A stretch of DNA of 42,324 bases from Thermoanaerobacterales bacterium. Its GTDB lineage: Bacteria > Bacillota > Desulfotomaculia > Desulfotomaculales > JASEER01. The DNA lies in assembly GCA_030019475.1 (NCBI GenBank), contig JASEER010000021.1, positions 1 through 42,324 on the forward strand, in the 5' to 3' direction. The translations under genes and the position numbers were made by a program. Below, piece after piece: positions 1-42,324 of the stretch; the stretch's first letter is position 1; every line of letters starts with the position of its first letter. The notes under the pieces were generated by a model. It was not told the DNA's origin. It saw only the letters and a list, made by a program, of their open reading frames with translations, and ran no database searches.

Positions 1-33
1 TTCCCATCTCTCACTTCCCACTTCCCATCAGTG
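1..33. repeat. Edge of a dispersed TCACTTCCCACTTCCC-type repeat
   Basis: The first 30 bases are near-tandem copies of a CACTTCCCA unit. This is the complementary form of the GTGAGAAGT/GTGGGAAGT units at 12846-12890 and 29627-29663. It abuts the start codon of the first gene and is cut by the window edge, so its full extent is unknown. Confidence 0.5.
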
Positions 34-35
34 AG

Positions 36-953
36 GTGATCCGCTTGCCTGAAGGCCGGGCCGTGCGGGAGGCGGGAACCTATGCCCTGGCCGTCACGGG
101 TCTGCTCCTCGCCGGCCTTTACCTGCCCTTCCTGCATTTCCTGTTCGGGATGGCCCTGCTGGTGCTCACGGTGGTGACCGCCCGCCGGCAGACGGCCGTG
201 CTGGCCCTCATCGTGCTGGCGGCCTGCGGCGGAGTTCTGGCCGTTGTCTTTTGGTCTCCCGACCCGATGATAATGGTGCTGGAGTTCGGGTTCCTGGGGC
301 TTGTTCCCGCCCTGGGCTTCAAGAACGGGGCCCCGCCCGAGTTTATCCTGGCAGCGACCCTTTTCGCGGCGCCGGTGTTTGTGGGGTTGGGCCTGGCCCT
401 CGGCTGGTTCGGGTGGGGGCTTAACCCTATGGACGCCACCGGGGTGCTGAACGGCCCGGGGGCCGAGACGCCGGCCGCGAGGGAAGCCATCCGCCTGGCC
501 GCCGTTCTGCTCCCCGGCAGCTACGCGGTCTGGGCCTTCGCCACGGGCCTGGCGGGCTTCTTCCTGAGCCAGGAAGTGCTGCGTCAGCTGGGCCTGGCCG
601 GTCAGCGGACCATCCCCTTCAGTTCCTGGCGCCTTCCCTGGTATGCGGTCTGGGGCCTTATCGCCGCGCTGACCCTGGTCCTGGCCGGGGACTATTGGCG
701 CCAGGCGCTCTGGAGAACCGCCGGCCAGAACATCCTTTTCCTGATGGCCTTTGTCTATTTCACGGCGGGCGTGAGCCTGGCCGCCCATTACTACCACCGC
801 CTTAACTGGGCCCGTCCCTGGAAACTCCTGGCCGTGGCGCTCGCCGTCTTCTACTGGCCCGTGACCTTTACATTTTTAGCCATGTTCGGGTTGTCCGACA
901 GCCTGGTCAACTTGCGGGAACGCCAGCCCCGGCCACCGCAGAAGGAGGAATAA
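36..953 (+). CDS. DUF2232 / YybS-family integral membrane protein
   Basis: This is a 305-residue, very hydrophobic protein with about eight predicted membrane spans and a basic C-terminus. Length, topology and position directly before rplI and dnaB match the YybS (DUF2232) family of Firmicutes. The biochemical role of that family is not established. The GTG start at 36 has GTGAGG just upstream, partly supplied by the repeat at the window edge. The gene ends two bases before rplI, and its last codons carry the rplI Shine-Dalgarno (AAGGAGGA), so the two are probably co-transcribed and translationally coupled. The assignment rests mainly on synteny and hydrophobicity. Confidence 0.75.
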   Translation: MIRLPEGRAVREAGTYALAVTGLLLAGLYLPFLHFLFGMALLVLTVVTARRQTAVLALIVLAACGGVLAVVFWSPDPMIMVLEFGFLGLVPALGFKNGAPPEFILAATLFAAPVFVGLGLALGWFGWGLNPMDATGVLNGPGAETPAAREAIRLAAVLLPGSYAVWAFATGLAGFFLSQEVLRQLGLAGQRTIPFSSWRLPWYAVWGLIAALTLVLAGDYWRQALWRTAGQNILFLMAFVYFTAGVSLAAHYYHRLNWARPWKLLAVALAVFYWPVTFTFLAMFGLSDSLVNLRERQPRPPQKEE

Positions 954-955
954 CG

Positions 956-1408
956 GTGAAGGTTGTCTTGCTGAAAGACGTGCCCAACCTCGGGCGCCGC
1001 GGCGAGGTGGTCAATGTCGCCGAGGGCTACGCCCGGAATTACCTGCTGCCCCGCCGCCTGGCCGAGCCGGCCAGCGAGGGCCGGATGCAGGAAATCGCCC
1101 ATAACATTGACCTTAAGGCGAAGAAGGAAGAGCGTGCCGCCGCGCAGGCCCGCGCCGTGGCCGCCCGGTTGACCGGCCGGGCGGTGAAGGTCGCCGTCCG
1201 CGCCGGGGAGGGGGGCAAGCTCTTCGGATCGGTGCAGACCAAGGACATCGCTGCGGCCGTGGCCTCCCAGCTCGGCCTTAAGGTCGACCGCAAGAAGTTC
1301 GAGATCAAGGAGCCCGTGCGTGCCCTGGGTCGCTATACCGTTCTGGCCCGGCTGCATCCCGGGGTGCAGGCGGAGTTTACCGTGGAGGTCGTGAACAGCG
1401 GTGCTTGA
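956..1408 (+). CDS. rplI: 50S ribosomal protein L9
   Basis: This 150-residue protein has the L9 N-terminal signature (MKVVLLKDVPNLGRRGEVV, then the GYARNYLLP motif). A long charged helix of roughly residues 40-75 links it to a C-terminal domain with the GGKLFGSVQTKDIA segment. L9 binds 23S rRNA near the L1 stalk and affects reading-frame fidelity. Length is normal (about 148-150). The GTG start has AAGGAGGA 8 bases upstream, inside the end of the preceding gene. The gene overlaps dnaB by 8 bases, so the three genes form one operon. Confidence 0.97.
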   Translation: MKVVLLKDVPNLGRRGEVVNVAEGYARNYLLPRRLAEPASEGRMQEIAHNIDLKAKKEERAAAQARAVAARLTGRAVKVAVRAGEGGKLFGSVQTKDIAAAVASQLGLKVDRKKFEIKEPVRALGRYTVLARLHPGVQAEFTVEVVNSGA

Positions 1409-2732
1409 CCGCCTGCCGCCGCAGAACATCGACGCCGAACAGGCCGTCCTCGGCGCCCTGCTCCTGGACCCGGAGGCCGTGCACCACTTGCCTTCCACGC
1501 TGCGCCCTGACGACTTCTACCACCAGGGGCACCGCCTCATCTTCGAGGCCGCCCTGAGCCTGGCCGAACAGGGGCAGCCGGTGGACCTGGTGACCGTCAC
1601 CGGACAGCTGCGGGAGCAGGGCGTGCTGGAGAAGGCCGGGGGCGCGGCCTATGTCGCCTCTCTCCTGGACATCGTCCCCACCGCGGCCAACATCGAGTAC
1701 TACAGCAGGATGGTCGAGGAGAAGTCCCTCCTGCGGACGCTGATCATGGCCGCCACGCGCATCGCCGAGATGGGGTACGAGGGGGGGGATGACGCCACCC
1801 GTCTTCTCGAGCAGGCCGAGCGGATGATACTGGAGGTCGGCGCGCGCCGCGCCGCGGGGGGCTTCGCCTCCCTGCGGGAGATCCTCCTCGCCGTCTGGTC
1901 CTTCGTCGAGGAGGCCTATGCCAGCAAGGGCGGCCTCTCCGGCCTGCCGACCGGGTTCGCCGACCTGGACCGGCTCTCCTGCGGGCTGCAGCCGGCCGAC
2001 CTGGTCATCCTGGCCGCCCGCCCGAGCATGGGCAAGACCAGCCTGGCGCTGTCCATCGCCTACCAGGTGGCCGTCAAGCAGCGCCTGCCGGTGGCCGTCT
2101 TCAGCCTGGAAATGTCCAAGGAGCAGCTCGTGCAGCGGCTGCTCTGCGCCGAGGCCGGGGTGGACCAGTACCGCCTGCGCACCGGCAACCTGCGCGAGGA
2201 GGACTGGGAACGCCTGAGCGACGCCATGGCGAACCTGAGTGATGTACCGCTGTACATTGACGACACCGTGGCCGGCTCGGTGCGGGAGATGCGGGCCAAG
2301 GCCAGGCGGCTGCAGGCCGAGAAGGGCCTCGCCCTGGTGGTGATTGACTACATACAGCTGATGCAGTCGGGGACCCGGGCCGAAAACCGGCAGCAGGAGA
2401 TCTCCCAGATCTCCCGCAGCCTGAAGGGCCTGGCCAAGGAACTGAACGTCCCCGTCCTGGCCCTCTCGCAGCTTTCCCGCGCCGTGGAGTCCCGGCAGGA
2501 AAAGAAACCGCAGATGTCGGACCTGAGGGAATCAGGGAGCCTTGAGCAGGACGCCGATGTCGTGATGTTCATCTACCGGGATGAGTATTATAACCCGGAG
2601 AGCGATAAAAAGGGCGTGGCGGAAATCATCATCGCCAAGCAGCGTAACGGCCCGGTGGGTATCGTCGAACTGGGCTTCATGAAGGAGTTTACCCGCTTCG
2701 TTAACCTGGCCAAAGCCTCGGGAGCAAGTTGA
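1401..2732 (+). CDS. dnaB: Replicative DNA helicase DnaB
   Basis: This is a 443-residue RecA-fold hexameric helicase (DnaC in Bacillus) that unwinds DNA at the fork. The N-terminal primase-binding domain begins with PPQNIDAEQAVLGALL. The Walker A motif is in AARPSMGKTSLAL (about residue 205) and Walker B is in LVVIDYIQLM (about 315), followed by the conserved LSQLSRAVE and DLRESGSLEQDADVV motifs. No intein interrupts the Walker A region, a common insertion site in this gene. The GTG start overlaps rplI by 8 bases, consistent with coupling. Confidence 0.97.
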   Translation: MLDRLPPQNIDAEQAVLGALLLDPEAVHHLPSTLRPDDFYHQGHRLIFEAALSLAEQGQPVDLVTVTGQLREQGVLEKAGGAAYVASLLDIVPTAANIEYYSRMVEEKSLLRTLIMAATRIAEMGYEGGDDATRLLEQAERMILEVGARRAAGGFASLREILLAVWSFVEEAYASKGGLSGLPTGFADLDRLSCGLQPADLVILAARPSMGKTSLALSIAYQVAVKQRLPVAVFSLEMSKEQLVQRLLCAEAGVDQYRLRTGNLREEDWERLSDAMANLSDVPLYIDDTVAGSVREMRAKARRLQAEKGLALVVIDYIQLMQSGTRAENRQQEISQISRSLKGLAKELNVPVLALSQLSRAVESRQEKKPQMSDLRESGSLEQDADVVMFIYRDEYYNPESDKKGVAEIIIAKQRNGPVGIVELGFMKEFTRFVNLAKASGAS

Positions 2733-2788
2733 CAACGGGGGGGCCCTTTGCTAAATTTGAAGGGGCCTGTGTAAGGGGGTTTGGCCGC

Positions 2789-4186
2789 TTGACACAGAGA
2801 CAGTACGACGTAATCATCATCGGTGGAGGGCCGGCGGGAATTTTCGCGGCCCTTGAGCTTGTTAAGGACAACGGTAAGGTTCCGCGGGTCCTGCTCCTGG
2901 AAAAGGGGCTGGACCTGAAGAAGCGTCTTTGTCCCTCCCAGGTGCGTACGGGCAACTGCCGCCACTGCGTCCCCTGTGCCACAGTCTGCGGCTGGGGAGG
3001 GGCCGGCGCCTTTTCCGACGGCAAGCTGACCCTTTCGACCGAGGTCGGCGGGAGCCTCGACCGCTACGTGGGGGACGAGGCCCTGACCGGGCTCATCGAG
3101 TACATCGATAAGATCTATCTGCGCTTCGGGGCCCCGCAGGACGTCTACGGCACCCGCTGCAAGGAAGAACTCGAGGCCGTCCGCAAAAAGGCTGTCCTGG
3201 CCGAGCTGCGCCTCGTGCCGCTCCCGATCCGCCACCTGGGGACCGGGCGCTGCGCCGAGATACTCCAGTTGATGTACGACTATCTGAACCCCCGGATCGA
3301 CATCCGGACCAACACCCTGGTGACCCGCATCCTGACGCGGGACAAGAGGGCGGTGGGGGTCGAGACGGCCGAGGGGGAGACCTTCAGCGCCCGCTACGTG
3401 GTCGTCGCCCCCGGCCGGGAGGGGGCCGAGTGGCTGACCAACGAGGCGCACCGCCTGGGCCTGAAGACCGTGGTCAACCCGGTGGACATCGGGGTGCGGG
3501 TGGAGCTGCCGGCGGTCGTCCTGGAGCCCCTGACCCGCCTCTTCTACGAGCTGAAATGCACCTACATCTCCAGGACCTTCGAGGACCGCATCCGGACCTT
3601 CTGCATGAACCCGAACGGCGAGGTGGTCATGGAGAACAACGACGGGGTCATCACCGTCAACGGCCACAGCCACGCCTACCGGAAGACCGAGAACACCAAT
3701 TTCGCGGTCCTGGTCAGCAAGAGCTTCACCGAGCCCTTCCAGGAGCCGATCGCCTACGGGCGCTACATCGCCTCCCTGGCCAACCTGCTCGGGGGCGGGG
3801 TCATCGTGCAGCGCCTCGGGGACCTGATGAACGGGCGCCGCAGCACGAAGGAGAAGGTGGCGCGGGGGCTGGTCAGGCCGACCCTGCCCGAGGCCACGCC
3901 GGGCGACCTCTCCCTGGTCTTCCCGTACCGCCACCTGCTGGGGATCATTGAAATGCTGCAGGCCCTGGACAAGATCGCCCCCGGGGTCAGCTCGCGCGAC
4001 ACCCTGCTCTACGGGGCCGAGGTCAAGTTCTATTCGTCCCGCCTGTCCCTGAACGAGCACCTGGAGACCCAGGTGGGCAACCTCTTCGCCGCCGGCGACG
4101 GCGCCGGGGTCACCCGGGGCTTGGCGCAGGCCTCCGCCTCGGGCGTCGTGGCGGCGCGGGAGATCCTGCGGCGGGGCTGGGAGTAA
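2789..4186 (+). CDS. NAD(P)/FAD-dependent dehydrogenase (COG2509 type)
   Basis: This is a flavoprotein of about 465 residues. A dinucleotide-binding motif (DVIIIGGGPAGI) lies near the N-terminus, a cysteine-rich stretch (CRHCVPCATVCGWGGAGAFSDGKL) at about residues 50-75, and a C-terminal FAD motif (GNLFAAGDGAGVTRGLAQA). The pattern fits the uncharacterised FAD-dependent dehydrogenases often found near purA or dnaB in Firmicutes; the substrate is unknown. An in-frame TTG at 2729 would overlap dnaB and add 20 unconserved residues. I prefer the TTG at 2789, which has AAGGGGG about 9 bases upstream and begins just before the Rossmann motif. Confidence 0.85.
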   Translation: MTQRQYDVIIIGGGPAGIFAALELVKDNGKVPRVLLLEKGLDLKKRLCPSQVRTGNCRHCVPCATVCGWGGAGAFSDGKLTLSTEVGGSLDRYVGDEALTGLIEYIDKIYLRFGAPQDVYGTRCKEELEAVRKKAVLAELRLVPLPIRHLGTGRCAEILQLMYDYLNPRIDIRTNTLVTRILTRDKRAVGVETAEGETFSARYVVVAPGREGAEWLTNEAHRLGLKTVVNPVDIGVRVELPAVVLEPLTRLFYELKCTYISRTFEDRIRTFCMNPNGEVVMENNDGVITVNGHSHAYRKTENTNFAVLVSKSFTEPFQEPIAYGRYIASLANLLGGGVIVQRLGDLMNGRRSTKEKVARGLVRPTLPEATPGDLSLVFPYRHLLGIIEMLQALDKIAPGVSSRDTLLYGAEVKFYSSRLSLNEHLETQVGNLFAAGDGAGVTRGLAQASASGVVAAREILRRGWE

Positions 4187-4204
4187 ACCGGACTTACCGG
4201 ATAA

Positions 4205-5509
<1,305 letters not shown>

Positions 5510-5541
5510 AACGGTGGCAGGATGTGCTTTGCCGCCCGGCC

Positions 5542-5570
5542 TTGACAGGCGGGCGCACCTATAGTAACAT
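5542..5570 (+). promoter_or_regulatory. Sigma-A-like promoter for the tRNA pair
   Basis: TTGACA at 5542-5547 and TAACAT at 5565-5570 are separated by 17 bp, about 20 bp before tRNA-Glu. The -35 is perfect and the -10 matches 4 of 6. It lies just after the purA stop codon, so the tRNAs are likely transcribed independently of purA. Confidence 0.7.
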
Positions 5571-5589
5571 ACAATGTGCGAGACAATGT

Positions 5590-5665
5590 GGCCCCATGGT
5601 CAAGTGGACTAAGACACCGGTCTTTCAAGCCGGTAACCCGGGTTCGAATCCCGGTGGGGTCACCA
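5590..5665 (+). tRNA. tRNA-Glu (anticodon UUC)
   Basis: The acceptor stem GGCCCCA pairs with TGGGGTC, followed by discriminator A and an encoded CCA end. The anticodon stem CCGGT/GCCGG closes the loop CTTTCAA, giving anticodon TTC. The T arm has GGTTCGAATCC. It decodes GAA/GAG. Six bases separate it from the next tRNA, so both probably come from one transcript. Confidence 0.97.
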
Positions 5666-5671
5666 TAACAC

Positions 5672-5746
5672 GCGGGTGTAGCTCAATGGTAGAGCATCAG
5701 CTTCCCAAGCTGAGGGCTGAGGGTTCGATCCCCTTCACCCGCTCCA
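5672..5746 (+). tRNA. tRNA-Gly (anticodon CCC)
   Basis: The acceptor stem GCGGGTG pairs with CACCCGC, followed by discriminator T and an encoded CCA. The anticodon stem TCAGC/GCTGA closes the loop TTCCCAA, giving anticodon CCC, which reads GGG. The D arm has AGCTCAATGGTAGAGC and the T arm GGTTCGATCC. A terminator hairpin follows after 19 bases. Confidence 0.97.
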
Positions 5747-5765
5747 TTTTCGTCAATAACGGCAA

Positions 5766-5797
5766 GGCCTCCCGGCTATCGGGAGGCCGACCTTTTT
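5766..5797 (+). terminator. Rho-independent terminator of the tRNA operon
   Basis: A perfect 8-bp stem, GGCCTCCC/GGGAGGCC, with a 7-nt loop is followed by GACCTTTTT. It lies between the rightward tRNAs and the leftward aminotransferase that ends at 5821, so it may act on both strands, though the T-run favours the plus strand. Confidence 0.88.
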
Positions 5798-5820
5798 GCA
5801 ATGCCGCCGGGGGTCGGCGC

Positions 5821-7149
5821 TCAGGCGCCGGCCCCCGCGTGTTCCTCCAGGGCCGCCTCCAGAATGGAGAAGCCATCGTTAAGCTCCTCGTCGGTGATGA
5901 CCAAAGGCATCAGGAAGCGGATGCAGTTGCCGAAGGTGCCGGTCTTGAGGATCACCAGCCCGTGGCGCCAGCACCAGTCGACAATGCTCTGGGTTAACTC
6001 GGGGGCCGGCTCCTTCGTCTCCCGGTCCTTCACCAGCTCCATAGCCGGCATAAGACCGAGGCCCCTTATGTCGCCTACCGCCGGGAAGCGCTCCTTCCAG
6101 GCGAGGAGCCTCTCCCAAACCCGCCGTCCAAGCTCCCGGACGTGCTCCTGGAAGGCCGGGTCCTCGTAGACCTCGATGACCGCCAGCGCCGCCGCACAGG
6201 CCACGGGGTTCCCCCCGTAGGTCCCGCCGAGGGACCCGACGACGGGCGCGTCCATCACCTCGCGCCGGCCGATCACCCCGGAAAGGGGCAGCCCTCCGGC
6301 CAGTGACTTGGCGACCGTCACCAGGTCCGGGGTAATGCCGAAGTGCTCGAAGGCGAACATCCGGCCCGTCCGCATGAACCCCGATTGGATCTCGTCCACG
6401 ATGAGCAGGATGCCGTGCTCCCGGCAGATGGCCTCCAGGCCGGGCAGGAACCCCGCCGGGGGCACGACGAACCCGCCCTCGCCGAGGACCGGCTCGACGA
6501 TGACCGCCGCCACCTCCTCGGGGGCGACCTGCGTCGCCAAGGCCTCCCGCAGCGCATCGAGGCAGGCCTGTGCGGTACCATAGGGCCCGCCCCGGTAAGG
6601 GTACGGGTACGGCGCATGGTAGATCTCGGGCGCCAGTGGGCGGAAGTGGTCTTTGTAGGGATGCTCGCGGCCGGTAAGGGACAGCGTGAGCAGGGTACGG
6701 CCGTGAAAAGCGTGGGAGAAGGCGATGACGGCGGGCCTTCGGGTGTAGGCCCGCGCGATTTTGACCGCGTTTTCGACCGCCTCGGCCCCGCTGTTGACCA
6801 GTAAGGCCTTCTTCGGGTGGCCGCCCGGCATAAGTTCGACGAGTTTCCGGCATAATCGCACGTAGGGCTCGTACATCAGCACCGAGAAACAGGTGTGGAT
6901 GAGGCGCTCGACCTGAGAATGGACGGCGGCCACCATGTCCGGATGGTTGTGGCCGGCGTTCAGCGTCCCGATGCCCCCGGCGAAATCCAGGAACTCGTGC
7001 CCTTCGATGTCCCGGACCCGCGACCCGCGGGCCGACGCGGCGAAGACCGGGGTGGCCGAATACACTCCCCGCGCCACGAACTGCTCCCGCAGCGCCTTAA
7101 GCCGCCTCGTCTCCTCACCGAAACGGTACTCCTCTTTGGTTTCCGCCAT
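5821..7149 (-). CDS. Class III PLP aminotransferase (4-aminobutyrate/ornithine type)
   Basis: This is a 442-residue cytosolic enzyme of the GabT/ArgD/acetylornithine superfamily. Visible motifs are NSGAEAVENAVKIAR (PLP phosphate binding), the SHAFHGRT loop, LLIVDEIQSGFMRTG (Asp contacting the PLP ring nitrogen) and the lysine in TVAKSLAGGLPLSG. The closest functional reading is 4-aminobutyrate or diamine:2-oxoglutarate transamination, but the substrate cannot be fixed from sequence. It lies 15 bases downstream of an Orn/Lys/Arg decarboxylase in the same direction. Together they could decarboxylate a basic amino acid and transaminate the resulting diamine. The gene symbol is left empty because gabT and patA-like enzymes are hard to separate. 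Confidence 0.85.
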   Translation of the reverse strand: MAETKEEYRFGEETRRLKALREQFVARGVYSATPVFAASARGSRVRDIEGHEFLDFAGGIGTLNAGHNHPDMVAAVHSQVERLIHTCFSVLMYEPYVRLCRKLVELMPGGHPKKALLVNSGAEAVENAVKIARAYTRRPAVIAFSHAFHGRTLLTLSLTGREHPYKDHFRPLAPEIYHAPYPYPYRGGPYGTAQACLDALREALATQVAPEEVAAVIVEPVLGEGGFVVPPAGFLPGLEAICREHGILLIVDEIQSGFMRTGRMFAFEHFGITPDLVTVAKSLAGGLPLSGVIGRREVMDAPVVGSLGGTYGGNPVACAAALAVIEVYEDPAFQEHVRELGRRVWERLLAWKERFPAVGDIRGLGLMPAMELVKDRETKEPAPELTQSIVDWCWRHGLVILKTGTFGNCIRFLMPLVITDEELNDGFSILEAALEEHAGAGA

Positions 7150-7164
7150 CTGTGTACCGCCTCC

Positions 7165-8640
7165 TCAGTCGATTACGTTGATAAACTCCAGCCGCCCGTC
7201 CTCGGCGCCCTGCAGGTGAACCCCGGCATCCCTGGCCCGGGCCAGGTAGGCGATAACCGGCGGCGTCAGCCGCTCACCGGGATAGATCACGGGGACGCCG
7301 GGAGGATACGCCGCCACCATCTCCGCGCTGACAAGGCCGGCGGCCTCGTCCAGCCGCACGCGGCGTGCCGGCCGTCCGAAGGCGTGGGCCGGGATCAGGA
7401 CCATAGGGGGTGTCGGCGGGAGCAGGCCGCCCGCAAGCCCCGCTTCACGGGCGGGTGTCGGGGAAGCGCCGGGGGCGCCGCTGATCACCTGCTTAAAGGC
7501 GGTCAGAAAGGCGTCAATGGTCTCCGGCGTATCGCCCGGGCTGAGTAAGAGAACGATGTTGGAGAAGTCGGAGAGTTCGATCTGGACCCCGTGCTCGTAC
7601 CTGAGCACGCGCTCCACCTTGTGCCCGGACAGGCCGGTTTCCCGGACGTTGATCACGATACGGGTCGGGTCGGTACGAAAGGGCCCCTGCAAGAAGTCCG
7701 GGTTCAGGCAGCGCACACCCGTCCCGGTCCGCTCCATCGTCCCGACCTCGGCCGTAATCCGTGCCGCCATGTTCAGAACCCTCTGGAGGCGGTTGTGCCC
7801 TTCGTTGGCCAGCAGGAAGCGGGCGGCGTCGAGGGAGCCCAGGATGAGGTAAGAAGGGCTGGTGGTCTGAAGGATGCGCAGGTACCCCCTTACCCGTTCG
7901 ACCGGAACCCGCTCCCCCTGGAGGTGAAGTATGGACCCCTGGCTGAAGCTTCCGGCCGTCTTGTGAACCCCCTGGGCTACGGCGTCGGCGCCCTGCTGGA
8001 GCGAGGACGGCGGCAGGCCGGGATGGAACCCGAGGTGCGCCCCGTGCGCCTCGTCCACGAGCAGGGGGAGCCCGTGAGCATGAGCGATCTCGGCGATGGC
8101 GCGGATGTCGGGGATGACTCCGTAGTAGGTGGGGCCGACGATGAGAACGCCCTTGGCCTCGGGGTGTTGAGCGACCGTTTTCTCGACGGTCCGCGGTGAG
8201 ACCCCGAGCGGCAGGCCGAAGGATTCTTCCAAGTCCGGCTCCATGTAAACCGGCCGGGCGCCGCTGAGGATCAGTGCCCCGACCACGGAGCGATGTACAT
8301 TCCGCGGGATGATGAGTTCGTCCCCGGGGCCGCACAGGGCCAGGACCAGGGCGTGCAGGCCGCAGGATGTCCCGTTCACCAGGAAAAAGGTATGGTCCGC
8401 GCCCCAGGCCTCCGCCGCCAGCGCCAGGGCCTCGGCGATGCAGCCGTGCGGCGCGTGGAAGTCATCCAACCCCTCGACTCCCACCACGTCGGCCTGAAAG
8501 GCGCCGTATCCCACCAGGGAGAGGAAAGGTTCGGCCACCCCGGTTCCGCCTTTGTGCCCGGGCATGTGGATCCGCCCGACTCCCAGGTAGTCCCGGATGG
8601 CCTCGACAATAGGCAACCGGCTTTGGTCCGGCGATGTCAC
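7165..8640 (-). CDS. Orn/Lys/Arg decarboxylase family (fold-type I PLP)
   Basis: This 491-residue enzyme belongs to the SpeA/CadA-like group without the N-terminal wing domain. MPGHKGG near residue 27, FFLVNGTSCG, LLVDEAHGAHLGFHP and the PLP lysine in GVHKTAGSFSQGS are all present. The family decarboxylates arginine, lysine or ornithine to the diamine; a few members have other functions, so the substrate is uncertain. The start is GTG at 8640 with AAGGAGG about 10 bases upstream. A closer ATG is followed at once by an in-frame stop and is not usable. It leads a two-gene operon with the class III aminotransferase. Confidence 0.85.
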   Translation of the reverse strand: MTSPDQSRLPIVEAIRDYLGVGRIHMPGHKGGTGVAEPFLSLVGYGAFQADVVGVEGLDDFHAPHGCIAEALALAAEAWGADHTFFLVNGTSCGLHALVLALCGPGDELIIPRNVHRSVVGALILSGARPVYMEPDLEESFGLPLGVSPRTVEKTVAQHPEAKGVLIVGPTYYGVIPDIRAIAEIAHAHGLPLLVDEAHGAHLGFHPGLPPSSLQQGADAVAQGVHKTAGSFSQGSILHLQGERVPVERVRGYLRILQTTSPSYLILGSLDAARFLLANEGHNRLQRVLNMAARITAEVGTMERTGTGVRCLNPDFLQGPFRTDPTRIVINVRETGLSGHKVERVLRYEHGVQIELSDFSNIVLLLSPGDTPETIDAFLTAFKQVISGAPGASPTPAREAGLAGGLLPPTPPMVLIPAHAFGRPARRVRLDEAAGLVSAEMVAAYPPGVPVIYPGERLTPPVIAYLARARDAGVHLQGAEDGRLEFINVID

Positions 8641-8822
8641 TTAATGCATCTCCTCCTTCCCTGATGTCGCAGCGGCAGTCTCACAAAATTTTCCGTGGTC
8701 TCATAATATGGGGTTCAAAGGCGGGGCGTTCCCCGGCAGGGAGCTCCGTTGGAAAAAGCGCAAGCCCAACGGCGGGGATGTCCGTCCCTATCCGGGGGAA
8801 GGGGAAAGGAGGAGGCGGGGCT

Positions 8823-10004
8823 ATGAAGCTGGCGGCCAGGGCCGGACGTCTGCCCGTGGAGACGGCTTTCGAGCAGGCCGAAAAGCTATGCCGCGCCGGG
8901 ATCCCGTTCATCAACTTCGCTCACGGCGACCCCGACCAGCCCACGTCCGAGGCCGTCAAGGCCGCGACCTGCCTGGCTCTTGCCCGGAACGAGACCAGGT
9001 ACAGCGATACCTTGGGCCTGACCGCCCTCAGGCAGGCCGTCGCCGAGCACGTCGGCCGAACCCGGGGCGTGCCCGTTTCCCGGGAAGAGGTGATCGTTCT
9101 CCCCGGGGCCAACCCGGCCGTCTTTCTCGGCCTGCTGCTCGTCATCGACGAGGGCGACGAGGTTATCTATCCCAACCCGGGCTACCCCCTCTACCCGTCG
9201 GCCGTTAAGGCCGCGGGGGGCGAGCCCGTACCCCTCCCCCTGCGCCCGGAACTCGGCTACACCTTCGACCCCCGGGAACTCACGGCCCTCATCACTCCTC
9301 GGACCCGTGCCGTCATTATCAACTCCCCCAACAATCCGACAGGTTCCGTACTGGGGCCCGAACATCTTGCCGCGCTCGCGGAAGCGGCGGCCGGCCGCGA
9401 CCTCTGGCTTTTGTCGGACGAGGTGTACGCCGACTTTGTCTACGAAGGCCGGTTCGAGAGCGTTTTCTCGCGTCCGGAGGCGCGCGGGCGCGTCCTCCTG
9501 ATCGACAGCTTTTCGAAGACCTTCGCGATGACCGGCTGGCGCCTGGGTTATGCCGTCGGTCCGCGCCCGCTGATCGAACGCCTCGGCACGCTCTTCGCCC
9601 TGGTGGACTTCTCCGTCAACACCTTCATCCAGCACGGCGGGATCGAGGCCCTCCGGCGCCACGACGAGATAGCGGCATGCATGCGGGCCCTCTACCGGGA
9701 ACGCCGCGACCGGATCGTGGCCGGCCTCAACGCCGTCCCGGGGGTCGTATGCCCCGTCCCGGCCGGCAGCTTTTATGTCTTCCCGGAGGTGACGGAGGCC
9801 TGCCGGCGCCTCGGCCTCCAGGGCGCCAAGGCCCTCCAGAAACTGGTCCTGGAGAAGTGCCGGGTCGCCCTGCTGGCCCGCGACTGGTTCGGCCCGCGTA
9901 ACCCCGGGGAAACGGGCGAGCGTGTCCGCCTCACGTATACCCTGCCCCTCGCCGACATCGAGGAGGGACTCAGGCGCCTCAAGTCGCTGGTGGAGCGCAA
10001 GTGA
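8823..10004 (+). CDS. Class I/II PLP aminotransferase
   Basis: This is an aminotransferase of about 393 residues in the aspartate aminotransferase superfamily. NFAHGDPDQPT contacts substrate, INSPNNPTG is the substrate/PLP loop, LLSDEVYADFVYE carries the PLP Asp/Tyr, and DSFSKTFAMTGWRLGYAVG carries the PLP lysine and phosphate-binding Arg. The substrate is unknown. The frame is open upstream to 8634, but the ATG at 8823 has AAAGGAGGAGG at good spacing and starts where conservation begins. It diverges from the decarboxylase and is followed after 35 bases by a TIM-barrel gene. Confidence 0.87.
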   Translation: MKLAARAGRLPVETAFEQAEKLCRAGIPFINFAHGDPDQPTSEAVKAATCLALARNETRYSDTLGLTALRQAVAEHVGRTRGVPVSREEVIVLPGANPAVFLGLLLVIDEGDEVIYPNPGYPLYPSAVKAAGGEPVPLPLRPELGYTFDPRELTALITPRTRAVIINSPNNPTGSVLGPEHLAALAEAAAGRDLWLLSDEVYADFVYEGRFESVFSRPEARGRVLLIDSFSKTFAMTGWRLGYAVGPRPLIERLGTLFALVDFSVNTFIQHGGIEALRRHDEIAACMRALYRERRDRIVAGLNAVPGVVCPVPAGSFYVFPEVTEACRRLGLQGAKALQKLVLEKCRVALLARDWFGPRNPGETGERVRLTYTLPLADIEEGLRRLKSLVERK

Positions 10005-10039
10005 GAAGAGAAACGCTACGACTGCGGGGAGGAATGATT

Positions 10040-10978
10040 ATGGCCCGGTTTAACCTGCATGGGGCTCTGGCGGAGCTCGGGCTGCCGCCGTGGGATCTCC
10101 ATGACCATCCCACATCGGGGTATACCTTCTCCGACGGAGCGCACTACCGCTTCGAGATTTCCGGGGTGGAGGACAGGACGGCCCTGGAGGCCATGCTGGA
10201 CGAGGCGCAAAAGCGCGGGGTCGTCATCCACCGCATTATCGGTTCGGTGCAGGGCGCCGCCCTCCTGACCAGGCGGGAGTTGCGCGAGTTTGCGGAACTC
10301 GCCCGTGCCGCCGGCGTTGAGGTGGTGATGCCTCCTTTGCCCATCCGGGCCTGGGACACCGGGCGGGTCATCGCCACCCCTGAGGGGTACATGTCGGGCA
10401 TCCGCATCCGCGGCGCCGACAACTTCGCCGCCGTTCTGCGGGACATCGCCCGCTGCCTGGAGGAGGGGGTCCGGGCCTTCCTGGTGGTCGACGAGGGGCT
10501 GCTCATGGTGCTCAATGCCCTCCGGAAGAAAGGGGTCATCCCTCCGGAGACCGGCTTCAAATTCTCGGTTTACGCCGGCCACGCCAACCCCGCCGCTCTG
10601 CGGCTCCTGGAGCAGCTCGGCGCCACCACGGTCAACCCGCTGCCCGACCTCTCCCTGTCTATGCTGGCGGCCGTCCGCCGGGCCATCGACATCCCGATGG
10701 ACATCTACGTCTCCTGTATCGAGTCGTGGGGCGGCATGCACCGCTTTCACGAGGTGAGTGAGATCATCCGGGTCTGCTCTCCCTGTTACCTCAAGATCGA
10801 GCCGGGCCGCTCGGAAATGGACCACTACAAGCCGTGGCTCACCCCCGATTTCCGGTGCTTCTGGGTGCGGCAGAAGGTGAAGTACGCCGCCATTCTCCAG
10901 GAACTCCTCGAGGACTCCGGGGCCGCTTTTGAGACGTCACTCCCGGGGGCGCCGGACCTGAGGATTCCCGGACCCTAG
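10040..10978 (+). CDS. Predicted TIM-barrel protein, possibly peptidase U32-like
   Basis: This protein of about 312 residues alternates predicted strands and helices as in a TIM barrel, for example GVEVVMPPLPIRAWD, VRAFLVVDEGLLMVLNAL, KFSVYAGHANPAALRLLEQLG and IPMDIYVSCIESWGG. The layout resembles U32-type proteins annotated in anaerobic Firmicutes, but I see no diagnostic U32 signature and do not assign an activity. The ATG at 10040 is preceded by GGGGAGGA at 6-7 bases; an ATG six bases earlier sits too close. Location behind the aminotransferase suggests a role in amino-acid or peptide use, an inference from position only. Confidence 0.5.
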   Translation: MARFNLHGALAELGLPPWDLHDHPTSGYTFSDGAHYRFEISGVEDRTALEAMLDEAQKRGVVIHRIIGSVQGAALLTRRELREFAELARAAGVEVVMPPLPIRAWDTGRVIATPEGYMSGIRIRGADNFAAVLRDIARCLEEGVRAFLVVDEGLLMVLNALRKKGVIPPETGFKFSVYAGHANPAALRLLEQLGATTVNPLPDLSLSMLAAVRRAIDIPMDIYVSCIESWGGMHRFHEVSEIIRVCSPCYLKIEPGRSEMDHYKPWLTPDFRCFWVRQKVKYAAILQELLEDSGAAFETSLPGAPDLRIPGP

Positions 10979-11088
10979 GGGCTTTGCCTCCGAAAGAACC
11001 GTGTCCGGGTGAGTTCCATAAACTGGGTTAAATACAACAGCCGGGCCGCCGGGACGTTCCGGCAGGCAAGGTGCAAGGAGGATTGTTG

Positions 11089-11739
11089 ATGGAGAAGGAG
11101 ACAGTCAAGCGGGTGTATACGGCCGGCGCTTCGCAGTACGACTCGTTGATGCAGGGCGACTGGGACCGGGATACCCCGCGGGGCGAGGTGGTGGGGTGCC
11201 TGGAGTTGCAGCCGGGGCAATCGATGCTCGACGTCTGCGTGGGCACCGGCCTGAACTTCCCCCATTACCCGCCGGGAGTCGGCGTCACGGGCATCGACTT
11301 CACCGAGGCCATGCTGGACGTCGCCGGGCAAAAGGCCGCCGGGATGGGGCTCGCGGTCAACCTCGTAAACATGGATGCGACGAAGATGACTTTTCCGGAC
11401 GAGAGCTTCGACGGCATCCTGGCGACCTATGCGATATCCGTCGTGCCCGAACCGCTGCAGGCGATGCGGGAGATGGCCCGCGTCTGCAAGCCCGGCGGCC
11501 GGATCGCCATTTGGGACAGCGTCCTCTCGGATATTCCGTATGTGGCCGGAAACCAATATGTCATCAACCACTTTACTTCGAAGTACGGATATCCGGAGGG
11601 TGTAATCGTCTTCAGCATCACGCTTGACTTCCCGGCACTGATCGAGCAGATCCCCGAACTAAAAGTAGACCGCTTTACGCGTTACGACAGGGAAAACCCG
11701 CTGAAGTCGCGCTGCCTGATCAAGCTCATCAAGGCATAG
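11089..11739 (+). CDS. Class I SAM-dependent methyltransferase
   Basis: This protein of about 216 residues has the Rossmann methyltransferase motifs in order: motif I LDVCVGTGLNFPHY (about residues 48-61), post-I VTGIDFTEAML, motif II NMDATKMTFPDESFDGI, and the VCKPGGRIAIWDS strand. It resembles the UbiE/PmtA-like group (small-molecule or phospholipid N-methylation), but the substrate is not deducible. The ATG at 11089 has AAGGAGG 7 bases upstream. It is flanked by intergenic DNA and looks monocistronic. Confidence 0.8.
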   Translation: MEKETVKRVYTAGASQYDSLMQGDWDRDTPRGEVVGCLELQPGQSMLDVCVGTGLNFPHYPPGVGVTGIDFTEAMLDVAGQKAAGMGLAVNLVNMDATKMTFPDESFDGILATYAISVVPEPLQAMREMARVCKPGGRIAIWDSVLSDIPYVAGNQYVINHFTSKYGYPEGVIVFSITLDFPALIEQIPELKVDRFTRYDRENPLKSRCLIKLIKA

Positions 11740-12055
11740 CTTTAACTCAGGGGCCGGTTTAAGTTTGGGGTCAGGCCCCTAACTTAAAAAACCAGGGGGC
11801 GTACCCGTTATGTGGGCCGCCCCCACGTTTTGAGGTATTACATCCGTCGGTCCCCGTCATATTGCCATGTCCAAAGAAATTACGCTTTCGCTTTCCGGCC
11901 CGCCCCCGGCAGGAGGGCCCTTTTTTATGGGTTCCTGGAACCGGCCGTACGCCGTCGGGGGACAGGCTCCGTGGCCGGTTGAAAAGGGGAGCGCTTGTTA
12001 GTATCCCCATCCTTGTTTATAATGAGTGTAAAACCTGGTAGGGGAGGCGAACGTA
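11740..12055. other. 316-bp gene-free spacer with back-to-back terminator-like hairpins
   Basis: No convincing gene. An imperfect hairpin at 11759-11787 (TTAAGT.../...ACTTAA) follows the methyltransferase. A second lies at 11795-11824 (GGGGGC with CCC nested, paired to GGG and GCCCCC). Read on the minus strand, the second is followed by TGGTTTTTT, so it looks like a leftward terminator; read on the plus strand it is followed by ACGTTTT. A third hairpin at 11897-11919 (GGCCC/GGGCC) precedes CTTTTTT on the plus strand. The 130 nt between them could be a small RNA on either strand. Confidence 0.45.
11995..12023 (+). promoter_or_regulatory. Sigma-A-like promoter before the CBS-ACT gene
   Basis: TTGTTA (11995-12000), a 17-bp spacer and a perfect TATAAT (12018-12023) lie 33 bp before the TTG start of the CBS-ACT gene. 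The SCIFF peptide and maturase genes may be read from the same promoter. Confidence 0.75.
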
Positions 12056-12691
12056 TTGTTCGTCAAGGACCACATGACCGCCAATCCCATCACGATTACT
12101 CCGGAAACCCCTATCTTTCAGGCGTTGGAGATCATGACCCGCAAGAAGGTCCGCCACCTCCCGGTACTGGACAAGACCGGCCGGGTGGTCGGTTTGGTAA
12201 CCGAGCGGGGACTGCTCCAGGTCTCCCCTTCACCGGCGACAACCCTCAGCGTCTATGAGCTGAACTACGTCCTGGCCAAGGTCACCGTCAAGGAAGCGCT
12301 GGTAAAGAACCCGGTTTCGGTCGATCCGGAGCTTCCGATCGAAGAGGCGGCCCAGATTATGCATCAGAAGAAGATCGGCAGCCTCCTGGTGACCCAGGAT
12401 GACCGCCTGGCAGGGATCCTTACCCAGACGGATGTCATCGCCTCCGTGGTGCGCCTCTTCGGCCTGCACAAGGCCGGTACCCGCCTCGTCATCGAAACCC
12501 GGGACCGCACCGGCCTGCTCGCCGACCTCACCAAGATCCTCAAGGACATGGACATCAACATCCGCAGCGTGGCCACGATGGAGGTCGAGCCCGGCCATTA
12601 CCACCTGATGCTGAGGGTCAGTCTGGCCGACGCCGGCCCGCTGGTGTCCGAGCTGGAGGCCAAGGGCTTCAGCGTCGTTTCGGTTAGTTAG
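12056..12691 (+). CDS. CBS-pair and ACT domain protein (AcuB-like)
   Basis: This 211-residue protein has two CBS motifs (about residues 6-60 and 78-132) followed by an ACT domain (about 140-211, starting TRLVIETRDRTGLLADLTKIL). CBS pairs bind adenine nucleotides and ACT domains bind amino acids, so a sensor role is likely; the family includes AcuB. No catalytic domain is attached. The TTG start has GGGGAGG 8 bases upstream. It lies 21 bp before the SCIFF peptide gene, probably in the same transcript, but a functional link is not shown. Confidence 0.88.
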   Translation: MFVKDHMTANPITITPETPIFQALEIMTRKKVRHLPVLDKTGRVVGLVTERGLLQVSPSPATTLSVYELNYVLAKVTVKEALVKNPVSVDPELPIEEAAQIMHQKKIGSLLVTQDDRLAGILTQTDVIASVVRLFGLHKAGTRLVIETRDRTGLLADLTKILKDMDINIRSVATMEVEPGHYHLMLRVSLADAGPLVSELEAKGFSVVSVS

Positions 12692-12712
12692 AGAGAGGAG
12701 GGAAAGCAAGAC

Positions 12713-12862
12713 ATGGGCAAGCATATCACGACCATCAGCAAGGGATCCGCAGCGCCGCGGGAGCACCGGGGCTGCGGGGAGTGCGCCACTTCCTGCCAGT
12801 CGGCCTGCAAGACGTCCTGCACGGTGGGCAACCAGAAATGTGTAGTGAGAAGTGAGAAGTGA
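12713..12862 (+). CDS. scfA: SCIFF ribosomally made peptide (six-cysteine RiPP precursor)
   Basis: This 49-residue peptide begins MGKHITTISKGS and carries six cysteines at 21, 24, 28, 32, 36 and 43, within CGECATSCQSACKTSC and NQKC. This is the SCIFF signature (six cysteines in about forty-five residues), substrate of a radical-SAM thioether-forming maturase found next door. GGAGGGAAAG lies a few bases upstream of the ATG. The codons after Cys43 (VVRSEK and the TGA stop) fall inside a GTGAGAAGT repeat array, so the C-terminal tail and stop codon appear repeat-derived. Its cellular role is not established. Confidence 0.93.
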   Translation: MGKHITTISKGSAAPREHRGCGECATSCQSACKTSCTVGNQKCVVRSEK

Positions 12863-12975
12863 TGTGAGAAGTGGGAAGTGAGAACAGAAGTGGAATTCGC
12901 GAAGCGAATTCCTTCCAGCATCCCACATCACACCTCCCACCTCTCACCTCTCACCTCACACCTCGCGCCTCTCAT
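12844..12975. repeat. Inverted repeat element with GTGAGAAGT arms and a GAATTCGCGAAGCGAATTC core
   Basis: The left arm (12846-12890) is built of GTGAGAAGT/GTGGGAAGT units. The right arm (12920-12972) is built of complementary CACCTCCCA/CACCTCTCA units. Between them 12893-12913 is a perfect palindrome (GGAATTCGC, GAA, GCGAATTCC). The element fills the gap between scfA and scfB, enters the 3' end of scfA, and could fold into a large stem. A related core occurs at 16690-16711. Confidence 0.8.
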
Positions 12976-13036
12976 ACCGCCGGCCGCTGACGGTTTTCGG
13001 CCGGCGTTATTGTTGTCTTTCGGGGAGGAGAGAGCC

Positions 13037-14380
13037 TTGATTCACTGCTTCTCCATCAAGGGCCGCCACCTGGTCTTTGACGCTAACAGCCAGGCGCTGC
13101 ACCGGGTGGACGATCTCACCCTAGCGCTCCTCGAGGGGCAAAGCCCGGCGGAGCTGGCCGGCCTGTACCCGCGGGAGGAGATCGACGAGGCCCTGGATGA
13201 GATCGCCGCCCTCACCCGGCAAGGGCTGCTCAATGCGCCCGACCCCTACGGCGCCTACACCCCGCCGGAGCCCTGCGTCAAGGCCCTTTGCCTGAACGTC
13301 GCTCATGCCTGCAACCTGGCCTGCGGCTACTGCTTCGCCGGCCAGGGGTCCTACGGCGGCGGGGCGGGGCTGATGAAGGCGGAAACGGCGCGCAGGGCCG
13401 TTGACTTTCTCCTGGCCGGCTGCGGCCGGCGGCGCCGCCTGGAGGTCGATTTCTTCGGTGGCGAGCCGCTCCTGAATCCCGACGTGATCCGCGGGACGGT
13501 GGCCTATGCCCGGGAGCGGGGGGCCGCCGCGGGAAAGGTTTTCTCTTTCACCGTAACGACCAACGCCGTTTTGCTGGACGAGGACTTCACCGACTTCTGC
13601 CTGGCCAACGCGATCAACGTCGTCCTCAGCCTTGACGGCCGCCCGGAGGTCCACGACCGCCTGCGCCGCACGCGGGGCGGGGATGGCTCCTACGACCTTG
13701 TCTTCCCCAGGATCAGGCGGTTCCTGGAGCGCTGGGCGGCCTGGGACGGGCCCAAGGGCTACGCCTATGTGAGAGGTACCTACACCCGGAACAACCTGGA
13801 CTTCGCGGCCGATTTCGAGCACCTCGCCGCCTCCGGCATCCGCCACGTATCGCTGGAGCCGGTGGTCTCCGACCCGGCGGAGGCCTATGCCGTCAGGGAA
13901 GGCGACGTGGAACGAATACGGGAGGAGTACCGGCGCCTGGCCGAGGTTTACCTGGACCTGGCCCGGCGCGGGGACGGCGTGCGCTTTTTCCATTTCGAGC
14001 TGGACCTTGAAGGCGGGCCCTGTCTGCCGAAGCGCCTCACCGGCTGCGGCGCGGGCACGGACTACCTGGCGGTGGCCGCCGACGGGGGTCTGTACCCTTG
14101 CCACCAGTTTGTGGGGCAGGAGGGCTTTCTGGTCGGCGACGTCACGGGAGGCATCAGGCGGTGGGACATGGTGGAGCTGTTCCGGCAGGCGCATGTCTAC
14201 CGGAAGAAGGCCTGCCGGTCCTGCTGGGCGAAGTTTCTCTGCAGCGGGGGCTGTCACGCGGCGGCGTATTTCGCCAACCGGAATCTTCTGGAGCCGTCTG
14301 CTGTGGCCTGTGAGCTGATGCGCGCCCGTTTGGAGTGCGCGCTCTATATTAAGGCCCGGGAGTTTGATTGTGCGCGCTAG
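13037..14380 (+). CDS. scfB: Thioether-forming SCIFF maturase (radical SAM, SPASM)
   Basis: This enzyme of about 447 residues installs Cys-derived thioether links in the SCIFF peptide. The N-terminal peptide-recognition region (about 1-80) precedes the radical-SAM cluster motif CNLACGYC (Cys 92, 96, 99). It also has VDFFGGEPLLN, and a cysteine-rich SPASM region at the C-terminus (CGAGTDYLAV...YPCHQF, CRSCWAKFLCSGGC). The open frame extends upstream through the repeat, but that segment encodes low-complexity His/Ser/Pro residues. The TTG at 13037, with GGGGAGGAG upstream, gives the start typical of this family (HCFSIKGRHLVFDAN). Confidence 0.93.
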   Translation: MIHCFSIKGRHLVFDANSQALHRVDDLTLALLEGQSPAELAGLYPREEIDEALDEIAALTRQGLLNAPDPYGAYTPPEPCVKALCLNVAHACNLACGYCFAGQGSYGGGAGLMKAETARRAVDFLLAGCGRRRRLEVDFFGGEPLLNPDVIRGTVAYARERGAAAGKVFSFTVTTNAVLLDEDFTDFCLANAINVVLSLDGRPEVHDRLRRTRGGDGSYDLVFPRIRRFLERWAAWDGPKGYAYVRGTYTRNNLDFAADFEHLAASGIRHVSLEPVVSDPAEAYAVREGDVERIREEYRRLAEVYLDLARRGDGVRFFHFELDLEGGPCLPKRLTGCGAGTDYLAVAADGGLYPCHQFVGQEGFLVGDVTGGIRRWDMVELFRQAHVYRKKACRSCWAKFLCSGGCHAAAYFANRNLLEPSAVACELMRARLECALYIKAREFDCAR

Positions 14381-14435
14381 AAGGAGTTATTGGACGTAGA
14401 ATGGCATAATCCAGCCTGAAACGGCATAAATTGGT

Positions 14436-14465
14436 TAGACAGGACGGCCCTTTTTGTGATAAGAT
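14436..14465 (+). promoter_or_regulatory. Sigma-A-like promoter before the M23 peptidase gene
   Basis: TAGACA (14436-14441) and TAAGAT (14460-14465), each 5 of 6 to consensus, are separated by 18 bp. They lie 38 bp before the TTG start. The 14381-14435 stretch holds nothing recognisable. Confidence 0.6.
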
Positions 14466-14503
14466 TGGCACGCAGTATGCTTACGGGAGGGGGATGATCG
14501 CTT

Positions 14504-15844
14504 TTGTTACTCCTGTACACCGGCCGCAGGCCTAAGCGCCGGGGTTCCCATCCTCTCGGGCTGGGCCTCTTGTTGACCGGTGCACTGGTGCTGGCCGGGT
14601 TCCTCTGGCAGGCGGCGACGGCCGTCTGGGCGGTGGAGGTCGGCGGGCACCAGGTCGCCGTGGCCCGGGACCACCGGGATGTGGACCGGGCGGTGGCTTC
14701 CCTGGAGCGGACGTACGGCCCGGATGCGGCCCTGGAAGGGGTCCGGGTGGTACAGGTTCCCGCGGCGCGGAACCAGGAGTTTACGGGCGCCGCGGAGATC
14801 GAGAACAGGCTGGCGGATGCCCTCGGGCTGCAGAAAAGGGCGGTGGGGGTAGCCATCGACGGGAAGGTGAGGTTCTGCTTTACCGACCGCTCGACCGCCC
14901 TGGCGTTCCTTGATCAGTTAAAGAAGGGTTATCCGGCCGATCCGGGGGCCGAGGTGGGGTTCTTACAGGACGTGCGGTTGGTTGAGGTCCGCGTGCCCGG
15001 GAGCGAGCTCCATTCGGTCGAGGATGCGCTCGCGGCCGCCGCCCGGGCCCGCAGGCAGAACAAGGAGTACATCGTCAAGGAAGGCGACACCCTCTGGGAC
15101 ATCGCCATTAAAAACGGCCTTTCGGTGGATGAACTGCTGGCCGCCAACCCCGGGCTGAGCGAGGACACCGTACTGGCGCTCGGCCAAAGTCTGAATGTGG
15201 GCAAGGTTCAGCCGCTATTGACCGTGGTGGCCACTGCCCGCCTCAAGGAGACCGTCCCCATACCCTACCCGGTGACGGTGAAGAAGGACTCCTCCCTGGC
15301 CCTGGGCAAACGGCAGGTCATCAAGCCCGGGCGCCAGGGGCAGAAGGAGTTTATCGTTGAGGTCACCCGTTATAACGGTCGCCTGGTTTCCCGCAGGATG
15401 ATCGACTCCCGGGTGGTGCAGCAGCCCGTGGTCCAGGTGGAGGCCCGCGGCACCAAGCTCATGCTCGCCTCCCGCGGCGGGGGGCACCTGATCTGGCCGG
15501 CGCGCGGCGGCATCACCTCCACTTACGGGCGGCGCGGCGACGGGATGCACACCGGGATCGACATCGGGGCCGACGCCGGCGCCCCGGTGGTCGCCGCCGA
15601 GGCCGGGCAGGTGATCTCGGCCGGCTGGGCCGGCGGTTACGGGCGATGCGTGGAGATCGCCCACGGGGGCGGGGTCGTTACCCGCTACGCGCACCTGTCC
15701 AGGATCAGCGTCTCGGTCGGGGAAGAGGTCGAGCGCGGGGAGCGGATCGGCAGCGTGGGCAGCACGGGCAACGCCACCGGACCGCACCTGCACTTCGAGA
15801 TACTGGTGAACGGCAGCCCGCGCAATCCATTAAATTACCTGTAG
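14504..15844 (+). CDS. Membrane-anchored LysM-G5-M23 metallopeptidase
   Basis: This 446-residue envelope protein has an N-terminal transmembrane anchor (about 18-42), an uncharacterised stalk domain, LysM (about 188-232, EYIVKEGDTLWDIA), G5 (about 238-315) and a C-terminal M23 domain (about 347-440). Zinc ligands are visible in HTGIDIG (His349, Asp353) and in the HLHFE motif (His428, with His430 as the general-base region). It is expected to cleave peptidoglycan cross-bridges outside the membrane. The TTG start has GGGAGGGGG 10 bases upstream; an ATG ten bases earlier is in another frame. It has its own promoter and terminator. Confidence 0.92.
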   Translation: MLLLYTGRRPKRRGSHPLGLGLLLTGALVLAGFLWQAATAVWAVEVGGHQVAVARDHRDVDRAVASLERTYGPDAALEGVRVVQVPAARNQEFTGAAEIENRLADALGLQKRAVGVAIDGKVRFCFTDRSTALAFLDQLKKGYPADPGAEVGFLQDVRLVEVRVPGSELHSVEDALAAAARARRQNKEYIVKEGDTLWDIAIKNGLSVDELLAANPGLSEDTVLALGQSLNVGKVQPLLTVVATARLKETVPIPYPVTVKKDSSLALGKRQVIKPGRQGQKEFIVEVTRYNGRLVSRRMIDSRVVQQPVVQVEARGTKLMLASRGGGHLIWPARGGITSTYGRRGDGMHTGIDIGADAGAPVVAAEAGQVISAGWAGGYGRCVEIAHGGGVVTRYAHLSRISVSVGEEVERGERIGSVGSTGNATGPHLHFEILVNGSPRNPLNYL

Positions 15845-15856
15845 TCAGGCATACAC

Positions 15857-15890
15857 AAGGGGAGGTCCTAAATGGCCTTCCCTTTACTTT
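15857..15890 (+). terminator. Terminator of the M23 peptidase gene
   Basis: A 9-bp stem, AAGGGGAGG/CCTTCCCTT (one G-T pair), with a 10-nt loop is followed by TACTTTT, 13 bases after the stop codon. Its right edge touches the -35 of the next promoter. Confidence 0.7.
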
Positions 15891-15917
15891 TGCGGGCACC
15901 CGGGGCTGTGCTATAAT
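15890..15917 (+). promoter_or_regulatory. Promoter with extended -10 before the TPR gene
   Basis: TTGCGG (15890-15895), a 16-bp spacer and perfect TATAAT (15912-15917) with an upstream TG (TGCTATAAT, extended -10). It lies 62 bp before the TPR gene start. Confidence 0.7.
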
Positions 15918-15979
15918 GTATTCCGTGGCCCCGCCGTCGCGACGGGCGGAAAATAACCGGACGGGGGCCGGGTGAGAAA

Positions 15980-16609
15980 ATGGTTATGCCCAGTAAGAAA
16001 ACGCAGAAAGCGGTGTTCTGGGTTTTGACGATCCTTATCGGCGTGGGGCTGGTAGCCTCTTCGGTGGTCTGGACCCTCCCGGACCAGGCGTCGGCTCCGC
16101 CCACCCCGCCGCCTGAAGCGGAGAACGCCCCGCAGGAGGCCGCGAACCCGGCGGACTTCTCAGCGCTGGAAGCCAAGGTTGAAGCCAACCCCCGGGACAT
16201 CCCGGCAAGGCTCCAGCTGGCCCAGGCCTACCGGAACGCCGGGGAGTTTGACAAGGCCATCGCCGCGTACGGGGAGATCCTCAAGCTCGACGGGGATAAC
16301 CAGAATGCCCGCCTGAGCCTGGCCGAAGTGTATGCTTACCAGGAACGGTACGACGAGGCCCTGAGCGAACTGGACCGGCTGCTGGCCGCCAACCCGCGCC
16401 ACCAGGGTGCATTGGGGATGGCGGTGGAGGTCGCGGCGCTGGGGAAACAGGACTATCAGGGGGCGATCGCCCGCCTGGAGAATTACGTTAAGGTGGTCGG
16501 TGACGGCCCGGAGGCCGAGGCGGCCAGGCAGATGATCGACTTCTACCGCCAGATGGCCGAGCAGGCAGAAAAAGACCAGGAATCAAAGCAGCAGGCGACA
16601 AAGGAGTAA
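15980..16609 (+). CDS. Membrane-anchored TPR protein
   Basis: This 209-residue protein has a single N-terminal transmembrane helix (about 11-31), a Pro/Ala/Glu-rich linker (about 35-60) and about three tetratricopeptide repeats (about 62-165) of the ARLQLAQAYRNAGEFDKAIAAYGEIL type. It ends in a charged Gln/Lys tail. A TPR scaffold on the outer face of the membrane is likely; the partner is unknown. ATG at 15980 is used; a second ATG two codons later is equally possible because the ribosome site is weak. It is monocistronic between its own promoter and terminator. Confidence 0.8.
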   Translation: MVMPSKKTQKAVFWVLTILIGVGLVASSVVWTLPDQASAPPTPPPEAENAPQEAANPADFSALEAKVEANPRDIPARLQLAQAYRNAGEFDKAIAAYGEILKLDGDNQNARLSLAEVYAYQERYDEALSELDRLLAANPRHQGALGMAVEVAALGKQDYQGAIARLENYVKVVGDGPEAEAARQMIDFYRQMAEQAEKDQESKQQATKE

Positions 16610-16613
16610 TCGC

Positions 16614-16642
16614 AAATCCGGCGCAAGCCGGATTTATTATTT
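16614..16642 (+). terminator. Rho-independent terminator
   Basis: A perfect 9-bp stem, AAATCCGGC/GCCGGATTT, with a GCAA tetraloop is followed by ATTATTT, five bases after the TPR gene stop. It is a clear intrinsic terminator. Confidence 0.88.
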
Positions 16643-16735
16643 AGTCGTCAGTCGTCGCGCATCGGGCATCGGGCATCGGGATAGAAGGGATTCGCGAAGC
16701 GGATCCCATCGAGTCTGACGCCCGACGACTTGCCC
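16643..16735. repeat. Dispersed repeat with GTCGTC/GCATCGG units and a GATTCGCGAAGCGGATC core
   Basis: The left part is GTCGTCAGTCGTCG followed by three CATCGGG/GCATCGG units (about 16644-16681). A near-palindromic core follows (16690-16711, GGGATTCGC, GAA, GCGGATCCC), then GACGCCCGACGACT (about 16718-16731), the inverted counterpart of the left end. It is organised like the 12844-12975 element but with different arm units. Related arm sequence lies at 36352-36375, inverted. Confidence 0.75.
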
Positions 16736-16752
16736 CTTGCCCCGACCTCTTT

Positions 16753-16789
16753 TTGCCACTGTTCGGCAAGCAGTGGCCGGCCTTATAAT
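16753..16789 (+). promoter_or_regulatory. Promoter region with a 7-bp inverted repeat before the HEITH peptidase gene
   Basis: A perfect TATAAT at 16784-16789 lies 24 bp before the GTG start. No good -35 is at normal spacing: TTGCCA at 16753-16758 is 25 bp away. Instead the perfect inverted repeat GCCACTG (16755-16761)/CAGTGGC (16771-16777) occupies the -35 area, suggesting an activator or repressor site. Confidence 0.5.
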
Positions 16790-16813
16790 GGAAGGCGGGA
16801 GGGAGGGGTAAGA

Positions 16814-17671
16814 GTGGTACATGGCCGTGTACCGGTCATTAAGGCGGTAGCTCTTTGCTTGCTGGCTGGTTGGCTGGCTCTGGCAACCTTTGCCGCGCCT
16901 GCCAGTCTGTATATCAATTCCCTGGTCCGGGAATGGAATAAACGGTACGTTTTCTGGCAGACCCGCGGCGCCGAAGCCGTCGAAGGAGAGCACTTCACCG
17001 TCCTGCACCGCGGCGCTCCCGACGACGCGCGCCTGGTCCTGGCCGCCGCGGAAGAGTTCTACCCCCGCGTGGCCCGCGACCTGGGCCTTGAGGTCCCGGA
17101 CCGCACGCCGGTCCTTCTGTACCGGGATATGGAGGCCCTGAACCGCAGCTTCGGCTGGTCCGGAAACATCGGGACCATGGGGGTCTACTGGGCCGGGAGC
17201 ATCCGCGTCCTGGCACCCGAAACCTGGATCGCCGGTGCCGAAGCGGCGGAGCGGGAGGCCGTCTTTACGCACTCGGGGCCGATGGCCCATGAAATCACCC
17301 ACCTTTTCGTGGATCACCTGACGCGGGGCAACTGCCCCCGCTGGTTCAACGAAGGGGTGGCCCAGTACGAGGAGTACCGCCTGACCGGTTTTCGCTTCGC
17401 GGAGGCGGACGCCTTTGACCCCGCCCGCGCCTTTTCCCTTGAGGACCTCGGCCGGTTCGACGCCTTGGAGGACCAGGACCGGGCTTACCACCAGGCCTTC
17501 AGCATGGTCTCTTTCCTGGTGGAACGGAACGGGTGGGAGGCGGTGCGCGGGGTCCTCGCCGACCTGGGAAGGGGCCGCGGCTTTGATGCCGCGCTTAAGG
17601 ATCATACCGGCTGCGACCAGGCGGCCCTGATGGGCGCATGGTGTGAATGGCTGGCCACGGGGCAGGAATAA
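16814..17671 (+). CDS. Membrane-anchored zinc peptidase (peptidase MA-like, HEITH)
   Basis: This protein of about 285 residues has an N-terminal hydrophobic segment (about 9-33) that is either a signal peptide or an anchor. The gluzincin motif HEITH is at about 159-163, with the downstream glutamate in WFNEGVAQYEEY (about 180). The pattern matches the peptidase MA family; substrates are unknown. The GTG at 16814 has GGGAGGGG close upstream. The longer open frame begins in repeat DNA and is not used here. Zinc ligands appear intact, so an active extracytoplasmic protease is expected. Confidence 0.82.
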   Translation: MVHGRVPVIKAVALCLLAGWLALATFAAPASLYINSLVREWNKRYVFWQTRGAEAVEGEHFTVLHRGAPDDARLVLAAAEEFYPRVARDLGLEVPDRTPVLLYRDMEALNRSFGWSGNIGTMGVYWAGSIRVLAPETWIAGAEAAEREAVFTHSGPMAHEITHLFVDHLTRGNCPRWFNEGVAQYEEYRLTGFRFAEADAFDPARAFSLEDLGRFDALEDQDRAYHQAFSMVSFLVERNGWEAVRGVLADLGRGRGFDAALKDHTGCDQAALMGAWCEWLATGQE

Positions 17672-17756
17672 GGCGGCCGGCGGGCGAATACCTAAGCAGG
17701 AGACGGCCGGGGTCTCCCCGAACGGTCCAAATCCTTGCCGGGAGGACATACAAGAC

Positions 17757-19010
17757 TTGACCAGGATTGTAATCGAGGGGGGGCGCCCCCTCAGGGGTCG
17801 AGTACGGGTCAGCGGGGCCAAGAACGCCACCCTGGCCATCCTCTGTGCGGCCATCCTGGCCGACAGAGAGGTCGTCCTTGAGAACGTTCCGGACATCAGT
17901 GACGTCAGGATTTTGCTTGAAATCATCGGTGCCCTGGGCATGGAAAGCCAGTGGCTCGGGGAGGACATCGTCCGCATCCGCCCCGGCGAACCCAGGTTCC
18001 TGGAAGCGCCCTACAAGCTGGTGAAGAAGCTGCGGGCGTCCAACCTTCTGCTGGGACCGCTGCTGGCCCGTTACGGGCAGGCGCGGGTGGCTCTCCCCGG
18101 GGGGTGCAACATCGGCAGCCGGCCGATGGACCTGCACTTCAAAGGCCTGGCCGGGCTGGGTGCCGACCTGAGCCTTGAGAGCGGTTACATCATCGGCCGG
18201 GCCGGCCCGTTGCGCGGCGCCCGGGTCTACCTTGACTTCCCCAGTGTCGGGGCGACCGAGAACATTATGATGGCCGCCGTCCTCGCCGAGGGACAGACCG
18301 TTATCGAAAACGTTGCCCGGGAGCCCGAAGTCGTCGACCTGGCGAACTTCCTGAACAGCCTGGGGGCGCGTATCCGTGGCGCGGGCACGGACGTCATCAA
18401 GATCGAGGGCGTCAAGGCCCTGGGCGAACGGGTGCGCTACGCCGTCATCCCGGACCGTATCGAGGCCGGGACCTACATGGTGGCGGCCGCCGCGACCCAC
18501 GGCGACGTGGTCCTGGAAAACGTCATCCCGACGCACTTTGAACCCTTAAGCGCCAAGCTGCGGGAGGCGGGGGTCGTCGTGGAGGCGGACGAGGACCGCG
18601 TGCGGGTGGCGAGCCCCGGCCCGCTCTGTCCGGTGAACATCAAGACCATGCCCTACCCCGGTTTCGCCACCGATATGCAGTCGCAGATGATGAGCATGCT
18701 CTCGGCGGTGCCCGGAACGAGCGTCATCGTGGAAAACATCTTCGAAAACCGCTTTCAGGTGGCCCAGGAACTCCGCCGCATGGGCGCCCGGATCAAGGTC
18801 GAGGGCCGCGTGGCGGTCGTCGAGGGCGTCCCGCACCTGCAGGGGGCGCCGCTCAAGGCCACCGACCTGCGGGCCGCTGCGGCGCTGGTTATCGCCGGAC
18901 TGATGGCCGAGGGCCGGACCGAGATCTGCAACGTGCACTTCCTGGACCGCGGCTATCGCCACCTGGAGGCGCGGCTGGCGGCCCTGGGAGCGGTCATCAG
19001 GCGCGAATGA
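17757..19010 (+). CDS. murA: UDP-N-acetylglucosamine 1-carboxyvinyltransferase
   Basis: This 417-residue enzyme transfers enolpyruvate from PEP to UDP-GlcNAc, the first committed step of peptidoglycan synthesis. The N-terminal GAKNA (Lys22, Asn23) and the [14 protein letters not shown] loop with catalytic Cys117 are present, so the fosfomycin-sensitive Cys form is expected. [14 protein letters not shown] and [15 protein letters not shown] are conserved. The TTG at 17757 with GGGAGGA about 10 bases upstream gives standard length; the upstream in-frame extension would overlap the peptidase gene. It overlaps rlmH by 4 bases (ATGA). Confidence 0.96.
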
Positions 19011-19489
19011 TCCGTTTTACGATCGTTGCCGTGGGACGCTTGAAAGAGCCTTACCTGGTCGAGGCGGCGGAGGAATACCTTCGCCGCCTGGTGCCTTACG
19101 CCCGCGTCCAGGTCCACGAGGTCCCGGAGGAGCCGTTCCCGCCGCGCCCCTCGCCCGCCCAGAGCCGGGCCGTCCGGGAGCAGGAGGCGGCGCGCCTGGC
19201 CCGGCATATTCCCGGGGGTGGCTGCCTGATCGCCCTGGCGCCCAGGGGCAGAATACCGTCCAGCGAGGAACTGGCCGCCCTGGTCGAGGAACGCGCCCTG
19301 GCCGGCCAGGGGCACCTTATCTTCCTGGTGGGCGGCCCCCTGGGGCTCGCCCCGGCCCTGCTTGAACGGGCCGCCATGGTCCTCTCCTTTTCCCGCCTGA
19401 CCTTTCCCCACCAGCTCTTCCGCGTCATCCTTCTCGAACAGCTCTACCGCGTGTGCAAGATCGTGAGGCATGAGCCGTACCATTGGTAG
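19007..19489 (+). CDS. rlmH: 23S rRNA pseudouridine-1915 N3-methyltransferase RlmH
   Basis: This 160-residue SPOUT methyltransferase has the family start ([16 protein letters not shown]), the SAM-binding knot region (LIFLVGGPLGLAP, about residues 104-116) and the conserved C-terminal YRVCKIVRHEPYHW. It methylates pseudouridine 1915 in helix 69 of 23S rRNA. Length is standard (about 159). The ATG overlaps the murA stop, so translation is probably coupled. Confidence 0.95.
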   Translation: MIRFTIVAVGRLKEPYLVEAAEEYLRRLVPYARVQVHEVPEEPFPPRPSPAQSRAVREQEAARLARHIPGGGCLIALAPRGRIPSSEELAALVEERALAGQGHLIFLVGGPLGLAPALLERAAMVLSFSRLTFPHQLFRVILLEQLYRVCKIVRHEPYHW

Positions 19490-19516
19490 GTCCTGCGGGT
19501 GCCGGGGTATTAACTG

Positions 19517-19545
19517 TTGCGGCCTGCCGGGAGACGTGTTAGGAT
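19517..19545 (+). promoter_or_regulatory. Possible promoter before the small hypothetical gene
   Basis: TTGCGG (19517-19522), a 17-bp spacer and TAGGAT (19540-19545, 4 of 6). It lies 25 bp before the proposed GTG start. Confidence 0.4.
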
Positions 19546-19570
19546 AGGGCATGGCAAAGAGTGGAAGGCG

Positions 19571-19786
19571 GTGGGGTCGTTGGAGCGTCTTTACAGAGGA
19601 ACGAAGCCCCCGGAATCCGACGGGGAAGTGGTTGAAATCCAGGAGCGGATCGTCCTCCTGGAGGTGAGACGCGCGAAGCGGGGCGGGCGCATCCTGAGCC
19701 GTCGTATCGTGCGCTTTCTCACGCCCGAGGAGGAGGACGACCTGTTGCGCCGAATCGCCGGGCGTCTCAGGGCGGAGGATGTCTAG
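19571..19786 (+). CDS. Hypothetical small basic protein
   Basis: This 71-residue, charged protein contains IQERIVLLEVRRAKRGGRILSR and a C-terminal acidic helix (LTPEEEDDLLRRIAGRL). I recognise no family. GTG at 19571 follows GGAAGGC; a TTG three codons later is an alternative. Coding is supported by strong GC3 bias, a plausible promoter and its position between rlmH and the fmdB-like gene, but no homology argument is available. Confidence 0.5.
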   Translation: MGSLERLYRGTKPPESDGEVVEIQERIVLLEVRRAKRGGRILSRRIVRFLTPEEEDDLLRRIAGRLRAEDV

Positions 19787-19803
19787 GGGCCTCCGCCGGC
19801 GGG

Positions 19804-19832
19804 TTGCCGGGGGTGCCGCGGGGGAGTATAAT
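19804..19832 (+). promoter_or_regulatory. Sigma-A-like promoter before the zinc-ribbon gene
   Basis: TTGCCG (19804-19809), a 17-bp spacer and perfect TATAAT (19827-19832), 68 bp before the fmdB-like start. It probably drives both the zinc-ribbon gene and the overlapping HEAT-repeat gene. Confidence 0.75.
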
Positions 19833-19900
19833 TTAATGTTGGATGCAGGAAATCACGAAACCGCCGTTCAGTGCGGCTGCTCCGAGAGGTGAAGGGGAAA

Positions 19901-20146
19901 ATGCCTATTTTTGAGTTTCGCTGTGCAGGGTGCGGGGCCCTTTTTGAGAAGCTCTTCCGGGATACCGAGGAGAAAGTGGAGATAAAGTGTCCCAAGTGCG
20001 GGGCGGAGACGGCGGAACGGGTGATCAGCAAGACCAACTACGTGCTGGGGGCCGGCAAGGAAGGCAAGAAGCCGAAACTGACCACCAAGTCCTGCGGCCC
20101 CGGCAGCTCCTGCCACACTCTGGAACTGCCCGGGCTGGGTGATTAG
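19901..20146 (+). CDS. FmdB-family zinc-ribbon protein
   Basis: This 81-residue protein begins MPIFEFRCAGCG and has a second CPKCG pair about 25 residues later, forming the putative regulatory zinc ribbon (FmdB/CxxC_CxxC_SSSS family). A basic linker and a short Cys-containing tail (SCGPGSSC) follow. AAGGGGA lies 5-6 bases upstream of the ATG. It overlaps the next gene by 8 bases. The family is common in sulfate reducers and other anaerobes, with no firm function. Confidence 0.87.
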   Translation: MPIFEFRCAGCGALFEKLFRDTEEKVEIKCPKCGAETAERVISKTNYVLGAGKEGKKPKLTTKSCGPGSSCHTLELPGLGD

Positions 20147-21269
20147 GGACGTGAAACACCTGCCGGTGGTCAAGGATGTCTCCGAGGAGGCGGCATGCCC
20201 GTTCTGCGGTCTGCCCGTTGACCGGCCGATCGAGGTGGACGACGGAGTGCCGCGGGACATGCCCGCGGGGCGTTGTGCCGGCTGCGGCGCCGTCTACGCC
20301 TGTGACGTTACGGGGCATAACCTGGGGGCGGCCTTTGTCGAGGCCCTGACCCTGGGCTGCGACATGGACTGGGACCTGGCATGGGACCTCCAGCCGGACG
20401 AGGATTACATCCAAAGGATTGTTGAGGGCTATGACCTGGCGACGCACCGGATCTTTCCGGAAAAGGTCCTGGAAGGCCGTACGGTGCGAGGGGCGCTCTG
20501 CTTCGTCAGGCTCCAGCGGGATATTCAGGAAATAAAGGGCGAAGGTGTACGCAAGAGGCTGGCGGGAGGAGGCAGGGCCGCGTCCCCCGAGAGGACGGCC
20601 CTCGACCTTGAGCCGGACGCCGGGGAGCCGGCGAAAAGGCTGAGCAAAGGAGAAGTCGAGAGGTTAATCAGGGAGTACCGGTTGGGGCCGATCGTGGCCT
20701 CCGCCCGGAGCGACAAGAAGACCGGCCGGTACCTGCAGAGGCTCCTCTATGGCGACGACGAACTGCTCCGCCTGCGGGCCGCGGAGGCCCTGGGCAGGGT
20801 GGTGAAGGCTGTCGCGCCCGTTGACCCGACGACGGCGGTGGCCATTCTCCAGGGGCTGTTCACGCCGTTTGAGACCTCAAGCGCTTCCTACTGGGGGAGT
20901 ATCGATGCCATCGGGGAGATTATCGCTGCCGCGCCGGACCTTTTCGTGCGTTACATGCCGCGGATACTCCCGTTCCTGGAGGATGATGCTTTGAGGCCGG
21001 CGGTGCTGAGGGCGCTGTGCAGGATCGCGGAGACCAGGCCCGACTTCATGCGGCGGCTGGCCCGGCGCGTCGCGCCGTTCCTGGAAGACCCTGACCCGGA
21101 GACCAGAGGCAACGCCGTCCGGTTTTTCGCGTGCCTGGGTACGGACGGCGTGGATGAGCGCTTAAGGGACCTGCTGCACGACGATGAAACCGTGCTTGCC
21201 TATGAAGACGGTGAATTACGGCCGAAGAGGATCGGCGACCTGGCGGCCTCCGCCCTAGCCGGGGAGTGA
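20139..21269 (+). CDS. Zinc-ribbon plus HEAT-repeat protein (DVU0298-like)
   Basis: This 376-residue protein has an N-terminal zinc ribbon (CPFC near residue 20 and CAGC near 47), a middle acidic region (about 70-165) and C-terminal HEAT/PBS-lyase-like helical repeats (about 200-376), for example LRLRAAEALGRVV, LRPAVLRALCRIA and TRGNAVRFFACLG. It resembles the DVU0298-type HEAT proteins known from sulfate-reducing bacteria; that match is from memory and function is unknown. The GTG at 20139 overlaps the zinc-ribbon gene; a GTG at 20151 is an alternative because no strong ribosome site is present. It converges on the YkgJ gene. Confidence 0.7.
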   Translation: MIRDVKHLPVVKDVSEEAACPFCGLPVDRPIEVDDGVPRDMPAGRCAGCGAVYACDVTGHNLGAAFVEALTLGCDMDWDLAWDLQPDEDYIQRIVEGYDLATHRIFPEKVLEGRTVRGALCFVRLQRDIQEIKGEGVRKRLAGGGRAASPERTALDLEPDAGEPAKRLSKGEVERLIREYRLGPIVASARSDKKTGRYLQRLLYGDDELLRLRAAEALGRVVKAVAPVDPTTAVAILQGLFTPFETSSASYWGSIDAIGEIIAAAPDLFVRYMPRILPFLEDDALRPAVLRALCRIAETRPDFMRRLARRVAPFLEDPDPETRGNAVRFFACLGTDGVDERLRDLLHDDETVLAYEDGELRPKRIGDLAASALAGE

Positions 21270-21272
21270 GGG

Positions 21273-21301
21273 CCGGGGCGCCTCACTCTTCCGTGCCCCG
21301 G
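21273..21301. terminator. Possible hairpin between convergent genes
   Basis: CCGGGGC (21273-21279) and GCCCCGG (21295-21301) can form a 7-bp stem over the 13-bp gap and the end of the leftward YkgJ gene. No T-run follows, so terminator function is uncertain. Confidence 0.3.
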
Positions 21302-21954
21302 GGATCCGGGGCGTTTTCATTTATGGGCGGTTCGCCCCTCAGCAGGCTTTGGGGCGGCGTCTTCAGGGCGGTGGACACGGGAAGGAGCAGGGACGCCCGG
21401 TCCAGGTCCTGCTGCCCGGCCTTTTCCAGCAAGGCGCGCGACAGTTCGTGGAGTTCCCTGTACACCCGGTCCAGGTTGAAGGCCGGGTACGGCCGGCCGG
21501 GAGCAAAGGCGGCCTTCCAGCAGGCGCGGCCGGCGCCCTGGACGGTCACCGGGATGCCGTAGACGCGGCAGGTGATCGGCCGGAAGGGGTAACCGGCGCA
21601 TTCTCCCCGGTCGTTAAGGAAGGGGCACCTGACGCGCTCCCTGGCCATGGCGTAGGCCTGCATGTCCGGATCATCCGGGTAGGCGGCCTTCAGTCTCTCC
21701 TGGATCCGGCGCAGTTGCTCCTCGGCCTCCCCGGCGCGGGCCAGGACCTCCCGCTTCCGGTCCGGGCCGAGCTGTTCAAACTTCTCCCGCAGATAGGCGG
21801 CCTCGATCAGGAAGAGCCCGAAGAGGGCGTGGCAGCAGTCGATGCAGCCCCGCTCGCACTTGACCTCCTCCGGGTATTCCCCCCGCATTTGCTCAAAGGC
21901 CTGCTCAGCCGCCAGCGCCAGCTGCTCGTAGCGGGTGATCAGGTCGTTAAACAT
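21283..21954 (-). CDS. YkgJ-family cysteine-cluster protein
   Basis: This 223-residue protein carries the putative Fe/Zn-chelating cysteine cluster: CERGCIDCCHALF near residue 33, CPFLNDRGECAGYPFRPITCRVYG at about 110-133, and a further Cys in GRACW. YkgJ-like proteins are thought to bind an iron-sulfur or zinc site; activity is unknown. The ATG overlaps the upstream TPR gene by 8 bases, so the two form a coupled pair. Position downstream of dsrD suggests a link to the sulfite-reduction locus, an inference weakened by the terminator between them. Confidence 0.82.
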   Translation of the reverse strand: MFNDLITRYEQLALAAEQAFEQMRGEYPEEVKCERGCIDCCHALFGLFLIEAAYLREKFEQLGPDRKREVLARAGEAEEQLRRIQERLKAAYPDDPDMQAYAMARERVRCPFLNDRGECAGYPFRPITCRVYGIPVTVQGAGRACWKAAFAPGRPYPAFNLDRVYRELHELSRALLEKAGQQDLDRASLLLPVSTALKTPPQSLLRGEPPINENAPDPRGTEE

Positions 21955-22600
21955 CGGCGGCCTCGCCTCGCTCTCCGCGGTAGGGTTCCAGTTCCTTCAG
22001 GAAGTCGGGGTGGACCGGGAAGCCGTTAACCAGGGCCTGGTCCACGTGCTTCGCCGCCTTGGCGTGCTCGCCCTGCACGTGATAGGCGTAGGCCAGGTTG
22101 TTATGGCCCAGGCCGAAGTCGGGGGCCATGTCCACCAGTTTCTCGCCGGTCTCCACCGCCCGCTGGACGTCTCCCTTCTGCAGGTAGGCGCTGATCAGGT
22201 TGGCCCAAGCCTGGGCGATGCGCGGGTTCAGCGCGATGGCCTTTTCGAGGGCGACGATGGCCTCCTCGGTGCGGACCGCCTGCAGGTAGGCGAAGCCGAG
22301 GTTGGCGTACCCCCGGGCGTAGCGCGGCTCGATCTCGACGGCCTTCTTGTTGGCTTCTATGACTCCCTCGAGATCCCCCTTCGTGTAATAAATATAGCCC
22401 AGGTTCACCCAGGCCTCGAACATTCGGGCGCCGTCCTCGATGGACTGCCGGAAGTACTCGGCGGCCTCGTCGAGCCGGCCCTGCTGCATGGCGGCCACGC
22501 CGAGGTTGTAGAGGGCGGTGGCGCACTCGGGGTTGCTCCGCAGGTATTGCTTCTGTTCCTCGATGAAGCGCTCGGCGTCTTGAGGTGTCGGCATGCGCAT
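21947..22600 (-). CDS. Tetratricopeptide-repeat protein, cytoplasmic
   Basis: This 217-residue protein is made almost entirely of about five TPR units (for example TALYNLGVAAMQQGRLDEAAEYFRQSI and ARGYANLGFAYLQAVRTEEAIVALEKAI) and has no signal peptide or membrane segment. It is probably a protein-interaction scaffold. The first ATG (22600) has AAGGAGCG at good spacing; a second ATG lies two codons in. It sits just past the terminator that follows dsrD and is coupled to the YkgJ gene. Confidence 0.82.
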   Translation of the reverse strand: MRMPTPQDAERFIEEQKQYLRSNPECATALYNLGVAAMQQGRLDEAAEYFRQSIEDGARMFEAWVNLGYIYYTKGDLEGVIEANKKAVEIEPRYARGYANLGFAYLQAVRTEEAIVALEKAIALNPRIAQAWANLISAYLQKGDVQRAVETGEKLVDMAPDFGLGHNNLAYAYHVQGEHAKAAKHVDQALVNGFPVHPDFLKELEPYRGERGEAADV

Positions 22601-22623
22601 GCTCGCTCCTTCCCCTCAGGTTT

Positions 22624-22664
22624 AAAAGGGAAAGAGGCCGCCCGCCGGACGGGCGGGCGGCCTC
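22624..22664 (-). terminator. Strong terminator after dsrABD
   Basis: A perfect 13-bp stem, GAGGCCGCCCGCC (22634-22646)/GGCGGGCGGCCTC (22652-22664), has a 5-nt loop. Read leftward it is followed by TTTCCCTTTTAAA. It lies 43 bp past the dsrD stop and 34 bp before the TPR gene, so it should end or attenuate the dsrABD transcript. Confidence 0.88.
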
Positions 22665-22706
22665 CGCTGAGCAAGGCGCCTTCGGCGGTCGCCCTGCTAT
22701 GTTTCC

Positions 22707-22946
22707 TTATTCGTCCTTGGTCGTCGTCTCGCTCTGGCGGCTGGCCAGGCAGTACATGGTGGTGCTGCCGGTCATGAAGTAGGCGACCGTCCCCTCGTTC
22801 ACCAACTCGTTGCAGGCCTTCTTAACGTCCCTCAGGCCGGCGCCGGGAACCTTATCCTTCACGGCCTTTTCCAGGTCCTTGAAGTAGTGCTTGGACTTCT
22901 TCGCGTTGGTGAGGTACTCCACGATAATCTTCTTGATCTCGTCCAC
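22707..22946 (-). CDS. dsrD: Dissimilatory sulfite reductase accessory protein DsrD
   Basis: This 79-residue winged-helix protein (MDEIKKIIVEYLTNAKKSKHY at the start, then a LRDVKKACNELVNEGTVAYFMTGST segment) matches DsrD in size, motif and position after dsrB. Published work describes DsrD as an allosteric activator of DsrAB rather than a DNA-binding regulator. Its presence supports sulfite reduction in the reductive direction, because dsrD is generally absent from sulfur oxidisers. The gap to dsrB is 34 bp with a GGGGAGG ribosome site. Confidence 0.95.
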   Translation of the reverse strand: MDEIKKIIVEYLTNAKKSKHYFKDLEKAVKDKVPGAGLRDVKKACNELVNEGTVAYFMTGSTTMYCLASRQSETTTKDE

Positions 22947-22980
22947 GCATCAAACCTCCCCTTCTAATGGGTGTGGACTC

Positions 22981-24168
22981 CTAGTCTACGCCACCTGCCG
23001 CCTTGGAAACCGCCCATGCGGCGTCCGTGTATTTGAACAGGGTGCTCGTCCGGTACGTATCGTATGCCAGGCGGTGGTCGTCCAGAAGGTGGTCGGTAAA
23101 GGGCAGGCCGGTCAGCTCGAAGAACTTCTCCCAGCCGATCCGCTCGGCCCAGTCACCAAGCCGCTCGTACTTGTTAGCATGCGTCGCGTAGACCTCGACG
23201 ATACGCTTGACGGTCTCACACACCTCGGGGAACCGCGGGAAGTTGTTCGGCAGGAAGGGCACGACGACCTTCGAGAACTTCGGCGCCGAGATGCGGTTGG
23301 AGAGCTTGCCGCCCGCCAGCACGACCACGCCGTCGCCCTCCTTGTCGGACAGCGGCAGGGCCGCACACATGGTGTAGCAGTTGCCGCAGAACATGCAGCG
23401 CTCGTCCTTGATCTTGACCGTCTTCTTTCCGTCCGGAGTCGCGCCGGGGGAGATGGCGGCCTTCGGGCAGGAGGCGATGACCGTTGGAATCTCGCACATC
23501 TTGGCCAGCCACTCGTGGTCGATGATCGGCGGCTTGCGGTGGTAGCCCAGCAGTGCGATGTCCGAGCAGTGCACGGCGCCGCACATGTTCAGGCAGCAGG
23601 CCATGGAAACGCGGAGTTTCGCCGGCAGGGTCATGCTGCCGAAGTAGTTGTATAGTTCATCCATGACCGCCTTGACCATCGAAGAGGCGTCGGTGGCCGG
23701 CGTGTGGCAGTGGATGTAGCCCTGGGTATGGACGATGTTGGTGATGCCGGCGCCCGTCCCGCCGACCGGGAACTTGTTGGCGCCCGAGAAGAACTTGCGG
23801 CTCTCAAGCTCCTTCTTAAGGGCCTCGACCTTCTCCGGGCTGTCGACGAGGAATTCGATGTTGTTGCGGGTGGTGAAGCGGACATAGCCGTCGCAGTGCC
23901 TGTCGGCGATATCGCAGATTTCGCGGACGAAGGCCGCGCTCATAATGCGCATCCCGCCGGCGCGCACCGTGTAGACCTTCTCGCCCGTCTCGGAGACGTG
24001 CACCAGCACGCCGGGCTCCAGGACCTCATGATAGAGCCACTTGCCGTAGTTCCTCTGGATGATGGGCGGGAAGAAGTCCCAGTAGTAGCGCGGCCCGATA
24101 TCGGTTATGCGGTTCTCCTGCGGATTATCAGGGTTGTATACCCCGAACTTCGTGGTAGAGAGGCCCAT
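22981..24168 (-). CDS. dsrB: Dissimilatory sulfite reductase beta subunit
   Basis: This 395-residue partner of DsrA forms the alpha2beta2 sirohaem enzyme that reduces sulfite with transfer of sulfur to DsrC. The cysteine set for the sirohaem-[4Fe-4S] region is visible as CHTPATD (Cys154) and [11 protein letters not shown] (191-201). The ferredoxin domain has [11 protein letters not shown] (258-268). A GGAGGGTG ribosome site precedes the ATG. All key residues appear intact. Cotranscribed with dsrA (70-bp gap) and dsrD. Confidence 0.98.
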
Positions 24169-24238
24169 ACTAACACCCTCCCGTAAGATAGTCTCACCGT
24201 TTCGTTACGCGGCCGCCGGGCGGCCGGCGTAAGAATCA

Positions 24239-25672
24239 CTACCGCGCGTGCCGCTTCCGGTAGTCGCTGATGTCGCGCGCAAAGCCGCCCGGCACGTCCT
24301 CGGCTTTCCAGAAGATGTACGGGTTCTCCCGCGGCTTCCAAACGTGCTGCGGCGCGGGCGGCAGCCCGACGGCTTCCAGGAACTTCGGCAGGCCGACGCG
24401 CTGGATCAATTCACCGATGCGCTCGCGGTTCTTGCCCTCTTCCATCCAGAACTCCTGCGCCTTGTCGATGACTTCCTTGATGTTGTCGTAGGGCGGCTCG
24501 GCCTTCATGAAAGGCACGATCATGGTCGCCATCTGGGCGCCCTCAAGAATGGGGGCCTTGGCGCCGCAGAGGATGGTGACGCCCGTATCGACACCCGGCC
24601 GCAGGGCACGCGGCATGGTGTTGATGCAGTGCATGCAGCGGACGCAGTCGGCGTCGTCGATGGTCAGCACGCCGTCCTCGTACTTCATGCAGCCGCTCGG
24701 GCAGCGGTCGACGACTTCCTTCCGGATGTCGAACTTGCCCCACTCGCGGCCGCGGTGCGCGCCGGCGTTCGGGACGATGTCGCCCTGAACGTAGCCCCGG
24801 ACGGCGTCCTGGTCGATGCGGATGTTGTCCCGCCACGTGCCGATGAAGGAGAGGTCGGAACGGGCGATGGACGCCACGCAGCCGTTGGGGCACCCGTCGA
24901 ACTTGAACTTGAACTTGTACGGGAACATCGGGCGGTGCAGTTCGTCCTGGTAGTGCATCGTCATGTCGTAGCACATTTCCTGGGTGTCGTACAGGGCGAA
25001 CTCGCAGCGGGCCTTACCGACACAGCAGGACGGCGTGCGCAGGTTGGAGCCCGAGCCGCCGATGTCCTGGCTGAGGTGGTGGGCGCATTCCTGGAAGATC
25101 GGCTCCAGCTGCTCGGTGAAGGTGCCGAGCAGGACGATGTCGCCGGTGGAACCGTGCAGGTTGAAGATACCGCTGCCGCGGAACTCCCAGAGGTCGGCCA
25201 GCGCCCGGAGGAAGTCGGTCTTGTAAAACTTGCTGGCCGGCTGGTTCAGGCGGACCGTATGGAAGTGAGCCACGCCGGGGAACTTGTCCGGCACGTCGGA
25301 GTAACGTCCGATGACGCCGCCGCCGTACCCCTGTACGCCGACGATCCCGCCGTGCTTCCAGTGGGTCTCGCCGTGCTCGAAGGAGAGTTCGACCTGGCCG
25401 AGCAGGTCCTCCACGACGTCCCGGGAGATCATCATGCGGTCATCGGCGAGCTTTCTCCGGCGCAGGGCCTCGACCTTGAGGTCGGCCACGAAGCTGGGCC
25501 ACGGGCCGGACTCGAGCTGCTCCAGCATGGGGATGTCATACTTGACCTTAAAACTCTTAAGCTCCTCGTCAGAGGGGTTCTGCAGCTCCTCGTCGGTGTA
25601 GATGCGGAGTTCCTGGTAATTAAGTTCCTTTTGGGGGACTTTCGGTTTGAATTCGAAAGACATAGCGACCAT
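24239..25672 (-). CDS. dsrA: Dissimilatory sulfite reductase alpha subunit
   Basis: This subunit of about 477 residues has the sirohaem/[4Fe-4S] motifs CVGKARC (C-X5-C, about 217-223) and CPNGC (C-X3-C, about 261-265). A ferredoxin insertion has cysteines at about 324-349 (CPSGC and CVRCMHC). Length is slightly above typical DsrA. Start candidates are TTG 25675, ATG 25672 and ATG 25663. AAGGAGG ends only 4-5 bases before ATG 25672, and ATG 25663 is the more distant choice; I use 25672. Transcription probably starts near 25988, leaving a ~316-nt leader. Confidence 0.97.
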   Translation of the reverse strand: MVAMSFEFKPKVPQKELNYQELRIYTDEELQNPSDEELKSFKVKYDIPMLEQLESGPWPSFVADLKVEALRRRKLADDRMMISRDVVEDLLGQVELSFEHGETHWKHGGIVGVQGYGGGVIGRYSDVPDKFPGVAHFHTVRLNQPASKFYKTDFLRALADLWEFRGSGIFNLHGSTGDIVLLGTFTEQLEPIFQECAHHLSQDIGGSGSNLRTPSCCVGKARCEFALYDTQEMCYDMTMHYQDELHRPMFPYKFKFKFDGCPNGCVASIARSDLSFIGTWRDNIRIDQDAVRGYVQGDIVPNAGAHRGREWGKFDIRKEVVDRCPSGCMKYEDGVLTIDDADCVRCMHCINTMPRALRPGVDTGVTILCGAKAPILEGAQMATMIVPFMKAEPPYDNIKEVIDKAQEFWMEEGKNRERIGELIQRVGLPKFLEAVGLPPAPQHVWKPRENPYIFWKAEDVPGGFARDISDYRKRHAR

Positions 25673-25994
25673 CAAACCTCCTTCTACCTGCTCAACTGCA
25701 GAGCTTGAATGCCCGGCATCTCAGCGTGATGCCCGGCAACCGGCTTTGATACCCGGCGCTCAGCGCCGACGACTGTGTTTTCCGCACACCTCCTCCTCAG
25801 CGAACTGGCTGACTGACCAAAAACAATGCCCACCCCGCCGTATCCTGGTAAAGGATACCACAAACCGCCCCTCCCACGCCCCGCCCGCTGCAATGCGCGA
25901 ATACGGGCCCGGCGTGCAAATACCAGGCGGTAAAAACTTGGGCGCAACCTTGCTCTTGAGCGCACAAAGACCGGCGCCCCATGTGCTCACCGTT

Positions 25995-26024
25995 ACTATA
26001 GTACAGGCCGAAAGGCCTTGTCAA
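25995..26024 (-). promoter_or_regulatory. dsrA promoter with a palindrome in its spacer
   Basis: Read leftward: TTGACA (26024-26019), an 18-bp spacer and TATAGT (26000-25995, 5 of 6). The spacer contains AGGCC, TTTC, GGCCT (26018-26005), a 5-bp inverted repeat ideally placed for a regulator. Start of transcription is expected near 25988. Confidence 0.75.
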
Positions 26025-26157
26025 TTGCCTCAAGACAAATGTCCATTACCAGTGAGATCCACGCCACCGCGGCGCGAAATCATCGGTCAGCGGCCGCAAG
26101 AGCCCGTAGCCCGGGCACAGCCCGATTAATAACCTCGGGGGCGACTTCACAAACGGC

Positions 26158-26186
26158 TTGACCGTCTCACAGGGAAATGCTATGTT
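26158..26186 (+). promoter_or_regulatory. Putative promoter of ferredoxin-dsrMK
   Basis: TTGACC (26158-26163, 5 of 6), a 17-bp spacer and TATGTT (26181-26186, 4 of 6). Transcription would start near 26193, giving a leader of about 314 nt before the ferredoxin gene. Confidence 0.6.
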
Positions 26187-26506
26187 GCCTCCGACGGGTT
26201 ATGCGCCCGGATTTGCTTAAAAAAGTTCTTATCGCCAAGAAGGAATCTTGCCGAGCATAACGAACAAAAAAATATGGGGTTGTGTAGCCGTTCAAGTCCG
26301 TCCGGATAGGTCTGCGCGGATGACGGGGCGTTCGCATTCCGGCCCTGTTCTATGGGAGGCGGCTTGTTTCTTCTTCCACGTCCCGGCTCGTGATCTGGGG
26401 GGCGTGGCACCGGTGTTGCCCGGGGGGATAAGGCGCCGGTTTGCGCGGATGCGGACTGACTGACGACCAAACCACTACTACATGCAGTTCAAGGAGGCGT
26501 ATGGCA

Positions 26507-26692
26507 ATGTTCATGGTGTCCATCGACGAGAGCAAGTGCGACGGCTGCGGCGAGTGCGTCGAAGCTTGCCCGGCGAGCGTTCTGGTCCTGCAGGACGGGA
26601 AGTGCCACGTCACGAACCCGACCGACTGCCTGGGTTGCGAGACCTGCGTCACCGTTTGCCCGAACGGCGCTCCCACGTTGCAGGAACTCTAG
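26507..26692 (+). CDS. 2[4Fe-4S]-type ferredoxin
   Basis: This protein of about 61 residues has two clusters of ferredoxin cysteines: CDGCGECVEACP near the N-terminus and CLGCETCVTVCP near the C-terminus, the classic bacterial 2[4Fe-4S] pattern. It is cytosolic and is likely an electron carrier for DsrAB or DsrMK, judged from its place at the head of dsrMK. ATGs at 26501, 26507 and 26513 are all possible; 26507 has AAGGAGG at 9 bases and gives MFMVSIDESK. Confidence 0.92.
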   Translation: MFMVSIDESKCDGCGECVEACPASVLVLQDGKCHVTNPTDCLGCETCVTVCPNGAPTLQEL

Positions 26693-26717
26693 TCCGGTTC
26701 CGAAGCTATCCGGCGGA

Positions 26718-26816
26718 GATACCGGGAGGTGAAAGAGAGCGAAGAGAAAGAAACCCCGTCCGGCAGGGGACGGCTGTGCCGTTATCGCCGGAATGTCTGT
26801 AAGTTCTCCCGGTATC
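26718..26816 (+). promoter_or_regulatory. Unrecognised structured RNA element between ferredoxin and dsrM
   Basis: GATACCGGGAG (26718-26728) and CTCCCGGTATC (26806-26816) form a perfect 11-bp closing stem. Inside are a 25-nt almost pure-purine strand (26729-26753) and a nested hairpin: CCGGC (26760-26764) with GCCGG (26787-26791), enclosing ACGGC (26770-26774)/GCCGT (26778-26782). Only a short, delayed T-run (CCTTTTAGG) follows. It lies in the 204-bp gap before dsrM and matches no class I know. Confidence 0.5.
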
Positions 26817-26896
26817 CGTGCCTTTTAGGAATGTGAACACAAGAGCCTGAGGTCCTTTAGGTTTGATCGCTACTTTGCCCGGAGGAGGTGCAAGGA

Positions 26897-27664
26897 ATGG
26901 AGGTCTTCGTCGGCCAGGTAATGCCTTACATTACCGTGGCCATCTTCCTCGGCGGCATCACGTGGCGCATCTGGCGCTGGATGATCCCGAGGATCGTACA
27001 CAACATCACCCTGTCACCTTTCGCCAGCAACTGGGTGGAGGCCGTCCTGCACCCGGTGATCCAGCTTTTGACCATGTGGAACGTCCTGAAGTTCGACCGC
27101 GGGCTGTGGCCGGGCGCTTTCCTGCTCCATTTCGCGTTGATCAACGTCCTGGGCGGGCACGTCGTCGGTTTCTATACCCTCGGCGAGCAGTTCAACTGGG
27201 TCGCGCCGCGCATCATCACCGCCGAGCAGAGCACAGCGGCGTCCGATTTCCTGGGCACCATGTTCGGTCTGATTTTCCTCCTTGCGCTCGTATGGCTCCT
27301 GTACCGCCGCTTCGCCGTCGAGAAGGTCAAGGCGGTTTCCGCCACCAGCGACTACCTGCACCTGGTGCTGCTGATCACCATCGCCTGCATCGGCAACTAC
27401 ATGCGTCTCGTCCCCGAGGCGCACATGACCTACGCCGAGGTGCGGGAATTCCTGGCCGGCCTGTTCCTCTTCCAACCGCTGCCGTTCCCGGATAACGCGT
27501 TCTTCCTGTATCACTTCCTGTTCGTGCAGATCCTGATGATCGTCTTCCCGTTCTCCAAGCTGATGCACACCTTCGGCATGTTCTGGGAACGGTGGATCGT
27601 CAACCGCCCGTACAAGGAATGGCCCGTGGGCCTGCCCGGTGTGCAGGTCCCCTTACAGAAGTAG
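26897..27664 (+). CDS. dsrM: Sulfite reduction-associated membrane cytochrome DsrM
   Basis: This protein of about 255 residues is NarI-like: about six transmembrane helices with paired His residues in helices (VEAVLHPVIQLL, FLLHFALINVLGGHVVG, FLYHFLFVQ, SKLMHTFGMF) that fit two haem b ligations. It takes electrons from menaquinol and passes them to DsrK. ATG 26897 has GGAGGAGGTG 6 bases upstream; the GTG at 26888 overlaps that site. Length is that of the shorter, Gram-positive DsrM, and no dsrJOP genes follow. Confidence 0.93.
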   Translation: MEVFVGQVMPYITVAIFLGGITWRIWRWMIPRIVHNITLSPFASNWVEAVLHPVIQLLTMWNVLKFDRGLWPGAFLLHFALINVLGGHVVGFYTLGEQFNWVAPRIITAEQSTAASDFLGTMFGLIFLLALVWLLYRRFAVEKVKAVSATSDYLHLVLLITIACIGNYMRLVPEAHMTYAEVREFLAGLFLFQPLPFPDNAFFLYHFLFVQILMIVFPFSKLMHTFGMFWERWIVNRPYKEWPVGLPGVQVPLQK

Positions 27665-27690
27665 AGGCCGTATGAAAGGGGGTGTTGGAT

Positions 27691-29154
27691 GTGGCTAAGA
27701 ATTTGGAAGCACCGCCAGGAAAAGATGAATGGATCGCCCGCTTCGGCGGGAAGACCGGCGGCAAGCTCATGGATGCGCCGCCTATGTTCGACGTCAAGCT
27801 GAGAACCACGAAGAAGGCCACCGACAAGGTCCTGTCCCAGCTGGGGGTCATTCCGGTTCCCGACGACCAGAAAGTCGAGATGGCCATCAAGTACCTGGAC
27901 GACTTCCGCAAGAAGGTCCGCTCCTTTGTGATGGCCATGGAGTCCTGCGTGAAGTGCGGTCTCTGCGCGGAGAACTGCCATACCTACCTCGGCACGCATG
28001 ACCCGAACAATATCCCGGCCAACCGCGCCGACCTGATCCGGAAGGTCTACAAGCGTTACTTCACGGTTCAGGGCCGTCTTTTCGGCGGCCTGGTGGGGGC
28101 CGAGGACCTGACCCCGGAGATGCTGGAGAAGTGGTACAGCTACTTCTACCAGTGTTCGGAGTGCCGCCGCTGCGGCCACGTCTGCCCGTTCGGCATCGAC
28201 ACCTGCGAGGTGACCATGGTCGGGCGGCAGATCCTCTATAACCTGGGGATTGTGCCTCAGCTCCACGGGGCGACCGACGTCGCCATCCTGAACACCGGTA
28301 ACCACATGGGCCTGACCAAGGCCGGTATCGAGGACACCCTTGAGTTCCTGGCCGAGGAGATCGAGGAGGACTACGGCGTCAAGCTGGAGTTCCCGGTCGA
28401 CAAGCCGGAGTCGGATATCCTTTACGTGCCTTCGTCGGCCGACTTTATGCTCAACGCGGACACCCTGAAGGGCGCCGCGATGTTCTTCAAGTATGTCGGC
28501 GCGAATTGGACCATCTCCAGCCGCATCACCGAGGCCGGCAACTTCGGGTATCTCTCCGACCAGACCCGCATCCAGCGCGAACTGGTCACCCGGACCATGA
28601 CCGAGGCCGCCCGGCTCGGGTGCTCCAAGATCGTCTGGGGCGAGTGCGGCCACGGCTGGCGGGCGGCGAAGATGTACATCCCGACGATGGCGGACCTGCC
28701 GCAGGTCAAGCGTATCCCGGTCACGCATATCCACGATGAGGTAGTGGCATACATTAAGGCCGGACAGCTGAAGCTGGACCCGACCCGGATCAGCCAGCCG
28801 GTCACCCTGCACGACCCCTGCAACTACGTGCGGGCATGCGGGCTGTGTGACAACATGCGCGTGATCATCCGCGCCGTCACCACCGATTTCCGTGAAATGA
28901 AGCCCAACCGCGAGCAGAACTTCTGTTGCGGCGGCGGATCCGGTATCCTCTTCGACGACCCTGAGATGTACGAGTTCCGCATTATGGCTTCGAACAGAAA
29001 GGCCGAACAGATCCGGGAGACCGGGGCCGAGATCCTCTGCGCTCCCTGCTCCATCTGCAAGGCCCAGTTCTACCCGATGGTGAAGGAGCACAAGCTGGGC
29101 GTCGAGGTCAAGGGCCTGATCGATTTGGTCGGCAAGGCACTGGTATGGGACTGA
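27691..29154 (+). CDS. dsrK: Sulfite reduction-associated iron-sulfur protein DsrK
   Basis: This HdrD-like protein of about 487 residues is the DsrM partner that reduces the DsrC trisulfide. Two [4Fe-4S] motifs lie at about residues 90-105 (CVKCGLCAENC) and about 155-170 (CSECRRCGHVCP). Two CCG-type domains follow; HDPCNYVRACG with NFCCGGGSG provides the noncubane-cluster cysteines, and CAPCSICKAQF follows. GTG 27691 has AAAGGGGGTG about 6 bases upstream; GTG 27682 overlaps that site. The gap to dsrM is 26 bp. Confidence 0.94.
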   Translation: MAKNLEAPPGKDEWIARFGGKTGGKLMDAPPMFDVKLRTTKKATDKVLSQLGVIPVPDDQKVEMAIKYLDDFRKKVRSFVMAMESCVKCGLCAENCHTYLGTHDPNNIPANRADLIRKVYKRYFTVQGRLFGGLVGAEDLTPEMLEKWYSYFYQCSECRRCGHVCPFGIDTCEVTMVGRQILYNLGIVPQLHGATDVAILNTGNHMGLTKAGIEDTLEFLAEEIEEDYGVKLEFPVDKPESDILYVPSSADFMLNADTLKGAAMFFKYVGANWTISSRITEAGNFGYLSDQTRIQRELVTRTMTEAARLGCSKIVWGECGHGWRAAKMYIPTMADLPQVKRIPVTHIHDEVVAYIKAGQLKLDPTRISQPVTLHDPCNYVRACGLCDNMRVIIRAVTTDFREMKPNREQNFCCGGGSGILFDDPEMYEFRIMASNRKAEQIRETGAEILCAPCSICKAQFYPMVKEHKLGVEVKGLIDLVGKALVWD

Positions 29155-29159
29155 ACGTC

Positions 29160-29190
29160 TTGCGACGGGCACCCCGTACTGTGCTATGAT
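29160..29190 (+). promoter_or_regulatory. Extended -10 promoter for dsrC
   Basis: TTGCGA (29160-29165), a 19-bp spacer and TATGAT (29185-29190) with an upstream TG (TGCTATGAT). It lies in the 77-bp gap between dsrK and dsrC, so dsrC can probably be made in excess of dsrMK. Confidence 0.6.
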
Positions 29191-29231
29191 AAAAAAAAGA
29201 CGAACACAATAATTCAGGAGGTGTTTTAGGA

Positions 29232-29549
29232 ATGCCGTTTGTCGAAGTTAACGGCAGGCAGGTGGAGGTCGACGAGGACGGTTTCCTCGTCAACCCGGAG
29301 GACTGGACCGAGGATATTGCGTATGCTTTCGCCAAGGGTGAGGGTATCGACGAACTCACCGAGAACCACTGGAAGGTCATCAACTACCTCAAGGAGTACT
29401 TCAAGCAGAACGGGATCGCGCCGATGATCCGCAAGATGTGCAAGGACACCGGCATCCCCCTGAAGGAGATCTACGAGCTCTTCCCGACGGGCCCCGCCAA
29501 AGGCGCCTGCAAGCTGGGCGGCCTGCCGAAGCCGACCGGTTGCGTCTAA
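29232..29549 (+). CDS. dsrC: DsrC sulfur-carrier protein
   Basis: This 105-residue protein has the DsrC/TusE fold sequence (DEDGFLVNPEDWTEDIA, ENHWKVINYLKEYF). The C-terminal arm KGACKLGGLPKPTGCV carries both redox cysteines, 11 residues apart (Cys93 and Cys104), so it can form the trisulfide with DsrAB. This distinguishes it from single-Cys relatives. CAGGAGGTG lies 8 bases upstream of the ATG. It has its own promoter and terminator. Confidence 0.97.
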   Translation: MPFVEVNGRQVEVDEDGFLVNPEDWTEDIAYAFAKGEGIDELTENHWKVINYLKEYFKQNGIAPMIRKMCKDTGIPLKEIYELFPTGPAKGACKLGGLPKPTGCV

Positions 29550-29573
29550 AAACCATAACTCGCACAAAAGCTA

Positions 29574-29610
29574 ACCCGGGGGTGGAATATCTCCCGGGTT
29601 TCCTTTCTCT
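29574..29610 (+). terminator. Terminator after dsrC
   Basis: AACCCGGG (29574-29581)/CCCGGGTT (29593-29600) form a perfect 8-bp stem followed by TCCTTTCTCTT, 24 bases past the dsrC stop. Confidence 0.82.
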
Positions 29611-29626
29611 TACCGTGTGGGCCGGG

Positions 29627-29663
29627 GAAGTGGGAAGTGAGAGGTGAGAGGTGAGAGGTGGGA
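29627..29663 (+). repeat. GTGAGAGGT repeat array overlapping the dsrN start
   Basis: Four near-tandem 8-9-bp units of the GTGGGAAGT/GTGAGAGGT type, related to the left arm at 12846-12890. The last unit runs into the proposed GTG start of the amidotransferase gene and supplies its only Shine-Dalgarno-like sequence. Confidence 0.75.
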
Positions 29664-31085
29664 GACTTGAGCGAACCGCGTCCCAGGCTGGTGATCGCCG
29701 CGCCGCAGGGCCGTTCCGGGAAAACCACGGTGACCGCCACCCTGGTAGCCGGGCTGGCGGCGAGGGGCCTTGCCGTCCAGCCTTTCAAGAAGGGGCCGGA
29801 CTTCATCGACCCGAGCTGGCTGTCGCAGGTGGCGGGCCGCGCGTGCCGCAACCTGGACCTCTACCTAATGCCGGCCGAGACCGTCCGTGACAGCTTCTTC
29901 CGGGCCGCCGCCGACGCCGACGTCGCCGTTGTCGAAGGGGCGATGGGGCTCTTTGACGGCCTGGACCTGGAGGGCAGCAACAGCACGGCCGAACTGGCCA
30001 AACTCCTTGCCGCCCCGGTCATCCTTGTCCTCAACGTGACGCGCATGACCCGCTCGGCGGCGGCCGTCGTCCTCGGCTGCCAGAAATTCGACCCGGAGCT
30101 GAACATCGCGGGGGTTGTCCTGAACAACGTGGCCCGCCCCCGCCACCTGGACATGCTGACGGGCGCCATCGACCGCTACTGCGGGCTTCCCGTGGTCGGG
30201 GCGATTCCGAAGCGGGCCGACTATGCCGTCCCGGACCGGCACCTCGGGCTGGTCCCGGCCGGGGAGGACAGCTCGTTGCACGCCGCTGTTGCCGCTCTGG
30301 CCCGGGACGCCGCCGAGCGCCTGGACATTGACCGTCTCCTGGCCATCGCCGCCTCCGCCCCGCCCCTCGACGCCCCGCTCCAGAGCACCGAGCCTTCGCC
30401 GGCGCCGGCCGCCGGCGCCCCGCGCATCGGGGTCGTCCGCGACCGGGCTTTTACCTTCTACTACCCGGAGAACCTGGAGGCCCTCCAGAGCGCCGGGGCC
30501 GCACTGGTTTACATCGACGCCCTGCTCGATCCCGCGCTCCCGCCGGTGGACGGCCTCTATATCGGCGGGGGCTTCCCGGAGGTCTTCGCCGGGGAGCTGG
30601 AGGCCAACGCCGGGCTGCGCGAAGCCATCCGCCGGGCGGCCGCCGAAGGCATGCCGGTCTACGCCGAGTGCGGAGGGCTGATGTACCTTGGCGAGGCGCT
30701 GACCTGGAAGGGGCGGCGTTACGCCATGGCCGGGGCCCTGCCGCTGGAGGTCGACCTGGACGAAAAACCGCGCGGCCACGGTTACATGCTCTGCGCGGTG
30801 GAGGAAGAGAACCCCTTCTTCCCGCAAGGCGCCCTCGTCCGGGGGCATGAGTTCCACCATTCCTCCGTCACGGTCCTGGACCGGGGCCGCGTGCGGCTGG
30901 CGCTGCAGGTGCGGCGGGGTTACGGCATCGACGGGCGGCGTGACGGGGCCGTCTTCCGGAACGTCTTCGCCGCCTACAACCACATCCATGCCCTGGGCGT
31001 GCCCGAGTGGGCGCCGCGGTTCGTGGAAGCGGCGCGCTCCTACCGGGCGGCCCGCGAAAGGACGGTATGCCACTTTGGCGGCTAA
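29658..31085 (+). CDS. dsrN: Cobyrinate a,c-diamide synthase family; DsrN-type sirohaem amidase candidate
   Basis: This protein of about 475 residues is a CbiA/CobB-type glutamine amidotransferase. The N-terminal ATPase half has the P-loop APQGRSGKTTV (about 15-25), DFIDPS and VEGAMGLFDG. The C-terminal glutaminase half has the catalytic Cys in AECGGLMYLGE and a HEFHHS motif. CbiA amidates cobyrinate for B12; the dsr-linked DsrN paralogue is thought to amidate sirohaem for DsrAB. Context favours DsrN, but no other cobalamin gene is here to separate the two. GTG 29658 or TTG 29667 could be used. Overlaps cutA by 11 bases. Confidence 0.85.
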   Translation: MGDLSEPRPRLVIAAPQGRSGKTTVTATLVAGLAARGLAVQPFKKGPDFIDPSWLSQVAGRACRNLDLYLMPAETVRDSFFRAAADADVAVVEGAMGLFDGLDLEGSNSTAELAKLLAAPVILVLNVTRMTRSAAAVVLGCQKFDPELNIAGVVLNNVARPRHLDMLTGAIDRYCGLPVVGAIPKRADYAVPDRHLGLVPAGEDSSLHAAVAALARDAAERLDIDRLLAIAASAPPLDAPLQSTEPSPAPAAGAPRIGVVRDRAFTFYYPENLEALQSAGAALVYIDALLDPALPPVDGLYIGGGFPEVFAGELEANAGLREAIRRAAAEGMPVYAECGGLMYLGEALTWKGRRYAMAGALPLEVDLDEKPRGHGYMLCAVEEENPFFPQGALVRGHEFHHSSVTVLDRGRVRLALQVRRGYGIDGRRDGAVFRNVFAAYNHIHALGVPEWAPRFVEAARSYRAARERTVCHFGG

Positions 31086-31392
31086 ACTCGTATACATCAC
31101 GGCGGGAAGCGAGGACGAGGCCCGCCGGATTGCCCGGGGCCTCGTCGAGCGGCGCCTGGCGGCCTGCGCCAACGTCATCCCCCGCATCCGCTCCTTCTAC
31201 CGGTGGGACGGCCGGCTCTGCGAGGATGACGAGGCGGTCGTCATCGCCAAGACCACCGACGCCCTGGCGGAGCGGCTCGTGGCCGCGGTGAAGGAACTGC
31301 ACAGTTACGAGGTGCCGGCGGTGCTCGTACTCGACGTTGAGCGCGGTTACCCGCCCTTCCTGGAGTGGCTCGCCGGTGAGGTCCGCCCGTGA
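31075..31392 (+). CDS. cutA: Divalent-cation tolerance protein CutA1
   Basis: This 105-residue protein matches the CutA1 trimer family, with KLVYITAGSEDEARRIARGLVE, the ACANVIPRIRSFYRW strand-turn, and LHSYEVPAVLVLDV. Its role is uncertain despite the name. A TTG start at 31075 is the only in-frame start giving standard length; AAAGGA lies 12 bases upstream and the start overlaps the preceding gene. It overlaps endonuclease V by 4 bases (GTGA). Confidence 0.9.
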   Translation: MAAKLVYITAGSEDEARRIARGLVERRLAACANVIPRIRSFYRWDGRLCEDDEAVVIAKTTDALAERLVAAVKELHSYEVPAVLVLDVERGYPPFLEWLAGEVRP

Positions 31393-32072
31393 ACACGGGG
31401 GGCAGCTGCTGGCCGGAGACCGTCGCCGAGGCCCGCGCGCTGCAGGAGGCCTTGCGGTCGCGGCTGGTCGTGGGAGGCGCGCCGGACCTCGACAGCGTCG
31501 GCCTGGTCGCCGGGGCCGACGTGTCCTTCTCCCGCGTCGCCAACCGGGTCTATGCGGCGGTGGTCGTGCTCACCTATCCCGGCCTGGCCGAGGTGGACGT
31601 CGCCACCGCCGAAGGCGACGCCACCTTCCCTTACGTGCCCGGCTTTTTGGTTTACCGCGAGGGGCCGGTCCTGGAGCGGGCCTTTGCCGCCCTGAGCCGC
31701 ATGCCCGACGTGGTCCTCTTCGACGGCCACGGCCTGGCCCACCCGCGCCGCCTGGGCATCGCCAGCCACTTCGGCATCCTCCTCGACCGGCCCACCGTCG
31801 GGGTCGCCAAGTCACGGCTGGTCGGGGAGTTCGAAGACCCGGGGCCGGAGCCGGGCGACACCGCCCCCCTGATCGACAGGGGGGAACCGGTGGGATGCGT
31901 CCTGCGCACCAAGCGCGGCGTACGCCCGGTCTTCGTTTCGGTCGGCCACCGCATCGGCCTGGAACAGGCCGTGGACCTCGCCCTGTCCTGCTGCCGGGGC
32001 TACCGCCTGCCCGAGCCGACCCGCCTGGCGCACCTCCGGTCAAACGCCTGCCGAAAGTCCAACGGGGGGTAA
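31389..32072 (+). CDS. nfi: Endonuclease V
   Basis: This 227-residue enzyme cuts DNA one base 3' of deoxyinosine and other deaminated bases. The catalytic residues are visible in GADVSF (Asp), PYVPGFLVYREGP (wedge region) and LFDGHGLAHPRRLGIASH (Asp/His). Length is standard. It overlaps cutA by 4 bases, so it is translationally coupled at the end of the dsrN-cutA-nfi unit, and a strong terminator follows. Confidence 0.94.
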   Translation: MNTGGSCWPETVAEARALQEALRSRLVVGGAPDLDSVGLVAGADVSFSRVANRVYAAVVVLTYPGLAEVDVATAEGDATFPYVPGFLVYREGPVLERAFAALSRMPDVVLFDGHGLAHPRRLGIASHFGILLDRPTVGVAKSRLVGEFEDPGPEPGDTAPLIDRGEPVGCVLRTKRGVRPVFVSVGHRIGLEQAVDLALSCCRGYRLPEPTRLAHLRSNACRKSNGG

Positions 32073-32104
32073 GGCTGCCGCATCTGTAAACGAACTTTTC
32101 TCCG

Positions 32105-32132
32105 GTCCCCTGCAAAGGGGACTCATTTTTTT
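32105..32132 (+). terminator. Rho-independent terminator after nfi
   Basis: A perfect 7-bp stem, GTCCCCT/AGGGGAC, with a GCAA tetraloop is followed by TCA and seven T residues. It closes the dsrN-cutA-nfi transcript. Confidence 0.92.
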
Positions 32133-32184
32133 GCCCCCATCCAGGAAGAATAACGGGCGACAAGCTGGATGAGGGGGATGTCCC

Positions 32185-32877
32185 GTGGAGTATAAGCGAA
32201 AAGCTGTAACCGCCCTGGCGGCCCTGGTGGTCGCCGCGGCGTGCTTCCTGGTGCCGGCCGAGCGGGCCTGGGCCGAACCGACCCTGCACTGGGGCGCGAA
32301 GGGCTACCAGGTGCAGCGCGTGCAGCAGCGCCTGGCGGCCTGGGGCTACTACCGCGGCCCCATCGACGGGGCCTACGGCTTCCGTACCTGGCGGGCGGTG
32401 CGGAGTTTTCAGGCCGGAAACGGCCTTGCCGTCACCGGCACCGTCGACGACCGGACCTGGCGCGCGCTGGGCCTGGCGGACCCGGTGACGCGGACGGCCC
32501 CGGCGACCTCGGGCCGCGGGACGGGGTGGGACATCTGGCTTCTCGCCCGGGTCATCCAGGGGGAGGCGGGCGCCGAACCCTTTATCGGCAAGGTGGCGGT
32601 CGGGGCGGTGATCATGAACAGGGTGCGGAGCGCTTCCTTCCCGAACACCATCGCCGGGGTGGTCTTCCAGGGGGCCGCCTTTGAATCCGTGTTAAACGGC
32701 CTGATCTGGCGCGTTCCGGTCTCGCTGGAGTCCCTTCGCGCCGCGCAGTTGGCCCTGTCCGGCTGGGACCCCACCGGCGGCGCGACCTTTTTCTGGAACC
32801 CCTATAAGCCTGTCTCGCCCTGGATCTGGACGAGGAGGATCGTGACCCAGATCGGCCGCCATGTATTCGGACGCTGA
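32185..32877 (+). CDS. sleB: Spore cortex-lytic enzyme SleB
   Basis: This 230-residue exported protein has a signal peptide of about 30 residues ending AERAWA. A peptidoglycan-binding domain (about 35-95, GYQVQRVQQRLAAWGYY) precedes a SleB hydrolase_2 domain (about 118-230) with the catalytic Glu in VIQGEAGAEPF and the NRVRSASFPNTI motif. It acts as a lytic transglycosylase on cortex muramic-delta-lactam peptidoglycan during germination. The GTG start has GAGGGGGATG upstream. Paired with ypeB, which stabilises SleB, it supports a spore-forming host. Confidence 0.94.
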   Translation: MEYKRKAVTALAALVVAAACFLVPAERAWAEPTLHWGAKGYQVQRVQQRLAAWGYYRGPIDGAYGFRTWRAVRSFQAGNGLAVTGTVDDRTWRALGLADPVTRTAPATSGRGTGWDIWLLARVIQGEAGAEPFIGKVAVGAVIMNRVRSASFPNTIAGVVFQGAAFESVLNGLIWRVPVSLESLRAAQLALSGWDPTGGATFFWNPYKPVSPWIWTRRIVTQIGRHVFGR

Positions 32878-33010
32878 GGACCGTTGCCCGGCACTATTAG
32901 AGAAAAGACCTCTTGCTCCAGGGTGGCGTCTGATATGTTATGTCCTTGTGAAGGTTGAGTGCTGGGTGAACGGTCTGGTTAGTTTAGCTTGAGTAGGGAG
33001 GTATTCCACC

Positions 33011-34381
33011 GTGCAAAGACGCTGGATGTTGCCGGCCGCCCTGAGCCTGCTCCTCCTGGTCGCGGTTTCGGCCTGGGGCTTTGACCAGTCCCGTACCCGC
33101 CAGGGCGTGGAGACCGCGCTCAATAACCAATACCAACGGGCCTTCTATGAGACGCTGAACCATGTCCAGGGCCTGCAGGTCATGCTCGGCAAGAGCCTGG
33201 TAACCGAAACAGAGCCCTTGAACACAGCCGTTTTTGCCGATATCTGGCGCCAGGCGCTGATGGCCCAGGCCAGCCTGGCCCAGCTGCCTGTCACCGACGT
33301 AACCCTCGTCCGGACCACCAAGTTTCTCAACCAGGTCGGCGATTACGCCAACAGCCTGATGCGCTCGGCCGCCCTCGGGCGGGAGCCGTCCGAGGACCAC
33401 TACGCGACGCTCAAGCGTCTGTACGACCAGGCGGCCGTCCTGAACCGCCAGCTTCACGAGGTCGAGCAGGACGTACAGAAACAGGGCCTGGGGTTCTGGG
33501 CCATCCGGGAGCAGATACGGGCCCGGTCGGCCTTGCGCAAGCCGGCGCCGGTGAACCCGGGCGAGGATGACTTCCAGGCCCTCAACCGGGAGATGGAGGT
33601 CTATCCAACCCTGATCTATGACGGGCCCTTCTCGGACCACCTGGAGCGCCGGACACCGCTTGGGCTGCCGGAGGAGAGAATCAGCGCCGCCGAGGCGCGC
33701 ACCCGCGCCCTGAAGGCCGTCGACCGCCGGCAGGGCATCACCTATACGGCCCGGGTGACCGGCTCGACCCGCGGCCTCTTGGAGTCCTACCGGGTTGAAA
33801 TCACCGGCAAGCGCCAGGGAGGTGACGAGATCATTGTCGCCGACCTTACCAAGCAAGGCGGGGAGACGGTCTGGTACCTCTCCAGCCGCCCGATCGGCGC
33901 GGCGCGGATCTCCGTCGCCGAGGCCCAGGCCCGGGCGGAACGCTTCCTGGCCGCCCGCGGGCGGGCGAACACCACCCCCACCTTCCACCAGCGCCAGTGG
34001 AACACGGTGGTCTACAACTTCGCCGGCCTGAAGGACGGAGTCGTTCTTTACCCGGACCTGGTGAAGGTTACCGTCGCCCTGGACAACGGCCAGGTGGTGG
34101 GTTTGGAGCAGGCCGGCTGGCTGATGATGCACCACCCGCGGGCCGACCTGAAGCCGAAGCTGTCCGAGGCCGAGGCGCGGAAGAAGCTCAGCTCCAACCT
34201 GCAGGTCACGGCCTCCCGCCTGGCGGTGATCCCTACCGACGGGGGCAAGGAGATACTCACCTGGGAGTTCCGGGGCACGGCCGGCGGGAACACCTACCTG
34301 GTCTATATCAACGCCGAAAACGGGCGGGAGGAGAAAATCCTGGAGCTGGTCGGGCAACCCCAGGGCACGCTGACGATGTAA
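33011..34381 (+). CDS. ypeB: Germination protein YpeB
   Basis: This 456-residue protein has a single N-terminal transmembrane segment (about 5-24), a helical N-domain (about 30-200) and C-terminal PepSY-like repeats (about 215-450; ISAAEARTRALKAV, ISVAEAQARAERFL, LSEAEARKKLSSN). YpeB is needed for SleB stability and localisation in the spore inner membrane and cortex. The GTG start has GGGAGGTA 9 bases upstream. Together with sleB it forms the standard operon, probably expressed in the forespore, though I could not identify a clear sigma-G promoter. Confidence 0.95.
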   Translation: MQRRWMLPAALSLLLLVAVSAWGFDQSRTRQGVETALNNQYQRAFYETLNHVQGLQVMLGKSLVTETEPLNTAVFADIWRQALMAQASLAQLPVTDVTLVRTTKFLNQVGDYANSLMRSAALGREPSEDHYATLKRLYDQAAVLNRQLHEVEQDVQKQGLGFWAIREQIRARSALRKPAPVNPGEDDFQALNREMEVYPTLIYDGPFSDHLERRTPLGLPEERISAAEARTRALKAVDRRQGITYTARVTGSTRGLLESYRVEITGKRQGGDEIIVADLTKQGGETVWYLSSRPIGAARISVAEAQARAERFLAARGRANTTPTFHQRQWNTVVYNFAGLKDGVVLYPDLVKVTVALDNGQVVGLEQAGWLMMHHPRADLKPKLSEAEARKKLSSNLQVTASRLAVIPTDGGKEILTWEFRGTAGGNTYLVYINAENGREEKILELVGQPQGTLTM

Positions 34382-34388
34382 GTCTTCG

Positions 34389-34417
34389 TTGTCACCGGCC
34401 CTAAAAAGTAGTACTCT
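34389..34417 (+). promoter_or_regulatory. Promoter for the M-box/corA transcript
   Basis: TTGTCA (34389-34394, 5 of 6), a 17-bp spacer and TACTCT (34412-34417, 3 of 6). Transcription would begin about 25 bp before the M-box. Confidence 0.5.
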
Positions 34418-34448
34418 AAGAACAGAAAAACACATACCCACCGTAGTT

Positions 34449-34657
34449 CTTCGTTAGGTGAGGCTACTGCACGGACACATGCCGCTGCCCGGAAACGTCG
34501 AGAGACGCTAACGGGTCAACAGGTACTACCGGCTTAAGGTTCTACCTATGCGGCTGAGATCTCCTCTCTAGCCGTGGAGAGCCAAAGCTGGGACGAGTGG
34601 AGAAGGCGTGGGTGCGCTCACTTAGGCCTTCCCGATCTTGCCGCGAGAAGGCTTTTT
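34449..34657 (+). promoter_or_regulatory. M-box (ykoK) Mg2+ riboswitch with terminator
   Basis: The conserved M-box segments occur in order: CTTCGTTAGGTGAGGC, GGACACATGCCGCTGCCCGG, ACGTCGAGAGACGCTAACGGG, CGGCTTAAGGTTCTACCTATG, CGGCTGAGAT and GCCAAAGCTGGGACGAGTGG. The expression platform is a terminator, GCCTTC (34626-34631)/GAAGGC (34647-34652), followed by TTTTTG. In this class Mg2+ binding favours the terminator, so corA expression should fall when Mg2+ is plentiful. Confidence 0.95.
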
Positions 34658-34790
34658 GTTTGGGCGTTTTCCCCCGGGAGGTGAATGCGCATGGACGACG
34701 GCTACCCGAGTACCATGTCGATACCCGCGACCGCACCGGCCGGCGGGGCGGTGCATCCTGCGCATTTCACCGCCGAGGGAGGGGAAGACC

Positions 34791-35762
34791 ATGATCAAGA
34801 CCTACTGCTACCATGCCGAAAGCGCCGGCATCCTGCACGATATCAAACTGGACGGCACCGGACTCCTGGCGGGCGAAGAGAACCTCTTGTGGGTCGACCT
34901 TTTCAACTTCACGGAGACCGAGATCAACAGGGTGGCCCGCGTCTTCGGTTTCCACCCGTTGACCGTCGAGGACTGCTTGACTTACAGCCCCCGGGCGAAG
35001 ATCGACCGCTACGAGGGCTACCACTTTTTCACGCTGCACGCCATCCGTTACGAAGAGGACAGCGACGAGGAAATCACCCTTGAGCAGTTGAATATTTACC
35101 TGGGGCCCAACTACGTCGTCACCCTGCACCGGCGGACCCTGCCGCCCCTGGGCCGCATCGCCCGGGACTGCCTGGCCAACAACCTGGAGGGCATGCGGCA
35201 CGGGCCGGACCATTTCCTGTTCGCCATCCTGGGGGGGCTGATCGACCAGTATTTCCCCATCCTGGAACGGGTGGACGAGCGCATCGACGAGATCGAGGAC
35301 CGGATGTACGACCGGCGCAACCAGGAGGTCACCGAGGAGTTCCTCTCCCTGAAGCGCACCATCCTGGCCATGCGCCGTGCGATCCTGCCCCAGAAGCGCA
35401 TGCTCACCGGCGCCAACGGGAAGCTGCCCTTTCCGATGGCCGAGGAAAACGTTCCCTTTTACCTGGACCTGGTGGACCACATCGAGCGCATCACCGACTC
35501 CGTGGACTCCTTCAAGGACCTGGTGGACGGGGCGATGGCGACCTACAACTCCATCATCAGCGCCCGTACGGCGCACACCATGCGCATCCTGACGGTGATC
35601 TCGACGATCTTCATGCCGTTGACCTTCCTCACGGGTTTCTTCGGCATGAACGTCCCGCTGCCCGGGCAGCACACGCTCTGGTCGACCGTGGTCATCGCCG
35701 CCGGCCTGCTCGGGGTGTCAATCTGGATGTACGCCGTTTTCCGCCTGAACAAGTGGATCTAA
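34791..35762 (+). CDS. corA: Magnesium/cobalt transporter CorA
   Basis: This 323-residue protein has a large cytoplasmic alpha/beta funnel domain and two C-terminal transmembrane helices (about 265-283 and 298-317) joined by the loop with the GMN selectivity motif (FFGMNVP). It is a pentameric Mg2+ channel. The ATG at 34791 has GAGGGAGGGG upstream. The M-box directly upstream fits a Mg2+ uptake gene. Upstream in-frame codons extend into the riboswitch spacer but lack a family counterpart. Confidence 0.95.
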   Translation: MIKTYCYHAESAGILHDIKLDGTGLLAGEENLLWVDLFNFTETEINRVARVFGFHPLTVEDCLTYSPRAKIDRYEGYHFFTLHAIRYEEDSDEEITLEQLNIYLGPNYVVTLHRRTLPPLGRIARDCLANNLEGMRHGPDHFLFAILGGLIDQYFPILERVDERIDEIEDRMYDRRNQEVTEEFLSLKRTILAMRRAILPQKRMLTGANGKLPFPMAEENVPFYLDLVDHIERITDSVDSFKDLVDGAMATYNSIISARTAHTMRILTVISTIFMPLTFLTGFFGMNVPLPGQHTLWSTVVIAAGLLGVSIWMYAVFRLNKWI

Positions 35763-35805
35763 GCTACGTGTCGCAGAATAAAAGGGATAAGGGGGTTGTG
35801 CGGGA

Positions 35806-36282
35806 GTGGGTTACTTCCGTGAGGCGGACCTGCCCGGTCTGGGGAAAAAGTACAGCCTGCGGACGCACCGCAAAGAGAACCTGAGCATTGTCATCCACCA
35901 CGACGGCAAGCGCGAGCTATACATCATGGACCGTCACGATGAGCCCCTGGCCAGCATCACTCTGCAGGACGACGAAGCCCGCCAGGTGGGGGCCATCCTG
36001 TCCGGCGCCTTCTTCAAGCCGAAGGCCGTGGAGGACCTGGAGGTCGCCATCGAGGGCCTGCGTATCGAGTGGTTCAAGCTGACGGAGGGCTCCCCCCTCG
36101 CCGGCCGGTCCATCGGCGAGCTTGGCATCCGGCACAAGACCGGGGTCTCGATCATCGCCATCATCCGGGGCGAGGACAGCATTCCCAACCCGGGTCCGGA
36201 CTGCGTCCTGCAGGAGGGCGATACCATCGTCGCCCTGGCGAAGCATTTCAAAGACTTCCGCCAATTTCTACAAGGCAAGTAG
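35806..36282 (+). CDS. Cation/proton antiporter regulatory subunit (KhtT-like, TrkA-C)
   Basis: This 158-residue cytoplasmic protein has a C-terminal RCK_C/TrkA-C domain (about 80-155, GSPLAGRSIGELGIRHKTGVSIIAIIR) preceded by a small N-domain. The organisation equals KhtT (YhaT), which gates the KhtU antiporter. The GTG start follows GGGGG and is moderately supported. It lies 109 bp before the antiporter gene and ahead of a short repeat. Ligand and ion specificity are not readable from sequence. Confidence 0.85.
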   Translation: MGYFREADLPGLGKKYSLRTHRKENLSIVIHHDGKRELYIMDRHDEPLASITLQDDEARQVGAILSGAFFKPKAVEDLEVAIEGLRIEWFKLTEGSPLAGRSIGELGIRHKTGVSIIAIIRGEDSIPNPGPDCVLQEGDTIVALAKHFKDFRQFLQGK

Positions 36283-36349
36283 TAGCTATCCTGGAAAACA
36301 GCGCCCGGGCACCGGAGACCTTCCATCGCCCGTGGGGTCTTTGCTCCCC

Positions 36350-36376
36350 CGACGTCCGACGACTGACGACTGACAA
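36350..36376. repeat. Copy of the GACGACTGAC repeat before the antiporter gene
   Basis: GACGTCCGACGACTGACGACTGAC at 36351-36374 is, in inverted orientation, the GTCGTCAGTCGTC motif of 16644-16657. It ends next to the AAGGAGG ribosome site of the antiporter gene. Confidence 0.7.
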
Positions 36377-36391
36377 GGAGGTGAGGGCTTA

Positions 36392-38041
36392 TTGACGGAG
36401 CACAGCCTGTTACTTGATCTGGGCCTCGTCCTCTTCTTCGGCTTTCTCGGCGCCTGGCTCGCCTCCCGGCTGGGACAGTCCGTTATCGTCGGCTACATCG
36501 TCCTGGGAACCGTCATCGGCCCGAACGTCCTCGGGCTGGTCGGGGACGACGGCCTGATACACGTCCTGTCCGAACTGGGAGTCGTCTTCCTCATGTTCTT
36601 CCTGGGCCTGGAGTTCTCCGTGGCGCGCTTCGCGCAGATCAAGAACTCGGCCCTGGTCGTGGGCTCGGCCAAAATCGCCGCCCAGATGGGTGCCGGGCTC
36701 TTATTGGGGCTGGCCCTCGGCTGGAGCGACATCGACCGCTGGTTCCTGGCCGCCATCATCGCCATCAGCTCCAGCGGGGTCACGGCCAAGCTCCTGTTCG
36801 ACCTGAAACGCACCGCCACCCGGGACGCCGAGGTCCTGATGGGGATCATGGTCTTTGAGGACTTCGTGGCCATCGTCGCCATGGGGGCCCTCATCGGCAT
36901 CGCGGCCACGGGGCTGGTCCAGACCGGCCCCCTGGCGGTCACCGTCGGCAAGGTCTTCCTGTTTTACGCCCTGGCCATCCTGGTCGCGGCCAAGGTTTTC
37001 CCCCGGATCGCCGCCTGGCTGGAGGCCGTCGATTCCGAGGAACTGTTTGTGGCCGTCGTCGCCGCCGCGGTGCTCCTGGCCGGGGCGGGGGCGGTGGCCG
37101 CCGGGCTGCCGTCGGCCGCCGGGGCCTTCGTCCTCGGCATGATCGTCAACAACAAGGCCCTGGAGGAGCGGATCCACCAGAAGATCGCTCCCTTCCGCGA
37201 CGCCTTCCTGGTGGTCTTCTTCCTGGCCTTCGGGATGCTCATCGACCCGGCGATGATCCCGCCGGTGCTGGGCCTGCTGGCGGCCGTCGTCGGCATATCG
37301 CTGGCCGTGGAGTTAGTGGTCAGCTCATCGCTGGCCTTCCTGAGCGGCCTGCCGGCGGCCGGCGCCGTGGCCGTCGGGACGGGCCTGGTGTCCCGCGGCG
37401 AATACGCCATGCTCTACGCCGCGCTGGGACAGCAGGCGGGGGCCATCAGCTCCGACCTCTACCAGTTGACCGGCGCGTACGTCTTCACCATGACGCTGCT
37501 GGCGCCCCTGATGATGCGCAACGCCCGTCGCATCAAGGCCTTCTATAGCTCGCTTCTGCCGCGGCGGATCAAGAGGGCGCTGATCCTGTTCTCCAACGCC
37601 ATGGGCCCCCTGATGTTCCCCGACCTGTACGGGGTGAAGCCGCCGTCGTACCGCTACCTCTTCGCCGGGGCCTTCATCGCCTACCTGGCGGTGGTCATCC
37701 GGGCCTTCGGCCTGCGCGACCCGTATGTTCTTGCCGCTCTGGCCGCCGCCGGCCTGGGGCTCAGCGCCGTTCTCGTCTGGCTCCTGCGGAAGAGCCTGAC
37801 GCACGTCCTGGATGAGGCCGAAGAACTTCCGTTTGAGGAGGGACAAAGCCCGGACCGGGCGCACCGGTTTGTGCTCAGGGTCCTGGGGAGCGTCCTCGTG
37901 GGCATCCTGGTGTTCTCCGTCTTCTGGGGCTTCAACCTGCCTGCGGCCCTGGCGGTCCTTGGAGGCCTGCTCCTCGCCCTGGTGCGGGCCTGCCGGCGGG
38001 TGACGCAAGACCCCGCGCCGAAGCCGCCGCTGACAGGTTGA
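36392..38041 (+). CDS. CPA2 cation/proton antiporter (KhtU-like)
   Basis: This 549-residue membrane protein has a Na+/H+ exchanger domain (about 1-385; about 12 helices), including LGTVIGPNVLGL, VVFLMFFLGLEF, SSSGVTAKLL and VLMGIMVFEDFVAIVAM. A C-terminal extension has further predicted helices (about 425-450, 470-535). Together with the adjacent TrkA-C protein it matches the KhtTU K+(Na+)/H+ efflux system. TTG at 36392 has AAGGAGG 9 bases upstream. The C-terminal membrane extension is longer than in Bacillus KhtU and resembles KefB/YbaL-like proteins lacking the NAD domain. Confidence 0.88.
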   Translation: MTEHSLLLDLGLVLFFGFLGAWLASRLGQSVIVGYIVLGTVIGPNVLGLVGDDGLIHVLSELGVVFLMFFLGLEFSVARFAQIKNSALVVGSAKIAAQMGAGLLLGLALGWSDIDRWFLAAIIAISSSGVTAKLLFDLKRTATRDAEVLMGIMVFEDFVAIVAMGALIGIAATGLVQTGPLAVTVGKVFLFYALAILVAAKVFPRIAAWLEAVDSEELFVAVVAAAVLLAGAGAVAAGLPSAAGAFVLGMIVNNKALEERIHQKIAPFRDAFLVVFFLAFGMLIDPAMIPPVLGLLAAVVGISLAVELVVSSSLAFLSGLPAAGAVAVGTGLVSRGEYAMLYAALGQQAGAISSDLYQLTGAYVFTMTLLAPLMMRNARRIKAFYSSLLPRRIKRALILFSNAMGPLMFPDLYGVKPPSYRYLFAGAFIAYLAVVIRAFGLRDPYVLAALAAAGLGLSAVLVWLLRKSLTHVLDEAEELPFEEGQSPDRAHRFVLRVLGSVLVGILVFSVFWGFNLPAALAVLGGLLLALVRACRRVTQDPAPKPPLTG

Positions 38042-38048
38042 CCACCCC

Positions 38049-38077
38049 TTGACAGATCCCCGGCCGGATGCTACAGT
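38049..38077 (+). promoter_or_regulatory. Promoter of the T-box transcript
   Basis: A perfect TTGACA (38049-38054), a 17-bp spacer and TACAGT (38072-38077, 4 of 6) lie 8 bp after the antiporter stop codon. Transcription would begin near 38084, at the 5' edge of T-box stem I. Confidence 0.75.
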
Positions 38078-38089
38078 TACAAGCAAACT

Positions 38090-38352
38090 TTCTGCTGCAA
38101 CGGCTGTGAAGGGAAGAAGGGCGCACAGCGGGACGGGATAGCGAGCCGGGGGCGGTGGGAGCCCGGCCCTCCCGGCGCCCGGGCCACCCCGGAGCCGAAG
38201 GACGAACGGCCGCCGCGCCGCCAAGCCCTTCCGGACGCCCGCCGTTACCGGGCCGGAGCGGGCTCCCGCCCTACGAGGGAAGGGGGAGCCAACTAGGGTG
38301 GTACCGCGAGGAAAGAGAGCCTCGCCCTTAGATCAGGGCGGGGCTTCTCATT
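38090..38352 (+). promoter_or_regulatory. T-box leader, specifier probably GCC (alanine)
   Basis: Stem I is recognisable from GCGAGCCGGG...CCCGGC apical pairing (38141-38166). The T-box sequence AGGGTGGTACCGCG is at 38295-38308. The terminator is GCCTCGCCCT (38319-38328)/AGGGCGGGGC (38335-38344) with a poor T-run. Folding CGGCT (38101-38105) onto AGCCG and GGGCGC onto GCGCCC leaves a specifier loop reading GGGCCA, so the specifier is most likely GCC (38183-38185), alanine. The TGGT bulge pairs with ACCA, consistent with discriminator A of tRNA-Ala. Uncharged tRNA would turn on the downstream genes. Confidence 0.9.
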
Positions 38353-38397
38353 CCTCCCGCATCCCACATCTCATTGGAGGAGGCTGATCCCCACACC

Positions 38398-38892
38398 ATG
38401 AACGCCGACCGCCGTCTCGAGATCCTGGAACTCCTGGCGAACGACGCCCGCCTGACCGCGCGCCAGATCGCGGTCATGCTCGGCGAGCCCGAGGAGGAGG
38501 TGTGCGCGGCCATCGCCGAACTCGAGGCCAACCACACCATCCTCGCCTACCGGACCCTCATCAACTGGGATAAAGCGGGCCGCTCACGCGTCCTGGCCCT
38601 GATCGAGGTCCGGGTGACCCCCCAGCGCGAAGTGGGCTTCCAGGCGATCGCCGAGCGGGTCGGCCGCTTCCCGGAGGTCAAGACCCTCTATCTTATGTCC
38701 GGGGCCTTCGACCTGGCCGTGCTGGTCGAGGGGAAGACCATGCAGGAGGTCGCCTTCTTCGTGGCCACCAAGCTCGCCCCGCTGGAGGGCGTGACCAGCA
38801 CGACGAGCCACTTTGTGCTCCAGACCTTCAAAGAAGAGGGCGTCATCGTCGAGGACGGCGAGGGCGACCACAGGCTGGTGGTGTCGCCATGA
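38398..38892 (+). CDS. Lrp/AsnC-family transcriptional regulator
   Basis: This protein of about 164 residues has an N-terminal winged helix-turn-helix (about 3-60, RRLEILELLANDARLTARQIAVML) and a C-terminal RAM ligand-binding domain (about 70-150). Such proteins bind amino acids and regulate their metabolism. ATG 38398 is chosen. A TTG at 38374 contains the GGAGGAGG site itself; from ATG 38398 the same site is about 14 bases away, so the start is uncertain. It overlaps the aminotransferase by 4 bases (ATGA). Lying under a T-box is unusual for a regulator. Confidence 0.88.
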   Translation: MNADRRLEILELLANDARLTARQIAVMLGEPEEEVCAAIAELEANHTILAYRTLINWDKAGRSRVLALIEVRVTPQREVGFQAIAERVGRFPEVKTLYLMSGAFDLAVLVEGKTMQEVAFFVATKLAPLEGVTSTTSHFVLQTFKEEGVIVEDGEGDHRLVVSP

Positions 38893-40091
38893 CCGACTGG
38901 AGCGCGCGCTTGAACCCGACCGTCCGGGAGATCAAACCCTCGGGCATCCGGCGGTTTTTCGACCTGGCCTCCGAGATGAAGGGCGTCATCTCCCTCGGCG
39001 TGGGCGAGCCCGACTTCGTCACCCCCTGGCGGGTGCGCGAGGCCTGCATTTACGCCCTGGAGAGGGGCTACACCATGTACACCGCCAACAGCGGCCTGCC
39101 GGCCCTGCGGGAGGCCATCGCCGGCTACGTGGAGGAGGCCTTCGGCGTGACGTACGACCCGCGCGGCGAGGTCCTGGTCACCGTCGGCGTCAGCGAGGCC
39201 TTCGACCTGGCCTTGCGGGCCGTCATCGCCCCGGGGGACGAAGTCCTGGTCCCCGAGCCCTGCTACGTCTCTTACCGGCCCTGCGTGGCCCTGGCCGGGG
39301 GACGGCCGGTGGTCGTCCCGACCACGCTGGAACAGGGTTTCCGCGTCAGCGCCGGGCAGATCGAACGGGCGATTACCCCGCGCACCAAGGCCCTGCTCCT
39401 CTGCTACCCGAGCAACCCCACCGGGGCGGTCATGCCCCGGGCGGAGCTGGCGGCCGTCGCCGAGGCGGCGGCGGCGCGCGACCTCATCGTCATCGCCGAC
39501 GAGATTTATGCCCAGTTGACCTACGAGGGGGAACACACCTGCTTCGCCTCCCTGCCGGGGATGCGTGACCGCACCATCCTCCTGCAGGGCTTCTCCAAGG
39601 CCTTCGCCATGACCGGCTGGCGCATCGGCTACGCCGCCGGCCACGCCGACGTCATCGCCGCCATGAATAAGATCCACCAGTACACCATGCTCTGCGCCCC
39701 GATCACGGCCCAGATGGCCGCCCTGGAGGCGCTCAAGCACTGCCGGGACGAGATGCGGCGCATGGTCAACCAGTACAACTACCGGCGCCGCCTGGTGATC
39801 GAGGCCTTCGGCGCCATGGGCCTGCCCTGTTTCGAGCCCGGGGGCGCCTTCTACGCCTTCCCGGACATCGGCGTCACCGGGCTTACGTCCGAGGAATTCG
39901 CGGAGCGGCTGCTGATGGAGGAGAAGGTGGCCGTCGTGCCGGGCAACGCTTTCGGCGAGAGCGGGGAGGGCCACGTGCGCTGCTCCTACGCCGCCTCCGT
40001 CGAACAGCTGACCGAGGCCTTCAAGCGGATGGAGCGTTTTGTCGCCCGCCGCCGCCGGACCACCGCCGGCCGCGCCGCCTGCGGGGGGTAA
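38889..40091 (+). CDS. Class I aminotransferase, possibly alanine or aromatic type
   Basis: This 400-residue PLP enzyme is close to the aspartate/alanine aminotransferase group. Motifs are ISLGVGEPDFVTP, CYPSNPTGAV, IVIADEIYAQLTYE (Asp and Tyr near PLP) and GFSKAFAMTGWRIGYAAG (PLP lysine). It is a distinct paralogue of the enzyme at 8823-10004. The T-box upstream, if read as alanine, favours alanine synthesis or use, but substrate is inferred only from regulation. Translationally coupled to the Lrp gene. Confidence 0.88.
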   Translation: MTDWSARLNPTVREIKPSGIRRFFDLASEMKGVISLGVGEPDFVTPWRVREACIYALERGYTMYTANSGLPALREAIAGYVEEAFGVTYDPRGEVLVTVGVSEAFDLALRAVIAPGDEVLVPEPCYVSYRPCVALAGGRPVVVPTTLEQGFRVSAGQIERAITPRTKALLLCYPSNPTGAVMPRAELAAVAEAAAARDLIVIADEIYAQLTYEGEHTCFASLPGMRDRTILLQGFSKAFAMTGWRIGYAAGHADVIAAMNKIHQYTMLCAPITAQMAALEALKHCRDEMRRMVNQYNYRRRLVIEAFGAMGLPCFEPGGAFYAFPDIGVTGLTSEEFAERLLMEEKVAVVPGNAFGESGEGHVRCSYAASVEQLTEAFKRMERFVARRRRTTAGRAACGG

Positions 40092-40126
40092 AACGCATGG
40101 GGTAGCGACAGTGGTGGGTAGTAAGA

Positions 40127-40159
40127 AAGCCGTCCGGGGGATTTGATCCCGGACGGCTT
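40127..40159 (+). terminator. Terminator after the Lrp-aminotransferase operon
   Basis: A perfect 12-bp stem, AAGCCGTCCGGG/CCCGGACGGCTT, with a 9-nt loop follows the aminotransferase stop by 35 bases. The T-run is weak (TTAGCTTA). Confidence 0.75.
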
Positions 40160-40226
40160 AGCTTATGGGGCTTTGACAAAAAACGACAAAAATTAACTCT
40201 TGCCTACCTTGCCTTCCAAATTATAG

Positions 40227-42324
40227 CATACTGTTACCTATAGTTACGATAACAACGGCAACCGGACCACGGTCACCGACCCCAACGGGAACACCACCAC
40301 CTACGCCTACGACGAACTGAACCGGCTTGCGGCCGTTACCGATACCCTGGGGAACACCTGGACCTACGCCTACGACCTCAACGGCAATCTCACCTCGGTC
40401 ACCGACGCCGCCTACCACACCCGAACGTATGAATACGACGAACTGAACCGCCTGACCCGAATAACGGACCCGCTCGGCAACGCCACAAGCTACGCCTACG
40501 ACGCGGCGGGCAACAGGACAAGTCTTACCGACGCCTTGGGAAGGACCACCACCTTTACATACGATGAAGCCAACCGGTTATCACGTATCCACTACCCCGG
40601 CGGGCAAACCGTCACCTACACCTACGACCCGGCGGGGAACCGGGTAGGCGTGGACGATCCCAATGGCGGCACTGTCTTTACTTACGACGACAAGAACCGC
40701 CTCACCGCCGTTACCCGGAACGGGCGGACAATCGCCTATGCCTTCGACGGGAACGACAACCTGACGGCCCTCACCTACCCGGGCGGCAGGCGACTGTCTT
40801 ATGGGTACGACCCCGTGAACCGCCTCATCTCAGTGTCCGGAATGGTCTACGAGTTGACCGTATCGTACGACGCCGTGGGCAACCGCGTGCGGGAGGTCAT
40901 GCCCAATGGTGTTATCGTAAACTATGCCTATGACGAAGCCGGGCGTCTCACGGTGCTGGAACACGTCTACGACGGGAGGGTTCTGGCGAGGTTCGAGTAC
41001 ACCTACGACGACGTGGGCAACCGGCTGAGCGTAACGGATCAAGATGATCAGATTACCAGGTACACATACGACGACCTGTACCGGCTGACGGAAGTCTCCT
41101 ACCCGGACGGGGAGAACGTCACCTACACCTACGACGCGGTTGGCAACCGGACGGCCCTGACCAGCTCCCGGGGCACCACCACCTACATCTATGACGCCGC
41201 CGACCGGCTGGTGGACATCGACGGCACCCCCTGCGCCTACGACGCCAACGGCAACCTCCTCTCCGTGGGAGACGCCGTCTACTATGCTTACGACGCCGCC
41301 AACCGGTTAATCAGTTACACCGACGGCGAGAAAACGCTTACCTTCAGCTACGACGGCGACGGCAACCGCGTCGGAATGAGCGTTGCCGGCAGTGTCTATG
41401 CTGAATACACCTACCTCAACGATCCCCTGGGAGGAATCGCCAGGGTACTGGTCGAAGAAGACGAGCTGAGCGGTTCCGGAAACAGTTACTTCTACGCCGG
41501 AAGGTTAATAGCCAGGGAAGGCCCGGAGGGGTTAATCTTTTATCACCCGGACGCCCTGGGCAGCACCAGCGTCATCAGCGATGTCTATGCCACCCCGCTG
41601 GTTCACTATACATACGACGCCTTCGGCAGCATCCGGTCCGTTACCGGCGATGTCTACCATAACCCGGTCCTCTTCACCGGGGAGTGGCAGGACCCGAGCG
41701 GGCTCATCTATCTTAGAGCACGGTATTATGACCCGGTTGCCGGGCGCTTCTTGACTAGGGACACCTATCCAGGAGAACTGGCCGATCCCGGAACGCTGCA
41801 CCCGTACGTATACTGCGGGAACAATCCGGTTATCTACGTGGACCCCACCGGGGAGATTAGGATTTGCCAAGAGGGTGTCCAAGTCCACGGTGAGTTCAAG
41901 AAACTGGCAACGCTGTTATTCACGAGCGAAGCGTTGCGGGGGGTTAGATATATATGGGCTAACCAACCGATCTCTGCCATTATTGACGACTCGTCCCTGA
42001 AGCGCAGGCCGGATCTCGTGGCGGAGCTTCGTACCGGATGGATGGAGGTCTACGAACTGAAGCCCATTACCTACTACCACCGGAGCGATTTGCACCGCAG
42101 GGCGGAGAGGCAGATCGAGAGGTACGCCCAAGATGTGCGGGGAGGAAGAGGTACAACTCTTCTCTCCACCTTCCAGGGCAGGACGGTGACCACCATCAGC
42201 GTTGACCCACACCCGAGGGGAGAACTGGAGACCAGGCGGACCTATCAGTTGGAGACTTTTCCCCAGGAGCCGGGCATGATCTACTACCGGGAAGTGAGTA
42301 GCGAGTCTGTCCTGCACGTTAACC
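40227..42324 (+). CDS. RHS/YD-repeat protein, 5'-truncated, with PD-(D/E)XK-type nuclease tip
   Basis: The open frame starts right after an in-frame TAG (40224-40226) and runs off the window, about 699 codons. From its first codons it is YD-repeat sequence (YDNNGNRTTVTDPNGN, YDELNRL, YDAAGNRT repeated about 12 times). It then shows the RHS core end (YHPDALGSTSVISD, GLIYLRARYYDP, GNNPVIYVDPTGE). After this boundary (about 41850) the tip holds RRPDL (Asp at 42012) and VYELKP (Glu 42054, Lys 42060), then a helix ERQIERYAQDV, as in PD-(D/E)XK nucleases. There is no signal peptide, and no ATG, GTG or TTG until TTG 40536. A decayed or rearranged toxin gene is likely. Confidence 0.85.

Follow-up and report, generated by a model that had tools for sequence, protein, structure and literature searches.

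How sulfate-reducing bacteria control their dsr mRNAs is a matter about which, to our knowledge, little is known, and dsr transcripts are commonly used as markers of activity in the environment. The question is raised by a contig of 42,324 nt (the window, by which we mean the whole stretch of DNA analysed), in which the first-pass annotation had read two long, opposed 5' leaders, one ahead of dsrA and the other ahead of a ferredoxin gene (fdx) and dsrMK, as a sign of control at the RNA level. Here we ask which parts of these leaders are conserved and what they might do.

Genes and promoters of the dsr locus

The host of the window is a Desulforudis-like member of the order Desulfotomaculales, whose closest relatives by DsrA sequence are 88% and 85% identical. 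Leftward from position 25672 run dsrA (dissimilatory sulfite reductase alpha; 24239-25672, minus strand; TIGR02064 above cut-off), dsrB (22981-24168, minus strand; TIGR02066 above cut-off), and dsrD (22707-22946, minus strand; PF08679), and rightward from position 26501 run fdx, dsrM, dsrK, and dsrC, with the identities backed by profile searches. The product of fdx (26501-26692, plus strand; PF00037) is a small 2[4Fe-4S]-type ferredoxin. The identity of dsrM (26897-27664, plus strand; PF02665) is somewhat less firm than that of the other genes, because its top NCBIfam match, which is DsrM, falls below the curated cut-off. Elsewhere in the window, an M-box (magnesium) riboswitch lies at 34443-34608 (plus strand; 144 bits).

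The promoter previously proposed for dsrA, TTGACA-18-TATAGT (25995-26024, minus strand), was borne out. It matches the consensus at 11 of 12 positions, and 100 shuffles of the sequence farther up never reached its score. The dsrA genes of nine relatives (L004, L005, L006, L064, L030, L040, L139, L118, and L036, the last with the variant GTGACAAG) are likewise preceded by TTGACAAG-type promoters. From the predicted start at about position 25988, the dsrA leader would extend over approximately 315 nt (25673-25988, minus strand) and include dsrA's own Shine-Dalgarno (SD) sequence, AAGGAGG (25677-25683, minus strand). The dsrA leaders of near relatives with TTGACAAG-type promoters measure 169-231 nt, and a weaker promoter form in L031/L032, TTGACAGA, gives leaders of 160-169 nt, so that the range in relatives is 160-231 nt overall. 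The leader in the window is thus the longest among those compared, owing to about 100-150 additional nt at its 5' end. This additional segment contains the GTATCC/GGATAC hairpin noted in the first-pass annotation, which does exist (25840-25859, minus strand) and is absent, together with its segment, from the shorter L031/L032 leaders. Given the strength of the dsrA promoter and its recurrence in relatives, the long dsrA leader is likely to be genuine and a conserved trait. In the SURF_60 genome (L002/L031), a short stretch about 300-400 nt upstream of dsrA has a translation that resembles the N-terminal part of DsrA and is perhaps a gene remnant.

The fdx side of the locus fared differently. 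The promoter initially assigned to fdx-dsrMK, TTGACC-17-TATGTT (26158-26186, plus strand), is weak, with 9 of 12 consensus matches, and no counterpart was recognised by eye in the two nearest relatives. The sequence AGGAATCTTGCCGAGCATAACGAA (26241-26264, plus strand), which is located between this promoter and fdx, has the form AGGAAT-N14-CGAA and agrees with the sigma-H consensus (AGGA(A/T)T-type -35 and CGAA-type -10). Ten of the 11 genomes compared have this form, with a spacer of exactly 14 nt, ahead of fdx-dsrMK, and it also precedes dsrA or fdx-dsrA in 31 of the 58 loci whose DsrA identity is ~71% or more. The sigH gene was found in all 12 genomes tested, and the host has a related site, AGGATTCTCTTTCCCGGTGGCGAAA, 63 nt upstream of a gene whose product is SpoIIAA-like as judged by eye. 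The sites thus resemble the sigma-H promoters of Bacillota (the spo0H regulon) in their fit to the consensus at fixed spacing, in the related site before a SpoIIAA-like gene, and in the presence of sigH, and differ from them in standing before dsr genes; the literature searched yielded no data on sigma-H in sulfate reducers. The sigma-H-type site is the better candidate for the fdx promoter. Sites of this type before fdx-dsrMK and, in other genomes, before dsrA hint that a transition-phase sigma factor may direct the transcription of sulfate-respiration genes. From this site the fdx leader in the window would be roughly 230 nt long. The distance from the site to fdx shrinks to 102-129 nt in seven relatives, and a long fdx leader would therefore be a feature of this lineage rather than a conserved trait. 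Of the two long, opposed leaders, therefore, the one before dsrA stands, and the one before fdx probably arose from a misplaced promoter.

A remote Shine-Dalgarno sequence in the dsrA leader

When the regions before dsrA are aligned, a second SD-like sequence stands out, most often GGGAGGAGGTG or GGAAGGGGGTG. It precedes dsrA by about 60-125 nt and is not the SD that belongs to dsrA itself, which lies at about -10. In the window, this remote SD is GAGGAGGAGGTG (25787-25798, minus strand), and its core, AGGAGGTG (25794-25787), has the position -122 from the dsrA start in the comparison. The 16S rRNA of the host ends in GGCTGGATCACCTCCTTTCT, as expected for an anti-SD sequence. Remote SDs were scored by their duplex energy with the 16S 3' end, relative to dinucleotide shuffles and to a neighbouring control region. 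Among 53 loci with DsrA at least 71% identical, anti-SD binding of -12 kcal/mol or stronger was found between -135 and -40 in 45 loci, compared to 2 in the control region, and a rank against shuffles of 0.05 or lower was reached in 32 loci, compared to 4 in the control region; the set had been thinned to reduce similarity, and some common ancestry remains in these counts. By group, a strong remote SD is present in 38 of 50 Bacillota loci, in all 15 non-Bacillota loci at or above 69% DsrA identity, and in 9 of 36 non-Bacillota loci below that value. A remote SD is missing from most Desulfovibrio-type loci, and roughly one in four Bacillota loci has no strong match. Variation between A and G is found opposite U of the anti-SD, and positions that face C are nearly invariant, a pattern that the site finder itself favours.

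The remote SD appears not to serve an adjacent start codon. Of 51 elements with a DsrA identity of 69% or more, 2 are followed by a start codon at a distance of 4-11 nt from the core, compared to 14.7 expected, and none by ATG, compared to 4.3 expected; the expectations derive from the rest of the spacer, and the counts are affected by shared ancestry. The purine-rich sequence that directly follows the remote SD contributes to this scarcity. An N-terminal extension of DsrA that would reach the remote SD is excluded in the window by an in-frame stop between the element and dsrA. The predicted unpaired probability of the remote SD is unremarkable (0.36, compared to a leader mean of 0.43). One feature of STAB-SD elements, a 5' UTR sequence strongly complementary to the anti-SD and set apart from the SD of the gene itself, is found here. 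Thus, sequence comparison establishes the presence and conservation of a remote SD in dsrA leaders across two phyla, in Bacillota and in non-Bacillota, and a role of the dsrA leader at the RNA level is likely because so specific a leader element has been conserved across them.

Related elements before other genes

The dsrM gene is also preceded by a remote, non-initiating SD, CCGGGAGGTGA (26722-26732, plus strand), separated by 31 nt from the fdx stop and by 173 nt from dsrM. Relatives, whose fdx genes were located via dsrM, show comparable arrangements. By a strict rule, ACCGGGRGGTGA lies between fdx and dsrM in five of them (L148, L149, L154, L155, and L156), and in four others (L150, L151, L152, and L157) a non-initiating element is positioned upstream of fdx instead. 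In total, 10 of 11 genomes have such an element before dsrM or its fdx; the one outside the strict rule, L153, has a CCCGGGGGGGTG form between fdx and dsrM with TTG 11 nt downstream. In the window, part of the dsrM-leader SD is included in a perfect 11-bp inverted repeat (26718-26816, plus strand; arms GATACCGGGAG at 26718-26728 and CTCCCGGTATC at 26806-26816), which could sequester the SD. No complementary arm was seen by eye in the relatives, and the repeat is therefore specific to the window.

Upstream of aprB, 9 of 17 genomes have strong sites (-14.7 to -18.7 kcal/mol) and 5 have weaker ones (-11.1 to -11.9 kcal/mol), the host being among the latter at -11.9 kcal/mol; the remaining 3 have no site within 140 nt. 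Remote SDs before sat are sporadic. Compared to the positions of open reading frames across the 42-kb window, clear intergenic matches to the non-initiating pattern occur only before dsrA and dsrM. In a sample of 840 kb of the host genome, the remote SD of dsrA is the strongest of 211 leaders scored, 14 of which reach -14 kcal/mol, although the set of 211 gives only an approximate background, with some false starts in it, because gene calling relied on a simple home-made hexamer method. The second strongest of the 211 belongs to the leader of a gene of the TauE/SafE family (sulfite exporter; G000:C10:20528-21838, corresponding to L229:528-1838, minus strand).

Possible functions of the remote Shine-Dalgarno sequences

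The first-pass annotation had proposed that the dsrA leader acts through a small ligand, a small RNA, or a protein. A structured riboswitch, an sRNA target, or a protein-binding regulatory RNA would account for the length of the leader and for its moderately stable fold (z -2.69 relative to shuffles, compared to -0.35 for the fdx leader, which is no more stable than its shuffles), and near relatives share blocks of primary sequence around the remote SD. However, a search of both leaders against Rfam matched no family, in agreement with the first-pass annotation, which recognised no established riboswitch class in either. Consensus folding of full dsrA leaders from ten relatives yielded no structure (0 kcal/mol), spacer alignments in three groups yielded at most one 5-bp helix, and the conserved, covarying secondary structure by which riboswitches are recognised was not found among the relatives. 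The comparison of leaders brought out a conserved sequence element without a shared structure, and we regard a structured riboswitch, an sRNA target, or a protein-binding RNA as very unlikely; what endures of the original proposal is a likely role of the leader at the RNA level. Regulation by CsrA was considered and rejected, since the host, a metagenome-assembled genome (MAG) with a completeness of 95.7%, has no CsrA (PF02599), and CsrA is missing from 17 of 25 genomes. The sequence CTGACTGAC, which had been reported as a motif common to both leaders, does occur at 25809 and 26456, but its two copies have opposite orientations with respect to their transcripts. By our estimate, chance alone would yield about one exact 9-mer pair in a stretch of 834 nt, and the meaning of CTGACTGAC as a shared motif was rejected. 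Between the remote and proximal SDs, the dsrA leader also contains three 11-nt copies of a ATGCCGGGCAT-like sequence at an exact 20-nt spacing (25709-25759, minus strand, from the sequence and the leader alignment), where L031/L032 have one matching stretch as judged by eye.

Other readings assign the remote SD a part in translation. It could start a short leader peptide, for example from an internal GTG, and so govern dsrA by attenuation or translational coupling. An in-register GTG is contained in 50 of 62 elements, and in some loci, for example L050, L056, L049, and L006, the frame that it opens stops close to the SD or the start of dsrA. However, this GTG follows the nearest upstream purine SD by about 2 nt, which is too close for normal initiation, its frame varies from 2 to 100 codons across loci with no peptide in common, L032 and L057 carry GTA in its place, and proper start codons are depleted downstream of the element; we therefore judge a leader peptide to be improbable. 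That the remote SD is a ribosome standby site, loading 30S subunits that move on to a structured dsrA start and raising translation rather than mRNA lifetime, is also unlikely, although strong anti-SD complementarity without a start codon, together with a comparable placement ahead of a second SD in many loci, would suit such a site. The gap of roughly 50-110 nt is long for this mechanism, and in several genomes a comparable element precedes dsrM by 111-268 nt. The least probable arrangement, in our view, is a switch in which a pyrimidine segment between the two SDs, ACTCCTTA, pairs with either of them, so that 30S occupancy would set dsrA translation. Segments of the ACTCCTTA type occur in 10 of 15 non-Bacillota leaders tested (ACTCCTTA in Desulfobacterota), but complementarity of the spacer to the remote SD does not exceed that of shuffles (median rank 0.51), complementarity to the dsrA SD passes 0.05 in only 4 of 15 leaders, and nothing of the kind was found in Bacillota, the group of the window included.

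We consider it somewhat probable that the element in the dsrA leader is a 5' mRNA stabiliser resembling STAB-SD, at which a bound 30S subunit blocks RNase J. In Bacillus, a strong SD without an initiation codon in the 5' UTR is a known stabiliser, and the 30S subunit bound to it halts RNase J1 (PMC4113751; PMC3997798). By analogy, a 30S subunit would dock on the remote SD of dsrA without starting translation and would stop the 5'-to-3' trimming by RNase J, so that the long primary dsrA transcript would be cut back to the remote SD and the dsrAB(D) message would be stabilised, as is that of cry3A by its STAB-SD; both the protection and the trimming are steps that we infer. The anatomy of the locus, with a long primary leader, a docking site, a short spacer, and the gene, fits the Bacillus stabiliser. 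Like elements stand before dsrM and, in most genomes checked, before aprBA, and remote SDs may therefore be a shared stabiliser of sulfate-respiration mRNAs. The host encodes RNase J (TIGR00649 above cut-off, G000:C4:57595-59229), as do 24 of 25 genomes in total, host included. RNase J also occurs in Desulfovibrio-type genomes without the element and so does not set carriers apart; neither it nor the accessibility prediction adds support for a stabiliser.

The closest known counterpart is the STAB-SD of Bacillus thuringiensis cry3A, a non-initiating SD ~129 nt upstream of the start codon within a longer primary leader (PMC4113751). The cry3A and dsrA leaders are alike in their complementarity to the anti-SD and in the presence of RNase J. 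By contrast, stabilisation and the block to RNase J1 were proven experimentally for cry3A, and the dsrA element is known from its sequence; moreover, elements of the dsrA type belong to sulfate-respiration operons, occur between cistrons (fdx-dsrM) as well as in leaders, and extend to Desulfobacterota. In the ermC, aprE, and hbs leaders of Bacillus, a ribosome bound near the 5' end protects the downstream mRNA from RNase J (PMC3997798). Whereas hbs uses the SD of the translated gene itself, dsr leaders keep a separate SD without a gene. HcpR of Desulfovibrio, which regulates sat and apsAB, also acts on sulfate-respiration operons, but it is a transcriptional operator system, and dsrAB is absent from its predicted regulon (PMC545781). 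The literature searched, with subscription papers outside its reach, held nothing relevant on regulatory RNA or SD elements in dsr leaders. Thus, STAB-SD is a known kind of device, and its setting in dsr leaders is likely to be both new and widespread.

A broader reading, which we offer tentatively and hold to be possible rather than probable, is that non-initiating docking sites in the dsrAB, fdx-dsrMK, and aprBA leaders of Bacillota and Desulfobacterota tie mRNA lifetime to the availability of 30S subunits. Together with sigma-H-type promoters in Desulfotomaculales, such sites would allow these mRNAs to persist in slow-growing or non-growing cells. High levels of dsrA transcripts have been reported in Desulfosporosinus at zero growth (PMC6372793), and leader stabilisation, if it occurs, would bear on those transcripts. 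It would also extend a Bacillus-type stabiliser to core energy metabolism and to another phylum, and the abundance of dsr transcripts would then partly mirror mRNA lifetime rather than transcription.
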